A stretch of 64,000 nt of DNA. Origin: Bacteroidia bacterium. GTDB lineage: Bacteria; Bacteroidota; Bacteroidia; B-17B0; Aurantibacillaceae. The stretch lies in contig JALHRL010000003.1 in the NCBI GenBank assembly GCA_022841465.1, positions 1 to 64,000 of the forward strand, given 5' to 3'. This document shows positions 1 to 64,000 of the stretch, piece after piece. Both the position numbers and the translations under genes were made by a program. Position 1 is the first letter of the stretch. The number at the start of each line of letters is the position of its first letter. The notes below the pieces were generated by a model. It saw nothing but the letters and a program-made list of their open reading frames with translations. It had not been told where the DNA came from and made no database searches.

Positions 1-12
1 AGAAAAATCCAT

Positions 13-588
13 TTAATATACTTGTTGTTCTTTCCCTGGTGTGTTTCTTATTAATTTAATTTTATATGCTTTGCCATCGTTAGAAATTCCTCCTGCCATT
101 GCTAATGCTTCCATAACAGTAGTATTATTATTTGTCATTGGTAAAACCTTAGCATCGCCTGCATCGCCCGGAAAAACAATAATACGTTTATTGGTAATTC
201 GCATGTTAATAAATGGTTTTACATAATACTTCGCGTATTTTTCTTCCAGCAATTTCTCTGCTTCAATAATAGTTAAGCCTGATAACTCTACACTTCCAAT
301 TAAAGGTAATTTTGCGGTACCATCAGTTTCCACACGCGTATCAATGGTTGGGAAATTAAATAAATTAGTAGCTTCTGTTGTAACGTTTACCAACTTAAAA
401 CCTTCATTGGTTAATACACGATAACTAATAGCATCGTTAGGAGCAATCACATAACTCCTGCGACTTAATGAATCAACTAAAGTGTCGTAATTATAATCTT
501 TTGGAGTTTTAAGCATTAAATTAGACTTAAAAACTTTACACGAAGTAAAAGCACTAATTACTAGAATAAAATAGAGAAATTTACGCAT
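13..588 (-). CDS. Polysaccharide export (Wza-like) lipoprotein; probably truncated by an in-frame stop near the window edge
   Basis: Signal/lipobox (AFTSCKVF), PES/SLBB-like segments (YVIAPNDAISYRV, GTAKLPLIGSVELSGLTIIEAEKLLEEKY). Frame continues as MDFS after the TAA. Confidence 0.75.
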   Translation of the reverse strand: MRKFLYFILVISAFTSCKVFKSNLMLKTPKDYNYDTLVDSLSRRSYVIAPNDAISYRVLTNEGFKLVNVTTEATNLFNFPTIDTRVETDGTAKLPLIGSVELSGLTIIEAEKLLEEKYAKYYVKPFINMRITNKRIIVFPGDAGDAKVLPMTNNNTTVMEALAMAGGISNDGKAYKIKLIRNTPGKEQQVY

Positions 589-645
589 GGTACTACAAAG
601 ATAATATTTTAAATAACACAGACAAACTTACTGTATATCAGCATT

Positions 646-2640
646 TTAAGACGGATATTCTATACGTGCATGATAGATGGTTATTAAGCGTTTTTTAAAA
701 ATTTTTCTAATGAGCGTAATATCCTTGTAGGTAATATCTGCATTAATTAATTGATTTTGATTTATCTTATAATCAATTACCTTGTCTACCAAATCATTAA
801 TGGTATAAGCATCGTGCTTTTTTAAACTCCTGGAAGCTGCCTCTACTCCATCTGCTAACATTAAAACGGCTGTTTCTTTATTAAACGGAATTGGACCCGG
901 ATATTTAAAATCATCTTCGTTAATGTTTTCTGTACCCAATTCTTTTTTCTCCATCCCTAAAAAAAAGCCAACTGTTGTAGTGCCATGATGCGTTCTAATA
1001 AAATCAATTATTTGTTCAGGAAGTTTGTGTGCCTTCGCCATTTCTATCCCTTTAATTACATGATTAATTATTATTTGAGCACTTTCTTTTGGTTGCATAA
1101 GTATATGAGGGCTAACTTCTCTTGCCTGATTTTCTATAAAATAATCGGGATTGTACATTTTACCAATATCATGGTACATGGCTCCTGCTCTCACCAAAAG
1201 AGTACTCCCGCCAATATAATAAATTGCTTCTTCGGCCAAGTTAGCAACCTGTAAGGAGTGCTGAAATGTGCCCGGTACTTCTTGCGATAACTTTCTTAAA
1301 AGTGGTTGGTTTAAATCACACAATTCTAAAAACTTAAAATCGGAAACAAAACCAAACAGCTTTTCCATTAAATAAATTATTGGTGAAGCAAATAATACCA
1401 AACTACCGCTAACTACAAATGGAAAATAATTTTGTAATTTACTAATAGAAATTGCGTTATTAAAACCGATTTCATATAACACAAACAACAAAACGTAAAA
1501 TAGAATAGCAACAAACGATGCGTTAATTAATTGTTGACGCTTACGCATTTCTGAAATGGAAAACAATACTCCAATACCTACAATTAATTGAATTGTTATA
1601 AATTCTAATTTATCATACACAAAAAAACTACAAAATAAAATAGAAATTAAATGCGTAAACAAGGCTGTTCTGCTATCGAAAAAAACGCGAATAATAACAG
1701 GTACTAAAACAAAAGGAATAAAAAATACAGGAATTTGATATTTGTTGAGCAAGTAAGAACAAGAAAACACCGTTAAAATGACTAAATAAAGAAAGGCTAC
1801 TTGTTTATTGTGACCAAACACCACTTTTCTAAAGAAAAATAAATAAAGTAAAAGAGTTAAAGACAATACCATAACAAAACCTATTCTTCCAATTAAAATT
1901 GTGGTTAATGGTATTGTTTGCTTTTGAATCGTTTTTAAATATTTATTTATTAGTGATTTGTTTTCTTCACTTAACGTTTCTCCCTTTCTTATTATAACTT
2001 CACCTTTACTTATTATTAATTTTAAATCGGTAATACTTTGCAATAACATTTCATTATAAGAAGTAGTTTTGCTTTGATTAAAAAATAAATTTATAGTCAA
2101 GTAATCACTTAACTCCACTTCATTTAAATCGAGTTTATTATCCCTACATCTTTTTAATAATTCATCGTAAGCTTCATTTAAACTAAAAAAGTAGGAACGA
2201 AGACCTGTTTTTGCTTCCGATCCATCTAACACAACAACGGGATTATCGGATTTAAGTTCTATATTCTCAATAACGCCAACATCATAAATTTCATCCAATA
2301 TTTTTTTAATTGTTTCATACTGTTTTAGATTTTTGGTTCTTAATAATTCCAACTGAGCAAGTTTCTCTTCACGTTCTTCATTATTAAAAACAAATACCGA
2401 AGGTAATTGCTTAAGAAGTATGGCTTTTTCTGATTCAATTTCCGATTCCGATTTTTTTTCAAACAAATCTTGTTCTAGAATTAAATCATCATGATTCCAA
2501 ACTTTATCAAATGCGCCTAACTTTAAGTTGTGGTCAGATTCTATTGGAATTAACTTAGCAGCTATAATAGAAACAATAACTACTAATATCAATTTTAGTA
2601 ATAAATTATGCTTCGCCTGTAATTTATTTAACAATTTCAA
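646..2640 (-). CDS. 7TM receptor with intracellular HD hydrolase domain (PgpH/YqfF-like cyclic-di-AMP phosphodiesterase family)
   Basis: N-terminal extracellular region, multiple TM helices, C-terminal HD motif (MYHDIGKMYNP, THHGT, MLADGVEAASRS). Confidence 0.85.
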   Translation of the reverse strand: MKLLNKLQAKHNLLLKLILVVIVSIIAAKLIPIESDHNLKLGAFDKVWNHDDLILEQDLFEKKSESEIESEKAILLKQLPSVFVFNNEEREEKLAQLELLRTKNLKQYETIKKILDEIYDVGVIENIELKSDNPVVVLDGSEAKTGLRSYFFSLNEAYDELLKRCRDNKLDLNEVELSDYLTINLFFNQSKTTSYNEMLLQSITDLKLIISKGEVIIRKGETLSEENKSLINKYLKTIQKQTIPLTTILIGRIGFVMVLSLTLLLYLFFFRKVVFGHNKQVAFLYLVILTVFSCSYLLNKYQIPVFFIPFVLVPVIIRVFFDSRTALFTHLISILFCSFFVYDKLEFITIQLIVGIGVLFSISEMRKRQQLINASFVAILFYVLLFVLYEIGFNNAISISKLQNYFPFVVSGSLVLFASPIIYLMEKLFGFVSDFKFLELCDLNQPLLRKLSQEVPGTFQHSLQVANLAEEAIYYIGGSTLLVRAGAMYHDIGKMYNPDYFIENQAREVSPHILMQPKESAQIIINHVIKGIEMAKAHKLPEQIIDFIRTHHGTTTVGFFLGMEKKELGTENINEDDFKYPGPIPFNKETAVLMLADGVEAASRSLKKHDAYTINDLVDKVIDYKINQNQLINADITYKDITLIRKIFKKRLITIYHARIEYPS

Positions 2641-2702
2641 AACAATGCAAATTAATAAATGTAAGCAGGTTAAAGTGCAGATTTGGCAGATGTTATAAAC
2701 AT

Positions 2703-3416
2703 CTAGTTTTTAAAATAGATTCCAAACACCACCGGAATTTTATGCAGATTTGGTATATCGCCATTTTTCCATTCAGAAACAGTTTTACTTATAACTACTT
2801 GGTTGGGCGCAGTTAAATTAATTCCTAAACAAACTAATGTACCAGCACTTAATGTTGCAAGCAATTCATTCATTAGTGAAATATTTCTGTATGGTGTTTC
2901 AATAAAATATTGAGCCTGATTAAAGTTTTTAGATAATTGTTCCAATTCTTTAATTCTTTTTCCTCTATAAGGTTTTTCAATGGGTAAATATCCCACAAAT
3001 GCAAAATTTTGTCCGTTAAAACCACTTGCCATTGCAGTTAATAGAATTGAACTTGGCCCTACTAAGGGAATTACTTTTATACCTTTATTGTGTGCAAGTT
3101 TAACAACAGAAGCACCCGGGTCGGCAATTCCGGGACATCCTGCATCGCTCATTAAACCTATATTTTTACCTTCTAAAGCAGGCTGTAGATACGCTTGTGC
3201 TTCGGTGTTATTAGTATGTTCGTTTAATAAAACAATAGACGCATTTTGAATAACAGAGTAATTGCATTTTTTTAAAAAACTTCTTGCTGTTTTTGCATCC
3301 TCGGCAATAAAATGAGTTAAACCTCTTACAATTTCCAAGTTTTGTTCAGGCATTACATAACTAAGTTCAATTTCACTTAAAGGAGTAGGAATTAAATATA
3401 TTTTTCCGTTTTGCAT
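2703..3416 (-). CDS. SAM-dependent methyltransferase, RsmI-like tetrapyrrole methylase family
   Basis: IYLIPTPLSE, SDAGCPGIADPG, LVGPSSILLTAMASGFNGQNFAFVGYLP motifs. Confidence 0.85.
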   Translation of the reverse strand: MQNGKIYLIPTPLSEIELSYVMPEQNLEIVRGLTHFIAEDAKTARSFLKKCNYSVIQNASIVLLNEHTNNTEAQAYLQPALEGKNIGLMSDAGCPGIADPGASVVKLAHNKGIKVIPLVGPSSILLTAMASGFNGQNFAFVGYLPIEKPYRGKRIKELEQLSKNFNQAQYFIETPYRNISLMNELLATLSAGTLVCLGINLTAPNQVVISKTVSEWKNGDIPNLHKIPVVFGIYFKN

Positions 3417-6400
3417 TAGTTATACCCGCCATAATTAAACAAATCATTATAATTATTTTTTATAACGCGGCCTCTGAATTGTAAATTAAAATCTTCCAGT
3501 ATTTCATTCTCAATTTCCTTATCCGTTTTTGTTTCGTTAAAATACTCTGCTACTTTCAAAATTTCAATGTCCACACTTAATTCATTGTTTTTTTGCGCCG
3601 GCACAAATGCAGACGACCAGCGCGCTACACCTAACTTGTTTTTTGGAGATTTATAAATATAAACAGTTCCTTTTTGGTATTTGTTTTGTGCTGTTATTTC
3701 TTTGTGATAAATTAAACTGTCTTTTGATTTATCAGGTAATTCATAACTGGTAAACGATAACACTTGCTTTGCAGTTTTTAAAACAGATTCAACTATTAAC
3801 TGTTGAGTAGCGTACTTTTTATCAAAATACTTTTCTAAGTTTTCCTTTTTTAATTCGCTATAAAAAACGGCTCTTGTATTTGCATTTTTACTAAAATAAG
3901 TTGTTAGCGTATCATTTATAACAATACCGTTTTTTAATAATAAAACATGAACCGGCATTAAAATAGATTCGCTTTTTATTTTTGCAATTTTATCAATTAC
4001 TTGCTTTACCTTTTCGTCGCTTTTATAAAAAGGAACCAATATTCGGGCAAAACTTACAATAAATGGTTGTTTATTTAACACTAAAATATCATTATACTTT
4101 GTATTTTTTACACTTTGGTTATAATCAATTGTTTCTAAATATGCTTGAAGCTGTTCAATTAACTCTTCGTTAGCTCCGGAATTATAACTATCTTTTTGAT
4201 TACTGCTTTTGGCTTTACTGCTTAAACTTGCATTATATCTTTTAAACTCAGAATTGGCTTCATTTAATAATTCCGCTTTACTGTTTAATATTGCTGAAGA
4301 CGGAACAATTTTACCTTTCATTAAAACACTAAGTAATCTGTAAATGGATTGATAGTACTCGTTATTTCTGGAAACCGAAAGCAAATTGGGAAAATAGTTC
4401 TTGCATAGCTCAAGCGAATCGTAAAGAACATTAAACACATCTTTCACAATCCCTTCATCTCCAACCAAAGGAGTTTCTTTTTTTACCAATTCTAAAAATG
4501 CATCGTAAGCATTTTTAGTTTTACAATATGCCAGGCCCTTTAAAATACAAATTTGTAAGTAAGCGCTATCGGTATACGTGTCGTACATTTGTTTATAAAC
4601 ATCCACAATTTTATCACTTCTAAAAACACCACCGCTAACAAATAACTGAGCCTTTGCATCGGAGCTGACCTTTAGAAACTTATCGCTTTTTAAAAACTGT
4701 ACAAATTCATCAACGTATTCTTTTTCAAGACTAATGGAATTGGCTAAAGAGTATTCGGCTCTCTTTCTTAAGGTTGTATCAGAAGAGCTCATGTCTTCTA
4801 ACAATAATTTAAACTTATTGGCAAATAAACTTACTCCAATAACTGTGTCCTTTAATTCAAATGATTCATAAAAACTTTTCGTCCAACCTTTCATTCCTAA
4901 TATTGTATCAATAGGTGCTTTTACTTGATATATGGTTCCGTTTTTTACAATTATTTTAACTTTTATGGCTCTAACGGTAGCGGTATCCGTTAAAAAAAAT
5001 TCGTAAATAAAAACACCGGCACTGTCTTTTTGCTGAACAGTACGCACATTCATTGTTTGAGCTTCTCCCAAATTTTTATTTACTTTCTTTAATAAATCTT
5101 CTTTTGTTCTATAATCATAATCGTTATACTTTTCGTAAAATATTTCAACGTACTCGTGATTGGAAGGAGAGTAATAATTTTTACTTTTCGTGAAATAATC
5201 GTACTCATAGGGGTTTGCTTTTTTAGGTTTGGCACCGGCTTTTATTTCTTCATATACTTTTTTGTATTCATCGTAAAATTTTCCGGAAGCAGAAGTTGAA
5301 ACTTCATCCATTGCAGAAAAAAACAGGTCGTTATCATTAATAAGTTTTATTTCATTCAGATGTTTAAAATCTGTAAGTGTAAATGAATTGTAAAAATCGT
5401 TACTATAAGATATTTCATTACCGCCAACGCTGTATACCAAATAATAATGAATTCCTTTAATATAAACCTTGCCTAACATTTTTTTACCAAGCGTATTTGT
5501 GCCGCTAAAGTAAATACACGGCAATTTTTGCTCATTCCTTAATTCAAACTTTTGATTATTTTCAAATTTAAAATTACGCAAGGTATAAGAGGCCAACTTG
5601 TTTAATTCAAAACTATCTTCCTCCAAATAATAAAAATCATTATACACTGCATGTTTTACACCATAAAAAGTTTCTTTTAGTTTATCAAAGGCAATTAAAT
5701 CTTCTACCAAGCCGGTTGCACCTACATAATCGTTTTTACCATAACTATATTCAGCCGGTACTTTTACAGTAAAGCCTTTTGTTTGAGGCTCAAAAGTAGT
5801 ATTGGCTGTGTTTTCTTTTTTAAATTTTATAGAGTTAAAAAACCGTTTACCGTCTGATGTGTTTACAAATTCATTTCTACCACCCAACTTAAACAAAATT
5901 AATTCCACATCAGTAAAATAAATATGGTATCGTTGTAAATCGCCACGCATTGTTTTGTTTACAATATCATAGCCGGAAATTCCTGAATTATTTATTTCTT
6001 TTTTACTTATTATTTTTCCCGGAATATTTTCAAAAAACAAACTATCAACCGATTGAGAAATTTTAATGGCACTTAAATTATTTAAGGCGGCATTTGTTCT
6101 AATTCTGGCAATATTATAAAAATTGCCATTTACCATATCGGCATTTATGTAATATTTAATATTATCATAATTCATTATCTGTGTAAGTTTACCGGGAACA
6201 TCCACAGAAAATAATGAATCGCTTACATAATTTTTTTCAAAAACAACCGGTTTTGTTATTTTATCTATTTTATCTTTTTCCTTCGCCGATTTTTTTGATT
6301 TTCCGGGCATAATTGGTTCTACCTTATACCCTTTCATTCGCAACATTTCAATAACTCCCTTTTCGCCTGGCAAATGCGCTGCACCTACACCACTAAATAA

Positions 6401-7204
6401 AGATTTTCCGGATTTTAAAATAGAATCTATTGAATTTACAAAGTACACATTGCGTTCATGCAGTAGATACTTCTGCATGTTTTTACTGTCAGATAATTTA
6501 CTTAAACTATCCAGTACATCTAAATTACCTTGCCTGTATGCATCTTCAATTTTCTCAAAATAACTATACCGCCCATAAGTGTTATAATCTTCATTAACTG
6601 CGCCCTCTTCTTCAAATTCAGAATCGGGTAATGCAGCAAGTTTCGCTTGTATTTCCGCTTTTTTAAAATCTTCTAAGCTTACAATTTGCTTGTTAAGTTT
6701 AGCCGCTGCCTGAAAAATAAACAAATCTATGTAGGTATTTTCCTGAAAATTTTCGCGGGAGGTATTGTGGCGGTATAATAAACCATTGATAATATCAGGG
6801 TCAAAACTTAAAATACTTTTATAAACCTGTTTATCGGGAAATCTAATTCCGAAAACACTCTTATAAAAATTTCCGCTGTACGGATTAAAAATACCCACAC
6901 CACTGGCTTTACCAAGTTCACCCATTAACTCCATATTATTAAGCCAATCTGCAGGATTTGTTTCTAATCCAACAACCTCCGAATATTTTAAAGCTTCAAA
7001 AAACTGATCAGACAGGTGATACGCTACTCGATTACTTACATGCATGGTTCCATATAAATATCCTTCTTTTTTTATACCATTTCCACTAATTTTCCATAAA
7101 AGTGAAGGATATTTTAATTGACTTTGCGCTAATAAAAAAGTAGACAGTATAAAAAAAGCTATTAATAAACGAAATTTCATCATAGATAAGTTAAACTTAA
7201 GCAA
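3416..7204 (-). CDS. TraB/GumN family protein with very long C-terminal extension
   Basis: N-terminal LLWKISGNGIKKEGYLYGTMHVSN and LFSGVGAAHLPGEKGVIEMLRMKGYKVEP typical of TraB/GumN; about 950 aa beyond the domain not recognised. Confidence 0.8.
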   Translation of the reverse strand: MLKFNLSMMKFRLLIAFFILSTFLLAQSQLKYPSLLWKISGNGIKKEGYLYGTMHVSNRVAYHLSDQFFEALKYSEVVGLETNPADWLNNMELMGELGKASGVGIFNPYSGNFYKSVFGIRFPDKQVYKSILSFDPDIINGLLYRHNTSRENFQENTYIDLFIFQAAAKLNKQIVSLEDFKKAEIQAKLAALPDSEFEEEGAVNEDYNTYGRYSYFEKIEDAYRQGNLDVLDSLSKLSDSKNMQKYLLHERNVYFVNSIDSILKSGKSLFSGVGAAHLPGEKGVIEMLRMKGYKVEPIMPGKSKKSAKEKDKIDKITKPVVFEKNYVSDSLFSVDVPGKLTQIMNYDNIKYYINADMVNGNFYNIARIRTNAALNNLSAIKISQSVDSLFFENIPGKIISKKEINNSGISGYDIVNKTMRGDLQRYHIYFTDVELILFKLGGRNEFVNTSDGKRFFNSIKFKKENTANTTFEPQTKGFTVKVPAEYSYGKNDYVGATGLVEDLIAFDKLKETFYGVKHAVYNDFYYLEEDSFELNKLASYTLRNFKFENNQKFELRNEQKLPCIYFSGTNTLGKKMLGKVYIKGIHYYLVYSVGGNEISYSNDFYNSFTLTDFKHLNEIKLINDNDLFFSAMDEVSTSASGKFYDEYKKVYEEIKAGAKPKKANPYEYDYFTKSKNYYSPSNHEYVEIFYEKYNDYDYRTKEDLLKKVNKNLGEAQTMNVRTVQQKDSAGVFIYEFFLTDTATVRAIKVKIIVKNGTIYQVKAPIDTILGMKGWTKSFYESFELKDTVIGVSLFANKFKLLLEDMSSSDTTLRKRAEYSLANSISLEKEYVDEFVQFLKSDKFLKVSSDAKAQLFVSGGVFRSDKIVDVYKQMYDTYTDSAYLQICILKGLAYCKTKNAYDAFLELVKKETPLVGDEGIVKDVFNVLYDSLELCKNYFPNLLSVSRNNEYYQSIYRLLSVLMKGKIVPSSAILNSKAELLNEANSEFKRYNASLSSKAKSSNQKDSYNSGANEELIEQLQAYLETIDYNQSVKNTKYNDILVLNKQPFIVSFARILVPFYKSDEKVKQVIDKIAKIKSESILMPVHVLLLKNGIVINDTLTTYFSKNANTRAVFYSELKKENLEKYFDKKYATQQLIVESVLKTAKQVLSFTSYELPDKSKDSLIYHKEITAQNKYQKGTVYIYKSPKNKLGVARWSSAFVPAQKNNELSVDIEILKVAEYFNETKTDKEIENEILEDFNLQFRGRVIKNNYNDLFNYGGYN

Positions 7205-7248
7205 AATTTTTGATTTTATTATGTATTACTGTAATGCCGAAAAATTTA

Positions 7249-8661
7249 TTAGTTACCAAAAATTTTACCCGGATTAAGTATTTCATTGGGATCGAAAACC
7301 TTTTTAATATTTCGCATTAAATTTAATTGGTGTTCGGGGAAAATAATAGGCATATACTTCTGTTGAACCAATCCTATCCCGTGTTCCCCGCTAATTGTTC
7401 CGCCTAACTTTTTACACAATTGAAATATTTCAGTGATTCCCTTGGGTAAATCTTCTTCCCATGTTTTATCGCTTAGATCACCTTTTATAATATTTACATG
7501 TAAGTTCCCATCGCCTGCGTGTCCGTAACAAACCGATTGAAAACCATATTTTTTACCAATTTCTTTTACACCATTTAATAATTCCGGCAATTCGGCTCTG
7601 GGCACAACCGTATCTTCCTCTTTGTAAACAGAATTACTTTTTACTGCCTCCCCAACTTTTCTCCTAATTTTCCATAAGGCATTTTTTTGTTCGGCACTAT
7701 CAGCAAACAACACTTCATCCGATTCATGCAACTGCATTATTTCAGAAATTTTCTCACAATCTTGCATCAAAACATCCATGTTATTTCCATCTAGTTCAAT
7801 TAACAACAAGGCTTGCCATTGCGGTTTTATTTCAAAATTAAGTTCGCCGCTAAATTTAGCACTCCAATCAATAGCATCTTTTTCCATAAACTCCATGGCG
7901 CTGGGAGTAATTCCGTTTCTAAAAACAGCCCCAACCGATTCGCAAGCTTTAACCGCACTATTAAAAGGCACAAGCATTAATAAATCGTGCTTAGGTAAAG
8001 GAATAAGTTTAAAAACAATTTTAGTTACAATTCCTAAGGTACCTTCGCTACCCACCATTAAATGAGTAAGATTATAACCTGTAGAATACTTTAAGGTATT
8101 GGCTCCTGTCCAAATAACATCACCATTCGCTAAAACCACTTCTAGATTTAAAACATAATCACGGGTTGTTCCGTATTTAACTGCTTTTGGTCCGCCGCTG
8201 CTATGCGCAATATTGCCTCCTAAGCTGCAACTGCCCCAACTTGCCGGATCTGGAGGATAAAACAATCCCAACTTTTTTACTTCTTCCTGAAAAACATAAT
8301 TTATAAGCCCCGGTTCAACAGTTGCTTGTAAGTTACGTTCATCTATCTTTATAATTCTGTTTAATTTTTCAAGACTTAAAACTACTCCACCCATAACAGG
8401 AAGTGCCCCTCCACTAAGCCCAGTGCCTGCGCCGCGAGTAGTAACTGGAATTTTATTTAGGTTACAATGACTTAAAATGGCGGAAATTTTCTCTACGCTA
8501 TCCGGGCGAACAACTACTTCCGGTTGATACACCAAGTCTTCTGTTTCATCAGATGAATAAGGAAGCAATTTATCTTTATCGGTAAAAACATTGTCTTTGC
8601 CGGCTACAGAAATTAAAAAATCTAATGTTATTGACGTTACCTTGTTATAATCTACCTTCAT
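7249..8661 (-). CDS. FAD-binding oxidoreductase (GlcD-like, FAD_binding_4 / FAD-oxidase_C)
   Basis: PVTTRGAGTGLSGGALPVMGGVVLSLEKLN, VGSEGTLGIVTKI, CYGHAGDGNLHVNI, SGEHGIG. Confidence 0.9.
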   Translation of the reverse strand: MKVDYNKVTSITLDFLISVAGKDNVFTDKDKLLPYSSDETEDLVYQPEVVVRPDSVEKISAILSHCNLNKIPVTTRGAGTGLSGGALPVMGGVVLSLEKLNRIIKIDERNLQATVEPGLINYVFQEEVKKLGLFYPPDPASWGSCSLGGNIAHSSGGPKAVKYGTTRDYVLNLEVVLANGDVIWTGANTLKYSTGYNLTHLMVGSEGTLGIVTKIVFKLIPLPKHDLLMLVPFNSAVKACESVGAVFRNGITPSAMEFMEKDAIDWSAKFSGELNFEIKPQWQALLLIELDGNNMDVLMQDCEKISEIMQLHESDEVLFADSAEQKNALWKIRRKVGEAVKSNSVYKEEDTVVPRAELPELLNGVKEIGKKYGFQSVCYGHAGDGNLHVNIIKGDLSDKTWEEDLPKGITEIFQLCKKLGGTISGEHGIGLVQQKYMPIIFPEHQLNLMRNIKKVFDPNEILNPGKIFGN

Positions 8662-8733
8662 TTACAGGAAATTTAACGGTTAAAGTTACTAATATTGAAG
8701 TTTATCAAAAGGAAAGAAAATTAATTTTTAACC

Positions 8734-9393
8734 GTGTTTATCAACATTCATACGCACGAACAAATTTACGATGCCCAAGTTGAATTGGTAAACTTGTTTA
8801 TTCAAAAGGCCGACAGAACAAATCTGTACTCCTATGGCATACATCCGTGGTATATTGATGAAGATTATAAAACTGCCTTAAACAGGTTAAGTGAAATTGC
8901 AAAAGAAAGGCGATGCATTGCTATAGGCGAATGTGGTTTAGATAAATTAAGCAAAGTGCCTTTTGATTTGCAGCAAGAAGTTTTTGTTGAACAAATTAAA
9001 ATTGCCAATGAAATAGGTAAGCCGCTAATTATTCATTGCGTAAAAGCCTTTAATGAATTAATTAATTGCTTAAACCTTAATGATAATCAAGTACCTGTTA
9101 TAATTCATGGCTTTAATAATAACGAAAATATTGCACGTATATTACTTGATTTTGGTTGCCATTTCTCCTTTGGGAAAGCATTATTGGGATATGACAGTAA
9201 TGCCGCCAAAGCTTTAAAATCAGTAGGAAGAAAACGGTTTTTTTTAGAAACCGACGATTCGGATATTACCATTAAATACATTTATAAAAAAGCGGCAGAA
9301 ATTTTAGGTGTTTCAATTGATGTGATACAAATTCAAATGGAGGAAAATTTTAAGGAAGTATTTAAAATGGACCCTGCCATAAAAATGAAATAA
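8734..9393 (+). CDS. TatD family hydrolase (GTG start)
   Basis: INIHTHE, SYGIHPWYI, AIGECGLDKL, PLIIHCVKA, LETDDSD. Confidence 0.85.
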   Translation: MFINIHTHEQIYDAQVELVNLFIQKADRTNLYSYGIHPWYIDEDYKTALNRLSEIAKERRCIAIGECGLDKLSKVPFDLQQEVFVEQIKIANEIGKPLIIHCVKAFNELINCLNLNDNQVPVIIHGFNNNENIARILLDFGCHFSFGKALLGYDSNAAKALKSVGRKRFFLETDDSDITIKYIYKKAAEILGVSIDVIQIQMEENFKEVFKMDPAIKMK

Positions 9394-9396
9394 AAC

Positions 9397-10152
9397 ATGG
9401 ATACACAATGGATGGAAAGAACCAAGCTGTTGGTGAAAGATAAAGGTTTAGAAAAATTAATGAATGCGCACGTATTGGTAGTGGGCTTAGGCGGCGTTGG
9501 CGGTTATGCAGCCGAAGCAATTTGCAGAGCAGGCGTAGGTAAAATGACCATTATAGATGGGGATACCGTTGACCCAAGTAATCGCAACAGGCAAATTCAA
9601 GCATTATCTTCTACACACGGTAAAAACAAAGCCGATTTAATGTATGAACGATTAAAGGACATAAATCCTGATTGTGATATTACGGCCATTAATAAATTTC
9701 AAACTCCGGATGATATGAAGGAGTTTTTGAAACAAAAGTTTACCTATATCATAGATGCTATTGATAGCATATCTCCCAAATTATATTTAATACAAACCGC
9801 TTATTATAATAACCAAAGGATTATTTCAAGTATGGGAGCAGGTGGTAAAATGGATCCTACCCAGCTAAAAGTGGTAGATATTAAAGACACCCACACATGT
9901 CCCATGGCTCAATACGTAAGGAAACGCTTAAGGTATATGAATATTTACAAAGGTGTAAAATGCGTAATAAGCACAGAAAACCCAGCAAAGTTTTCTATTA
10001 TGCATACCGATGGTAGCAAGTTTAAAAAATCGGCGTACGGAACCATTTCATACCTGCCTGCAGTATTTGGATTAACCTGTGCCTCTGTAGTAATAAGAGA
10101 TATTACAGGGTGGAAAGAAATTAAGGGGGCTATAAAAAAGGAGAAAAAGTAA
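9397..10152 (+). CDS. tcdA: ThiF/TcdA-like tRNA threonylcarbamoyladenosine dehydratase
   Basis: VLVVGLGGVGGYAAEAICRAGVGKMTIIDGDTVDPSNRNRQ, DAIDSI, ASVVIRDITGW. Confidence 0.88.
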   Translation: MDTQWMERTKLLVKDKGLEKLMNAHVLVVGLGGVGGYAAEAICRAGVGKMTIIDGDTVDPSNRNRQIQALSSTHGKNKADLMYERLKDINPDCDITAINKFQTPDDMKEFLKQKFTYIIDAIDSISPKLYLIQTAYYNNQRIISSMGAGGKMDPTQLKVVDIKDTHTCPMAQYVRKRLRYMNIYKGVKCVISTENPAKFSIMHTDGSKFKKSAYGTISYLPAVFGLTCASVVIRDITGWKEIKGAIKKEKK

Positions 10153-10292
10153 TTTTCTCTAAGGAAAACTCCTTTAAAACTTCTATTCTCTAAGAGGGAA
10201 AATCTATTTAAAACGGTTGAAAACGAAATTCCCTTGGTTTAGGGTTGTTCAAAACTCACAAACAATTATTTAAGAAGTGCTGAGTACAATTG

Positions 10293-10323
10293 TTTGTTTG
10301 TATTAAGGAATATTATATATTTG
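10293..10323 (+). promoter_or_regulatory. Bacteroidota-type promoter (TTTG-N19-TATATTTG) upstream of the SWIB/H1-like gene
   Basis: TTTG at 10293-10296 and TATATTTG at 10316-10323, matching the TTTG/TAnnTTTG consensus. Confidence 0.5.
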
Positions 10324-10348
10324 TTTCTATATATATAAAATTAACCCT

Positions 10349-10747
10349 ATGGCAAAAAAACCAGCAAAAAAAGCAGCGAAGAAAAAAGTTGTAAAAAAAG
10401 CAACTAAAAAAGCTGCACCTAAAAAAGCTGCAAAAAAAGCAGCAAAAAAAGTAGTTAAGAAAAAAGCAGCAAAACCTGCTAAGAAAAAAACTGCAAGAAA
10501 ACTTAACCCGGCATTAATGACGCCTTACACTCCAAGTGCGGCATTAGGAGAAGTAGTAGGTAACAAACCATTACCACGTAGCCAAGTTGTAAAAAAACTT
10601 TGGGTTTACATTAAAGCAAATAAATTGCAAGACACTAAAAACAAACGTATGATTAATGCTGATGATAAATTAAAAGCAATTTTCAACGGAAACAAACAAG
10701 TTTCTATGTTTGAAATGGCTAAATTTATTTCTAAGCACTTGAAATAA
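10349..10747 (+). CDS. SWIB/MDM2-domain protein with lysine/alanine-rich histone H1-like N-terminal tail
   Basis: KKAAKKA-rich first about 50 aa, then SWIB-like LGEVVGNKPLPRSQVVKKLWVYIKANKLQDTKNKRMINADDKLKAIF. Confidence 0.9.
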   Translation: MAKKPAKKAAKKKVVKKATKKAAPKKAAKKAAKKVVKKKAAKPAKKKTARKLNPALMTPYTPSAALGEVVGNKPLPRSQVVKKLWVYIKANKLQDTKNKRMINADDKLKAIFNGNKQVSMFEMAKFISKHLK

Positions 10748-10771
10748 TAAATTAGTTTTTACTAATTAAAA

Positions 10772-10797
10772 GGCATCTTTCGCAAGATGCCTTTTTT
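10772..10797 (+). terminator. Rho-independent terminator of the SWIB gene
   Basis: GGCATCTT-tcgc-AAGATGCC followed by TTTTTT. Confidence 0.85.
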
Positions 10798-10956
10798 ATT
10801 TAATATGGTTTTTCTTTGAACTTTACATCCCAAAAAATTAAACAACAATATCTTATTTGCGTTTTAACTGCATATTAACTTTATAGTGAATAGAAGCATC
10901 ATTTCAATTAAAAAATCATTTTCATAAGGCAATTTGATGTTTTATACATTAGAAAA

Positions 10957-10988
10957 ATAAAAAAGCCTCATCGATTTTGATGAGGCTT
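10957..10988 (-). terminator. Rho-independent terminator of metK
   Basis: Minus strand AAAGCCTCATCaaaatcGATGAGGCTTTTTTATTTT. Confidence 0.8.
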
Positions 10989-11007
10989 TAGATTTATTTA
11001 TAATAAA

Positions 11008-12261
11008 TTACTTCAACTTAAATGCTGCTTTTACTTTAGCAACATAATCTAATTTTTCCCAGGTAAACAACTCCACTTTCATTGATTTCGCTTTTCCATC
11101 AGGGGTTTTAAATGTTTTTGTAACTGTTTCGTTTTTACGTCCCATGTGCCCGTACGCAGCCGTCTCGCTGTACATTGGGTTACGTAATTTTAAACGTTGC
11201 TCAATAAAGTATGGGCGCATATCAAACACCTTTTCAACAATCTTTGCAATTTCTCCGTCTGTCATTTTTACTTTTGCGGTGCTATAGGTATCAATAAAAA
11301 TACCCATTGGTTTAGCAACCCCAATTGCATACGAAACCTGAACTAATACTTCAGAACAAACACCTGCTGCCACTAAATTTTTAGCGATATGACGTGTTGC
11401 ATAAGCTGCTGAACGGTCTACCTTACTTGGATCTTTTCCTGAAAACGCACCACCACCGTGTGCGCCTTTTCCTCCGTAAGTATCTACAATAATTTTACGT
11501 CCGGTTAATCCTGTATCGCCATGCGGACCACCAATAACAAATTTACCGGTTGGGTTAATGTGATAGTTTATTTTATTATTGAATAAATGAGCGTAACGTG
11601 CATACTTTTTCTTCACGCGAGGAATTAAGATATCAATCATATCTTTCTTAATCTTTGCTAACATTTTTCCTTCTGAATCAAAATCATCGTGTTGTGTAGA
11701 AATTACAATAGCGTCAATTCGTACCGGTTTGTTGTTATCATCATACTCTAAAGTAACTTGAGATTTCGCATCGGGGCGTAAATACTTAATTTCTTTATTT
11801 TCTCTACGTAAAGCAGCTAACTCAATTAAAATACCATGTGCTAAATCTAGTGCTAATGGCATATAGTTAGGTGTTTCGTTGGTTGCATAACCAAACATCA
11901 TGCCTTGGTCGCCTGCTCCTTGGTCTTCTTTTTTCTTGCGCTCAACTCCTTGATTAATATCTTGAGATTGTTCGTGAATGGCTGAAAGCACTCCGCAAGA
12001 ATTAGCCTCAAACATATATTCTGCTTTTGTATATCCAATTTTACGAATCACTTGGCGTGCAATTTCCTGAACATCTAAATAGGTTTTTGATTTTACTTCA
12101 CCTGCCAACACTACCTGCCCTGTTGTTACCAATGTTTCACAGGCAACTTTAGAAGTTGAATCGAAAGCAAGAAAATTATCAATAAGTGCATCAGAAATTT
12201 GATCAGCTACTTTATCCGGGTGTCCTTCTGACACAGATTCTGAGGTAAATAAATAACCCAT
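11008..12261 (-). CDS. metK: S-adenosylmethionine synthetase
   Basis: [73 protein letters not shown]. Confidence 0.97.
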
Positions 12262-12330
12262 TTTGTTTTAATTTTAAGATTAATAATTAATAAGATTTCA
12301 AATGTAAAAGAATTAAGGCAATATCAAAAA

Positions 12331-12588
12331 TTATTTTGCCTCAAGTATAGAAAACTCGTACGATTCCATGATTTGGTTACATAAAAGTTTTTTGCATGCT
12401 TCATCCACTTTCGCTGATGCAGCGTCTTTAGATGCAGCTTCAATTTCTAAACTTATATGTTTACCAATTCTTACGTTTTCTATTTCAGGTAAGCCAAGGT
12501 TTTTCATTGAACCTGTAACTGCTTTTCCTTGTGGATCTAGTAGTGCTTTTAAGGGCATTACATCTATTTGTGCTATGTATTTTGGCAT
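12331..12588 (-). CDS. purS: Phosphoribosylformylglycinamidine synthase subunit PurS
   Basis: 85 aa, IDVMPLKALLDPQGKAVTGSMKNLGLPEIENVRIGKHI. Confidence 0.9.
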   Translation of the reverse strand: MPKYIAQIDVMPLKALLDPQGKAVTGSMKNLGLPEIENVRIGKHISLEIEAASKDAASAKVDEACKKLLCNQIMESYEFSILEAK

Positions 12589-12674
12589 AATATTTAAATG
12601 AAGTGCTAAATTAGTAAGTTAAAGGCAATTTAAAAACCCCTGCATTTAAATATGTTTATAATTAACTTATTTGG

Positions 12675-13436
12675 TTAATTACTTTGTTGGGAGGGTTTAC
12701 TCGTTATATTTTGAACTACAGACAAAGCTACATAGGAAAGAATTACCAATGTAAGTCCGCTATACTGAAAAATCACAATCCAAAGGATGCTAAACAGAAT
12801 TAAAAGGTATCTGTATTCATTTCCTTTCCAAGCAAAGTTTTTAAATTTTAGGGCAATTAAAGGTAATTCAGCAACCATTAAAAACGACATAATAATTGAT
12901 AAACCAATTAATACATATGGCTGAATGAGATAATGAATAATTTGATGATTTCTGATATCAAATTGTGTATCCCAATTTACAATTAACGGAATAGAACAGA
13001 AGAAAATAGCATTTGCAGGTGTTGGTAAGCCAATAAATGATTCGGTTTGTCTGCTATCATTATTAAACTTTGCCAATCGTAAAGCAGAAAAAACAGGAAT
13101 AATTAAAGGTATAAACATTAACCATTGTTGCTGATAAAAGAATTTAAAATCTTCGTGATGTTCTAAATAACCAATTTGCAACATTTTATATACAACAAAT
13201 CCGGGTACCAATCCAAAGGTTACCATATCTGCAAGACTATCTAAATCTTTCCCTATTACTGATGCAACATTTAGTTTTCTGGCGGCAAAACCATCAAAAA
13301 AATCACAAATGGCAGCAACTCCAACCAGGTAGGCTGCCCAAATTAAATTTCCGTCAAGTGTTTGAGTTAATGCTAAACAACCGCAAATTAAGTTGCAACT
13401 TGTAATAGCGTTTGGGATATACTTTTTAATACTCAT
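12675..13436 (-). CDS. pssA: CDP-diacylglycerol--serine O-phosphatidyltransferase
   Basis: CDP-alcohol phosphatidyltransferase motif (CDFFDGFAARKLNVASVIGKDLDSLADMVTFGLVPG). Confidence 0.9.
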   Translation of the reverse strand: MSIKKYIPNAITSCNLICGCLALTQTLDGNLIWAAYLVGVAAICDFFDGFAARKLNVASVIGKDLDSLADMVTFGLVPGFVVYKMLQIGYLEHHEDFKFFYQQQWLMFIPLIIPVFSALRLAKFNNDSRQTESFIGLPTPANAIFFCSIPLIVNWDTQFDIRNHQIIHYLIQPYVLIGLSIIMSFLMVAELPLIALKFKNFAWKGNEYRYLLILFSILWIVIFQYSGLTLVILSYVALSVVQNITSKPSQQSN

Positions 13437-13480
13437 CTTAAATTGTATTGTACCACTAATTTAAGAAAATAATTCAAGTT

Positions 13481-15406
13481 TTAAAATTTAGCAAGCGAAT
13501 TTGACACTTCTTCCCAACTCTTTAATTCTATTTCTAATCTTCTTTTAAGTTGGTTGTAGTTGCTAAAGAAATCTTTATCGTTCATTAAACTTTCATAGCG
13601 ACTAGCATCAGATAACTGCAAATCAGCATTCTTTATTTCTGTTTCCAGCTTTTCAATGGTTTCTTCCACCTTTTTAAGCTTGTTTTGTAATTGCTTTTTC
13701 TCAAAATCGTTAGTGCTTGATTCTTGTTTTTTAACCTTCACTTCCGGATTTACAACTTCTACTTTTTTCTTTTTATCTAAATCCAATTCATTTAAACGTT
13801 CTACCTTGCGTAACTGCATAAATTCTTCAATATCGCAAAGATGTTCACGTACTTTTCCGTCTCTAAATTCAAATAAACGATTACAAATTCCTTTCATAAA
13901 ATCACGGTCGTGGCTAACCATAATCACCGTTCCTTCATAATCCATTAAGGCGCTTTTCAATACTTCTTTACTTTTTATATCTAAGTGATTAGTGGGTTCA
14001 TCTAACAACAACAAATTATACGGCTCTAACAAAAGTTTACACAATGCTAAACGTCCACGCTCTCCTCCGCTTAATACTTGCACTTTTTTATCTATGTCTT
14101 CTCCGCCAAATAAAAAGGACCCCAGTATTCCTCTCACCTGTTTTCTAACTTCACCTACTGCTAACTCATCAATGGTTTCAAATACCGTTTTCTTAGTGTC
14201 TAATTTTTCTTCCTGATCTTGCTCAAAATACCCTAATAAAACACTGTGCCCTAACTGCACAGTTCCTTCAAAATCTGTTTTACGTGCAATCATTTTCATC
14301 ATGGTACTTTTTCCTTCACCGTTTCTTCCCACAAAACCAATTTTTTCACCTTTGGTAATAATAAAACGTGCCTCATCAAAAATACGTTTTGGCCCGTAAG
14401 CTTTACCCGCATTTTCAACTGTTAATACAATTTTACCGCTATGGGCAGGCTGAGGAAAACGAAAACGAATAACAGAACTATCTAAATCATCTACCTCTAC
14501 CTTTTCCATCCTGTCTAATTTTTTAATTAACGATTGTGCAAAAGATGCCTTGCTTGCTTTTGCACGATATTTATCAATTAAAACTTCGGTTTGATTAATA
14601 ATTTTTTGTTGATTTTTTGCGGCGTTTTCTTGTTGTTCAATGCGCTCTTTTCGTAAAATTAAATACTTAGAATAATTTGTTTTGTAATCGTAAATTTTTC
14701 CGTTCACAATTTCAATGGTACGACCGGTTACGGTATCTAAAAATGTTTTATCGTGGCTTATTAAAATTACAGATCCAGGAAAAGTTTCCATAAATTCCTC
14801 TAACCAAAAAATAGCTTCAATATCTAAGTGGTTGGTTGGCTCATCTAACAACAAAATATCAGGTTTTTGTAAAAGCAATTTTGCCAATTCAATACGCATT
14901 CTCCAACCACCGCTAAATTCAGAAGTTTGACGCTCAAAATCTTTTCGCTCAAAACCTAATCCTCTTAATATTTTCTCAATTTCTTCGTTTTTATTTCCTG
15001 CACCAATAATATCTAACCGTGTATAAATTTCTGTTTGCTCTTCAATCAACTTCATGTAGCCATCACTTTCATAATCTGTTCTGGTTTCAAGTTGATGATT
15101 AATTTCTTCTAATCGTTTCTCTAATTGTTGTATTTCCTGAAATGCAGTTTCTGTTTCTTCAAACACCGTTCTTCCGTGTTGGTGAATCATATCTTGAGGT
15201 AAATAACCAATACGCACACCTTTGGGGCAAGAAATTTCTCCTTTAGTAGGGTTTTGCTCTCCTGCTAATAATTTAAGCAAGGTACTTTTTCCGGCACCGT
15301 TTTTTCCGGCCAATCCAATTCTATCTTTGGGATTAATTAAAAATGAAATATTCTCGAATAAGTTATATCCGCCAAAAGAAACCGTTACTGAATTTATTGA
15401 AATCAT
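13481..15406 (-). CDS. ABC-F family ATP-binding protein
   Basis: Two Walker A (GLAGKNGAGKSTLL, GFVGRNGEGKSTMM) and two signature motifs, LLLDEPTNHLD twice, C-terminal coiled coil, no TM. Confidence 0.93.
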   Translation of the reverse strand: MISINSVTVSFGGYNLFENISFLINPKDRIGLAGKNGAGKSTLLKLLAGEQNPTKGEISCPKGVRIGYLPQDMIHQHGRTVFEETETAFQEIQQLEKRLEEINHQLETRTDYESDGYMKLIEEQTEIYTRLDIIGAGNKNEEIEKILRGLGFERKDFERQTSEFSGGWRMRIELAKLLLQKPDILLLDEPTNHLDIEAIFWLEEFMETFPGSVILISHDKTFLDTVTGRTIEIVNGKIYDYKTNYSKYLILRKERIEQQENAAKNQQKIINQTEVLIDKYRAKASKASFAQSLIKKLDRMEKVEVDDLDSSVIRFRFPQPAHSGKIVLTVENAGKAYGPKRIFDEARFIITKGEKIGFVGRNGEGKSTMMKMIARKTDFEGTVQLGHSVLLGYFEQDQEEKLDTKKTVFETIDELAVGEVRKQVRGILGSFLFGGEDIDKKVQVLSGGERGRLALCKLLLEPYNLLLLDEPTNHLDIKSKEVLKSALMDYEGTVIMVSHDRDFMKGICNRLFEFRDGKVREHLCDIEEFMQLRKVERLNELDLDKKKKVEVVNPEVKVKKQESSTNDFEKKQLQNKLKKVEETIEKLETEIKNADLQLSDASRYESLMNDKDFFSNYNQLKRRLEIELKSWEEVSNSLAKF

Positions 15407-15479
15407 AAGGGCGCAAAATTACAAAATTAAGTTCAATTTAAAAGGGAGAATACGGTTTAAATGCAGTAAAAATGAGCTT

Positions 15480-16502
15480 TTAACTATGAAAAGTTGCGAA
15501 CGGGGTAATATCTAAGCCTGCAAATTCTTTATTTAAATACTTGAAATAAGCCGTAATTCCTATCATTGCGGCATTATCTGTACAATACTCGAATCGAGGA
15601 ATAAACGTTTGAATACCCAATTCATCCTCCATATCTTTAACCCTTTTCCTTAATTCTGAATTAGCTGAAACGCCACCTGCAATGGCCAATTGATTTATTG
15701 AGGTATTTTGAATGAGGGTTACCGTTTTTTTTAATAATTGGTTTACCAAATGATGTTGAATGGAGGCGCAAATATCTTTTAAATTTTGTTGAACAAAATC
15801 AGGGTTTTTAGAAGTTTCTTTTTGAATGAAATACAAAAAGGCTGTTTTTATGCCGCTAAAACTAAAATCGTAACCGGGTAATTTTGAATCGGGAAACTTA
15901 TACTTAAAACAATCTCCTTCTTTTGCGTATTTATCAATTAATGGCCCGCCCGGATACGGTAAACCCAAAATTTTCGCTGCTTTATCAAATGCCTCTCCAA
16001 TTGCATCATCAATGGTTTGCCCTAATACATCATACGAAAAATGGCTATTTACCTGCACCAATTGTGTATGCCCGCCGCTTACCGTTAAACAAATAAATGG
16101 AAAATCCGGTTTTTTTTGCTCTTCCTCTTTAATAAAATGCGCCATGATGTGTGCCTGCATATGATTCACTTCAATTAAAGGAATGTTTAATGAAAGCGAC
16201 AATGATTTTGCAAAATTTAAACCTACCAATAAACTCCCCATTAAGCCTGGACCTCTGGTTACGGCAATAGCGTTAATTTGAGAAAGTGAAACTTTTGCTT
16301 TTTTTAAGGCGGCCTCTACCACCGGAACAATGTTTTTTTGATGATCTCTGCTGGCCAACTCCGGAACAACCCCACCGTATTGCTCATGAATACTTTGATT
16401 AGCAGTAACATTACTTAAAACTTTTTCATTGCACAATATAGCACACGAAGTGTCGTCGCAACTACTCTCAATTGCTAAGATATAAGTGTTTATATTTTGC
16501 AT
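15480..16502 (-). CDS. tsaD: tRNA N6-adenosine threonylcarbamoyltransferase TsaD
   Basis: LAIESSCDDTSCA, VNHMQAHIMAHF, LTVSGGHTQLV, IAGGVSANSELR, CTDNAAMIG. Confidence 0.96.
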   Translation of the reverse strand: MQNINTYILAIESSCDDTSCAILCNEKVLSNVTANQSIHEQYGGVVPELASRDHQKNIVPVVEAALKKAKVSLSQINAIAVTRGPGLMGSLLVGLNFAKSLSLSLNIPLIEVNHMQAHIMAHFIKEEEQKKPDFPFICLTVSGGHTQLVQVNSHFSYDVLGQTIDDAIGEAFDKAAKILGLPYPGGPLIDKYAKEGDCFKYKFPDSKLPGYDFSFSGIKTAFLYFIQKETSKNPDFVQQNLKDICASIQHHLVNQLLKKTVTLIQNTSINQLAIAGGVSANSELRKRVKDMEDELGIQTFIPRFEYCTDNAAMIGITAYFKYLNKEFAGLDITPFATFHS

Positions 16503-16551
16503 TTTTTCAGATTTAAGACCCCTAATTTTCCTTAACTTAGTTGGTTATCCA

Positions 16552-19500
16552 ATGCGTAAAGTTACAAGAATAATCTTAAAAAGTGTACTGTATTTTTCTG
16601 CAGCATTATTGCTACTGTCAACTGTACTTGTACTTTTAGCGCGCACCTCTTCCTTTCAAACATGGCTTGCTCAAAAAGTCACCAACTATTTAAGTGAAGA
16701 ATTACATACCGACATAAAAATTGAGAAAGTTGAAATTTTATTTTTTAAAGAAATTCATTTAAAAAATATTTTTATAGAAGATAAAAATAAAGATACACTA
16801 TTAAGTGGGGGTGACTTAAAAGTGTTGTTGAACACGTTTGATTACAAACATCAAAAAATAGACATTAACAATATTATTCTATCGAATGTAAAAACACGTT
16901 TGATAATTAATAAAAACGATAGTGTTTTAAATTTTCAACATTTGATTGATTATTTTACAGGAGAAGAGAAATCTAATGACACTACTGGAGCTAAGTGGGA
17001 TATTATATTTAACGACTTAACACTTGATAATGTAAACTTTATATACAAAAACGAAAATAAAAACCAGAAAATAACTCCTTCTTTAAATTACAATAACATT
17101 AATTTAAAAAACATTAGCGGAACTTTTTCAAATATAAAATTAGATTCCGGAACGTACAGATGTTCTATTGAAAAACTAAGTGCCCAAGAACAAAGCGGAT
17201 TTATTCTTAATAATTTAACCACCAATGCTAAATTTGGTGAAGAACAATTGCTTTGTGAAAATTTAGTTATTTACACCCCGGGAACAAGTATTAATGGAAA
17301 GTTAAATTTCAAATATGATTCGCTGAGTGCTTTTAATGATTTTATAAACGAAGTGTACATGGATATTTACTTTAATGAAAAAAGTAAAGTTGATATTAAA
17401 GATATTGCATCATTTGCTGAAGATCTGCAAGGCTTAGAAGACACCTTGAAGATTTCAGGGAATGTAAAGGGATACGTTAGTCAACTTCAATTAAATCAAA
17501 TTGACATTTCATATTTAAAAAATACAGGTTTTAAGGGCGACCTGGCCATAACAGGACTGCCGGATATAAATAATAGTTATTTGCATTTCGATTCAAAAAA
17601 ACTATCTACTTCTTATTCCGATTTAACTCAAATACCAAACTTCCCATTTAACAAAGGAGATAAACTTAAAATACCAAAAGAACTTGCCGGTTTAGGTACT
17701 ATAACCTATTCCGGAAAATTTGATGGATTGATTAACGATTTTACTACATATGGTTTAATTAAAACAGGGCTAGGAAGCTTTAAAACCGATTTATTTGTTA
17801 GAACAGGAAAAAAAGAAGATGATATTGAATACTCGGGTAAATTAGAAACAAGCAAATTTAATTTAGGTGCTTATGCCAAAAACAGCATGCTTGGTACTTT
17901 AAATATGAAAGTTAAAATTAATGGTAAAGGAATTAGCATAAACAAAATAAATGCAAAATTTGAAGGAGTTATAAATAGTTTAACCTATAACAATTACAAC
18001 TACTCTAAAATAAAAATTGACGGAAGTTTTGCTAACAAATCATTTAATGGGGTATTAGTGAGCGAAGACCCTAATGCAGACTTTGATTTTAATGGCACCA
18101 TTAACTTTACCAATAAAATGCCGCAAATGGATTTTATTTCTACAGTTAATAATTTTGATTTACAAAAATTAAATTTTACAAAAGAAAAAGCCGAACTCTC
18201 TACACAAATACTTATTAATTTATCGGGTGATAATTTAAACAACCTTACAGGTGATATAAATTTTGATAACACCTTTTATAAAAACATAGATAAAACTTAC
18301 AAAATAAGCACCTTTGATTTAAAACTAGAACAAGAGCAATTGCCCAAACACATTCGTTTAACGTCTAATTACTTTAATTTAGACGTGAACGGAGCTTTTG
18401 ATTTTACCAATTTACCCTTAGTCTTTAATCAGGTTATGCATGCTTACTATCCAACATTCTTCGAAAAAAATAAAGGAAAAATAATTTATCAAGACAATTT
18501 CACATTTAAGTTAACAATTAAAAAATTTGATATTATAAATGAATTATTTATCAAATCACTTAAGGTAAGCCCAGCATCAGTTATCTCGGGTGAATTAAAT
18601 GCCTCTAAAAATCTTGTAAACTGTAATCTTAAATCGGGCTTAATAGAAATTGGTTCCATTAAGTTTAATACTAACACCCTTGAATCCTATTCTCAAAACA
18701 ACAAAATAAACCTGGTTTTTAAAAGCAATTTTATACAGCTAACAGATAGTGTTCGACTACCAAATTACTTTATGTATTTCGTTTCAAAAGATTTAGATAC
18801 TAAATACAACGCTGAATGGAATAATAATTTAACACCAAACTCATCTGGACAAATAAAAGGGCGAATTGCCTTTAAGAAAAACCAGGCTACCTTTTTTTAT
18901 GATAATTTTAATATAACTGTAAAGGATACTACTTGGCAACTAATAACAGCTAATCCAACATTGCTTGATAGCACAGGAGCTATTGTAGTTAATCCGCTTT
19001 ACTTTATAAATAAAGACCAATCTATCAATATAAACGGTGTAATATCTAACAATAAAACAGATTCAGTAAATCTGGCAGTAAATAATTTAATGTTACGTCA
19101 ATTTAATCCGTTAATAGAACAATATAATTTAAAAATGGAAGGTTATTTAAATGGCAACATTCGGTTAACCAAAGGAGCAGACAGTAGCTTAACATTAAAC
19201 AGTTTTCTTGACTTAACTAAATTTAAATTTAATGATAATTTAATAGGTGAATTAGTATTAAAAGCAGATTATTTGCCAAAAGAAAAAATATTATTGTTAG
19301 ATGGCTATACCTCAATGGGATTACAAGATGAATTTGGCAGGGAGGTTAAAAATATTTCATTTAACGGTAATTATAACACCACAAAAAAAGAAGAATCTAT
19401 TAATATAGATTTTAAAGCCAATCCCATGAATTTAAAATTACTGAATCCGTTTTTAACAGATATTTTAACTATAAAAAGTGGCTTTGCAAACGGCGAAGGT

Positions 19501-21009
19501 AAAATACACGGTACGCCAAGTAATATTTTAATAGATGGTGCGCTTAAAATTTTTAAAAGTGAAATTAAAGTTGATTATACAAATGTTAGTTACAACATAA
19601 CAGGAGGTATAGAAATTATGCCGGATCAAATTAGATTTTCGGATTTATTAATGACGGAAGCTAACTTAAAATCAGCCCCGCAAGGAACCATCAATGGGAA
19701 TATCTTTCATAGCAATTTTAAAAAAATGCAAATAGATTATGATGTTACCTATAGAAACATGTTGCTTTTAAATACAACAGAAAAACAAAATCCTTCCTTT
19801 TATGGGAAAATTTATGGTAGCGGTAATATTGGTGTTTGGGGCTTCTTAAATAATATTTACATGCAAGTAAGGGATACCACAAGAAAAGCTTCGAAATTTA
19901 TTTTACCATTAGATGGGCCTGAAGAAATTTCAGACAATGACTTTATACATTTTGTAAAGCTAGATACTACACACAAAGAAGAAAAGAAACCTATAACCGG
20001 ATTTAATTTAGATTTGAACATTGTTGCTACACCTGAATTAGCTACTCAAATTATTTTTGACAGAGCAACAGGTGATGCTATTAATGTAGTAGGAAACGGG
20101 GAAATTAAAATGCTCATAAATACGTTAGGTAAATTTGATATGGTAGGAAATTATATCATTACAAGCGGAGATTATAATTTTAGTTTAGAAAAAGTAATAA
20201 ATAAAAAATTTGATATAGATGCCGGAAGTTCTATTGTTTGGAGTGGAAGCCCTTACAATGCAGATATAGATATTGTTGCCAGTTACAGGCAAAGAGCATC
20301 CATTGCGCCATTAATAAATGATATTACCGGTGAATACAAAAACAGAACACCGGCCTATTGTAAACTTAAAATGAAAAATAAATTATTAAATCCCGATATT
20401 TCATTTGCACTTGAGTTCCCTTCAATAGCAGATAATGTTCGTTCACAAATTAACAGCGTGCTTACAGATGAGCAAGAATTAAACCGACAAGTATTTTCGT
20501 TTTTACTTTTTAGAAGTTTTGTTCCGCCTTTAATTTACAACACCTCAGGTGGTGGCGTTACGGCAGGTAGCGCAGCAGCTTCAACCGGAAGCGAGATGCT
20601 TAGTAACCAGTTAAGTAATATGCTTGGCGGTATGGTAGGTAATTTTGATAAAGATTTACAAGTTGGCCTAAACTATAGAGCCGGAAGCAGAACCAATTCA
20701 GATGAAGTTTTAATTAACGTAAATAAAAACTTTTTTGATGATAAACTAACTGTAGATGGAAATTTTGGAGTAGGTAATAGCAATACCGGAACTAAAAATT
20801 ACATTGGTGATGTGAATATTGAATATAAACTAAGTAAAGATGGTAGATATAAACTAAAGGGCTTTAACAGAACCAATGATAATACCCAGCTAATAACAAC
20901 AGGTGGACTTTATACCCAAGGAGTGGGTTTCTTCTTTAGAGAAGAATTTGACAGCTTTAGTGAACTGTACAAACGTTACTTAAAAAAAATAAAAGGTGAT
21001 AAAAAATAA
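16552..21009 (+). CDS. tamB: Translocation/assembly module TamB-like (DUF490) protein
   Basis: N-terminal TM then very long repetitive beta protein, C-terminal VGLNYRAGSRTNSDEVLINVNKNFFDDKLTVDGNFGVG. Start chosen at MRKVTR (ATG 16552) rather than the ORF start. Confidence 0.85.
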   Translation: MRKVTRIILKSVLYFSAALLLLSTVLVLLARTSSFQTWLAQKVTNYLSEELHTDIKIEKVEILFFKEIHLKNIFIEDKNKDTLLSGGDLKVLLNTFDYKHQKIDINNIILSNVKTRLIINKNDSVLNFQHLIDYFTGEEKSNDTTGAKWDIIFNDLTLDNVNFIYKNENKNQKITPSLNYNNINLKNISGTFSNIKLDSGTYRCSIEKLSAQEQSGFILNNLTTNAKFGEEQLLCENLVIYTPGTSINGKLNFKYDSLSAFNDFINEVYMDIYFNEKSKVDIKDIASFAEDLQGLEDTLKISGNVKGYVSQLQLNQIDISYLKNTGFKGDLAITGLPDINNSYLHFDSKKLSTSYSDLTQIPNFPFNKGDKLKIPKELAGLGTITYSGKFDGLINDFTTYGLIKTGLGSFKTDLFVRTGKKEDDIEYSGKLETSKFNLGAYAKNSMLGTLNMKVKINGKGISINKINAKFEGVINSLTYNNYNYSKIKIDGSFANKSFNGVLVSEDPNADFDFNGTINFTNKMPQMDFISTVNNFDLQKLNFTKEKAELSTQILINLSGDNLNNLTGDINFDNTFYKNIDKTYKISTFDLKLEQEQLPKHIRLTSNYFNLDVNGAFDFTNLPLVFNQVMHAYYPTFFEKNKGKIIYQDNFTFKLTIKKFDIINELFIKSLKVSPASVISGELNASKNLVNCNLKSGLIEIGSIKFNTNTLESYSQNNKINLVFKSNFIQLTDSVRLPNYFMYFVSKDLDTKYNAEWNNNLTPNSSGQIKGRIAFKKNQATFFYDNFNITVKDTTWQLITANPTLLDSTGAIVVNPLYFINKDQSININGVISNNKTDSVNLAVNNLMLRQFNPLIEQYNLKMEGYLNGNIRLTKGADSSLTLNSFLDLTKFKFNDNLIGELVLKADYLPKEKILLLDGYTSMGLQDEFGREVKNISFNGNYNTTKKEESINIDFKANPMNLKLLNPFLTDILTIKSGFANGEGKIHGTPSNILIDGALKIFKSEIKVDYTNVSYNITGGIEIMPDQIRFSDLLMTEANLKSAPQGTINGNIFHSNFKKMQIDYDVTYRNMLLLNTTEKQNPSFYGKIYGSGNIGVWGFLNNIYMQVRDTTRKASKFILPLDGPEEISDNDFIHFVKLDTTHKEEKKPITGFNLDLNIVATPELATQIIFDRATGDAINVVGNGEIKMLINTLGKFDMVGNYIITSGDYNFSLEKVINKKFDIDAGSSIVWSGSPYNADIDIVASYRQRASIAPLINDITGEYKNRTPAYCKLKMKNKLLNPDISFALEFPSIADNVRSQINSVLTDEQELNRQVFSFLLFRSFVPPLIYNTSGGGVTAGSAAASTGSEMLSNQLSNMLGGMVGNFDKDLQVGLNYRAGSRTNSDEVLINVNKNFFDDKLTVDGNFGVGNSNTGTKNYIGDVNIEYKLSKDGRYKLKGFNRTNDNTQLITTGGLYTQGVGFFFREEFDSFSELYKRYLKKIKGDKK

Positions 21010-21589
21010 AGCATACCGTATTCTTATTTTGTTTTTTTTGCTTTTTCACATAGTAAATTGCCAGAATATTGATTATAAAATTTTAAAAACTATAAACGGA
21101 AAAGACAGGCCTGTTTGGGATAAAATAAATGAGGGCATTTCATTTTCTGCATATCCGGCAATGCCTTTAACCATTGGAGGCGTTTGGGTTTATGGTTTTA
21201 GAAATGATGATAACGAAATGATGCGTAATGCTTACAAAACTACAATTGCAATTACTTTAGCAAATAGCATTAGTTTAGGAATGAAAGCCGGCTTTAAAAG
21301 AGAGCGACCTTTTGTAACGTATCCAAACGAAATTACCCAACGTACACATGCCGGCCCCTTGTCTTTTCCGAGCGGACATACTACTGCCGCATTTGCTACA
21401 GCAACATCATTATCATTAAGTGTAAAAAAATGGGAAATTGCGGTACCTGCTTATTTATATGCCGGTTTAGTTGGCTACTCTAGAATGCGGTTAGGGGTAC
21501 ACTACCCTTCTGATGTTTTAGCAGGCGCCTTAATTGGAATTGGAAGTGGTTTGCTGGTTTGGAAAATAGATAAATTAATCAGGAAATAG
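20996..21589 (+). CDS. PAP2 family phosphatase
   Basis: KRERPFVTYP, SFPSGHTTAAFA, YSRMRLGVHYPSDVLAGALIG. Confidence 0.9.
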   Translation: MIKNKAYRILILFFLLFHIVNCQNIDYKILKTINGKDRPVWDKINEGISFSAYPAMPLTIGGVWVYGFRNDDNEMMRNAYKTTIAITLANSISLGMKAGFKRERPFVTYPNEITQRTHAGPLSFPSGHTTAAFATATSLSLSVKKWEIAVPAYLYAGLVGYSRMRLGVHYPSDVLAGALIGIGSGLLVWKIDKLIRK

Positions 21590-22853
21590 AATTCAAAAAT
21601 TCTATTGTTACTTCATAAATATAATCCAATTCACTTTCTTGAATACAATACGGTGGAATAAAATAAATAATATTTCCAAGAGGACGCATTATAATTCCTT
21701 TTTCTAAAAAGTATTCGGGTATTTTTACAGCTGCTTTATTTAAGTAATGGGTTTCCTCATCCGTTAATAACTCAATAGCAAAAATAGTTCCCATCATTTT
21801 AGCAGATTTGCAGGCTTTTTGATGTATTACTTTGTTTAAAAACTCAGTGTGTTTGATTTCTATCAGCTTAATTTTCGTCCATGTTTCATCCTTCTCCATT
21901 AAATCTAAACTTGCCAAAGCCGCAGCGCAAGAAGTAGGATTTCCGGTGTAACTGTGTCCGTGAAAAAATGTTTTGGTTCTGTCATCGCTTAGATATGCAT
22001 CATAAATTTTTTGTGAGCACGAAGTGAGTCCTAATGGAAAATACCCCCCCGTTAATCCTTTCGATAAACAAACGATATCCGGTTTATTTTCCATATAATC
22101 GGATGCAAAAAATTTCCCGGTTCTTCCAAATCCTGTCATTACCTCATCAGCAATAGTAAGAATGTTATTTTCTTTAGTAAAGCCCAATAAATCATCTAAC
22201 AAATTTGCCTCATACATTTGCATACCTGCTGCACCCTGTACTAAAGGTTCGTAAATAAAACCCGCAATGTTATGGTTTTTATTCCAATCGGTAATTACTT
22301 CTTTAATTTGTTCGATATTTTCTTTAGTTGGTAAAGGAATATGCGCTACACTAAACAATTGGTTTTCAAAAGCGTTATTAAACACATTGCGCGCACCTAC
22401 ACTCATTCCTCCAAATGTATCACCGTGATAAGCATTTTCAAAAGCAATAAAAATAGATTTTGGTGTTCCTTTATTATGCCAGTACTGAAACACCATTTTT
22501 AATGCAACTTCTACGGCAGTTGAGCCATTATCAGAAAAAAACACTTTGTTTTGGTTTTTTGGTAAATGCATCAAAATTCTTTCAGAAAGATCAACAGCGG
22601 GCTCATGTGTAAAGCCGCTAAAAATTACGTGTTCAAAAGATTGTAACTGTTCTGTAATTTTTTTTGTTATGTATGGATGCGTATGCCCGTGTAAATTAAC
22701 CCACCAACTGGAAATAACATCCATGTATTTTTTTCCATTAGAATCGAAATAATATAAGCCTTCTGCTTTTTTAACTACAATATTATCACTTGCTTCTTTT
22801 AAATGTGTAAAAGGATGCCAAACAAAATCTTTATCTTTTTTTTGAATGCTCAT
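21579..22853 (-). CDS. bioA: Adenosylmethionine--8-amino-7-oxononanoate transaminase
   Basis: WHPFTHLKEA, SSWWVNLHGHTHP, IADEVMTGFGRTGK, CLSKGLTGGYFPLGLT. Confidence 0.95.
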   Translation of the reverse strand: MSIQKKDKDFVWHPFTHLKEASDNIVVKKAEGLYYFDSNGKKYMDVISSWWVNLHGHTHPYITKKITEQLQSFEHVIFSGFTHEPAVDLSERILMHLPKNQNKVFFSDNGSTAVEVALKMVFQYWHNKGTPKSIFIAFENAYHGDTFGGMSVGARNVFNNAFENQLFSVAHIPLPTKENIEQIKEVITDWNKNHNIAGFIYEPLVQGAAGMQMYEANLLDDLLGFTKENNILTIADEVMTGFGRTGKFFASDYMENKPDIVCLSKGLTGGYFPLGLTSCSQKIYDAYLSDDRTKTFFHGHSYTGNPTSCAAALASLDLMEKDETWTKIKLIEIKHTEFLNKVIHQKACKSAKMMGTIFAIELLTDEETHYLNKAAVKIPEYFLEKGIIMRPLGNIIYFIPPYCIQESELDYIYEVTIEFLNSIS

Positions 22854-23473
22854 TAAAATAAACTTAAATCAATTTGCTTTGCTAAGTCGTATACAACTTT
22901 TTTAGAAATACCATTTAATGCCTGAAACCTAGCTAAAACAGGAACATTGGCATACTCAACAATAGATTTTTCGGCTAGGGGATGGAAATTTCCGTTTAAA
23001 ACAATTCCTTTTAATAAATAATTATTTTTTATTAAATAATCAATTGTAAGCAAAGTATGATTAATGCATCCCAAATATTCTCTTACTACCAAAATAATTT
23101 CAGCATCTAAATGTTTCACCAAATCAATTATGTATTCTTTTTCATTTAACGGAACCAACAAGCCACCCGCACCTTCTATAATTAAATTTTTATTGGTGCT
23201 TTTAGGCAATACAATTTTTTCTAAATCAATCGTTTCATGTTCACAAAAAGCAGCAATATGTGGCGAAGCCGGTTTTTCATACGAATAAATTTCTTTATGA
23301 ATTACAGATTCCTCATTGCTAATTAATTGTTGAATTATACCATTATCAGTTCCATCGGTATTACCGGTTTGCACGGGTTTCCAATAATCGGCGTTTAAAG
23401 CTTCTACCAAAACAGCCGAACAAAAAGTTTTTCCAACATCTGTGCTTATACCTGTTACAAAATAACGTTTCAT
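22853..23473 (-). CDS. bioD: Dethiobiotin synthetase
   Basis: FVTGISTDVGKTFCSAVL, WKPVQTG, IEGAGGLLVPLN. Confidence 0.95.
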   Translation of the reverse strand: MKRYFVTGISTDVGKTFCSAVLVEALNADYWKPVQTGNTDGTDNGIIQQLISNEESVIHKEIYSYEKPASPHIAAFCEHETIDLEKIVLPKSTNKNLIIEGAGGLLVPLNEKEYIIDLVKHLDAEIILVVREYLGCINHTLLTIDYLIKNNYLLKGIVLNGNFHPLAEKSIVEYANVPVLARFQALNGISKKVVYDLAKQIDLSLF

Positions 23474-23497
23474 GTGTACTATTTGCTATTTCTTATT

Positions 23498-24640
23498 TTA
23501 TTGTAATAAACTAATTAAAATGTTTATTTCTTCTTTTGTATTAAATGAGTGCAAGCATATTCTTATACGCTCGCTTCCTTCTTTAACAGTAGGGCTTTTT
23601 ACCGCTTTTACCAATATGCCTTTAATTAACAATTGTTTTTCCAAATCAGAAACTTTGGTATTTCCTTCAACAACTAAACACTGTATTGCACTTTTACTAT
23701 TAATTAAGGATGTTAATTTTTTTGCTTCATTCAGAAAATAATTAATGTTTTCTTTAAGCTTTACTTGCTGTGTGCCTTTTATTAATAACTGATAAGCAGC
23801 GGCAATATTAGCTATTGAAGTATCGGGTAAAGCAGTAGTATAAATAAACGAACGAGCAAAATTTATTAAATAGTTACGCAAGGTACTACTTCCTACAATA
23901 ACTGCACCATGACAGCCCATTGCTTTACCATAAGTATAAACGCGTGCCAAACAATTTTCTTCTATCCCCATTTCATTACACAATCCTCTCCCATTTTTAC
24001 CAAATACACCTATGGCATGGGCTTCATCAACAATTAAAAAAACATTTTTGTACTGTTTCAACAACTCAACAATTTCATTTAATGGAGCTTCATCGCCATC
24101 CATAGAGTAAATGCTTTCTACAACTACATAAATATTTTCAAATGAATTTTTGTGTCGGTTAATCAAATCTTCCAAATCCTCAACGTGATTATGAGCAAAC
24201 TTATAATGCTTTGCATAACTTAAACGTATGCCATCGTAAATAGAAGCATGAATCAACTCATCGGAAATAACCAAATCGTTTTTCTGTGGTAAAGAAGATA
24301 ATAAACCAACATTGGCATCATACCCAGAATTAAAAATTAAAGCGGCTTCTGCGTTATGAAAATTTGCAATTTCATTTTCTGTTTCTTCTTTTAAAATAGA
24401 ATTTCCACTAATTAAGCGTGAACCACCGGAACCACTTAAAAAATTTTGATCTGAAAACGCTTTGCTAAATTGCTGATGCAACAATCCTAATTTTGAAAAA
24501 CCTAAGTAATCGTTGCTAATAAAATCTATTCCGCCCTTGTAAACAGAAAGGTTCCTGAGCTTAAAGTTAACCTTACGTTCACTTAATTCATTTAATAAAC
24601 GCAAAGGCAGTTTTATTTTGTCACGATTTACGTTGTTCAA
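23498..24640 (-). CDS. bioF: 8-amino-7-oxononanoate synthase family aminotransferase
   Basis: DFISNDYLGFS, GSGGSRLISGN, IVDEAHAIGVFGKNGRG, TYGKAMGCHGA. Confidence 0.92.
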   Translation of the reverse strand: MNNVNRDKIKLPLRLLNELSERKVNFKLRNLSVYKGGIDFISNDYLGFSKLGLLHQQFSKAFSDQNFLSGSGGSRLISGNSILKEETENEIANFHNAEAALIFNSGYDANVGLLSSLPQKNDLVISDELIHASIYDGIRLSYAKHYKFAHNHVEDLEDLINRHKNSFENIYVVVESIYSMDGDEAPLNEIVELLKQYKNVFLIVDEAHAIGVFGKNGRGLCNEMGIEENCLARVYTYGKAMGCHGAVIVGSSTLRNYLINFARSFIYTTALPDTSIANIAAAYQLLIKGTQQVKLKENINYFLNEAKKLTSLINSKSAIQCLVVEGNTKVSDLEKQLLIKGILVKAVKSPTVKEGSERIRICLHSFNTKEEINILISLLQ

Positions 24641-25257
24641 TTTTGCTTAATTATTCTTTTATTTATTACAGTACCATTTTCATAATAAAGCAATAAAAAG
24701 TACAAACCTGATTCAAAATCATTTGTTTCAATATTTACAATCTCGCTCTCTTTACAGGTTTGTAAAGCCATTAATTTACCCAAGATATTTCTTATTTCTA
24801 CCTTATTACATTTACTATTTGAAACTGAAATTTTATTATGAAATGGATTAGGATAAACATTCACCAAATTATTGTATTCATTAGCATGTATACCTGTTGA
24901 CGAAGGAACACCTGTTACTGTAACTTGAAACACTCCCGAAACCACACAACCGGCATTAGTTGCAGAATCTCTGGCAGTGATAGTCATAGTATACATACCA
25001 TTTAAAGAATAGGTGTGCTGCGACCAGGTTATATCTACCGAATTTGTGTAAGAACTATCTTTGGTATTGTCTCCCCAAAACCATGTATATTTTCTTTTAC
25101 CCCATGGTCCTTGACCCACCGTGTACGAATGAGTAGCTCCCACTACAACTGAAGCGGTTATTCCAAAGTTACATCCAATATTTTGGTTTTGAGATTTCGC
25201 TTGGTTAAACTGTAATGAGAATAGTATAATTAAAAAGAACTTAATACTTGTTTTCAT
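24637..25257 (-). CDS. Secreted PKD-like protein with type IX secretion C-terminal sorting domain
   Basis: Signal peptide; YTWFWGDNTKDS...HTYSLNGMYTMTITARDS (PKD-like); NVYPNPFHNKISVSN...ESGLYFLLLYYENGTVINKRIIKQ (T9SS CTD). ATGA overlap with bioF start. Confidence 0.85.
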   Translation of the reverse strand: MKTSIKFFLIILFSLQFNQAKSQNQNIGCNFGITASVVVGATHSYTVGQGPWGKRKYTWFWGDNTKDSSYTNSVDITWSQHTYSLNGMYTMTITARDSATNAGCVVSGVFQVTVTGVPSSTGIHANEYNNLVNVYPNPFHNKISVSNSKCNKVEIRNILGKLMALQTCKESEIVNIETNDFESGLYFLLLYYENGTVINKRIIKQN

Positions 25258-25297
25258 ACTTTAATTTTTTGTTTAATAAGTTCTGTAACAATTCAAA

Positions 25298-26275
25298 TTA
25301 CTCAATGGTTATCGTTTTCCTCACATCGGCATATGCTTTCTTAGGCTTTAATCCTAAAATTTCAAACATCTGCATATCCTGATTGTAACGAGGGTTTGGA
25401 GTAGTTAATAATTTATCTCCTGCAAAAATAGAATTGGCTCCAGCCATAAAGCACAGAGCTTGTCCTTCCATACTCATACTTAATCTTCCGGCGCTTAAGC
25501 GCACTGCAGTTGTAGGTATAACAATTCTAGTAGTCGCAATCATTCGTACCATATCCCAAATTGGCACCGGTGGTTGGTCTTCTAAAGGAGTACCTTCTAC
25601 GGCAACCAACGCGTTAATTGGAACGCTTTCGGGTTGAGGACGCAATAAACTTAATGTATAAAGCATTCCTACTCTATCCTCTGCTGTTTCGCCCATACCA
25701 ATAATTCCGCCTGAACAAACAGTAAGGCCGGCTTTACGCACATTGCCCAATGTTTTTAAACGATCATCATAAGTACGCGTAGAAATAATGTTTTCGTAAT
25801 TTTCTTCGGAGGTATCTAAATTATGGTTGTACGCATACAAACCTGCATCTGCTAATTTTTTTGCTTGTTCTTCTGTAACCATTCCTAATGTTGCGCAAAC
25901 TTCCATTCCCTTGCTGTTTATAGTTCGCACCATATCTAACACTTTGTCAAAATCGCGATTATCCCTTACTTCTCTCCAAGCTGCACCTAAACACATACGG
26001 CTGGCACCACCGGCTTTTGCATTATCAGCAGCAGTGTTAATTTCATCAACACTCATTAATTTCTGAACTTTAACTTCCGTGTGATAACGTGCGGCTTGCG
26101 GACAATAAGCACAATCTTCAGGACAACCGCCAGTTTTTATAGAAAGCAAAGAACTTACTTGCACTTCACCAACTTTATGATGTTGCTTATGTACTTCTGC
26201 CGCACGATAAATTAACTCCATTAAAGGAGCGTTGTATACTTCAAGAATTTCTTCTTTGGTCCAGTTTTTAATCAT
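25298..26275 (-). CDS. bioB: Biotin synthase
   Basis: [22 protein letters not shown] radical-SAM motif; [29 protein letters not shown]. Confidence 0.97.
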
Positions 26276-26337
26276 TGTAAAAAAATAAGTGAAACAAATT
26301 TAACCATTTATGCCGTGCTAAACAAGCCCCTGAAAAC

Positions 26338-27510
26338 CTATTCTACCCAAAGCACCATGCCTTTTAAATACTCCCCTTCCGGAAAAAAAGGAGTAACAGG
26401 ATGATCGGAAGGTTGATTTAAATATTGCAAAATTTTAATGTTTCTTCCGGCTTCCATAGCTGATGCTGCAATGGTATTGTAAAATAAAAATTTATCTACT
26501 ACACCACTACAACTAAAAGTAAATAATATACCCCCGCTTTTAATTTGTTTCATGGCTAATGCATTCAAACGCTTGTAGCCATTTACAGCTTGGTGACGGG
26601 CATCTCTGCTTTTAGCAAAAGCCGGAGGGTCTAAAATAATTAAATCATAAACATCTTTCTTATCTTTCAAAAAATCAAAAGTATCAGCTACAAATGCTTC
26701 ATGATTTTGTATATGGTTTAACTCAGCGTTCTTATTGCAAATTTCAATAGCAGGAGCGCTAACATCAACCGAATGTACTAATTTAGCTCCACCTTGCCCT
26801 GCGTAAATAGAAAATCCCCCGGTATAAGCAAATGTATTTAATACCGTTTTGTTTTTTGAATAGGCACCAACAAGTTTTCTATTATCGCGCTGATCAACAA
26901 AAAAACCGGTTTTCTGACCCTTACTCCAATCTACAAAAAATTTCAAATTATTTTCTAATACTACTGTATTTTCAGCCTCTCCAAATAAAAACTCATTTTT
27001 TACCTGCGTATTGTTTTTATTAGAAACCGTTTCAGAGCTTTTATCGTAAATTGATTTAATTTCTTTTCCTAAGACCTCTTTTAAGGCTTCTACAATATCC
27101 CTTCTCTGTAAGTAAACTCCTATATTGTGTGCCTGAATTACAATATGGCCGTTGTAATTATCAATTACCAATGCAGGAACTCCATCACCCTCTCCAAAAA
27201 ACAAACGGTAGGCATTGGTATGCTCATTTACAATTCCAATTTGCTTACGATAATTGTAGGCTTTACTAATTTTTTCTACCCAAAAATTTTTGTCGATAGC
27301 TGTTTGAACAAAAGAAATAATTCTAACAGCAATACTTCCATTTGCAAAATAACCGGTAGCCAAATATTTATTGTCAACAGAAAATAGTTCTACTAAATCT
27401 CCGTCTTTTAAATTAGCTTCTTTTACTTTAATAGCTCCTGAAAACACCCAAGGATGTTTTCGAAGTAAGGAAACCTCTTTCCCTTTATGTAATACAATTT
27501 TACTAAACAC
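26338..27510 (-). CDS. rlmI: Class I SAM-dependent rRNA methyltransferase (RlmI-like, PUA + MTase)
   Basis: KHPWVFSGAI, GQKTGFFVDQRDNR, LILDPPAFAKSR. Confidence 0.9.
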   Translation of the reverse strand: MFSKIVLHKGKEVSLLRKHPWVFSGAIKVKEANLKDGDLVELFSVDNKYLATGYFANGSIAVRIISFVQTAIDKNFWVEKISKAYNYRKQIGIVNEHTNAYRLFFGEGDGVPALVIDNYNGHIVIQAHNIGVYLQRRDIVEALKEVLGKEIKSIYDKSSETVSNKNNTQVKNEFLFGEAENTVVLENNLKFFVDWSKGQKTGFFVDQRDNRKLVGAYSKNKTVLNTFAYTGGFSIYAGQGGAKLVHSVDVSAPAIEICNKNAELNHIQNHEAFVADTFDFLKDKKDVYDLIILDPPAFAKSRDARHQAVNGYKRLNALAMKQIKSGGILFTFSCSGVVDKFLFYNTIAASAMEAGRNIKILQYLNQPSDHPVTPFFPEGEYLKGMVLWVE

Positions 27511-27749
27511 AAGGTAAAGTTAATGGTAAATTAAGAATAACGAAATAAGATTATTTAGATAAAACGTAAATAAGGCAAAAAAGCAATACGTACATCACTT
27601 TAACAGGAAAACCATTTAAAATTTGAGAATCAATTACAAAAGGTGCAGACAATGTTTGTTGTAAAAATTTTTGCATGAGTTTGAAATTGCCAAAATAAAA
27701 CAAGAATATTAAACTTTTTCTCTTAAATAGGCTTTTTAATAGACGAATT

Positions 27750-28517
27750 TTAGTCTAAAAAACCCATTACATAATCAAAAAACTCCTTTGGTTTCTCGGC
27801 GTGTACCCAATGCCCGGCTCCTTCAATGCTTGCAAATTTAACATTACTATACCTATTTTTAAATTCAGCTTCATCATCAGAATTTATGTAATGTGATTTT
27901 TCTCCTTTAATTACCAAGCAGGGTAAATCACTTTTAAAATCGGGTACTCCAAAACTAATATTATCGTAATTTTCTGTTATTACCTTTAAATTAAAACGCC
28001 AATCCATTACATTATTAGCTGTGTCTTTCCAATAAATGTTTTTTAATAAAAATTGTTTGGTGCCGTAATCACTTATGTGAAGATTTAAAACGCCTTCTGC
28101 ATCTTTTCTGTTTTTTATAAAATCAAAATCAACTGCATGCAACGCTTTTAAAACTTCGTTATGATGCGGAGGGTAAGCTCTTGCGGCAATATCACAAATA
28201 ATTACTTTAGAAGCTATAGTAGGAAATAAATAATTAAAATACATTACGGTTTTACCACCCATGCTATGGCCCAACAAAATTGGCTTTTGCAGCTGATGCT
28301 CCTCTATAAACTCTTTTAAATCTTCGGCCATGTGGTTGTAGCTCCACAAATCGCTGTGCGGCGATAAACCATGGTTTCTTTGGTCAAGGGTAAAAACCCT
28401 AAAACCTTTTTCGGCAAAACCTTTAGCAAGCGTATTCCAATTATCGCTTTGTCCAAATAAACCGTGCAAGATAATTAATGGTGTTCCTTGTCCGTATTCT
28501 CTGTATGCCAACTTCAT
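27750..28517 (-). CDS. Alpha/beta fold hydrolase (YbfF-like)
   Basis: LHGLFGQSDNW, LDQRNHGLSPHS, LLGHSMGGKTVM, GAGHWVHAEKP. Confidence 0.9.
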   Translation of the reverse strand: MKLAYREYGQGTPLIILHGLFGQSDNWNTLAKGFAEKGFRVFTLDQRNHGLSPHSDLWSYNHMAEDLKEFIEEHQLQKPILLGHSMGGKTVMYFNYLFPTIASKVIICDIAARAYPPHHNEVLKALHAVDFDFIKNRKDAEGVLNLHISDYGTKQFLLKNIYWKDTANNVMDWRFNLKVITENYDNISFGVPDFKSDLPCLVIKGEKSHYINSDDEAEFKNRYSNVKFASIEGAGHWVHAEKPKEFFDYVMGFLD

Positions 28518-28559
28518 GATTAGTTAATGAGATAATGAGATAATTAGTTGATAAAAATA

Positions 28560-29276
28560 TTATTTAAGTTCGCGTAAGTACATTTGCACGGTATTTTCTA
28601 AGCCGTAATAAAGTGCGTCACTTATTAAAGCATGTCCTATAGATACTTCTAACAAGTTTGGAATATTTTTAGCGAAGTATTTTAGGTTTTGCAAACTCAA
28701 ATCATGCCCTGCGTTTAATCCTAAATTTAATTGGTTTGCCAAACTTGCTGCAGCAACAAAATCTTTAATTGCCTCTTCTTTATTAGATGAATAGTGATGA
28801 GCGTACGATTCGGTATACAATTCAATTCTATCTGTTCCGGTAGCTTTTGCCCCTTCAATCATTTTTAAATTTGCATCTACAAATATGGAAGTACGAATGT
28901 TGTTTGATTTAAACAACTGAACAATATCCATTAAATACTCTTTGTTTGCAATAGTATCCCAACCATGATCGGATGTAATTTGTTTGCCAGAATCGGGCAC
29001 TAAAGTAACTTGTGCGGGTTTAACCTTTAGCACCAAATCAACAAACTTTTGCTCGCGGGGATTTCCTTCAATATTAAATTCGGTGGTTAAACCTTCTGCA
29101 AGTAAATAAACATCTTTATATTTTATATGCCTTTCATCGGGGCGCGGATGCACCGTAATACCTTGTGCACCAAAGCGTTCAATGTCTAAAGCGCACTGCA
29201 AAACATTAGGCGTGTTACCACCTCTGGCATTACGTAATGTTGCAATTTTATTAATATTTACACTTAGTTTGGCCAT
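28560..29276 (-). CDS. pdxJ: Pyridoxine 5'-phosphate synthase
   Basis: LSVNINKIATLRNARGG, GITVHPRPDERHI, LNAGHDLSLQNL, VSIGHALISDAL. Confidence 0.95.
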   Translation of the reverse strand: MAKLSVNINKIATLRNARGGNTPNVLQCALDIERFGAQGITVHPRPDERHIKYKDVYLLAEGLTTEFNIEGNPREQKFVDLVLKVKPAQVTLVPDSGKQITSDHGWDTIANKEYLMDIVQLFKSNNIRTSIFVDANLKMIEGAKATGTDRIELYTESYAHHYSSNKEEAIKDFVAAASLANQLNLGLNAGHDLSLQNLKYFAKNIPNLLEVSIGHALISDALYYGLENTVQMYLRELK

Positions 29277-29358
29277 ATAAATTTTTATGTAAAATTATGA
29301 AAATGTAAGTATCAATTTATAATTTACATTGTTATTTAATTAGTAAATTTGAATACTT

Positions 29359-30021
29359 ATGCTTGTATCTGAACTGATAACCGATGAAATTCCTCCGCTT
29401 AAAACAACCGATACGGTTGAGTTGGCACTTGACTGGATGGAACAATTTAAAGTTTCGCATTTAGCTGTGGTGAAAGACAGAGATTTATTAGGAATTGTGA
29501 GTGAGAGTGATTTGTTGGATTACGAGCATCCGGAACAAAAGATAAGTGAAATTAAAGTTCCTTTACTTAAGCCTACCATTAAGTTTAACCAACACACTTA
29601 CGATTTGGTTAAATTAATGAATAGTTTAAATCTCACCCTTATTCCTGTTTTAGATGAAAATGATAAATACAACGGCTGCATAACTTTAAAAGGCATAGTG
29701 CAGAATTTAAGTAAAATGACTGCCATTCAAAATCCGGGTGGTGTAATTGTACTTGAATTAAATCAAAACGATTATTCTGTTACGCAAATTGGAAATATTA
29801 TTGAAGGAAATGATGCAAAAATATTAAGTCTTCATGTTTCATCTGTTCCTGATAGTGTAAAAATTGAAGTAACCATAAAAGTAAACGTAGAAGACATGTC
29901 GCGAATAGTGCAAACCTTTAATCGTTATAATTATATTGTTAAAGCAACATTTCATCAAAGTGATTTTGAAAACGGATTGAAGGATAGATTAAATGAATTC
30001 CTCCATTTCCTTAATATTTAA
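29359..30021 (+). CDS. CBS-domain pair protein
   Basis: DTVELALDWMEQFKVSHLAVVKDRDLLGIVSESDLLD plus second CBS-like repeat. Confidence 0.85.
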   Translation: MLVSELITDEIPPLKTTDTVELALDWMEQFKVSHLAVVKDRDLLGIVSESDLLDYEHPEQKISEIKVPLLKPTIKFNQHTYDLVKLMNSLNLTLIPVLDENDKYNGCITLKGIVQNLSKMTAIQNPGGVIVLELNQNDYSVTQIGNIIEGNDAKILSLHVSSVPDSVKIEVTIKVNVEDMSRIVQTFNRYNYIVKATFHQSDFENGLKDRLNEFLHFLNI

Positions 30022-31417
30022 ATTAGTTGGTTTACTGTTTTGTTTGCATTCTTTACATATACAATCGCAAACAATAGACAGTACTAGACAATATAAAATC
30101 CAATCGGTAAAATTAATTGGTAATAAAAAAACCAAGGATAAAATTATTTTAAGAGAGTTGGTAAAAAAAGAGGGTGATACGCTTACTTTAAAATACCACT
30201 ACCCCATAAAACTCCGAAGCGAAAACAACATTTTTAATACCCAATTATTTATTTTCGATAGTATAATATCAACGGTTAATGATAGTAACCGAACCATTGA
30301 TTACACCATAAAATTAAAAGAACGCTGGTACATTTGGCCCATACCCTTTGTTGATTATTTAGACAGGAATATAAACTCTTGGTGGCAAACAAAAGACTTA
30401 AGCAGATTAGCAGTTGGTATGCAAGCTAGTTTTGAAAACTTTAGCGGAGTAAAAGATTTATTATTAATTCAGTTTAGAGTTGGGTATGCCAATCAAATGG
30501 CTATTTACTATCGGCTGCCTTATTTAAATAAAAAACAAACAATAGGTACTTACGTTCAATATGCCTATAACGAGTTTAATAAAATTAATTATGCAACACT
30601 GCAAAACAAACAACAATTTATTACGGATGAAAATAATCATGTTCGAACCGATAATAGTATAAGAGCAGGAATGTTTTACCGCCCTCGCCTATTTCAATAC
30701 CACACATTAGATATTGGTGCTTATCAAATTAATGTTTCGCCTTTCTTGCGTTCATTTAATCAAAACTATTTATTAAACTCATCCAACACTCTTTCATTTA
30801 TTAATATTGCCTACAGAGCTAATTTTGACAATAGAGATAATAAAATATATCCCTTAAGTGGAACCGTTTTAGATTTGATTATTTCAAAGGATGGGTTTGA
30901 TATCAGTGAACAATCTCCACTTGATTACGCATCCACATTAATAACCGCCAAGCAGTTTATACCTCTTCATAAAAAATTAAATTTTGCAACACTTTGGAGA
31001 AGCCGTTTAGTAAATGCCGGAAAAAAAGTACCGTTTATTTACAATCAAGCTTTAGGATATTCAAACTTTATAAGGGGTTATGAATACAATGTTATTGATG
31101 GCCAGAATTATTTTTTAACTAAAAACAGTATACGGTTTCAATTAATAAAACCAAAGTTTCATGAAGTGCATGCGCTAAAAAAAGCACATTCGTTTAGCAC
31201 CATTCCATTTTACGCATATTTTAATTTGTTTTTTGATGCCGGTTATGTTCAAGAAAAATATTACAGCGAAAATAATCCTCTTGCAAATGCTTGGCAATAC
31301 GGTTATGGCGCAGGATTAGATATAATAACCTATTACGATTTTGTAATGCGCCTGGAATATAGTTTTAATAGAATAAAACAAAGTGGGTTTTTTATTCACT
31401 TTGCTTCCGGATTTTAA
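29993..31417 (+). CDS. POTRA/BamA-TamA-like (Omp85 family) outer membrane protein
   Basis: Signal peptide, POTRA-like VKLIGNKKTKDKIILRELVKKEGDTL, IAYRANFDNRDNKIYPLSGTVLDLII, C-terminal terminal-F beta barrel. Confidence 0.8.
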   Translation: MNSSISLIFKLVGLLFCLHSLHIQSQTIDSTRQYKIQSVKLIGNKKTKDKIILRELVKKEGDTLTLKYHYPIKLRSENNIFNTQLFIFDSIISTVNDSNRTIDYTIKLKERWYIWPIPFVDYLDRNINSWWQTKDLSRLAVGMQASFENFSGVKDLLLIQFRVGYANQMAIYYRLPYLNKKQTIGTYVQYAYNEFNKINYATLQNKQQFITDENNHVRTDNSIRAGMFYRPRLFQYHTLDIGAYQINVSPFLRSFNQNYLLNSSNTLSFINIAYRANFDNRDNKIYPLSGTVLDLIISKDGFDISEQSPLDYASTLITAKQFIPLHKKLNFATLWRSRLVNAGKKVPFIYNQALGYSNFIRGYEYNVIDGQNYFLTKNSIRFQLIKPKFHEVHALKKAHSFSTIPFYAYFNLFFDAGYVQEKYYSENNPLANAWQYGYGAGLDIITYYDFVMRLEYSFNRIKQSGFFIHFASGF

Positions 31418-32622
31418 GAATAAGCGTAGTCACTTAAATAATTAAAACTTTCCGTTAGCTTCCCTTCTTTACAAATAGTAGCGCGTTCAATAATTTTATC
31501 GGTATCGTTTTCAATTAAGGAGGGCAATGCTCTTTCTGTTAAATCTTTTCCAAAATCATCACTTGCATCACGTGGTAATTCACAAGGCAAATTATCTACT
31601 GCCATAATACAAATAGTGTCTTTATTAAACGGTAAATCTTCTTTATCGCTTAATATATTGTATCCGTAAAAAGGTTGTGTAATAGTTGTTGGCCTTATAG
31701 TAGTTGGTACAGATCCGTCAATATCGCAAGTAATATCTGCAATAACGCTTATATGAAAATCTTTTTCTTTTAAATCCGTTTTTTCAAACATACGAGGTGC
31801 ACGCGGGTCCCAGAAATGCGAGGAAATGTACAAATCAGTAACTTTTGTAAAAGGCTTAAAACGAGAAACAAAATGTTCAGGATGTTTAAAAAAGTCGTTT
31901 AAATCAAAATTATGATCATCCGGTCTCTCCACGTAATCACGCGGATTTAGCTGGCAGTAAACCGGCTCACGAAAAGAGGCCATCAAAAATTCTTCAGGTG
32001 TTACTTTTCGTATTCTTAAAGCACTTAAAGTTTCTATTACTCCATTTGCTACACGCCCGCCACCGGTTAAGGCAATTTTAATATTAGGAAGTTTCACTCG
32101 CTTTAATTCTTCTTCCATTTCTGCTCTATCTCTGCATAAATGCGCAGGTTTTAATCTGAACAAATCATATTTTAAACCGTAACCTAAAATTCCATTATAA
32201 GCACCCACAACACCGGCATATCTTCCAAAGCCTATAATTCTGTTATTATTTTTATCGGTTAATGTTTCATAATCTATCATCTGAATTTTCTTTTCAATTA
32301 AAGCTTTCATTAATTTTTGATTATGAGGTTGCTTTTTTATGGTATGTGAAAAGAAAAAATATTTTTTACCCGGAATTAATTTATCGGAAGGAACTTCCTT
32401 TACCCCCATTAATATATCGCAATCACTTACATCTTCTTTAAGAGGTACACCAAAAGAAGTATATTCATCATCGGTATAACAACGTATTTTACTTGGCTGA
32501 ACGTAAATTTCAACATTCGGATACTTTCTAAGTAAATCTGAACAAATTAAAGGTGTAAGAGGAACTCGTTTGTCCGGTGGATTTTTCTCTTCGCGTAATA
32601 CGCCAATTTTAATTTTTTGCAT
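31414..32622 (-). CDS. Saccharopine dehydrogenase (lysine-forming)/alanine dehydrogenase-like NAD(P)-dependent oxidoreductase
   Basis: IGVLREEKNPPDKRVPLTP, FFSHTIKKQPHN, IDYETLTDKNNNRIIGFGRYAGVVGAYNG, ALTGGGRVANG. Confidence 0.8.
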   Translation of the reverse strand: MQKIKIGVLREEKNPPDKRVPLTPLICSDLLRKYPNVEIYVQPSKIRCYTDDEYTSFGVPLKEDVSDCDILMGVKEVPSDKLIPGKKYFFFSHTIKKQPHNQKLMKALIEKKIQMIDYETLTDKNNNRIIGFGRYAGVVGAYNGILGYGLKYDLFRLKPAHLCRDRAEMEEELKRVKLPNIKIALTGGGRVANGVIETLSALRIRKVTPEEFLMASFREPVYCQLNPRDYVERPDDHNFDLNDFFKHPEHFVSRFKPFTKVTDLYISSHFWDPRAPRMFEKTDLKEKDFHISVIADITCDIDGSVPTTIRPTTITQPFYGYNILSDKEDLPFNKDTICIMAVDNLPCELPRDASDDFGKDLTERALPSLIENDTDKIIERATICKEGKLTESFNYLSDYAYS

Positions 32623-32657
32623 ACCTTTATAAATATTCTACAAAGATAACATTTAAC

Positions 32658-34121
32658 TTGATTTTTAAAGCGAAGCAAATATTAATTACGGCACTTCTTT
32701 TTTCCTGTTTAACCAATGGATTCGGACAAAAACCAAACGTTTTAACGCATAAGTATAGTCCGGATAAATTAAAAGAAGATGCACGAATAATGCGCGATGC
32801 CATTTTAAAAATTCATCCGGTAATTGGTATTTACGAAGGCAGAAACCATTATGAAAATTTATTTGAAAATTTTATTAATAGTTTAACCGATAGTTTAACG
32901 GAAAAGCAATTTAGAATTAAAACAAAACAACTTTTAGAGAAATTACATTGCGGCCATACGGATATTATGTATTCAAAAGAATACCAAAAAATATTAAAAA
33001 AAACGAAACTAAATTTTCCGAGGTATTATTTATTACCGGTAGAAGATAAGGTTTATGTTTTAGCCGGATTAAACAGAAAATACGATACCATTTTAAAACA
33101 AGGTACAATAATTACTAAAATAAATGGCATTGCAGCCGATTCGTTTTACAGATTTGGACAAAGTGTAATTACAATAGACGGAAATATTCAGGAAACAAAA
33201 AAACTTTACGGCCAATTAGGTTATAGCGGCTATTACCTTACCATGCTTAACTACCCCGATACTTTGGTATACGAGTATAAGGTAAAAGACAGTTTAAAAA
33301 CATTGGTTTCGCCCGCTTTAAAAACATTAAATATTCCTGAATACAGTTTAAGAAAAAAACCTGACAGTCTTCTAATAAAATATAAAAAAGCTAAAATAAA
33401 TTATCGTTTTTTAGATGATGATAAGAAAACATGTTATATGCACGTAGTTGCTTTTTCGCATAAAAAATTTGGCAAAGCATATAAAAAAATATTCAAGCAA
33501 TTAAAAAATAACGGTACTGAAAACTTAATTATTGATTTACGATACAATGGCGGAGGTAGTTTAACCAATAGTTATGTTTTAAGTAAATATTTATTAAATA
33601 CTGAAACTACACAAAGTTCGTATACACTTATTAAAAAGTATCCGTATAAAAAATACACAAAAGGAAATGTAATGTTTAAGTTAACTCGTTTTTTCTTTAA
33701 AGTTTACGCCAAAAAAACAAGTATAGGAGATACAGATAAGTACGTAATGAAAATAAAACCTTACAAAAAAAATCATTACAACAATAAAATTTATGTTTTA
33801 ATTAACGGGGGAAGTTTTAGTGCCAGTTGTTTAGTTGGTGCTTATTTAAAGGAAACCGGAAGAGCAACCTTTATAGGGCGAGAAACCGGTGGTACCCTGG
33901 AAGGTTGTAATGCGGTTATTACACCTTATTATAAATTACCTAACACCAAAACAAAAGTTAGAGTTCCTACGTTTAGATTAATACACGATGTAAACAAAAA
34001 AGGTAATACTGGTCGTGGAATTTTACCCGATTACGAAATTAATTATAGCTTTAACGATTTTGTTAAAAAAAGAGATTTAGAAATGGAAAAGGCGATGGAA
34101 TTAATTAAAGCTAATAATTAA
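32658..34121 (+). CDS. S41 family peptidase (TTG start)
   Basis: NLIIDLRYNGGGSLTNSYVLSKYLL, INGGSFSASCLVGAYLKETGRATFIGRETGGT. Confidence 0.85.
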   Translation: MIFKAKQILITALLFSCLTNGFGQKPNVLTHKYSPDKLKEDARIMRDAILKIHPVIGIYEGRNHYENLFENFINSLTDSLTEKQFRIKTKQLLEKLHCGHTDIMYSKEYQKILKKTKLNFPRYYLLPVEDKVYVLAGLNRKYDTILKQGTIITKINGIAADSFYRFGQSVITIDGNIQETKKLYGQLGYSGYYLTMLNYPDTLVYEYKVKDSLKTLVSPALKTLNIPEYSLRKKPDSLLIKYKKAKINYRFLDDDKKTCYMHVVAFSHKKFGKAYKKIFKQLKNNGTENLIIDLRYNGGGSLTNSYVLSKYLLNTETTQSSYTLIKKYPYKKYTKGNVMFKLTRFFFKVYAKKTSIGDTDKYVMKIKPYKKNHYNNKIYVLINGGSFSASCLVGAYLKETGRATFIGRETGGTLEGCNAVITPYYKLPNTKTKVRVPTFRLIHDVNKKGNTGRGILPDYEINYSFNDFVKKRDLEMEKAMELIKANN

Positions 34122-34639
34122 AGCGGCTCAATTGCATTAATCATTTCGTTTAATTCTTTTTCTACATTTGGGTCTATAGCCGCAGAACTTTCTTGCCAAG
34201 CGTAAATAATATAAAACCTGTCTTCTACTTTTGTTTTTAATTTAATTACTTCAAAAGACTTTTTGTTACTTTTTGTTTCTGTAAAGTTTGATTTTCGTTT
34301 TTCAAAAGAAAAAAATTGATTTCTAACTTTATCGTATTTTTCAACCGGCTCAAAACGTAGGCTCCCCACAAAGTTTCGTTTTATAGAATCTAAACCATTT
34401 ACATTGCTTGGGTAAATTACTACATTTAATTTTCCGTTTTTTCCCGTTTTATAAAATGCGGCTCCGGAGCATTTGCATAAATTGTTGCCGCTTTCGTCCC
34501 ACGAAGTTTTTCCACCAAATTCTTCACCGGTCCAGCCGTTTGCCAAGGTGTATTTAATCTTTAATGATTTAGACTTAATTGTTTGAGCAGATGTTGTACA
34601 AGCAATAAAAAACAAGGTGTAAAAAAATAGCTTTGTCAT
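34118..34639 (-). CDS. Hypothetical exported protein
   Basis: Start taken at MTKLFFYTLFFIACTTSAQT (signal peptide); longer ORF extends to 34756. Confidence 0.6.
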   Translation of the reverse strand: MTKLFFYTLFFIACTTSAQTIKSKSLKIKYTLANGWTGEEFGGKTSWDESGNNLCKCSGAAFYKTGKNGKLNVVIYPSNVNGLDSIKRNFVGSLRFEPVEKYDKVRNQFFSFEKRKSNFTETKSNKKSFEVIKLKTKVEDRFYIIYAWQESSAAIDPNVEKELNEMINAIEPL

Positions 34640-34788
34640 ATTACGAAAGTTTGATTGAGTTAAATATATTAAAAAATGTGGAAATGCTTGATTTGTTGCG
34701 TACCTTTGTTGTGTTCTTTGAAGGAATAGTTTTTGGAGTATTGAGTTTTTAATCATAATTCAACATTCATAATTCATCATTCCAAAAT

Positions 34789-35156
34789 GGGTCCGACCGG
34801 TTTTGACAGTAAGCGCATTAGTTAGGTAAGCATGTAGAGCGTTGTAAGACGAGCTCTTTAAACTGAACTTTCAAAACTTTTATTTGGCGAAGAGAATTCT
34901 TACGCTATGGCTGCTTAATCTAAGATTAAGTAACCTTTGCTTTCCAGGGAGCTAAACTGCTCTGCGCCTTGGGTAAAGCATCATAAATGTGTAGTTTGTT
35001 TTAGTGATGTTGTTAACTAAAGCAATATTAGCAACTAAGTTGAAGTTTGGTATGAATTAACGCCTGGCTTCGATCGAAAACCAAGTTAATACTAAACGTG
35101 TAGAAAGCTTAATTATTCCTTATTTGGACGAGAGTTCGAATCTCTCCGGATCCACA
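34789..35156 (+). ncRNA. ssrA: tmRNA; proteolysis tag GEENSYAMAA
   Basis: GGGTCC...GGATCC acceptor pairing, GAGAGTTCGAATCTCTC T-arm, GGC GAA GAG AAT TCT TAC GCT ATG GCT GCT TAA tag ORF at 34886-34918. Confidence 0.93.
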
Positions 35157-35172
35157 GAATGCATCAAATGAA

Positions 35173-35200
35173 GTCCCGCCAATAGGCGGGACTTTTTTGT
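35173..35200 (+). terminator. Terminator downstream of tmRNA
   Basis: GTCCCGCC-aata-GGCGGGAC followed by TTTTTT. Confidence 0.8.
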
Positions 35201-35313
35201 TTTAGGAGGAACGTTGAAAATAGTATTTCCAAAAGTGACAACAAAACAAAAAACCGACGCGAAGCGGAGGATTTCTGCATTTGCAGCTTTGGAAAGGTAA
35301 GATCAGCGGAGCA

Positions 35314-35330
35314 AATCTCTCCGGATCCAC
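35314..35330 (+). repeat. Duplicate of tmRNA 3' end (AATCTCTCCGGATCCAC), candidate att-site scar
   Basis: 17/17 match to 35139-35155 of the tmRNA; followed by a second hairpin AATCGCAAATCCGCAA...TTGCGGATTTGCGATT + T-run. Confidence 0.8.
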
Positions 35331-35384
35331 CAATCGCAAATCCGCAATTTATTGCGGATTTGCGATTTTTTATTTCAAATAATC

Positions 35385-36497
35385 TTAAGATTTCAATATG
35401 CGAATGAGATCATTGTTGATATAGAAAACTTCTTTCCCTTCTTGTTGAGGAGACACAATTCCAATATCAGTTAATTCATGCATGTATTTTGTGAGTGTAG
35501 TTCTACTTCTAACTTCTAGTAATTCACCAATTTTTTTAGGCTTAATATAAGGTTGCGAAAACAAAAGTTGATTTAGTTCCATACTATACCATTTGAGCTT
35601 CCCTTTTGCATGTTGATGAGTAGCTTGCATCTGACTTAAGATCTCATCAATTGTTTGATTTGTTTCCTTTGCTGTTATTTCAACTGCAGTTAGCATATAA
35701 TTCAGCCAAGGCTTCCATGCATTTCGAGTTGTCACACCAGCTAAATTAGCATAGTAATCATCCTTATGATTTAAGATGTACTTACTTAAAAACAAAACCG
35801 GATGGGATAACAATTCTTGATGAACCAAGTATAACAAATTTAATATTCTTCCTGTTCTTCCATTGCCATCTGTGAAAGGATGTATAGCTTCCAATTGGTA
35901 ATGACCAATAACCATTTTAAAAAGAGGATCTATGGGGTACTTCTTGTGGTCGTTCAGAAATTCAATTAAGTTTTTAATTTTTTTCTCAACGATAACTTGC
36001 CCTCGAGGTGGAGTATAAATGATCTCTCCCGGTTTAAACTCACTTTGTCCTCTTTTGATTACTACCTGTGATTGCGGAGGGCGAATACCCTGTCGAGTAT
36101 TTTTAATTTGTTGAAATACTTTGATGATTGTTGTTTCATCTAATTTGCTTTTTGATTTAATCGTATTGTATCCTTTCCACAAGGCTTCACGGTAACGAAG
36201 TACTTCTTTTGTTGCATTATCTGTGGCTTCTTCTCTTAAGGTATCTGAAACCGCTTTATAGAGTTCATCATCGGTAGTAAATATATTTTCTATTGCCGTT
36301 GAAGTTTGTGCTTCCTGGAGTGTGATAGTATTAACCAACATTGTGGGATTTGGCATACGCATAATATTTCTATTTAACTCAGCTAAAGCTCTTGAAGCAA
36401 TGCCCCATTTCAACAAAACACCTTTATCAAATATGATGTCAGATGGAGGTAAGTCTGGCAAATCATTGTAGGGTATATTTCTATCAAATTTCTTCAT
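35385..36497 (-). CDS. Fic family protein (Fic_N + Fic core + C-terminal winged-helix-like region)
   Basis: HPFTDGNGRTGRI Fic core motif; N-terminal STAIEN matches the inhibitory (S/T)xxxE(G/N) motif; C-terminal KKIGELLEVRSRTTLTKYMHELTDIGIVSPQ. Confidence 0.93.
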   Translation of the reverse strand: MKKFDRNIPYNDLPDLPPSDIIFDKGVLLKWGIASRALAELNRNIMRMPNPTMLVNTITLQEAQTSTAIENIFTTDDELYKAVSDTLREEATDNATKEVLRYREALWKGYNTIKSKSKLDETTIIKVFQQIKNTRQGIRPPQSQVVIKRGQSEFKPGEIIYTPPRGQVIVEKKIKNLIEFLNDHKKYPIDPLFKMVIGHYQLEAIHPFTDGNGRTGRILNLLYLVHQELLSHPVLFLSKYILNHKDDYYANLAGVTTRNAWKPWLNYMLTAVEITAKETNQTIDEILSQMQATHQHAKGKLKWYSMELNQLLFSQPYIKPKKIGELLEVRSRTTLTKYMHELTDIGIVSPQQEGKEVFYINNDLIRILKS

Positions 36498-36506
36498 CCT
36501 TTTAAC

Positions 36507-36623
36507 ATGTTCATAATTTGGTTAAAAATGAACATATAGCAAAGATATGTCCAAATATGGACAAAAACAAGCTATATGTCCAATAATTCAAATAAAATGG
36601 ACATATAGCGTTATCATGTTCAT
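36507..36623. promoter_or_regulatory. Operator-like array of TGTYCA/TGRACA inverted repeats upstream of the Fic gene
   Basis: TGTTCAT...ATGAACATATAGC; TGTCCAAATATGGACA; GCTATATGTCCA...TGGACATATAGC; TGTTCAT. Confidence 0.75.
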
Positions 36624-36691
36624 TTTTGCCTAAACTTTATACCTGACAAGTTTCTCATGTATAAATACTATACATGAGAAAACATCCCATA

Positions 36692-36787
36692 TTATGGTTT
36701 TGTACCATCGCTTATAAGGAGTCTTAAAGCATTCAAAACCTCTAAATCTTCCATGAACGAGTTCGAAAAAATGTCGATAGATTCCAC
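36692..36787 (-). pseudogene. Fragment c1 of an interspersed C-terminal coding sequence (VESIDIFSNSFMEDLEVLNALRLLISDGTKP*)
   Basis: Minus-strand translation homologous to c2 and c3; third-position-biased differences. Confidence 0.55.
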
Positions 36788-36844
36788 AACCCTTAAAGCT
36801 CGTGATTTAACAGGGCTTTAAGAGCTGTTTTTAGAAAGCTATTA

Positions 36845-38293
36845 TTATGCATTTTTTTTCTTTAAACTTCTACCTCTCGGCGCATCGCCCTCATGTAAAA
36901 CAATTTCGGAATGAAGGTAATGTATCGCCTCTGCTGAAGCTTTCACTTTGGAAGCACTGCGCTCTAACATTTCTGATTCAAACTCTGTTAATACACTTTT
37001 CCTCACTCCAACTTCTCTCCAATGAGATAAAGGTCCACATCCTTTTGTGATTGCACGAGCAAGTGACAAAGCATCCAAAAGAGCTTGGTTCGCTCCTTGT
37101 CCTTTAAATGGACTCATAGGGTGAGCCGAATCTCCAATCAGAGTTGCTTTCCCACATTTCTCCAATAATTTTGAATCAAGTAATTCTCGGTCATACACAG
37201 GATAGCCGGAAATCTGAGCGATCAAGGTTGCCGATACGATCTGAGGAATGGGATCGTGCCACTGAGTTCTACGACACGCTTCTTCCTTAAGCGCTTGAGC
37301 TCCTTGAGCACTCAACTCTTTTGCCTCTCTTTCCGACATCGGAAAACTCAATTGCCACATCACAGAGTCTTTAGAATAAGGCATTATGTAAATTCGTTCA
37401 TTGCCATTGGCAGTTTGAAAAACGGTGGCTGAATCCAACAAAGAATTTTCAAGACCTTTTAGTGCGCTCAAAGGACAAATACCCAATATCACAATACAAC
37501 CTAAGTAACGTAAAGGATTTATATCCTCACCAATCAACAAACTCCGAACCGAACTACGAATACCATCTGCTCCTACTACGAGATCTGTCTTTGCGCTTTT
37601 CATTTCTCCATTCACTTGAAAAGTTAGGTCAACACCATCACCTTCACACTCCTTAAAACCTACTAACTGATGTCCCCAAGCAACAGCATCTTGTGCCCCG
37701 AGTTGCTCAAGCATTGCTAAGCGCAACGACTGTCGCGCAATATGTATATTTGTGCGCTTCGGGGTTGTTTTTTTATTTGAATTCATACTCTTTCGCATGC
37801 CCCATTCACCAATCACTTTTCCTTCTGTTGTATGAACTATATGTCTAGTTGAATTAACCCCATCTTTTAATAATAAAAGACCAAATCCCTCCATCGCATT
37901 ACTAGCTTGCTGCAAAGTGAGTCCATACCCTTGAGATCGAGTTTCGAAACCGGTATCACGCTCATAAAGGGTAAAAGGTATGCCGCGGTGCAAGCAAGCC
38001 ACGGCCAGAGCCACTCCTCCAATACCTCCTCCAATAATAGCAACGTGTGGATAGTTTACCTTATCTGCTAAGGGAGGGTGAGTTGATTGAATTAATCCGG
38101 AGCCACCACAGTTCACGCATGAATATAAGTGGCGATTAGGGCGAACTGCAACCCTGCCTTCTTCCTTTGATTTTTCAAATTGATCTGATTCCATCTGGAA
38201 ATGGAGTTGCACTTTCTTTTTGAACTTCCGGCTTTTTTTTCCTCGTCCCTGACATTCCAGACAAATAGCCCAACTAGCCCCTTTATTTTCCAC
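36845..38293 (-). CDS. FAD-dependent monooxygenase with N-terminal DnaJ-like CxxCxGxG zinc-binding segment
   Basis: CLECQGRG...CVNCGGSG then VAIIGGGIGGVALAVACLHRGIPFTLYERD, VVGADGIRSSVRS, TLIGDSAHPMSPFKGQGANQAL. Confidence 0.88.
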   Translation of the reverse strand: MENKGASWAICLECQGRGKKSRKFKKKVQLHFQMESDQFEKSKEEGRVAVRPNRHLYSCVNCGGSGLIQSTHPPLADKVNYPHVAIIGGGIGGVALAVACLHRGIPFTLYERDTGFETRSQGYGLTLQQASNAMEGFGLLLLKDGVNSTRHIVHTTEGKVIGEWGMRKSMNSNKKTTPKRTNIHIARQSLRLAMLEQLGAQDAVAWGHQLVGFKECEGDGVDLTFQVNGEMKSAKTDLVVGADGIRSSVRSLLIGEDINPLRYLGCIVILGICPLSALKGLENSLLDSATVFQTANGNERIYIMPYSKDSVMWQLSFPMSEREAKELSAQGAQALKEEACRRTQWHDPIPQIVSATLIAQISGYPVYDRELLDSKLLEKCGKATLIGDSAHPMSPFKGQGANQALLDALSLARAITKGCGPLSHWREVGVRKSVLTEFESEMLERSASKVKASAEAIHYLHSEIVLHEGDAPRGRSLKKKNA

Positions 38294-38676
38294 TATCTAA
38301 TCTTGTTTTTTACCTTATTTGACTCCTATCAATATGAAAAACTTAACAAATACAGTTGAGACAAAAATTAATTGCAAAATAGTTCTTATTGCTTTAATTT
38401 CTTCTATACGATTTAAAGTAATAATATTCCTGTTTTCTAAATAACTTTTATAGCTGCGCGATGTGTGTTTATTGCTTAGGATTACAAATCTACTTCTACA
38501 AATATAAATTAAAAGCAATTAAGGAACTCGCAAATATTTAGAAAAATTTACGCTGACATAATATACATTTGAAACATTTAAGGCATTTTACCTGATGAAA
38601 CCCTCATTGCAAATGACAGGCAATGTATACACGATAACTTTGTTACGTGAAAAAATAACACATCATATTTTAGTTT

Positions 38677-38763
38677 TTAATGTTCAGTAAGAAACCATTG
38701 TAATAAGCTTAAGGCATTAAGATCTTCAATAAAAGAGTTAGAAAAAATGTCGGTGGCCTCCAC
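38677..38763 (-). pseudogene. Fragment c2 of the interspersed C-terminal coding sequence (VEATDIFSNSFIEDLNALSLLQWFLTEH*)
   Basis: Same core AAAAAATGTCGGTGGCCTCCAC as c3 on the plus strand; minus-strand frame with stop. Confidence 0.55.
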
Positions 38764-39154
38764 CCAAAGGAACAAACTTAAATTTTTGAGCTTGTCCCTT
38801 TTTTATTTCCTCTGAAACCCTGGTAAATACTAAATATTCGAGAGACTCCGTTTTTTAAAAGTAAAGTTCGAACTTTTTTGAAAAACGTCATTTTTACCCT
38901 AGTATCTTTAAGGGATTCGAACTTTTCAAAATTAATTTTTTTTGGGCATACTGTTGTACTCAATTTTAAAAAAATACAGTGTATCGCAGTTTTATATTCA
39001 GAATAATCTAAGAATTTGTAGTTTTCGCATACTACTGTTATCCTTACTAGATTTAGAGAGCGCATTAATTGCTTTTAAAAGAAAAGTTCTTTGTTATTAA
39101 ATTCATATTTATTAGATTCGTTAAACTAATTTTACTAATTAATCCGTTTATACT

Positions 39155-40798
39155 ATGAAATATTTTCTTCCCTTGTTTCTAATTTGCCTTCAATTGAAAG
39201 CACAAATTACTCCAAGCATCGCGTGGACCTACTCTTTAAACTCAGCTGTTTTTGGAAGTGCTGCCTCGGCCGACATAGACAAAGACGGAAAATCTGAAAT
39301 TGTATTTGCCGCTTATAATAACGATGGCCGTGTGCATTGCCTGAATGCTGAAGACGGTTCCCTCAAATGGACCTATAACATTAGCGGTTGCGGCGATGTG
39401 GCTATTAGTATTTACGATTTGGATGGCGATGATACCCTGGATGTATTTGTAAACGGTTCCTGTAATCCGTCTGCCTTTTGCATCAACGGCCTAACCGGCG
39501 CTTTAACCTGGTCGGTACCCTCAGGCGGCGGCGACTCCCCTCCTACTATTGCCGACATTGATAACGACGGAAAACCTGAAGTTGTGTTCGGAAATTTTTC
39601 GGGACAAATACGTATTTTAAATGGAGAAGACGGCAGTCTGAATAAAAACATTCAAGTGATCAGTTCCACCATTCAAACCGATCCAGTATTGGTAGATATA
39701 AACAACGATGGTAATTTGGATATCATTGTGGCCAATCACTTTAATAACACTGGTTATTATACTTATTGCTACGATTACGTTACTAGTACCACGCATTGGG
39801 TGAATTTTCATGCAGACAACGTATCCACCTATTACGCTTACCACGGAGGAGCCTTAGCAGATATTGACAAGGACGGTAAAATGGAATACGTGATTGGTGC
39901 TAATAACGGGTTAGTGAGAGCACTCAATGTTGAAAACGGTTCTGTGCTTTGGAGTATACCTAATCCCAGCTCCAGTGTTATGGGTGCCATTAGCATAGCC
40001 GATGTAAATAATGATGACACACTGGATGTGATTTATCACCGCGGTGATGCCAACAATTCCATAGTAGTTGCAAATGGTTTAACAGGACAGGTAAAATGGT
40101 CGTACCCAGTTATGGCTGGCGCCTTCAGAGGAAGCGCAGTATCTGATCTGAATGGTAACGGAAAACTCGATTTAGTTTCGGCACACTATATGGGTAAAAT
40201 TCATGCAGTAGAACCTTTTTCCGGATTGCTCTGGACTCTCGATTTGTGGCCATTGTTTCCACAAACATTACCGTATTTAATGACCGATAACGGTCCGCTA
40301 GTAGACGATTTTGACGGCGACGGATTTCTGGATGTATTTGTGGCTGCCGGCTATTCTACTTACAGCGTTAATCCAAACAGCATCGGGCGCGCCTATATGA
40401 TAAAAGGCAACACGGGTACCTGTCCAACATGGACCATGTACCGTCATGATCAAAACCGAAGCGGTTACATCTCAGCTAATGAGATAAATACTCAATGCAG
40501 TATCATCAATGGCATCAAAGAAAAAGAGATTTCAGGTATACAGGTGAAAGTTTCACCACAGCCTTTTATTGATAGAACAGAAATTAGTATTTCGGGACTC
40601 AATGCTAAAAAAGCCACTTTAAGCATACGCGACCTACAAGGCCGATTGGTTGACATAAAAACTGCCGAGCAGTTGCAACAAAAAGGTGGTGACCTGTTTT
40701 GGGAATGGAATAGTGAGAAAGTGAACGAGGGTCTATACCTTTATCAAATAAAAGATGGAAATAATAGTGTGCAAGGAAAACTGATTAAATCGAGATAA
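39155..40798 (+). CDS. Secreted VCBS/FG-GAP repeat protein with T9SS C-terminal sorting domain
   Basis: Repeated DIDKDGKSEIVFAA / DIDNDGKPEVVFGN / DINNDGNLDIIVAN; C-terminal VSPQPFIDRTEISI...NEGLYLYQIKDGNNSVQGKLIKSR. Confidence 0.9.
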   Translation: MKYFLPLFLICLQLKAQITPSIAWTYSLNSAVFGSAASADIDKDGKSEIVFAAYNNDGRVHCLNAEDGSLKWTYNISGCGDVAISIYDLDGDDTLDVFVNGSCNPSAFCINGLTGALTWSVPSGGGDSPPTIADIDNDGKPEVVFGNFSGQIRILNGEDGSLNKNIQVISSTIQTDPVLVDINNDGNLDIIVANHFNNTGYYTYCYDYVTSTTHWVNFHADNVSTYYAYHGGALADIDKDGKMEYVIGANNGLVRALNVENGSVLWSIPNPSSSVMGAISIADVNNDDTLDVIYHRGDANNSIVVANGLTGQVKWSYPVMAGAFRGSAVSDLNGNGKLDLVSAHYMGKIHAVEPFSGLLWTLDLWPLFPQTLPYLMTDNGPLVDDFDGDGFLDVFVAAGYSTYSVNPNSIGRAYMIKGNTGTCPTWTMYRHDQNRSGYISANEINTQCSIINGIKEKEISGIQVKVSPQPFIDRTEISISGLNAKKATLSIRDLQGRLVDIKTAEQLQQKGGDLFWEWNSEKVNEGLYLYQIKDGNNSVQGKLIKSR

Positions 40799-40905
40799 AA
40801 AATTTTGTAATGTATTCCCGTTTTAACCAAACTTATTTCCCTCTGGTAAAAAATTTATGAGCAAAAATTTACGTATACTATTATTTAAAAAACGCTCATT
40901 TACCT

Positions 40906-41004
40906 ATGCAAGAAAAAAAATCACTTCTTGAAAACACATTTACAGAATGGATTGGTAATTTGGAACAAATGGATGATGTAACTATAATTGGCGTTAGGGT
41001 TTAA
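40906..41004 (+). pseudogene. C-terminal relic of a SpoIIE-family phosphatase (MQEKKSLLENTFTEWIGNLEQMDDVTIIGVRV*)
   Basis: Aligns with the C-termini of both SpoIIE proteins in this window (EFEIWKGDLEQVDDVCIIGIRL, TFEIWRGELEQVDDVCIIGIRL). Confidence 0.8.
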
Positions 41005-41006
41005 TT

Positions 41007-41087
41007 TCAATTTATTGTGAATATTAATTTTCCTACATGCTTCAGATCTTCTAAAAAATAATTCGAAAAAATGTCGGTGGCCTCCAC
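41007..41087 (-). pseudogene. Fragment c3 of the interspersed C-terminal coding sequence (VEATDIFSNYFLEDLKHVGKLIFTIN*)
   Basis: Minus-strand translation homologous to c1/c2. Confidence 0.55.
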
Positions 41088-41220
41088 AATCTGATTGGAT
41101 GAAATTCTTATAAACATTTCCTTTCTCTTTAACATCTGGCTAAACTTTTTATTAAAAGTGAAATAATTATTAGAACTTTAATGCTATTTATGCGTTAATA
41201 AACGATTAAACACTTAAATA

Positions 41221-41637
41221 ATGAATCTATTAAAACTTGTAACACTATTTGTTACCTTAATAACAGTACAAATGAATGAATTAAAAGCTCAAAATCCCGA
41301 AACAATCGTTCAAAAAAATCTCGATGCATATAACAACAGAAACCTAAGCGCATTCATGTCATATTTTGCTGACGAAATTAAACTTATAAATTTTAGCGAC
41401 CAATCTGTAGTTGCAGATGGTAAAGTGGCTATAGAAAAGCTTTACGGCAATTTATTTGAGCAATCACCACAACTCCACTCTAATATTATAAAAAGAATGA
41501 TATTAGGTAATAAGGTTATCGATCATGAAAGTATTACCGGCCGCAAGGGAGTAGCGGAGGCAGTTGAACTTATTATGGTATACGAAATAAAAGATAATAA
41601 AATTTATAAAATGACCGTAATTAGACCCAACTCTTAA
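41221..41637 (+). CDS. SnoaL-like/NTF2-fold protein (steroid isomerase-like)
   Basis: Signal peptide; NPETIVQKNLDAYNNRNLSAFMSYFADEIKLI. Confidence 0.75.
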   Translation: MNLLKLVTLFVTLITVQMNELKAQNPETIVQKNLDAYNNRNLSAFMSYFADEIKLINFSDQSVVADGKVAIEKLYGNLFEQSPQLHSNIIKRMILGNKVIDHESITGRKGVAEAVELIMVYEIKDNKIYKMTVIRPNS

Positions 41638-41743
41638 AACTATTTACAAGCCATAAATAAAATTACCACTATCATTAAGCTTTAAATCAGTAAGTTTAAT
41701 AACTCCATCTTTATTTATACTTAACTTTATATTTTTTTGTAAT

Positions 41744-42679
41744 ATGGCTTTAGCTGAACAAACTGTAATAATTACCGGCGCCAATACCGGGTTGGGTTAT
41801 TCTTGCGCCAAAAATATTGCAGCAGAAAACAAATCATGGCATGTTATTTTAGCTTGCCGTGATTCTAAAAAAGCAGATGAGGCTGTTAGAAATTTAATTG
41901 TAGAAACAGGAAATCCCAATATCTACTTTCTACCACTTGATCTTTCCTCTTTTGATTCAGTAAAAGCATTTTCATCAAAATACATTCAAAGTAATTATCC
42001 CCCTTTAAAAGGACTTGTTTGTAATGCAGGAATTGCAGGCGAAGACGAGGTTGTATTCACAAAAGATGGAATCGAATCAACTTTTCAAGTGAATTGCTTA
42101 AGTCATTTTTTACTCATTCAGTTACTTTTTAAAAAACTCATCCCTCCTGCCCGTATTTTAATGGTGAGTAGTGAACTTCATAGAAATAATGGGTCAATGA
42201 AGGCCTTTCTGCCGAATTATACCAATGCACAAGAGCTGGCCTATCCAAATAAAGAAAATTCGAATATAAAAGGTTCAGGACAAATCAGATATTCAACATC
42301 TAAATTATGTATGCTTTTTTACACACATAAAATTAACGATCTGTTTCATGAAAAAGGAATCAACAATATTACCATTAACGCTTTTAACCCAGGCTTAATG
42401 CCCGACACAGGGCTAGGAGGATTGAACAGGAAACTGTTTCAAAAATTTTTCTTAAAATACATTCTTCCCATTTTTGTAAAAGGAGCCTTAAGCACCCCTC
42501 AACGGTCAGGCAAATTATTGGCTCAATTAATTATTTCCGATAAATTCAATGGCATGAGTGGGAAATATTTCGACAGAGAAAAAGAGATTGCACCTTCTGA
42601 TGAATCATTTGATAAAAATAAAATTGCTGATTTATGGAATACCAGTATTAAAATAACTAAAATAGAAAATGAAATCTAA
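41744..42679 (+). CDS. SDR family oxidoreductase (protochlorophyllide-reductase-like subgroup)
   Basis: TVIITGANTGLGYSCAKNIA, CNAGIAG, YSTSKLC. Confidence 0.88.
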   Translation: MALAEQTVIITGANTGLGYSCAKNIAAENKSWHVILACRDSKKADEAVRNLIVETGNPNIYFLPLDLSSFDSVKAFSSKYIQSNYPPLKGLVCNAGIAGEDEVVFTKDGIESTFQVNCLSHFLLIQLLFKKLIPPARILMVSSELHRNNGSMKAFLPNYTNAQELAYPNKENSNIKGSGQIRYSTSKLCMLFYTHKINDLFHEKGINNITINAFNPGLMPDTGLGGLNRKLFQKFFLKYILPIFVKGALSTPQRSGKLLAQLIISDKFNGMSGKYFDREKEIAPSDESFDKNKIADLWNTSIKITKIENEI

Positions 42680-43181
42680 ATTTACTTTATGGCTCTGTTG
42701 CCTTACCTTAATGGCAAAGTCACAAAAACTAGAATCTGTTGCTAATGTTGATCTGAAGAAATACAGTGGAATTTGGTTTGAAATTGCTTCCTTTCCACAA
42801 TCATTTCAAAAAGGTTGCCATTGTACTACTGCCGAATATACCCTTACAGATAAAAATTATGTGCTTGTAGAAAACAGATGCAATAGAGATAGTGTTACAG
42901 GTAAAGAATCTTATATTAAAGGAAAAGCATTTATTGAAAAAAAATCGGGCAATGCAAAATTAAAGGTTCAATTTTTTTGGCCCTTTAAAGGTAAATATTG
43001 GATTATTGATATTGCTGATGATTACAGTTATGCAGTAGTTAGCAATCCTAATAAAAAATATTTATGGATTTTATCAAGAGAAAATAAAATGAAGGAAGAA
43101 ACCTACAATCAAATACTTTTAAAATTAACCTATAAAGGATTCGACCTCTCAAAACTTAAAAAAACGATTCATGCCAATTAA
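42669..43181 (+). CDS. Bacterial lipocalin (Blc-like)
   Basis: DLKKYSGIWFEIASFPQSFQKGCHCTTAEYTL, AVVSNPNKKYLWILSRE. Confidence 0.88.
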   Translation: MKSKFTLWLCCLTLMAKSQKLESVANVDLKKYSGIWFEIASFPQSFQKGCHCTTAEYTLTDKNYVLVENRCNRDSVTGKESYIKGKAFIEKKSGNAKLKVQFFWPFKGKYWIIDIADDYSYAVVSNPNKKYLWILSRENKMKEETYNQILLKLTYKGFDLSKLKKTIHAN

Positions 43182-43449
43182 TTGAAGTTCCCATCCATCT
43201 GTAATTACAATTTTTGTTGGGTGCCTAATATCACTTCAATTAATAACTTGTATTTCGTTAAAGTAATTTGAACTTTTCTCTAAAAAGAAAGAGTTGAAAG
43301 TTCTTTCTAAGCAAAAATACAGTAGATAAATAAGCTTGAGTCCTGAATGCGAACCTTCATTTACTCAAAACACACCCTCACTCATTTAGCATTTTTTAAA
43401 TAAATGGATGCATTTAATTTATTAGTTTTGACTTATAAATAAAACTATT

Positions 43450-43872
43450 ATGAAACTATTTACCATACTTAGCTTACTTTTTGTAACTACCTTTTCATTT
43501 GCTCAAACCACACACACCTGGTTACCCGAGCAATTGCTAGCTACCCAAGATTTAGCAATAAAAATTAAATTGAATTCAAAAGACAAACCTTTAATTTTTA
43601 ATGTTGGCCCCATGGAAAATATTAAAGGGGCTGTTGCTGTAGGTAATGGTAACGCTGTAACTTTTAGCCATAAAATGGAAACAGAACTTTCAATGGAAAG
43701 TAAAACAAAACCAATAGTTATTTATTGTGGTTGCTGCTCTTACTCAAATTGCCCAAATATTAAGCCCGCATACGATGCTTTGCAAAAAATGGGCTTTAAA
43801 AACACGAAGGTGTTAGAATTACCTGAAAACCTGAAAACCGATTGGGTAAGTAAAGGATATCCAATGAATTAA
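43450..43872 (+). CDS. Rhodanese-like exported protein
   Basis: Signal peptide; PIVIYCGCCSYSNCPNIKPAYDALQKMGFKNTKVLELPENLKTDWVSKGYP. Confidence 0.75.
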   Translation: MKLFTILSLLFVTTFSFAQTTHTWLPEQLLATQDLAIKIKLNSKDKPLIFNVGPMENIKGAVAVGNGNAVTFSHKMETELSMESKTKPIVIYCGCCSYSNCPNIKPAYDALQKMGFKNTKVLELPENLKTDWVSKGYPMN

Positions 43873-43907
43873 TTGAAACTTTATTTCGCAACCTACGTAA
43901 ACATATC

Positions 43908-44129
43908 ATGCTCCAGCTAATTCAAAAAATAGGTTTTTTCAGATTACTGTTGGTTCCCATTGGTATCGCCATAATTATTGCTGCCTTTATAAACGGAATA
44001 ATTGGTATGGGAATTGTTGGTTTAATAATTCTTGTATTTGGGATACTTAACAAATGTTTGTTAATGGGAAATTGCGAAATAGAACAACCTTCCAAAAAAA
44101 CTGTTGCTTTTAAAAAAGACGGTGTTTAA
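43908..44129 (+). CDS. Small membrane protein (possibly DUF2892-like)
   Basis: Two hydrophobic helices, 73 aa, directly downstream of the rhodanese-like gene. Confidence 0.55.
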   Translation: MLQLIQKIGFFRLLLVPIGIAIIIAAFINGIIGMGIVGLIILVFGILNKCLLMGNCEIEQPSKKTVAFKKDGV

Positions 44130-44221
44130 AAAAGCTTTTCTAATTAAAAGTTTATCACATTAATTAACATTCTTGCCTTTCATCTATCATTTTTGGCAAA
44201 ATTATTGTACTTTCATTTAAC

Positions 44222-44686
44222 ATGAAATACTTTTCGCTTTTCACTTTTCTTTTATCGCTATTTGTTGCGCCCGCACAATTTAAAAGCACCGATAAGCTAA
44301 TTAGTTTGCTAGATAACCAACAATTTATAATTGACCACAATCATAAGGCTAATTTTCGAATTGAAAGTAAAGCCGCTGTGCAATTAATTAGAAAAGGAAA
44401 ATCTACTTCCGGCAAATTATTAAAAGCGCTAGAAAATCCTGATAAAACAATTATGGCTCACTTGGTTTTATCTCAAATTTATTTTAAAAAAGTTAGTTTT
44501 GCCGGACCTAAAATAGTGATTGGCGAAACACAAGATATTTTTAAGTATTACCTTGGCGAAGAAAATGGAGTTGGCTTAATAATAAGTGAAGTGAAACTAC
44601 ATGGTAAGCACAAAATTTATGTGGAACCAAAAGATATTGAAACCATTCAAAATTATTGGAAAACAAAAATTACAAATACCAAATAA
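44222..44686 (+). CDS. Hypothetical exported protein
   Basis: Signal peptide, TAATG overlap with next gene. Confidence 0.6.
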   Translation: MKYFSLFTFLLSLFVAPAQFKSTDKLISLLDNQQFIIDHNHKANFRIESKAAVQLIRKGKSTSGKLLKALENPDKTIMAHLVLSQIYFKKVSFAGPKIVIGETQDIFKYYLGEENGVGLIISEVKLHGKHKIYVEPKDIETIQNYWKTKITNTK

Positions 44687-45666
44687 TGCTAAACCTCCGT
44701 GCTTTAAAATATTTTATTCTCTTTATTCTACTGCAAAATCTTTCTTTTTCTCAAGCGAATGTACTTGCGCTAAAAATTGATTCTATTTTTTCTAAACACA
44801 AAGCCAACAAACCCGGACTTTGTATTAATATTCAGCAAAACGATCAATTACTATACAGTAATAACTTTGGAGCAGATGCTAATAAAAAACCATTTGACGA
44901 TTTTACCGTAATAAATGTTGGTGATTTAGGACACAGTTTTATCTCTTACGCAATTTTAATTTTAAACCAACAAGGCAAACTATCATTAGAAGATAATTTA
45001 CTTAAGTATTTCCCGGAAATAAAAAACAAACATGCCGCACAAAAAATTAAAGTATGGCATTTGTTAAGTCATACCTCCGGGTTAAAAGATGGGATGTTAA
45101 GCAAAACAGACAGCATTGCTATACATTCCGGGAAAATAGAAGTTGTTTTTAATTATTTAAATGAACTAGATAAAGAACCGGGAACGGAGTTTAACTATGC
45201 CACAATTTCCTATAAAATTTTATCCTCAATAATTAGTAAAGTAAGTAATCTAAACTGGAAAGATTTTATAAAAGAAAACATTTTTACGCCAACCGGAATG
45301 ACATTTACAAAATTTAATGAATTAGAAAGTGTGTTAACAAATATAGTTGATTTAAAAAAATATGTGTATGCACTCAGGTATTGTTTAATTGCTAACTGCG
45401 AAACCATAAAACTAAGCGAGTTTTCTTACCTGCCTAAAATTTCTTCGGAAAACAAACTAACCTATAATTTGTGTTGGAATTTTAATGCTCAAATTACATC
45501 TTTATCAGATGCCTGCATCTATTACTATCAATTCAAAACCGGCAACTCCGTTTTGTTTTATTACTTTCCTGAAAAAGAAATTAGTTTTATTGCAGTAGGA
45601 TCTATTTCTCTTAAAGATTCAAAAAAAATAATGAATCACTTAAAAAACGATAAACTAATAAAATAA
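44686..45666 (+). CDS. Beta-lactamase family serine hydrolase (class C-like)
   Basis: KVWHLLSHTSGLKDG, FNYATISYKILSSIISKVSNLNWKDFIKENIFTPTGMT. Confidence 0.75.
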   Translation: MLNLRALKYFILFILLQNLSFSQANVLALKIDSIFSKHKANKPGLCINIQQNDQLLYSNNFGADANKKPFDDFTVINVGDLGHSFISYAILILNQQGKLSLEDNLLKYFPEIKNKHAAQKIKVWHLLSHTSGLKDGMLSKTDSIAIHSGKIEVVFNYLNELDKEPGTEFNYATISYKILSSIISKVSNLNWKDFIKENIFTPTGMTFTKFNELESVLTNIVDLKKYVYALRYCLIANCETIKLSEFSYLPKISSENKLTYNLCWNFNAQITSLSDACIYYYQFKTGNSVLFYYFPEKEISFIAVGSISLKDSKKIMNHLKNDKLIK

Positions 45667-45671
45667 ACGCT

Positions 45672-45971
45672 TTATTTGCAAGCTTGTTTTTCTGCCTTCT
45701 TATTAATTACAAATGCTTTAAACCAAACTTTATCAGATATTCTATTAGCAATGGCTAAATCTGTTCTCAGGTGTTGCTTTTTAAATTCAATTAATTCGCT
45801 CATTAAATACCCACCTTCATTTAATTGTGTATTGGAATTACTATTACAGGCTACATTCTTCTTTTGCATTTCTAAAATATAACCGCCGCCAACTAACGAA
45901 GCCATAATAAAGGCTCCTGTTAAAACTGATGCTAATGTTTTCATGATTTTAAAATTTAAGTTAACAATCAT
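45672..45971 (-). CDS. Hypothetical exported/membrane protein
   Basis: N-terminal hydrophobic segment; not recognised. Confidence 0.4.
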   Translation of the reverse strand: MIVNLNFKIMKTLASVLTGAFIMASLVGGGYILEMQKKNVACNSNSNTQLNEGGYLMSELIEFKKQHLRTDLAIANRISDKVWFKAFVINKKAEKQACK

Positions 45972-46026
45972 TTTATTGGTGTAAAGTTATAATGGATATA
46001 ATGCAAGAAGTATGATTTAGGTTACA

Positions 46027-46063
46027 TTTTAGGAATGATAATTATCAGAAATCATTCCTAAAA
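46027..46063. repeat. 13-bp inverted repeat TTTTAGGAATGAT...ATCATTCCTAAAA upstream of the Tricorn-like gene
   Basis: Perfect arms separated by 11 nt. Confidence 0.7.
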
Positions 46064-46147
46064 TACGCTCAATTCTTTTGAATTTTCTTTAAATCACTTG
46101 TTTTCAATCACTTTGTTTCTATATTTGTTTAACACAAAAATAACATC

Positions 46148-49100
46148 ATGAAAAAATTTACATTTCCAACGCTGTTACTCTCTATCATCTTTTGTTTTTC
46201 CTTTAAATCTGAAAGCAACCAACCCTTGTGGATGCGTTATCCGGCAATTTCGCCCGACGGTAATACAATTGTTTTTACATACAAAGGCGATATATACAAA
46301 GTTTCATCCAAAGGAGGTGATGCAACGCCAATTACTACCGGTGAAGCGCATGATTTTATGCCTACTTGGTCTAACGACGGAAAGTGGATTGCTTTTGCGT
46401 CTGATAGAAATGGGAATTTTGATGTTTATTTAGTTCCTGCAGAAGGCGGTGTTTCCACTCGATTAACTTATCACTCGGCCGACGATTATCCCTATTCATT
46501 TACAGCCGATAATAAAAGTGTTTTGTTTTCATCAACAAGAATGGATGATGTGATGTATACACAATTTCCTTCCGGCAGAGTTTCTGAATTATACAGTGTT
46601 GCCGTAACCGGTGGAAAAGAAAACCAATTACTAACCATTGCGGCTGAAAATGTAAAGTTTAATAAAACAGGAGATAAAATGCTTTTTCATGATAAAAAAG
46701 GTTATGAAGATCCATGGAGAAAACACCACACCTCATCTGTTACCAGAGATTGTTGGATGTGGAATGTAAAAGATAATAAGTTTACTCAGCTAACCGATTT
46801 TAATGGGGAAGACAGAAGCCCAGTGTGGAATGCAGATGAAAAAAGTATTTATTATTTAACCGAAAAAAGTGGAAGTTATAACGTTTGGAAAATGGAGGCT
46901 GCCAACCCAACACAACAAACACAAATTAGTAAGTTTACAAAAAATCCGGTACGTTTCTTAAGCATTTCTAATAACGATTTACTTTGCTTTGGTTATAATG
47001 GAGAAATATACACGCAGGCGGTAACAGGTGAGCCGGTTAAAATAAACATCAATATTAATACTGACGAAAAATATGCTGCAATAAAAAACGAATCATTTAA
47101 CAGCGGCGCTACAGAAATGAGTTTGTCGCCAAGCGGAAAAGAAGTAGCCTTTGTTGTTAGAGGTGAAGTTTTTGTTACTTCAGTAGAAGGTGGAATTACA
47201 AAAAGAATAACAAATACACCTGAGCAAGAGAGAAATGTTAGTTTTAGTCCGGATGGTAAAACATTATTATACGCCTCAGAACGAAATAAAATTTGGGGAA
47301 TTTATAAAACAAATTTGGTGCGAAAAGAAGAAACTCTGTTTTTTAATTCAACTATTTTAAATGAAGAACCTGTTGTAGTTGGAAATACTGAAGCATTTCA
47401 ACCAAAATTTTCGCCAGATGGCAACGAAGTTGCTTTTTTAGAAGAAAGAACGGCCGTGAAAGTTATTAATTTAAAAACCAAAAAAATTAGAACCATTTTG
47501 CCTGCAGAAAAAAATTACTCTTACTCAGATGGCGATCAATCGTTTGACTGGTCGCCCGACGGGAAATATTTATTGGTGCACTTTTTACAGGACGGGCAAT
47601 GGCGTCAACAAGTTGGATTAGTTGATGCAGAAGGAACCAAACCAATTATTGATTTAACGCAAAGTGGTTTTGATAATGATGATGCCCGTTGGATGATGAA
47701 CGGAAAAATGATGTTGTGGTTTTCTACCAGACATGGAATGAAAAATGTTGCCAGTCACGGACGCCAATCAGATGCTTACGGTTTGTTTTTTACAAAAGAA
47801 TCGTACGACCGATTTATTTTAAATAAAGAAGAATATCAATTGCTAAAAGAAAAAGAAGATAAGGACAAACCAAAGGGCAAAGCAGATTCGGCAAACAAAG
47901 CCATAAAACCCGTTATTATTGAAATGGAGGGTTTGCAGGATAGGAAGGTTAGATTAACTTCTCACTCGTCAAATTTAGGTGATGCAATTGTTACACCCGA
48001 TGGAGAAAAATTATACTACCTAAGCGCTTTTGAAAAAGGATACGATTTATGGTGTACCAAATTTAAAGAAAACGAAACCAAATTAGTTTTAAAGTTAGGT
48101 GCCGGTGGTGGAGGAAGAATGATGTTTGATAAAGATGCCAAACATATATTTCTACTTTCGGCCGGGAAAATTGTAAAAATTAATTTAGAAAAAGCCGAGA
48201 AAAAAGATGTTCCTTTTAATGCAGAAATGAATTTAAATTTATTTGCAGAAAGAGATTATTTATTTGAACACTCGTGGAGGCAGGTTTTGAAAAAGTTTTA
48301 TGTTAGCGATTTACAAAAAACAGATTGGAATTATTACAAAGAAAATTACAGCAAATTTTTGCCGCACATAAACAACAATCACGATTTTGCTGAAATGCTA
48401 AGTGAGTTGCTTGGCGAATTAAACGCTTCGCACACCGGTTGCCGGTATTTTTACAGAACTAAACAAGGAGATGAAACAGCGAGTTTAGGTGCTTTTTTTG
48501 ATAACAATTACAAAGGCGATGGACTAAAAATAGCTGAAGTAATAGATAAAGGGCCATTGGTTTGGAATGGCACTCAAATTAAAAACGGAACTATCATTGA
48601 AAAAATTAATGGTGTGGCAATTACTGCACAAACCAATTACTATCAGTTACTAAACAGAATTGCAAATAAAAACACCTTATTATCGTTGTACGATGAGACA
48701 ACTAAAAAAAGATGGGAAGAAACCATTAAACCAATAACACCAGGCGAATTGGATAATTTACTTTATAAGCGTTGGGTAAAACGCATGCAGGTATTAACCG
48801 ATAAAATATCAAATGGCGAATTAGGTTACATGCATGTTAAAGGAATGGATGACGAAAGTTACCGCGAATTTTTTGATCAGGTTATGGGAAAGTATGTAAA
48901 TAAAAAAGCATTAATTGTTGATACACGATTTAACGGAGGCGGATGGTTGCACGATGATTTGGCAACATTTCTTTCCGGTAAAAAATATTTAGATTTTATT
49001 CCACGCGAACGAAAAATGGGTGTAGAACCTGCCAACAAATGGATTAAACCTTCAATAGTAATTATGGGAGAAGGAAATTATTCTGATGCACACATGTTTC

Positions 49101-49363
49101 CGGTAGTATACAAAACACTTGGCATTGGTAAATTAGTAGGAATGCCTGTGCCCGGAACAGGAACTGCTGTTTGGTGGGAAAGATTACAAGATCAAAGTTT
49201 AGTTTTTGGTATTCCGCAAGTAGGTGTTGTTTCATTAGATGGGAAATATTACGAGAATACGCAGCTAGAACCAGATTTAAAAGTGAGAAATGAATATGTA
49301 GAAATGATGAAAGGTAACGATCAACAATTGGAGGCCGCCATTAAAGAACTTCTTACAAAATAA
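46148..49363 (+). CDS. Tricorn-type S41 protease (PD40 propeller + PDZ + S41)
   Basis: PAISPDGNTIVFTYKGDIY repeats, GALIVDTRFNGGGWLHDDLATFLSG-like S41 core. Confidence 0.9.
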   Translation: MKKFTFPTLLLSIIFCFSFKSESNQPLWMRYPAISPDGNTIVFTYKGDIYKVSSKGGDATPITTGEAHDFMPTWSNDGKWIAFASDRNGNFDVYLVPAEGGVSTRLTYHSADDYPYSFTADNKSVLFSSTRMDDVMYTQFPSGRVSELYSVAVTGGKENQLLTIAAENVKFNKTGDKMLFHDKKGYEDPWRKHHTSSVTRDCWMWNVKDNKFTQLTDFNGEDRSPVWNADEKSIYYLTEKSGSYNVWKMEAANPTQQTQISKFTKNPVRFLSISNNDLLCFGYNGEIYTQAVTGEPVKINININTDEKYAAIKNESFNSGATEMSLSPSGKEVAFVVRGEVFVTSVEGGITKRITNTPEQERNVSFSPDGKTLLYASERNKIWGIYKTNLVRKEETLFFNSTILNEEPVVVGNTEAFQPKFSPDGNEVAFLEERTAVKVINLKTKKIRTILPAEKNYSYSDGDQSFDWSPDGKYLLVHFLQDGQWRQQVGLVDAEGTKPIIDLTQSGFDNDDARWMMNGKMMLWFSTRHGMKNVASHGRQSDAYGLFFTKESYDRFILNKEEYQLLKEKEDKDKPKGKADSANKAIKPVIIEMEGLQDRKVRLTSHSSNLGDAIVTPDGEKLYYLSAFEKGYDLWCTKFKENETKLVLKLGAGGGGRMMFDKDAKHIFLLSAGKIVKINLEKAEKKDVPFNAEMNLNLFAERDYLFEHSWRQVLKKFYVSDLQKTDWNYYKENYSKFLPHINNNHDFAEMLSELLGELNASHTGCRYFYRTKQGDETASLGAFFDNNYKGDGLKIAEVIDKGPLVWNGTQIKNGTIIEKINGVAITAQTNYYQLLNRIANKNTLLSLYDETTKKRWEETIKPITPGELDNLLYKRWVKRMQVLTDKISNGELGYMHVKGMDDESYREFFDQVMGKYVNKKALIVDTRFNGGGWLHDDLATFLSGKKYLDFIPRERKMGVEPANKWIKPSIVIMGEGNYSDAHMFPVVYKTLGIGKLVGMPVPGTGTAVWWERLQDQSLVFGIPQVGVVSLDGKYYENTQLEPDLKVRNEYVEMMKGNDQQLEAAIKELLTK

Positions 49364-49648
49364 ATTTTTTCTCTGATTCGTTTTAGGGTAAGCTATATTT
49401 ATATTCGCTACTTTATAAAAAATACTGTTTCATATAAATAGCAAAGGATATTTAACGGTGTACATTGATCTTATCATTCTGTATTTCAGTTGTTTATAAA
49501 CGATTTGCAGTTGATGCATTTTTATTTAATTATCGTTAAAGAATAATTGAATTAAAAATTTAGGCAGATTAATTTTTGACCAATTACTTTAAAATGTAGA
49601 TAAACATTCATTTTTTTAAAGCAAAATAAACTATATTTGAAATAAGAA

Positions 49649-50029
49649 ATGACCAGATTAGAAATAAAAGAAACAAACAGTGCTCCATTTGTGGCTTTAG
49701 ATCCCACAAGCGGAGTGTTTGAAATAAGAGGGCATTCTTTTTTAGATAACGCTCATGAATTTTTTACACCAATAATTACTTGGGTAAAAGAATACGAAAA
49801 AAATCCTAACAGCGATACCAAAGTTATTTTTGATTTAAGCTATATCAATACTTCCTCTCAACGAATGGTATTTGATCTTCTTAAAGCTTTAAACAATATG
49901 CACAAATCGGGGAAAGCAGTACAAGTAGAATGGTTGTTTGATGAAAACGACGATGATTTACGCGATGTTGGACACGATTTATTAAGCTTTATGGAATTAC
50001 CTTATAAAGTAATTGTAAAAGTAAGCTAA
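49649..50029 (+). CDS. SiaC-family (DUF1987) regulatory phosphoprotein
   Basis: MTRLEIKETNSAPFVALDPTSGVFEIRGHSFLDNAHEFFTPIITWVKEY...NTSSQRMVFDLLKALNNMHKSG. Confidence 0.85.
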   Translation: MTRLEIKETNSAPFVALDPTSGVFEIRGHSFLDNAHEFFTPIITWVKEYEKNPNSDTKVIFDLSYINTSSQRMVFDLLKALNNMHKSGKAVQVEWLFDENDDDLRDVGHDLLSFMELPYKVIVKVS

Positions 50030-50037
50030 GCCCATTT

Positions 50038-53000
50038 TTATCTGGGTATATCTTTATCCTTTACTAAACTAATTTTATAGTTTTCAGAATTACCACTCAG
50101 CTTTAAATTAACGTACTTTATTTTCTTCCCCTCTTCTTTGTATTGAATTTCGTCTTCCTTTTCAGGATCTATCGCCTCTTCAGAATTGCTTCCAAATAAT
50201 TTTTGTTTTGCAACTCCGGTAACTAACTTCATGGGTACTTTAATAAAATACTCCATATTTAAATTCATATCCTGCTTTCCCGAAACTTCAATAAATCCAA
50301 GAGATGAGTTGATAGTCATTAATGGAAAAGAAAGTACTCCTTTATTCATATCAATATGATTTTTTAAAGTGTCAAATAAAACCTTAGCTACATTTTTATC
50401 TTTAAAATAATCTGCCATAGCGGTTAAGGGTGCGTACTTTTCTAATTTACCTTGGGTAACTCCAATATCCATATGAATTTCAGAATCATCAATTATTGGA
50501 ACCATATCGCGATGCATGCGAATTTTTCCTGTTATCACACCATCTAATTTCCCGTGTACATTTTCAGAAACCATGTGATCTTGTCCGAAATTTTCAAACT
50601 TCAACATCAATTTATCTAAATCAACATGCTCCATTTTTAAAACCGGACTTAAATAAATTTTATCTTTATTAGAACCATTAAAATATCCTCTCATTTTAAA
50701 CTTACCATCAGCCGCTAAAAAAGACAATGTATCAATATATAAATAGTGATTTGGAGTAGTTCTTAATTTTGCTTTTATATTATTTATTAAATAACGGTGA
50801 TAGTTTAAATGTTTAATATCTAAATCAAACGTCATATCGGTAAAAGGCAATTCATAAATATTAAATCCTTTCTCGTGATCGGCCGGTGTTACTGTTTTAG
50901 TTTTAGGCGATTCGTTAAAACTAAAAAGTTCATCAAAATCTAAATGAGATGCAACAATTCCAAAATGATTATCTCGCTTTTTAATGGTTTCATTTTTTCC
51001 TAGGTAATAATTCATATCCATTTCAAACGAACTTTTTCCTAATTTGCCCGAAAAATCTTTCACCATTAAATGCTCATCTTCATAATGAACTCGACCTTTA
51101 AATTTCTCGAACTTATATTTGTGCATTTTCATTTGCGTGGTAAATTGATCGAGGTACAAATCAATTGATTTTAAATCTTTACTAAAATGTAAAGCTACAT
51201 CGCCATGAATTTTTAAATCTTTAAACTCTTCGTGCCTGTAATCTTCGGGCACATAGTTTTCGCCTTTGTAAGCAAAAACATCCTCTAACTGGAGTAAATT
51301 AGACGTTAAATTAAAATCAATTTTAGTATCTCCTTTTGAAACTTCATCAAACCAAAGATTATAGTTGAGAAGTTTTCCTGTAAAATGAAAATCACTTTTA
51401 TCAATTAAACCTGTAAAATCAATTATTCTAAAATCGGATGAATCTATAAATAAATCGGCATGAAAATCGTGTAAGGTATGAGGATAATGTTTCATTTTAG
51501 CATAAAAATTATCTACAAAAAATTCTCCAACAGGTAAATTTGGTGATTCAGTAAATGCTCTTGCCGAACTTTTAAATGTTAGTTGTAAACTTAATTTCTC
51601 AATTTGCTCATCTACCGGTTTGCTTTTACTTACATTTCCGGAAGTAAGTTCTTTTATATCAATTAAGTTTGATTTAATATTAAGTACTGCCTTTACCTGA
51701 TCTTTTGTGTGATGTATAATTGCCGGTAAATCTGATATACTTCCATTTATAGAAATATCTGTTTTACCAACCTTAATATCAAACTTTTTAATAATTGCCT
51801 CATGGCCTTCAAGCGTGGCATTAATATTTATTTTTTCAATGGGTAAATGGTAACTGTTAGATTTAAAACTTAAGTTAGTAACATTAAGTTCGGTAAAATA
51901 CGATTCATTTAATTTTTCTATTGCTTTTTCAGGATGGTTTAAATCAATAATATCTTTAAAATTCATGGTTAATTTAACCTTGCCTTTTAAATCTTTTAAA
52001 TCTTTTACGCCAATAAATTTTGATAAAAAATCGAGGTCGAAATCAGAAATAATTTTTGTGTCAATTTCAGGCTCGGCAAAGTTTTTAACTATCAAATGTC
52101 CTTTAAAAACACCAGCTTCCGGGCGAGAAGTAAAATCAGTTAACGAAAACTCCATTGTTTCAGGAGTGCCTGAAGCGCCGGTTGTAAAAAAGGCTTTAAA
52201 ATTTAATTCGTCTAATTTCTTATTCGTTTCTGTATTGTGTAAAAAGGCATTTTCGCAAATAAAATTTATTTCAACTTTAGGTAATTTTCCGTTAACAGGG
52301 CGGCCTTTAATTTTAGCTTCAAAATTTATTTTTCCGCTATTATCGTATTTATTTAAAACGGGGATTAATTCTTCGGGAGCAAATGCAAGAAAAATATCAA
52401 AACTTGGTTTATGGCCTTTAATGTTTAAATCCATATCCAGTCCGTTTGTAAAATCAATACCGCCACCAAAATCAAATTGTACATGTTCTAAATCAAAACT
52501 TGAAGGAATAATTTTTAAATATTCTGATTTATTATTGTAATTTATTTCTGACTTTAATTCTACATGTTTATGTTTAAAAAAAGTGGTATCGTTTCCCTTT
52601 ATAACATTAACAACAAACTTAGAATCAATTCCCGCTATTAGCTCTTCACTGGAAGTTTTAAATTTAGATTTAGCTTTATTAATAAATAACTCAATTGTAA
52701 TTTTATTTACCTCATTTACTTTGGTTATATCTATGTTTTCAAGTTGAATTGATTTTAAATTTAAATGAAACTCTTCGCTGGTACTTTCTATTGGTTGAAC
52801 CGATTCAAAGGCTTTTAAAATATTAAAATTACCAGCGGTATCTTGAACAATATGAATTTTACCATTTTTTGCCTTAATGGAATTGATATCCATATTTCCA
52901 CTTAATAAATTAATGATATCAAAACCAAGATACAAATCGTTTATATCTACAATTAATTCGCTTTTCTCCGATTTATCTTTATAAATTTTTAAATGATCTA

Positions 53001-53211
53001 AATCTATAGAAATGTAAGGGAAATTAGCAAAAGGCGAAATATGACTGTCTTCTATTTTAATTTCTCCTTTAAAATCTTTATTTACTGTTTTTAATAATTC
53101 TTGTACAACAGAATCTTGCTTAGCATACAAAACCCCTATTAAAACCGAAATAATAAGAATTGGAATAATTAATAGGCCAATAATAATTCTTTTTATAATT
53201 TTCTTTTTCAT
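50038..53211 (-). CDS. AsmA family protein
   Basis: N-terminal TM helix, INSIKAKNGKIHIVQDTAGNFNIL, long AsmA-like repeats. Confidence 0.8.
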   Translation of the reverse strand: MKKKIIKRIIIGLLIIPILIISVLIGVLYAKQDSVVQELLKTVNKDFKGEIKIEDSHISPFANFPYISIDLDHLKIYKDKSEKSELIVDINDLYLGFDIINLLSGNMDINSIKAKNGKIHIVQDTAGNFNILKAFESVQPIESTSEEFHLNLKSIQLENIDITKVNEVNKITIELFINKAKSKFKTSSEELIAGIDSKFVVNVIKGNDTTFFKHKHVELKSEINYNNKSEYLKIIPSSFDLEHVQFDFGGGIDFTNGLDMDLNIKGHKPSFDIFLAFAPEELIPVLNKYDNSGKINFEAKIKGRPVNGKLPKVEINFICENAFLHNTETNKKLDELNFKAFFTTGASGTPETMEFSLTDFTSRPEAGVFKGHLIVKNFAEPEIDTKIISDFDLDFLSKFIGVKDLKDLKGKVKLTMNFKDIIDLNHPEKAIEKLNESYFTELNVTNLSFKSNSYHLPIEKININATLEGHEAIIKKFDIKVGKTDISINGSISDLPAIIHHTKDQVKAVLNIKSNLIDIKELTSGNVSKSKPVDEQIEKLSLQLTFKSSARAFTESPNLPVGEFFVDNFYAKMKHYPHTLHDFHADLFIDSSDFRIIDFTGLIDKSDFHFTGKLLNYNLWFDEVSKGDTKIDFNLTSNLLQLEDVFAYKGENYVPEDYRHEEFKDLKIHGDVALHFSKDLKSIDLYLDQFTTQMKMHKYKFEKFKGRVHYEDEHLMVKDFSGKLGKSSFEMDMNYYLGKNETIKKRDNHFGIVASHLDFDELFSFNESPKTKTVTPADHEKGFNIYELPFTDMTFDLDIKHLNYHRYLINNIKAKLRTTPNHYLYIDTLSFLAADGKFKMRGYFNGSNKDKIYLSPVLKMEHVDLDKLMLKFENFGQDHMVSENVHGKLDGVITGKIRMHRDMVPIIDDSEIHMDIGVTQGKLEKYAPLTAMADYFKDKNVAKVLFDTLKNHIDMNKGVLSFPLMTINSSLGFIEVSGKQDMNLNMEYFIKVPMKLVTGVAKQKLFGSNSEEAIDPEKEDEIQYKEEGKKIKYVNLKLSGNSENYKISLVKDKDIPR

Positions 53212-53277
53212 TCTACTAATAACAGTTCTAATTTAATAATTTTAGTTTTAAAGGGAATTAACTATTTGTGAAATAAA

Positions 53278-53766
53278 TTAAAACACACGCACTACTTTTA
53301 TAAATCGCTTTTTATAATAGGGCGATTCATTAAAATCAGAAATAATAACACCTTTTTTCTTACCGGATGAGCTGTGAATAAAAGTAGGTATGCCCGCATT
53401 ATTTTCTATAATTATTCCAACGTGTCCGGGTGAACGATATTTAGCGTTAGTACCTGTAAATACTATTACATCTCCTTTTTTTGCCGAATCGAGCGGAATT
53501 TTTAGGCCAAAATTTTTAAACTCTTTTGATGACCGTGGTACTTTTATATGAAAATGATTAAAAACATAATACACAAAGCCCGAGCAATCAAAACCTATTT
53601 TAGGATCGGATGTAGCGTAACAATAATTAGTTCCTAATTGTGTTTTAGCAAAAGCTATAAGGCTATCTACCTCAAAAACATTATTTGCAGTTAAGCTATC
53701 AGTGGTTTGTGATAAAGCGGCAAACGAACATAAGCAATAAACAATAATAATTTTCTTCACTTTCAT
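53278..53766 (-). CDS. NlpC/P60 family cell wall hydrolase
   Basis: GFDCSGFVYYVF, GHVGIIIENN catalytic motifs. Confidence 0.9.
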   Translation of the reverse strand: MKVKKIIIVYCLCSFAALSQTTDSLTANNVFEVDSLIAFAKTQLGTNYCYATSDPKIGFDCSGFVYYVFNHFHIKVPRSSKEFKNFGLKIPLDSAKKGDVIVFTGTNAKYRSPGHVGIIIENNAGIPTFIHSSSGKKKGVIISDFNESPYYKKRFIKVVRVF

Positions 53767-53775
53767 TTTTCCTTT

Positions 53776-54288
53776 CTACTCTTTCCCTAACAACTTCTCT
53801 TGTATGTTTGAATCAGGCGGTCTTTTAAACATCCAGATTCCAAAAAATGCTTTCTTAAAATCTAAACCCGGAATTATCATATGAAACACGCCGTTTTTGT
53901 AAATACTGGTTCCTTTTAATGGATGATAAATAAAATCAAACACATCGCCTTTTTTAAAATTATTGTCGAAAATGGTTTTGAACTGAACAATTCTATCTGC
54001 AATTGGAGCCGTATTTCCTTCTGTTGCGCGTACAAATCCATCGTCCATTGATGCATACATTCGTTCGCTTGTAATTAAGTGTGATAAAACGCAAAGCTTT
54101 AATGCCATTGGCTCATCGGCATTCATAATTTTATGAGCGTCTGAACATTTTACTTTTAAATACAAGCCTAACGCAAATAAATCTATAAAATATTTTTCCC
54201 TTACCCCTGCTCCATTTAAAAGTAAAGTTGTTTCTTCTGACTTAATAGTGTACGGAATTTTTATTCCGCCCACTTTGTGTTGAGCCAT
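53776..54288 (-). CDS. Chalcone isomerase-family protein
   Basis: LLLNGAGVREKYFIDLFALGLYL, FKKAFFGIWMFKRPPDSNIQEKLLG. Confidence 0.8.
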   Translation of the reverse strand: MAQHKVGGIKIPYTIKSEETTLLLNGAGVREKYFIDLFALGLYLKVKCSDAHKIMNADEPMALKLCVLSHLITSERMYASMDDGFVRATEGNTAPIADRIVQFKTIFDNNFKKGDVFDFIYHPLKGTSIYKNGVFHMIIPGLDFKKAFFGIWMFKRPPDSNIQEKLLGKE

Positions 54289-54372
54289 TAAATGAAGGGT
54301 GTTTGTTAAAACAAATATGAGTATGTATTTTTTGATATGTAAATTTAATTAAGTTTTAGGCCTATTACCAAA

Positions 54373-54469
54373 ACGTCATCTATCCCGACGGGATCTCCCT
54401 CCTACGATAAATGTAGGAGTTTAATCCATCTGCATTATAGGCGTATGCCTATGATGCAGACGTCATCTA
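54373..54469 (-). repeat. 87-bp insert plus 10-bp direct repeat (TAGATGACGT) at the 3' end of SpoIIE gene 1
   Basis: ACGTCATCTA (plus) at 54373-54382 and 54460-54469; downstream copy reads IDDVLVIGLKLN*. Confidence 0.7.
54428..54461. repeat. Near-perfect palindrome spanning the last codons and stop of SpoIIE gene 1
   Basis: ATCTGCATTATAGGC-gtat-GCCTATGATGCAGAC. Confidence 0.85.
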
Positions 54470-56288
54470 CCTGTTCTAAATCACCTTTCCAAATTTCGAA
54501 TTCCTTTTTTAATAATTCACCTTGTGTAGCAAGTGAATTTGCATTAATATTCATTAAAAACTGGTTTAATTGTTTATACATGTATTTCTTTCCCTTTGGC
54601 CCTCCAAACTGATCTGCAAAACCATCGGTATACAAATACAAGGTATCTTTTTTATCCATATTTAATTTATACAATTGAAACGAATCTAATTTTTCTGCTT
54701 GCCCTACCGGCATTTTATCAAATTCCAATTCAGCAAAATTGTTTCCGCTCACTAAAATTGGCGAATTGTTTGCCGCTGCATATACTATTTCATTTGTTAA
54801 TTGATTAATGCAAACCAAAATGCCATCAAATCCATCTTTTTGTCCTTCTTTGCTTATATTATCTATTAATCTTTGTCTAACAAAATTAAAAACCTCGTTG
54901 GGCTTTACTATACCTTTTTCGTTTATAGCTTCGTTTAAAAATGTAATATTCAGTAAACTCATAAATGCTCCGGGCACACCATGCCCGGTACTATCACAAA
55001 CAGCAAAATAAAATAAATTATTTTTTTTAGTGGCCCAGTAAAAATCGCCACTAACAATATCTTTGGGATTAAAATAAACAAAATGCTGGGGTACATTTTT
55101 GCTTAAAAAATCTTGGTGAGCCAATAAAGTATATTGAATGCGTTTTGCATACGTTATACTATCTTGAATGTCTTTGTTTTTTTGTTCAATTTCTTCGTAG
55201 GCCTTTTTAAGTTCAATGTTTCTAAGCCTTTCAATTTCTTCTTCCTTTTCTTTTAATAATTTACTTTCTGATTGAGAAATTTTCGCTTCCTTTTCTTGCA
55301 GTACAAGCTTAACATTTAACTCCACCAATTTTTCATAAATTTCAATGGTCTTTTCAAAGTTTTTTAATTCTTTAAAAATAATTACCTGTTGCTTGTATAT
55401 AAACGCTAAGCGATTTAAATGATTGGTTTCATTTGCGTATACAATAGCTTGTTCATAATAATCATTCGCCAGGTCAAAATCCTTATATGCTAAATATAAA
55501 TTGGCAATATCAATTAAACTACCCAATACAAAATGTTTTAGATTAGCTTTTTTTCGATAGTCAAGGGCTTCTAAAAAATGTTGTAAAGCAAGTTCTTTAT
55601 TTCCAAGTTTAGAATAAATTAAACCTATATCATTTAACGCTCTGCTAATACCAATAGCATTGTTCGCTTTTTTTAATATTTCTAAACTTTTAAGTGATAA
55701 ATCTAAGGCTTCGTTTAATTTCCCCTGATCGGAATATATATTTGCTAAGGATGTAAATAACCTGCCACTCCAACTACTATAATTTGTTTCAACTTCAATT
55801 CCTTTTTTGTAATAGAAAGTTGCTTGATCAAACTTATTTAAATCTTTGTAAATCGTTCCAATAACGTAGTATGCCATTGGAATATCATCATCATTGGGGT
55901 TTTTATCATAAAATTCCATCCCCTTTAATCCATCATATAGAGCTGTTTCCGGGGCACCGGTTGAATTAACCATAATGGCCTTGGTTAATAATGTATTGGA
56001 AACCCACTTTTCATCATTAAGTTCATCAAACAAAGTTTTTGCCTTACTCATTAATTCTAAGGCCAATTCAATATTATTCTGAAGAATAAAGGCTCCCATT
56101 CCTTTATTTAATATGCCTCGTGCAACACCAAATTTATAGCCAATTGCTTCTGCTTTTTCAATTAACCCAACCATTAATGCTTCGGGATTATAATCAGGGG
56201 TTGGAGAATTACGATAATTCCAAATAAGCTCATTTACAGAATCTACTTCCTGTTTAATTTGCTCAATTTCAGAATTGGAATAGCTCAT
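54435..56288 (-). CDS. TPR-repeat SpoIIE-family PP2C phosphatase
   Basis: TPR repeats then PKDIVSGDFYWATKKNNLFYFAVCDSTGHGVPGAFMS...TDGFADQFGGPKGKKYMYKQLNQFL. Confidence 0.93.
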   Translation of the reverse strand: MSYSNSEIEQIKQEVDSVNELIWNYRNSPTPDYNPEALMVGLIEKAEAIGYKFGVARGILNKGMGAFILQNNIELALELMSKAKTLFDELNDEKWVSNTLLTKAIMVNSTGAPETALYDGLKGMEFYDKNPNDDDIPMAYYVIGTIYKDLNKFDQATFYYKKGIEVETNYSSWSGRLFTSLANIYSDQGKLNEALDLSLKSLEILKKANNAIGISRALNDIGLIYSKLGNKELALQHFLEALDYRKKANLKHFVLGSLIDIANLYLAYKDFDLANDYYEQAIVYANETNHLNRLAFIYKQQVIIFKELKNFEKTIEIYEKLVELNVKLVLQEKEAKISQSESKLLKEKEEEIERLRNIELKKAYEEIEQKNKDIQDSITYAKRIQYTLLAHQDFLSKNVPQHFVYFNPKDIVSGDFYWATKKNNLFYFAVCDSTGHGVPGAFMSLLNITFLNEAINEKGIVKPNEVFNFVRQRLIDNISKEGQKDGFDGILVCINQLTNEIVYAAANNSPILVSGNNFAELEFDKMPVGQAEKLDSFQLYKLNMDKKDTLYLYTDGFADQFGGPKGKKYMYKQLNQFLMNINANSLATQGELLKKEFEIWKGDLEQVDDVCIIGIRL

Positions 56289-56447
56289 AAAAAATATGAC
56301 ACGTAATTAACTCTTAAATATAACCAAGAAAAAAGAATTTACAAGGGAAAACAAGCAATTCTGTTGCTTTTTACTTATAATAAAGCTATTAAATTACTTT
56401 AGAGTGAATTTATTAGGGCGCCCATCGTTTAGTAAATGGATAATGTA

Positions 56448-56649
56448 GGGATTTCCTCCGTATGCATTATAGGCGAATGCCTATGTAAAAGAACTCATCT
56501 ATCCCGACGACTCATTCTTCGTGTCGGGATTTCCTCCGTATGCATTATAGGCGAATGCCTATGTAAAAGAACTCATCTATCCCGACGACTCATTCTTCGT
56601 GTCGGGATTTCCTCCGTATGCATTATAGGCGAATGCCTATAATGCATAC
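56448..56649. repeat. Tandem array (2.6 copies, 78-bp period) containing copies of the SpoIIE gene 2 3' end and a GTCGGGAT hairpin
   Basis: GGGATTTCCTCCGTATGCATTATAGGCGAATGCCTAT... starts at 56448, 56526, 56604. Confidence 0.95.
56616..56649. repeat. Perfect 15-bp-stem palindrome spanning last codons and stop of SpoIIE gene 2
   Basis: GTATGCATTATAGGC-gaat-GCCTATAATGCATAC. Confidence 0.95.
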
Positions 56650-59600
56650 GTCGTCAACCTGTTCTAATTCACCACGCCAAATTTCAAAAGTAGTTTGAAG
56701 TTTCGTTCGTTGTTCTTCTAATGATAATGTGCTTAATTCTAACAACAATTGATTCAATTTTTTATACATAAACTTTTTCCCTTTGGGTCCTCCAAACTGG
56801 TCGGCGTAACCATCGGTATATAAATAAAGAATATCGTTTGTTTTAAATTCAATTGTAAACAAATTAAAAGGCAATTTCTTCTCGCCCATACCCACCGGCA
56901 TCCTGTCTTTGTTTTGCTCTATTATTACAAAATCTCTAACTAACAAAGGTTCGTTATTGGCAGCAGCATATGTTATTTTGTTTTCTGAATAATCTATACA
57001 AATTAAAATTCCGTCAAATCCATCTTTTTGTCCTTCTTTACTAATGTTTTCTATTAACCGTTCTCTTACATAATCAAAAACTTCATTTGGCTTTTCAATG
57101 TTTTTTTCTTTAATAGCTTCGTTTAAGAAACCAATACTTAACAAACTCATAAAAGCTCCGGGCACGCCGTGTCCTGTACTGTCGCAAACGGCCAAATAAA
57201 ATTTATTATTAATTGTAGTTGACCAATAAAAATCGCCGCTAACGATATCTTTCGGGTTAAAAAATATAAAATGATGTGGAATATATTTTCTTAAAAAATC
57301 ATCATGAGACAATAATGCATACTGAATTCGTTTTGCATAATTAATACTATCTACAATTTCTTTTTGTTTTTCTTCTATTAATGTTTTTTGGTTGTTTATT
57401 TCCTGTGTTCGTTCTGTTACTGTTTTTTCTAAAATAACTTGTCTCTCTAATAACTGCTTGTTTCTTAGTTTAAAAATGTAAACAATAAGCCCAATAATAG
57501 AAGTTAAAGTAAGAATTCTAAACCACCAGGTGGCCCAAAAAGGAGGTTTAACAATAAAACGGTAGGTAAAACTTTCTCCCCAATCTAGTCCTTCTAACTT
57601 TGCTTGTGCTGTAAATTCATATTTACCAGGGCTTAAATTAGCGTATTTGACTTCGGGTAATTTTCCTACTATCCAATTATCATCAAATCCTTCTAATTTG
57701 TATCGATAATTTAATTTTTGAGTTACTTGACCATCACATCCATAAAAATAAAAAGTAATGGTATTTCTATCATAGGGTAATTGCAAATTTAAAGGGTAAT
57801 TAAAAAACGGAGCAACACCGGTGTAATTAACATCATTAAAACTAATTGTACTATCTGAATTATAAAACGTTAATCCTTTTGCAACAGAATCTAGGAGCGA
57901 ATGAAAACTAAAATGTTCATCCATTAAACTAATATGTGATAAAAATGTTCTAGGCGACTTTTTTGAGACATTAAATTCATTCAGGTTTAAATAAATTGCC
58001 CCTTTATTAGTACCCCACCATAAAATATTTTTTAATTTATCATAAGCTACAGCCCCCGATCTAAATGAATTTGTTTTTAATCCATCTTGTAAGTTATAAT
58101 TTTCAATCAAATATCCTTTCGGTTTAGTTTTACTAGGTATTAAGCAATTCAATCCTTTAAAAGTTCCGGCCCAAATGCGCTTATTGTTATCTTCAACAAG
58201 ATTTAAAATAACATTAGAACTTAAGCCATCTTTCACATCCATTAAGGTAAATTCTTTTCCGTTGTAAATGGCTAATCCTTTATTTGTTCCTATCCAGATT
58301 TTATTTTCTGAATCAACAAAAACAGAATGAACTACGTTTGAAGGCAATCCATTAGATGTAGTAAAATGTGTGATTTTATTTTCAGAAATTTTACTTATAC
58401 CATTTCCGTTATATGCCAGCCAAATATCATTGCTATTATCAACAGCAATGCAAGAAACATTGTTTGAACTTAAACCATTTTTTACAAAGTATTTTTCAAA
58501 ATAATTGTAACCATACTTTGTTAATCCATTTCCATTAAAATCGGCTAGCCAAACGTTTTTGTTTAAATCCATTTTACCGGAAGCAACAAATCTATTCTCA
58601 AAAGATTTAATAATTGACAGGTGTAAAAGAGAATCGTAACTTACAGAATCGGATGGTGAAACTTTTAGCATTTCAAAGCCATGCATGTGTGTGCCAACAA
58701 ATAAATTACCAATACTATCTTCTTGCATGGAAAGAATTATCTTCCAGTCAAGGCCGTTTCCACTTACAATTTGTTTAATTTTTTTTCCATTAAACACATG
58801 TATGCCCCCACCCCAACTTCCAAATAATGTTTCTCCTTTTTTGTTAACGTAAATACTTTGTATTGGTTTATCTGATAAGCCATCAAGTGAAGACAATAAT
58901 TTAAAACTACCCGGAACAATTTTATTTAAGCCACCGTCTACGGTAGCAACCCAAACATTGCCTGCACGATCTTCAATAATATCTGAAATTTTATTACTGG
59001 TTAAACCTTGTTTTGTGGTGTATAATTTAAAACCATTATCTTCTAACTTTGCAATGCCACCTTCACCAGTGCCAATCCAATAACTATTTTTACTATCTCC
59101 TAAAATTGCAGAAATTTGAAAATAAGGAAAACCTGTATTGGGTTTATAGCGTATAGATTTATCGTTTTGTAACTTAACAAAACCTCCGCTGTATGTACCC
59201 AATAATAAGTTGTTGTTTTTATCATTATAAATATTGGTAACCAAACCCGAACCAAATTGCAGCCAATCTTGCCAATGGTAACGGTGAATAATGGTATCAT
59301 TTATTATTTTCGACATGTTTCTATCCCAGGTGCCAATAAAGATTTCATTTGCTTTGTTAGATCCTAAGCGGTATAAGTTTCCTAACTCTAAAGGAGAATC
59401 GCTTCCGTAAATAAAAAATTTCCCGTCTTTTAATTTTACCAAACCGGTTTCCTGACAAATTAACCACAAACAGTTTTGTTTATCAAAATGAATGTCTAAA
59501 ATAGAATTTCCGGGTAAACCACTTTCGGTTGTGTAAACTAAAAAACGTTTTCCATCATAATTCCATAAACCATTTGTGGTAGACATCCATATACTGCTAT

Positions 59601-60195
59601 CTTTTGGATCGAGTAATAGTTTATTTGGCATTCCGGTAATTCCATTACGTGCGCTATAGTTATAAATATTATATCCATCGTAGCGTGTTAAGCCTGTTGA
59701 AGTTCCAATCCATAAAAAGCCTTTATTATCTTCTAATAAACAGTTAACTTGTGAAGAGGGTAAACCTTGTTCTTCTCCCAAATAAGTTATATTTTCGTTA
59801 GCAATACCGGTAGAGCGCAAATCACCTGCCTTAATTGGTTTTGGATGTTGCACCGGTGACAAAAATGGTTTTGCGATTACAACTTTTGGTGAATAGTAAA
59901 AACTATCGTATTTGCTTTTGTAACGTATTGTATCTATCACTCCAAAAGGTACTTTATCTTGATTGGCAAATGGCACTTCTTTATAGGTGAGTTTAAAACG
60001 CCAGCCTTTAGGAATTAAAAGGGTATCAAACTGAGTTGATGTTAAGTCAAACGCTTTATTTACAACAATAGAATCGGCATGTGTTTTTTTTGGAATAATA
60101 GATGAAATTAAAGGGATATTGCTCTGTTTACGAGTCTTTTCTTTACACGAAATAAAAGCAAACAATACAAATGTTATTAAAAACCTATAAAACAC
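56623..60195 (-). CDS. Two-component-regulator-propeller/Y_Y_Y sensor fused to SpoIIE PP2C phosphatase
   Basis: Lipoprotein-like N-terminus; repeated LLEDNKGFLWIGTSTGLTRYDG propeller units; LPYDRNTITFYFYGCD...YRYKLEGFDDNWIVG (Y_Y_Y); TM; SpoIIE domain. Confidence 0.93.
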   Translation of the reverse strand: MFYRFLITFVLFAFISCKEKTRKQSNIPLISSIIPKKTHADSIVVNKAFDLTSTQFDTLLIPKGWRFKLTYKEVPFANQDKVPFGVIDTIRYKSKYDSFYYSPKVVIAKPFLSPVQHPKPIKAGDLRSTGIANENITYLGEEQGLPSSQVNCLLEDNKGFLWIGTSTGLTRYDGYNIYNYSARNGITGMPNKLLLDPKDSSIWMSTTNGLWNYDGKRFLVYTTESGLPGNSILDIHFDKQNCLWLICQETGLVKLKDGKFFIYGSDSPLELGNLYRLGSNKANEIFIGTWDRNMSKIINDTIIHRYHWQDWLQFGSGLVTNIYNDKNNNLLLGTYSGGFVKLQNDKSIRYKPNTGFPYFQISAILGDSKNSYWIGTGEGGIAKLEDNGFKLYTTKQGLTSNKISDIIEDRAGNVWVATVDGGLNKIVPGSFKLLSSLDGLSDKPIQSIYVNKKGETLFGSWGGGIHVFNGKKIKQIVSGNGLDWKIILSMQEDSIGNLFVGTHMHGFEMLKVSPSDSVSYDSLLHLSIIKSFENRFVASGKMDLNKNVWLADFNGNGLTKYGYNYFEKYFVKNGLSSNNVSCIAVDNSNDIWLAYNGNGISKISENKITHFTTSNGLPSNVVHSVFVDSENKIWIGTNKGLAIYNGKEFTLMDVKDGLSSNVILNLVEDNNKRIWAGTFKGLNCLIPSKTKPKGYLIENYNLQDGLKTNSFRSGAVAYDKLKNILWWGTNKGAIYLNLNEFNVSKKSPRTFLSHISLMDEHFSFHSLLDSVAKGLTFYNSDSTISFNDVNYTGVAPFFNYPLNLQLPYDRNTITFYFYGCDGQVTQKLNYRYKLEGFDDNWIVGKLPEVKYANLSPGKYEFTAQAKLEGLDWGESFTYRFIVKPPFWATWWFRILTLTSIIGLIVYIFKLRNKQLLERQVILEKTVTERTQEINNQKTLIEEKQKEIVDSINYAKRIQYALLSHDDFLRKYIPHHFIFFNPKDIVSGDFYWSTTINNKFYLAVCDSTGHGVPGAFMSLLSIGFLNEAIKEKNIEKPNEVFDYVRERLIENISKEGQKDGFDGILICIDYSENKITYAAANNEPLLVRDFVIIEQNKDRMPVGMGEKKLPFNLFTIEFKTNDILYLYTDGYADQFGGPKGKKFMYKKLNQLLLELSTLSLEEQRTKLQTTFEIWRGELEQVDDVCIIGIRL

Positions 60196-60293
60196 TTTTT
60201 CTAAAAATCTAAAATTAATGATTTATACGTATACTAAAACAAAGAAAACACGGTAAAGTTGAAATCTTAAAAACTTAACATTCGCCTAATAGT

Positions 60294-60596
60294 TTACTTA
60301 GGATCTTCTTTAATAGAAATTGCACCGCCCGAATTTATATAAATGGTCCACTTATATTTTCCTCGTCCGTTAAATGCAACCTTACCGCTAACATCGCCGG
60401 TAATATCATGAGAGCCTTCCGGAATTCGTTTGTATTCTGTTGTTTTTACCGATCCAATGGTACCAAAATCAACCGGGCCAACAATAACATGAAGAGGTGC
60501 GCCAAAATTGTTTTTAACACGCACATCATTTTTCATTTTAAGACAGGCAGAAAATAAAATACTGATGGTGCAGAATAGTAAATATAATTTCCTCAT
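60294..60596 (-). CDS. Small lipoprotein, paralog A
   Basis: Lipobox LFSAC; 100 aa; paralog of adjacent ORF. Confidence 0.7.
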   Translation of the reverse strand: MRKLYLLFCTISILFSACLKMKNDVRVKNNFGAPLHVIVGPVDFGTIGSVKTTEYKRIPEGSHDITGDVSGKVAFNGRGKYKWTIYINSGGAISIKEDPK

Positions 60597-60682
60597 AATT
60601 GGTACTACAATTTACAAAATAAAATGATACGCATAAAAAACCGCCGGTACAGCGGTTTATTGTAAAACTATTTTTTTGGTTC

Positions 60683-60988
60683 TTATTTATCTTCGGCAAT
60701 GGTAACACCACCACTATTGCTAATGGTAACTGTCCATTTATGTTTACCTTTTCCAGTAACACTTAATGAGCCTGAAACATCGCCATTAATGGCATGGTTA
60801 CCTTCGGGAATAGATTTATATTCGGTAGAACTATTTGGGGCAACGGTTCCATAATCATTAGGGCCAATTGCAATTTTTAAAGCAGTAGCGTAATTATTTG
60901 TAACCCTAACAGAATGTTTTGGTTTAAGACAAGCAGTAAACGCCAAGGTTATTAGAGCAACAAGTAAGGCAACTTTAAATTTGTACAT
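60683..60988 (-). CDS. Small lipoprotein, paralog B
   Basis: Lipobox AFTAC; shares TEYK-IPEG-H-I-GDVSG...GKxKWT with paralog A. Confidence 0.7.
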   Translation of the reverse strand: MYKFKVALLVALITLAFTACLKPKHSVRVTNNYATALKIAIGPNDYGTVAPNSSTEYKSIPEGNHAINGDVSGSLSVTGKGKHKWTVTISNSGGVTIAEDK

Positions 60989-61204
60989 ACTAAATGCATT
61001 AAATTGTTAAGTAAAAATAGCGTGAATAAATAAGGGTAAAAATGACTTGAGTCATTATTTAAAACAAAAGCACAAGGCAAGTAAACAAGTAACTTGGTTA
61101 TTAGAACTTTATATAATAAAGCTAAATAAATGGGATTCAATAGATTGATTTAATATAAAACCTGTGAAATTTCAACAAAAGAACAGATATATCTAAAAAA
61201 TTGC

Positions 61205-61212
61205 TATTTTTG
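61205..61212 (+). promoter_or_regulatory. Candidate -7 element (TATTTTTG) upstream of tRNA-Cys relic 1
   Basis: Matches TAnnTTTG; no clear -33 element seen. Confidence 0.35.
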
Positions 61213-61230
61213 CTGTCCGTTCTTACAAAG

Positions 61231-61371
61231 TAAAGATTTGGAAGAAGTTAACTTCTAACTTCAACGTTCTAAATTCTACCTTCTAAAAAGTTCTGTGGCC
61301 GCCTACCTACGCTAAAGCTACGGCAGGTAAAAGTGGCAGGCTGAGCAAGAAAAGCTCAGAAAAAAAAATAA
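61231..61371 (+). pseudogene. tRNA-Cys relic 1: duplicated 5' flank plus 5' half with hairpin insert in D-arm
   Basis: TAAAGATTTGGAA...TTCTACCTTCTAAAA flank as in intact copy; AGTTCTGTGGCCG[CCTACCTACGCTAAAGCTACGGCAGGTAAA]AGTGGCAGGCTGAGC...GCTCAG. Confidence 0.75.
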
Positions 61372-61382
61372 CAAACAAAAAA

Positions 61383-61434
61383 GGTCCTGTGCCCTTCCAC
61401 ACATGGAAGGGTAGGCTGAGCAAGCAAAAGCTCA
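61383..61434 (+). pseudogene. tRNA-Cys relic 2: 5' half with a different hairpin replacing the D-arm
   Basis: GGTCCTGTG-CCCTTCCA-caca-TGGAAGGG-TAGGCTGAGCAAGCAAAAGCTC. Confidence 0.75.
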
Positions 61435-61493
61435 TTAAAAAATTAAAAGGTAAAGATTTGGAATAAGTTTATTCTAACTTCTACCTTCTAAAA

Positions 61494-61564
61494 GGTCCTG
61501 TGGCCGAGTGGCTAGGCTGAGCTCTGCAAAAGCTCCTACAGCGGTTCGAATCCGCTCGGGACCT
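61494..61564 (+). tRNA. tRNA-Cys (GCA)
   Basis: GGTCCTG/CGGGACC acceptor, GAGCT-CTGCAAA-AGCTC anticodon arm, AGCGG-TTCGAAT-CCGCT T-arm, U73; CCA not encoded. Confidence 0.93.
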
Positions 61565-61580
61565 CGATAAATGAAGAAAA

Positions 61581-61605
61581 CCACCCCATAAGGGTGGTTT
61601 TTTAT
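61581..61605 (+). terminator. Terminator downstream of tRNA-Cys
   Basis: ACCACCCCATAAGGGTGGTTTTTTATTTTT. Confidence 0.75.
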
Positions 61606-62096
61606 TTTTCAGGAGTTACGCCAAGCTTGCTTGAGTGTAACGAGGGAAAAATAAAAATCAAAACTGAAAGTTTTGTTTTCTTCATTTTGACTCTACGGCT
61701 TCCCAATGCGGATCATTTTTAAATAATCCGCTAATATCTTTCAAATAAACCCGCCAAGCTTTGCTTGTAAGGGCGTGGATGGAAAAAGAAAACAAATCGC
61801 GCTGGTTCAATTTTTAAAATTGTAAGATTTTAGAGTTACATTATATTAATGCACAGATTTCAAATCCTCGCCAGACGTGGATTTCGGTGTTATTGAAAAA
61901 TCACGTGACGTGCCATGTGACAGTGAACGGCAAAGATGGGTCAGTCTGTGACCTTTGTGACCGAACAAAAAAAGGATAAAAACGGCTGAAAGCTTTGATA
62001 AATAAGGATTTGTGACCGTTGTGACCCAAAAAAGTGCCGGTGGTATGGTATAAATAAAAATAAATCATTCTATGATTTGTAGCAATGTATTTACTT

Positions 62097-62111
62097 AAGT
62101 TAGACTAACTT
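62097..62111. promoter_or_regulatory. Palindromic operator candidate AAGTTAG-A-CTAACTT just upstream of the HEPN-like gene
   Basis: Perfect 7-bp arms, about 20 nt before ATG. Confidence 0.45.
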
Positions 62112-62129
62112 TAAAGAAAGAAATATAGC

Positions 62130-63566
62130 ATGTTAAAAATCCCCCTGAATACCGCTAATATTATACTTCCAAGTGGTGAAAAATTTTCATTATTAGCACC
62201 GGAAATTAAGGACACAAAAGGTGTTATTAGTGTTTCAGGCCTTCTCGACATTAAGGAGTTTGTTGGTGGAGTTATAGAAGTCGTTGAAAAATTTAATATG
62301 AAATGGGGAAATTATATCAAAAAACATGAAGACCTCTTTAAAATAGTTGCAACTGGTGTTTCTGATAATCAAATTACGGTTTACCCGGTGGATTACTCCT
62401 CTTTTCAGGATCAAACATTTAAGGTATCATTTGTTTGTTATGGCTATATTGAAGATTTAATGAAATTCCCTGATTTGAATGAATCAGAGTCTCTTTATTC
62501 AATCGGATATGAAGGCATGTCCTTATGTTTTGATTCTACAACCAAAACAACTCAAACAAGAGATTTTTTTGGTAAACCAAAGGAAATACATCGTGCAGTT
62601 GACTGGGATCATACAAACTCAAGCCTTTATTTTTATTACGACGGCAAATATTACAATATAAATGTCATGTTAATTCAAAGAAAAGAAACAAAACAAATTG
62701 ATTTAATTATTGATCCGGACACTCCATTGCCGTTTAAAGTATATAACGCAATCAAATGGCCTTTAACCGCATTTCTTTCCTTTGGATGTGGTAATAATAT
62801 TGCAATAAGAGAAGAAAGCTTGATTGTAAAAGAAGGTCAAAAAAGACGAATTTACTCCGGTAAAAGAATTATTAAAAGCAGCAACTCAAACTATATACCA
62901 TTAAACGACTACGGGCTTCGTGCTAATGGAATTTTAAATAAATATTTTGAATCATTTAATTTGTTCCTGTTCGTTGAAAAAATATTACGCATATCAGAAG
63001 CAATTACGTTGTTTAATTTTGCAAAGAAAGCCAGGACCGTTGATGAAAGCATTTACCTAATGTTGGTTTCTATTGAGGCTCTAGCAGATAGGTTCAAAAA
63101 ATCAAGCTTTAATGAATTGAATTCAGGGTACTATATGAAACAAGAGTTATTCAACGAAAAGATCAAAAACACTAAAGATGTATTTATGAAGGATTTTGAA
63201 TTTTTCCAAAAAAGTAATGAAGTAGAGTTTAAAAAACTTGTTTCCGCTATTGCTGGAATTAACAAGATTTCGAAAACCAACAAAAAAATATACGATCTAT
63301 TCAAGTTTGCAGAACTTCAAAATCACGAAGGTAAAGCAGACTTTTTTAATTCGTTGCGAAATAACGCTATTCATGAAGGAGAAATCAATTTACCTGAAGC
63401 TAATGCGTTTCATAATCAAAATAAACTTGAATTGATTTTCAACGAAATTATTGCAAACATTATGCAATACAAATTTGAAAGATATTTAAGTACTGAAGAA
63501 AGAACCAAACATGTCCAGGTTAAAAAAGATTACGTTACCGACTATACTAGGTTTGGATTTAATTAA
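62130..63566 (+). CDS. Uncharacterised 478-aa protein with probable C-terminal HEPN-like domain
   Basis: Late alpha-helical region with SLRNNAIHEGEI (R-x4-H HEPN-type motif); N-terminal half not recognised. Confidence 0.55.
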   Translation: MLKIPLNTANIILPSGEKFSLLAPEIKDTKGVISVSGLLDIKEFVGGVIEVVEKFNMKWGNYIKKHEDLFKIVATGVSDNQITVYPVDYSSFQDQTFKVSFVCYGYIEDLMKFPDLNESESLYSIGYEGMSLCFDSTTKTTQTRDFFGKPKEIHRAVDWDHTNSSLYFYYDGKYYNINVMLIQRKETKQIDLIIDPDTPLPFKVYNAIKWPLTAFLSFGCGNNIAIREESLIVKEGQKRRIYSGKRIIKSSNSNYIPLNDYGLRANGILNKYFESFNLFLFVEKILRISEAITLFNFAKKARTVDESIYLMLVSIEALADRFKKSSFNELNSGYYMKQELFNEKIKNTKDVFMKDFEFFQKSNEVEFKKLVSAIAGINKISKTNKKIYDLFKFAELQNHEGKADFFNSLRNNAIHEGEINLPEANAFHNQNKLELIFNEIIANIMQYKFERYLSTEERTKHVQVKKDYVTDYTRFGFN

Positions 63567-63857
63567 AAGAACTTTAGTTGCCACTGCAATCTTTTTTTCA
63601 CTTACAACGCACACTAAAAGTGTTGCAATTTAATCATATAAGTGAAAAACATACACATCGGTAATTTTACAAAACTGTATAAGTAAGGTTTTCCGACATG
63701 TTAATTTTGGTTTCACCAAAATTAAAAATGAAAATTTTAACACTTGAAAACAGAAACGAGGTTAGTCCCGGAGTAGTTGGACTCGGTAAGAGTTTGACCA
63801 GCTCGAAGAATCTCTAAACGGTTGTTCATATTACGTGTTGCAAGTTGCTTACTATTA

Positions 63858-64000
63858 TTAATTGGTTACAAATTTAATGGTACTTAATGCACGTAGGTTT
63901 TCTAAGTCTCTTAAATTAAAACTCTGCCAGGTTCGGGTTTTTAAAATTTCATTGGCTATAAAAAGTTTATAATGTAGAGGTTCGGTGTTTCTTGGCGACT
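63858..64000 (-). CDS. Partial CDS, C-terminus only (SPRNTEPLHYKLFIANEILKTRTWQSFNLRDLENLRALSTIKFVTN*)
   Basis: Open minus-strand frame running off the window edge. Confidence 0.4.
   Translation of the reverse strand, partial: SPRNTEPLHYKLFIANEILKTRTWQSFNLRDLENLRALSTIKFVTN

Follow-up and report, generated by a model that had tools for sequence, protein, structure and literature searches.

SpoIIE-type phosphatase genes in the 64,000 nt stretch of DNA analysed here (the window), and in related genomes, are probably re-ended at the codons of their metal-binding DD(V) motif by a palindromic mini-unit specific to this gene family, with the older gene end displaced downstream; this reading is given a probability of about 0.6. 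It draws on the architecture of the unit, its confinement to SpoIIE genes, the existence of empty sites, tandem stacking, covariation between an inverted arm and the codons it copies, and a synonymous bias in the displaced end, all of which are evident in the sequences compared. The blocks have the form X1-U-X2, where X represents the last ~10 codons of the gene, about 30 bp, and U is a segment of about 40 bp comprised of an inverted copy of the X codons and a REP-like hairpin, always in one orientation.

Two ends at SpoIIE gene 1

The original prediction concerned a minus strand gene, termed gene 1, at the end of which TAGATGACGT is found at 54469-54460 and again at 54382-54373, a spacing of exactly 87 bp. 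The gene terminates with VDDVCIIGIRL and a stop codon, and continuing past the second copy in the same phase reads IDDVLVIGLKLN and a further stop. Folding as single-stranded DNA gives a z score of -4.6. The features of the locus are as follows:

54435-56288, minus strand: SpoIIE gene 1 (TPR and SpoIIE phosphatase PF07228, 617 aa), with its stop inside the unit (ORF, translation, Pfam)
54435-54470, minus strand: X1 of gene 1, the codons for VDDVCIIGIRL and the stop, supplied by the unit (sequence and end comparison)
54428-54461, minus strand: hairpin 1, its 5' arm in the codons, the stop within it and its 3' arm (an inverted copy of the codons) after the stop (fold and covariation)
54399-54419, minus strand: hairpin 2, CTCCTACATTTATCGTAGGAG (sequence and fold)
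54382-54394, minus strand: hairpin 3, ATCCCGTCGGGAT (sequence)
54345-54383, minus strand: X2 of gene 1, the displaced and probably native end, IDDVLVIGLKLN and a stop (sequence and orthologues)

The repeat, its spacing, both C-termini and hairpins 1 and 2, including the one spanning the stop, are as originally described; hairpin 3 was absent from that description, and is probably a relic of the CCCGAC..GTCGGG hairpin of other type-A units. The suggestion that the second copy is an alternative or ancestral end agrees with the orthologues, most of which have a native end resembling the displaced LVIGLKLN. Similarly, the proposed alignment with relatives identified empty sites, the unit being absent from the gene 1 orthologues in six genomes of the same genus. 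The shared codon phase of the two copies is genuine at gene 1 but coincidental, as the X-X period at other loci, for the most part 65-78 nt, does not stay a multiple of three; read-through of the X1 stop into X2 was rejected on the same grounds. Within this genome, the CIIGIRL of X1 is the exact end of six of 10 unit-bearing SpoIIE genes and of none of the 33 unit-free ones, and X1 of gene 1 was most likely brought by the unit from a paralogue. A 10 bp direct repeat is by itself weak proof, and it is the recurrence of the palindrome at SpoIIE gene ends that raises the gene 1 case above chance.

Units across the genome

The 22 nt palindrome is present in four copies in the window, without mismatches and on the strand of gene 1, against an expectation of 0.00. 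The genome-wide search that had been proposed found eight copies with ≤2 mismatches in the 3.77 Mb genome (G000), all eight (8/8) at the ends of SpoIIE genes, five in number; a reversed-pattern control found none. The original prediction was to be abandoned if relatives had no empty site and the palindrome occurred nowhere outside SpoIIE genes: the latter is the case in this genome and the former is not, and since empty sites exist the two do not occur jointly. The strictness with which the palindrome keeps to SpoIIE genes is in itself the principal feature.

There are 43 matches to PF07228 in G000, all the ends of which were read; about ten have an X-U-X unit and the rest end plainly. By this end reading, the unit-bearing genes are those at C3 (genes 1 and 2), C8, C9 (degenerate), C12, C18 (twice), C19, C32 and C33. 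The 43 SpoIIE-domain genes, some arranged in tandem clusters (for example, C19:67-74 kb), constitute a large phosphatase signalling family.

The general order of elements is X1 (..GAYGATGTTTGCGTAATTGG..stop), the inverted arm (..ACGCAAAC..), a connector, the hairpin and X2. Type A combines the connector ..ACGGAGGA with a CCCGAC..GTCGGG hairpin, and type B combines TTTGCAAAGTCACGAT with a GAGAC..GTCTC hairpin; the two are sometimes found in series. GGAG lies 5' of the type-A hairpin, with GAGTCAG or GTCACGAT in other types. Within G000, paralogues can have X1 and the connector in common when their X2 differ. The second SpoIIE gene of the window harbours a block of the gene 1 kind as a 78 bp tandem in which the end appears three times:

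56623-60195, minus strand: SpoIIE gene 2 (Reg_prop, Y_Y_Y and SpoIIE) (ORF, translation, Pfam)
56623-56658, minus strand: X1 of gene 2, VDDVCIIGIRL and stop (sequence)
56581-56622, minus strand: U of gene 2, comprising inverted arm TGCATACG, GGAGGAA connector and CCCGAC..GTCGGG hairpin (sequence and fold)
56545-56580, minus strand: X2 of gene 2, IDEFFYIGIRL and stop, copy two of the 78 bp tandem (sequence)
56467-56502, minus strand: X3 of gene 2, copy three of the 78 bp tandem (sequence)

Mixed arrays are also found: that of C19 consists of B, A and the old end, and that of C33 of B, A and a B-like unit. The final X is usually without arm and hairpin, on which basis plain tandem duplication was rejected. 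Similarly, a simple 10 bp target site duplication was rejected because X1 and X2 use different synonymous codons for DD at many loci, and CRISPR-like integration, considered on anatomy only (an X of about 30 bp, a U of about 40 bp and a duplicated repeat), because U is always an arm and a hairpin in a single orientation.

Confinement to SpoIIE genes

Genome-wide statements derive from pattern and model searches combined with unbiased scans of 0.4-0.46 Mb. These scans, blind to SpoIIE, took in 457 kb of G000 (488 ORF ends) and 400 kb of G006 (422 ORF ends), and found convincing 3'-end duplications only at SpoIIE genes, two in the former and five in the latter, where the stretches were picked to contain known SpoIIE loci and the result therefore speaks to specificity, not frequency. 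The remaining entries of both represent chance in A+T-rich sequence. Five of the eight close exact direct repeats in the 400 kb of G006 fall in X-U-X blocks, the other three being one Ala-rich coding repeat, and the type-B hairpin was not found outside SpoIIE genes in the 457 kb of G000. The CCCGAC..GTCGGG hairpin of type A is also repeated as an ordinary intergenic palindrome in G000 (C17:56921, 57738 and 80724; L042-L044, L172).

The palindrome is present in 13 of 199 genomes, inspected matches being SpoIIE ends apart from a few isolated ones without coding context (G010, G098, G175). Among 87 genomes of the order, a covariance model of type B (R1) has 35 matches in eight genomes, and one of type A and the REP types (R2) has matches in 45. 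Together these amount to well over 100 matches in relatives, and every inspected locus with a readable upstream frame is a SpoIIE C-terminus; the automatic C-terminus filter returned no verdict for L179 and L207, which represent one gene region. Some of the weak R2 matches are SpoIIE ends in which no second copy can be seen (for example, L200-L205 and L261-L264), which is to be expected given that the codons form part of the model. At the level of the class, families f16, f20, f25, f31 and f34 carry the block, each with its own hairpins, and a pattern scan of GTDB genomes found four contigs, all with SpoIIE ends of uncultured Bacteroidota. Carriage by phages or plasmids was rejected, as viral contigs contained no exact typical unit and the gene 2 array had no plasmid match. 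Rfam gave no credible match in 54200-56900.

The inverted arm tracks the codons of its own gene

The longest perfect stem between arm and codons averages 6.47 for a gene's own arm, as opposed to 4.98 (sd 0.11) for arms exchanged among genes; with the exchange confined to the same genome the values are 6.66 and 5.50, and none of 2000 swaps was as good. Where X1 and X2 differ in the paired stretch, X1 is the better partner for the arm in 29 cases and X2 in six, with eight equal, and compensatory changes are found in the alignments, one pair, for instance, being seen as UA, AU, GC and CG. Hence the arm tracks the codons of its own gene, and pairs with X1 rather than X2. This agreement can be yielded either by selection on the hairpin or by template switching, which creates and corrects the inverted arms of quasipalindromes (PMC8794818). 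At L235, L240, L241, L243, L245 and L253, the palindrome within U is longer (AGTTTATCCTGAGC..GCTCAAGATAAACT then GTCGAAGGA), and the short hairpin that is commonly found appears to derive from it by internal deletion.

A coding-like displaced end

Among the codons that differ between X1 and X2 in 74 pairs, 152 are synonymous and 70 nonsynonymous; the counts are not independent, the pairs being mutually related and retrieved with models themselves derived from such units. At random, 24% would be synonymous, and an estimated ~39% were only X1 constrained. The 295 differences are distributed 69:33:193 over codon positions 1, 2 and 3. Some pairs have four to six synonymous codon differences and no others, with gene-specific sequence in common (CLIGVKV in L233, CIIGLKL in L197). 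This bias indicates that for much of its existence X2 has been selected at the protein level. It fits a native end moved downstream, an end that returns to use each time the unit disappears, or a combination of these, although it could in part be a memory of the coding past or reflect copying from X1. Between orthologues that share a unit, X2 still looks constrained at the gcvP locus, with 23 synonymous and eight nonsynonymous differences in six non-independent pairs, and comparisons elsewhere are few and mixed; continued constraint on X2 is therefore no more than suggestive. At the recent loci L185 and L104 of G021, and L217 and L238 of G006, X1 and X2 are identical; this fits duplication in place better than the arrival of a foreign X1, and so counts against the preferred reading.

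Probable gain and loss before gcvP

The SpoIIE gene before gcvP, which has conserved flanks, carries the unit in G019, G026, G006 and G007 and has a clean single end in G021, G034, G012 and G037. The units have in common a locus-specific TTACCC-type hairpin ending in GAAGGG (decayed in G026), which suggests a single old gain followed by precise losses; the single end of G021 has the GGC codon of the G006 X2 together with the native flank. Parsimony requires at least three changes on the tree of the locus, two of them forced by well-supported branches. The gene tree conflicts with the similarity of the intergenic flanks, such that what look like losses could instead reflect alleles being exchanged or units being gained independently, but precise loss rather than independent gain appears the better account.

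Origin and maintenance of the units

The original prediction offered two readings, either a palindromic element inserted at the DDV codons that supplied a new in-frame C-terminus, or a local duplication followed by divergence. The former suits gene 1 well, given a recurrent unit, an in-frame end with a stop and empty orthologues, except that there is no fixed element, only the combination of X, inverted arm and REP-like hairpin. Under the preferred reading, a unit consists of X1 (the last ~10 codons and the stop), an inverted arm complementary to those codons and a REP-like hairpin. As it opens with the complete set of C-terminal codons, X1 completes the protein and the old end moves downstream; at many loci other than gene 1, X appears to have arisen on the spot by duplication of the resident end. 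The ~30 bp X1/X2 repeats around the hairpin would allow both tandem stacking and precise loss of the unit, which would make X2, or part of it, the gene end again, and X2 likely evolves like coding sequence for this reason. The unit would spread through homology between gene ends, by copying between paralogues or alleles, and the arm may be kept up by template-switch correction, selection or both. A stronger version, regarded as improbable, is that X1-U-X2 is a live, reversible gene-end switch, gained and precisely lost often enough for selection to keep both ends, through a site-specific and possibly enzyme-driven exchange of tails.

Movement of a palindrome into SpoIIE ends by a RAYT/Y1 transposase, with X a mere target duplication, would account for the REP-like hairpins of U, for the GGAG-type motif 5' of some of them and for the dispersal of the same hairpin, which includes sites behind tRNA-Asn with a second tRNA 3' end. 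It is unlikely in that the inverted arm is gene-specific and derived from the target rather than from a fixed element, and in that the dispersed hairpin has just two to five exact copies per genome in five genomes, 11 of the 16 in SpoIIE ends, whereas classical REPs exceed 100 copies per genome and are mostly intergenic. Furthermore, Y1_Tnp (PF01797) has no match in G006 despite 12 model hits there, and its counts do not follow unit-hit numbers across the genus, so this transposase was rejected as the driver; known IS200/IS605 enzymes also produce no larger target duplications (PMC2817692). It is similarly doubtful that the blocks reflect purely local mutation, in which hairpin-stimulated template switching and tandem duplication of a gene end beside an existing REP were followed by divergence, with no movement between genes. 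The suggestion of local duplication retains force at many loci in relatives, where X1 and X2 are identical or have gene-specific residues in common, and template switching is known to generate and correct such arms. By contrast, a simple tandem duplication would not leave the final X devoid of arm and hairpin, nor would it give paralogues in G000 the same X1 and connector with different X2; the roughly 900 ORF ends scanned in G000 and G006 also yielded no such event outside SpoIIE genes.

Integrase-like site-specific recombination, with X as an att site and an [X-U] minicircle integrating and excising in Campbell fashion as at tRNA 3' ends, is very unlikely: it would account for a 3' end rebuilt by the arriving copy, for arrays both tandem and mixed, for precisely empty sites and for the tRNA-Asn case, but the spacing of hairpin 1 is too variable for a fixed core site, and 30 bp direct repeats can be deleted without any recombinase. 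The covariation of the stop-spanning hairpin and its association with one gene family might also indicate a conserved regulatory RNA in the 3' UTR of SpoIIE mRNAs, the second end representing decay or chance. The unit is, however, found in only about 10 of 43 paralogues and is patchy among orthologues, the U hairpins vary freely between lineages and lack an Rfam match, and X2 is coding-like rather than random, leaving this the remotest of the explanations.

Relationship to known repeats

REPs and REPINs are short palindromes often found directly behind coding regions, at times overlapping the stop codon (PMC3733652). Hairpins of this type are present in U, but the SpoIIE units differ from the GTAG- or CGTC-tagged palindromes associated with RAYTs in being confined to one gene family, duplicating the gene end, having a target-derived inverted arm, being few in number and having no Y1 link. 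Neither a high copy number nor, in G006, a cognate Y1 transposase was found, and because these two defining features are lacking the SpoIIE units are classed here as palindromic mini-elements outside the REP/RAYT family. Rickettsia palindromic elements (RPE) likewise place palindromic DNA within coding regions while keeping the reading frame. RPEs occupy many unrelated genes and add an internal peptide, whereas the SpoIIE units replace the C-terminus of one family, leaving the old end behind, and of the roughly 900 ORF ends scanned across two genomes they occurred only at those of SpoIIE genes. Integrative elements at the 3' ends of tRNA and other genes carry an attB/attP identity segment, by which an arriving element rebuilds the 3' end and displaces the resident one. 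The SpoIIE units are alike in that X1/X2 direct repeats restore the gene end and empty orthologues exist; they differ in being 65-90 bp and non-coding except for X. Quasipalindrome or template-switch mutation would account for the origin and upkeep of complementary inverted arms, but is a mutational process rather than an element, and leaves the confinement to SpoIIE genes and the common hairpins unexplained. In the literature consulted, coverage of which was incomplete, work on REPs, RPEs and template switching was found, and no description of SpoIIE-specific palindromes.

The usual view of bacterial mini-palindromes is that they are debris between genes. In several families of Bacteroidota, they are found here strictly at the catalytic 3' end of genes from a single expanded family of signalling phosphatases, where they carry or duplicate the codons they would otherwise destroy and leave a second end evolving as coding sequence. 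The units thereby provide a natural system for testing how palindromes pass from one paralogue to another, how inverted arms follow coding DNA, and whether selection can keep a sequence behind a stop codon through frequent loss of the preceding unit.

Palindromes at tRNA genes

Just 3' of tRNA-Asn in three species (L268, L269 and L272, in G026, G007 and G019, respectively), there is a REP hairpin, TTTATCCTGAGC..GTCGAAGG. Ahead of the hairpin lies part of the tRNA 3' end in inverted form, and after it a second, variably decayed 3' end, most clearly at L268, representing an X-U-X arrangement at a tRNA gene, and the process generating the units may thus not be wholly limited to SpoIIE genes. Within the window, at 61273-61565, two broken copies of the 5' half of tRNA-Cys lie ahead of the tRNA-Cys gene itself (61494-61565), and each is split by a palindromic insert (for instance, CCCTTCCacacatGGAAGGG).

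Follow-up and report, generated by a model that had tools for sequence, protein, structure and literature searches.

The tandem array behind the second SpoIIE gene of the window (the whole stretch of 64,000 nucleotides analysed here) is best explained, with a probability of roughly 0.6, as a member of a family of gene-end cassettes that replace the C-terminal codons of SpoIIE genes and are copied among paralogues. Such a cassette would begin at the conserved Asp-Asp codons near the SpoIIE gene end and would bring replacement codons (DDVCIIGIRL or similar) together with a stop codon. By joining the gene in frame, an arriving cassette would leave a whole protein in which the last 8–10 residues are substituted; the former native end would be shifted 70–110 bp downstream and decay there, newer cassettes would stack on the gene-proximal side, and copies would pass between paralogues inside one genome.

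The window carries two SpoIIE genes arranged in tandem on the minus strand. According to the ORF list and Pfam, gene 1 (54435..56288) encodes a protein of 617 aa with TPR and SpoIIE domains that presently ends in DDVCIIGIRL*, and gene 2 (56623..60195) a protein of 1190 aa, composed of a propeller, Y_Y_Y and a SpoIIE phosphatase domain, with the C-terminus DDVCIIGIRL*. PF07228 (SpoIIE) scores of 61.4 bits for gene 1 and 77.9 bits for gene 2, at a cut-off of 25, place both in the SpoIIE/PP2C family. The array lies on the minus strand directly 3′ of the gene 2 stop codon. Tandem Repeats Finder reports it at 56444-56640 with a period of 78, 2.5 copies, a match of 99% and a score of 387, which confirms the 78-bp tandem array proposed in the sequence-only reading of this DNA, and a direct-repeat search finds three copies at a spacing of 78/78. 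Unit 1 (56578..56655, minus strand, 78 bp), established by sequence and repeat searches and with a fold z-score of −9.2, consists of the head GACGACGTATGCATTATAGGCATTCGCCTATAA, which equals the last 11 codons of gene 2, followed by the 3′ arm of hairpin 1, hairpin 2 and ATA. Hairpin 1 (56615..56650, minus strand), identified by inverted-repeat search, folding and covariation, has its 5′ arm and loop (ATTC) within coding sequence and the stop codon within its 3′ arm; the arms at 56615-56630 and 56635-56650 form a perfect stem, as had been claimed, of 16 bp with a 4-nt loop instead of the 15 bp given earlier. Hairpin 2 of unit 1 (56579..56608, minus strand; sequence and fold) reads ATCCCGACACGAAGAATGAGTCGTCGGGAT. 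Unit 2 (56500..56577, minus strand, 78 bp; sequence and repeat searches) opens with a displaced or degenerate gene end, GATGAGTTCTTTTACATAGGC (DEFFYIGIRL*), and continues with the hairpin 1 arm and hairpin 2 as in unit 1, and unit 3 (56448..56499, minus strand; sequence and motif count) is cut off within hairpin 2, where ..ATCCC is followed by TACATT. The degenerate end GATGAGTTCTTTTACATAGGCATTCGCCTATAA predicted for two further units occurs twice in the array, on the minus strand with starts at 56577 and 56499; the second hairpin, ATCCCGAC...GTCGGGAT, is genuine in units 1 and 2, but the last of the units said to contain it ends inside it. Exactly three copies of the 37-bp core ATAGGC...AAATCCC are present in the window, all within the gene 2 array, with 0 in shuffles, and the 231-nt array region folds at −83 kcal/mol (z = −7.0 vs shuffles).

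Apart from their first 15 bases (GACGACGTATGCATT vs GATGAGTTCTTTTAC), units 1 and 2 are the same, with identity starting at ATAGGC and running to the unit's end, so that the duplicated block spans from inside hairpin 1 to inside the second gene end. The simplest history of the window array is one cassette insertion with tandem duplication afterwards: a cassette would first have landed ahead of the older end (GATGAGTTCTTTTACATAGGC..), and the block from ATAGGC through hairpin 2 to GATGAGTTCTTTTAC would then have been duplicated in tandem via the common ATAGGC to give the 78-bp array. The earlier description of the array was accurate in almost all details, and its claim of a repeated gene end holds in that the units contain gene-end sequence and two hairpins and are not simple satellite DNA; the array is not, however, merely gene 2's own end amplified. 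Every unit does keep phase, as stated there, in the arithmetic sense (78 = 26 codons); since the added units come after the stop codon, this is without coding significance. The window genome is a draft of 125 contigs, and the array copy number of 2.5 could be wrong; an artefact of assembly is unlikely to account for the array entirely, because a like architecture is seen in other, separately assembled genomes. Elsewhere in the window, a Lys/Ala-rich tandem repeat (AAAAAAGCAGCA units) at 10352-10489 is likely the tail of a histone H1-like protein.

When the array was used as a query against the whole window genome (G000; 3.77 Mb, 125 contigs), 12 matches were obtained, and all of them are SpoIIE gene 3′ ends. 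SpoIIE-domain genes of this genome number 43 by PF07228 search, and reading of all 43 3′ ends identified ten cassette carriers, one of them decayed, with cassettes of 70–110 bp at the same codon; the other 33 genes have ordinary AT-rich ends. The carriers include window gene 2 (with its array), window gene 1 and the genes at C18:70.7k, C18:68.5k, C12:68.2k and C8:102.0k; several units are found at C32:14.7k (three), C33:24.7k (three) and C19:73.8k (two), and the decayed carrier lies at C9:81.4k. The head pattern, with 0–2 mismatches allowed, occurs at 14 places in the genome, all within the ends of carrier SpoIIE loci, and exact copies of tail hairpins A and B, at 3 and 4 places, respectively, are likewise all SpoIIE ends. 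DNA search, head pattern and tail searches detected no cassette at non-SpoIIE sites of the window genome. The presence of 43 SpoIIE-domain genes in 3.8 Mb constitutes an unusually large expansion, often in tandem clusters such as the four genes at C19 66-74 kb. One cassette-free SpoIIE gene (L019, G000:C11:41.6k) is followed about 15–200 bp past its stop codon by other palindromic repeats, GTCACCCTGAGCTTGACTCAGGGT and CCACGCGAAAGGATTCGCGCGG.

Cassettes share a fixed order, consisting of GAYGAC, the codons for DDVCIIGIRL and stop, the 3′ arm of hairpin 1 and hairpin 2, and they end directly ahead of another GAYGAY. Hairpin 1 is formed by the coding strand of the last codons paired with DNA past the stop codon. 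Hairpin 2 occurs as family A (ATCCCGACATTTATCGTCGGGAT or ATCCCGACACGAAGAATGAGTCGTCGGGAT), family B (GAGACAACGCTTTGCGTTCGTCTCTAAT) and, downstream of window gene 1, family C (CTCCTACATTTATCGTAGGAG). Of the ten carriers, nine use GAC as their second Asp codon (9/10 vs 2/33 of the remaining SpoIIE genes; p = 9e-7), and all have CAGGT upstream of the cassette site (10/10 vs 8/33; p = 2e-5). Across 21 units, hairpin 1 covaries with the coding wobble bases: all four pairs (A-U, C-G, G-C and U-A) are present at the Val wobble base, and C-G and U-A at the Cys wobble base. Swapping the 3′ arms between these units changes the mean fold from −16.8 (own arm) to −12.1 kcal/mol (permutation p = 5e-5), and the same p value is obtained when the swap is restricted to the window genome. 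Either hairpin 1 is selected or it is remade by a palindrome-correcting replication process. Fold z-scores of most units range from −5 to −10, and the two-hairpin architecture outside the genus reaches −5.0 and −6.3. No Rfam match was found at the gathering threshold, the weak E-value matches being chance. Intrinsic terminators combine a GC-rich hairpin with a U-run that follows at once; a classical terminator is not indicated here because hairpin 2 is followed by ATAGATGAG, ATGGA, TCTAAT and similar bases and by no U-run.

The second cassette of the window (54381..54467, minus strand, 87 bp; genome DNA search, sequence and fold, z = −5.8) provides gene 1 with the head DDVCIIGIRL*, hairpin 1, the hairpin CTCCTACATTTATCGTAGGAG and a short GATCCCGTCGGGATA. 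Adjacent to it, at 54345..54380 on the minus strand, lies the displaced native end of gene 1, GATGACGTTTTGGTAATAGGCCTAAAACTTAATTAA = DDVLVIGLKLN*, assigned from its sequence and from the ends of several closest orthologues. Among the orthologues used, which are 50–67% identical and hence moderately distant, gene 1 counterparts end in DDVLLVGIRI*, DDILIIGIKL*, DDVLIIGLRV* or DDVLLIGIKI*, with Leu where the displaced end has Leu; others (in G061 and G034) carry Cys (DDVCMIGIRI*, DDVCIIGIKI*). The carrier at C12 presently ends in DDVCIIGIRL*, with DEVLVIGIKV* displaced behind the cassette. Three of its four closest orthologues in the genus (61–67% identity) are cassette-free and end in DDVLVIGIRV*, DDVLVIGIKV* and DDILVIGIKI*, thereby matching the displaced end and not the present one; the fourth (G061, 62%) ends in DDVCVIGIRI*, and Cys/Leu at the fourth residue switches in cassette-free genes too. 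Since several orthologue ends match the displaced end and lack the cassette, the best reading is that the cassette inserted here, bringing a new end with it and moving the old one downstream. That the displaced end is the tail of a deleted downstream paralogue is unlikely for C12, where it matches orthologues of the same gene. A SpoIIE-end score built from 30 cassette-free SpoIIE ends and applied to the 315 bp after the stop codon places a second SpoIIE-like end at no less than the 99.9th percentile of shuffles in 8/10 carriers vs 0/30 others (Mann-Whitney p = 3e-6). At C8, G003 C47 and L109, the first and second ends are more alike than to other loci, which fits local duplication. The gene 2 orthologue in G033 (55% identity over 1190 aa) ends in DDVCIIGIGL* and has no array; tandem repeats of 83-97 bp (GAGGCAGAAACCGCAAAGAGGCAAAG type) lie 3′ of the cassette-free gene 2 orthologue at L211 (G033:C5).

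The clearest case of copying between paralogues involves C33 and C19, which share 152 bp (a B unit and an A unit; TTAGAACAGGTCGATGACG to GGGATGGA) at 97% identity. Identity has sharp edges: before the end the two genes are about 60% identical in DNA, and past the block they are unrelated. The two-unit block was copied from one locus to the other or from a common source. The C33 locus as a whole has mixed tails of B, A and a third kind. At C32 (73-bp units) and at L118 (83-bp units), local tandem duplication parallels that of gene 2. G029 and G033 likewise have family B on other SpoIIE genes; a tail B match in G031, away from any SpoIIE end and devoid of the gene-end head, looks like chance. 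In G021, a 41-bp insert with CCTGAG..GTCGAAGG lies between two identical 30-bp gene-end copies, and its tail family recurs in G026, in L109 and, within a Vicingaceae genome (L101), on two SpoIIE genes. A like architecture with different tails is found in G003, G022, L105 and L118; cassettes of this kind that differ in their tails are present in several sister species and also beyond them, among more distant Bacteroidota. Within the class, just 1 of 395 genomes shows the strict tandem-end pattern, which must therefore be rare or decay rapidly. Plasmids, phages and viral contigs gave no match to the cassette, and a literature search found no published description of the cassette arrangement at SpoIIE genes. 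In L097 (2090-2240, contig of G003:C56), a short-chain dehydrogenase-like gene has its 5′ end (TATGAATTTAGATCTTAAAAATAA) in two copies, which lie 108 bp apart on either side of an insert that bears a palindrome; gene starts may thus be further sites at which hairpin inserts come to be surrounded by long direct duplications.

The odds that short-homology recombination between paralogue ends is the vehicle are put a little below even, and it is favoured over a dedicated transposase. Recombination or gene conversion would proceed via the short homology of all SpoIIE ends (CAGGTNGAYGAYGT..ATAGGC), begun by palindromic REP-like inserts. With one locus in the end-hairpin-end form, a broken recipient end could enter it by strand invasion and acquire a copy of the hairpin-end block, which would produce the observed junctions. 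A homology-guided vehicle would account for the confinement of cassettes to SpoIIE ends, as the 43 paralogues have a common ending of 20–30 bp. Homologies of about 20–30 bp would nevertheless be short for RecA recombination; the rarity of the pattern (1/395), the moderate identity of the orthologues, the Cys/Leu switching in cassette-free genes and the lack of an enzyme tied to cassette movement also count against the cassette explanation. The principal competitor, which we regard as a genuine though minority possibility, is a dedicated mobile element, i.e., a non-autonomous REP/MITE-like palindrome moved by a trans-acting hairpin-recognising enzyme (e.g., a Y1/HUH transposase) into a target between CAGGTN and GAYGAYGT, with gene-end mimicry keeping the host gene alive. 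The presence of two hairpins in each unit, reminiscent of BIME-like elements, the sharp left edge at GAYGAC, the association with CAGGT and the occurrence of related tail families B and D on different SpoIIE genes of several species would all suit such an element, and there is precedent in the reported capture of rayt gene 3′ ends together with the downstream REP into BIMEs (PMC2817692). Against it stand the restriction of cassettes to SpoIIE genes in the window genome, the failure to match plasmids, phages and viral contigs, and the sole full-length Y1 transposase gene (G000:C5:24320), which is flanked by other palindromes; moreover, the gene end is doubled, whereas larger target duplications are not produced by IS200/IS605-type elements (PMC2817692). 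A further proposal, of a minimal mobile DNA whose survival depends on coding mimicry, entering the 3′ end of one protein family only, rewriting its last codons in frame with a hairpin that covaries with wobble positions, and using a protein motif as insertion site across Bacteroidota, is doubtful.

Selection might act on a conserved functional 3′ RNA structure of SpoIIE mRNAs, be it a terminator, an element that stabilises the mRNA or a regulatory RNA, and give rise to the repeats only incidentally; this would be compatible with cassette copying among paralogues but is unlikely to be what maintains the units. Hairpin 1 covaries strongly with the coding wobble bases and the fold z-scores are low, both of which are consistent with it, although template switching that corrects palindromes can also yield covariation; the structure is absent from 33/43 SpoIIE genes, varies in sequence and spacing, and lacks both a U-run and an Rfam match. 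A purely local origin, in which a gene end with its own terminator-like hairpin is tandemly duplicated by slippage without transfer between loci, is improbable as a general account. It draws on the clear tandem duplications in gene 2, C32 and L118 and on the alike ends at C8 and L109, and may hold for single loci, but is contradicted by the near-identical cassettes on the diverged paralogues C33 and C19, by the differing tails inside the C33 locus and by displaced ends that are unlike the first end yet like orthologues. Satellite or simple slippage as the only cause is ruled out by the sharp-edged, paralogue-shared cassettes and the mixed tails in one locus. Very improbable is off-target activity of a CRISPR-type integrase (Cas1-Cas2), which duplicates a repeat of about 30 bp and adds new units at one end: the identical 30-bp direct repeat flanking the 41-bp insert in G021 and the 70–110 bp units, the newest adjoining the gene, recall its products, but the inserts, being recurrent hairpins, are unlike random prespacers, and the insert starts are complementary to the target.

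If gene-end cassettes copied among paralogues are the right explanation, the C-termini of a large phosphatase family would be repeatedly overwritten by a travelling cassette of about ten codons plus stop, the old ends would be readable as fossils, and an ordered insertion series would be preserved within a gene family. Selfish or recombining DNA would then be landing at a protein motif, and a hairpin would evolve together with synonymous codon positions. It would also be a warning that conserved C-terminal motifs in expanded families may spread via DNA transfer, besides protein selection.

REPs are short palindromic hairpin repeats (PMC3733652). Like REP/BIME and RAYT-linked REPtrons (PMC3733652, PMC2817692), the cassettes are short paired hairpin repeats directly past stop codons; in contrast to them, they are confined to one gene family, bring in-frame replacement codons and a stop codon, are low in copy and have neither a consistent GTAG/CGTC tag nor a matching RAYT. 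REPs bear a GTAG (or GGAG)/CGTC tag at one palindrome end, whereas in the cassettes GGAG is present in family A only and absent from B, and CGTC is found only inside hairpin 2 or in Asp codons. REPs also exist in many copies among unrelated genes, whereas the genome matches of the cassettes are all at SpoIIE ends. REPs are further linked to a RAYT gene with copies of themselves at its sides, whereas the full-length Y1/RAYT-like transposase gene of the window genome (L175, G000:C5:24320-24664) has AATCCTTTCAGGATT / CCCCGAAGGGG-type palindromes just downstream; as these do not match the cassettes, the latter were rejected as REPs of this genome's RAYT. Rickettsia palindromic elements, fused in frame into many unrelated ORFs (reviewed in PMC10969869), resemble the cassettes in that a selfish-looking palindrome enters coding sequence in frame and the gene survives. 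The cassettes differ in being found only at the 3′ ends of one paralogous family, SpoIIE, where they substitute the C-terminus. MITEs are characterized by terminal inverted repeats and a target duplication of fixed length; the cassette hairpins are internal, and the flanking gene-end direct repeats vary from about 8 to 55 bp. Genomic islands that insert at the 3′ ends of tRNA or other genes rebuild those ends, so that, as with the cassettes, incoming DNA gives a new 3′ end and the old one is displaced downstream; cassette units, however, measure 70–110 bp and contain no genes and no integrase. Integron attC arrays likewise stack hairpin-bearing units with the newest nearest the receiving end, but the cassettes lack cassette ORFs, and an attC identity was dismissed as six cassettes contain no GTTRRRY or RYYYAAC core site. 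CRISPR arrays come with cas1/cas2 genes and have spacers of foreign origin; the "spacers" of the cassettes are recurrent hairpins. The cassettes are accordingly filed as a new variant within palindromic repeat biology, with which REPs, Rickettsia elements, MITEs, attC and 3′-end islands share single features while none, MITEs probably included, fits by its defining ones.
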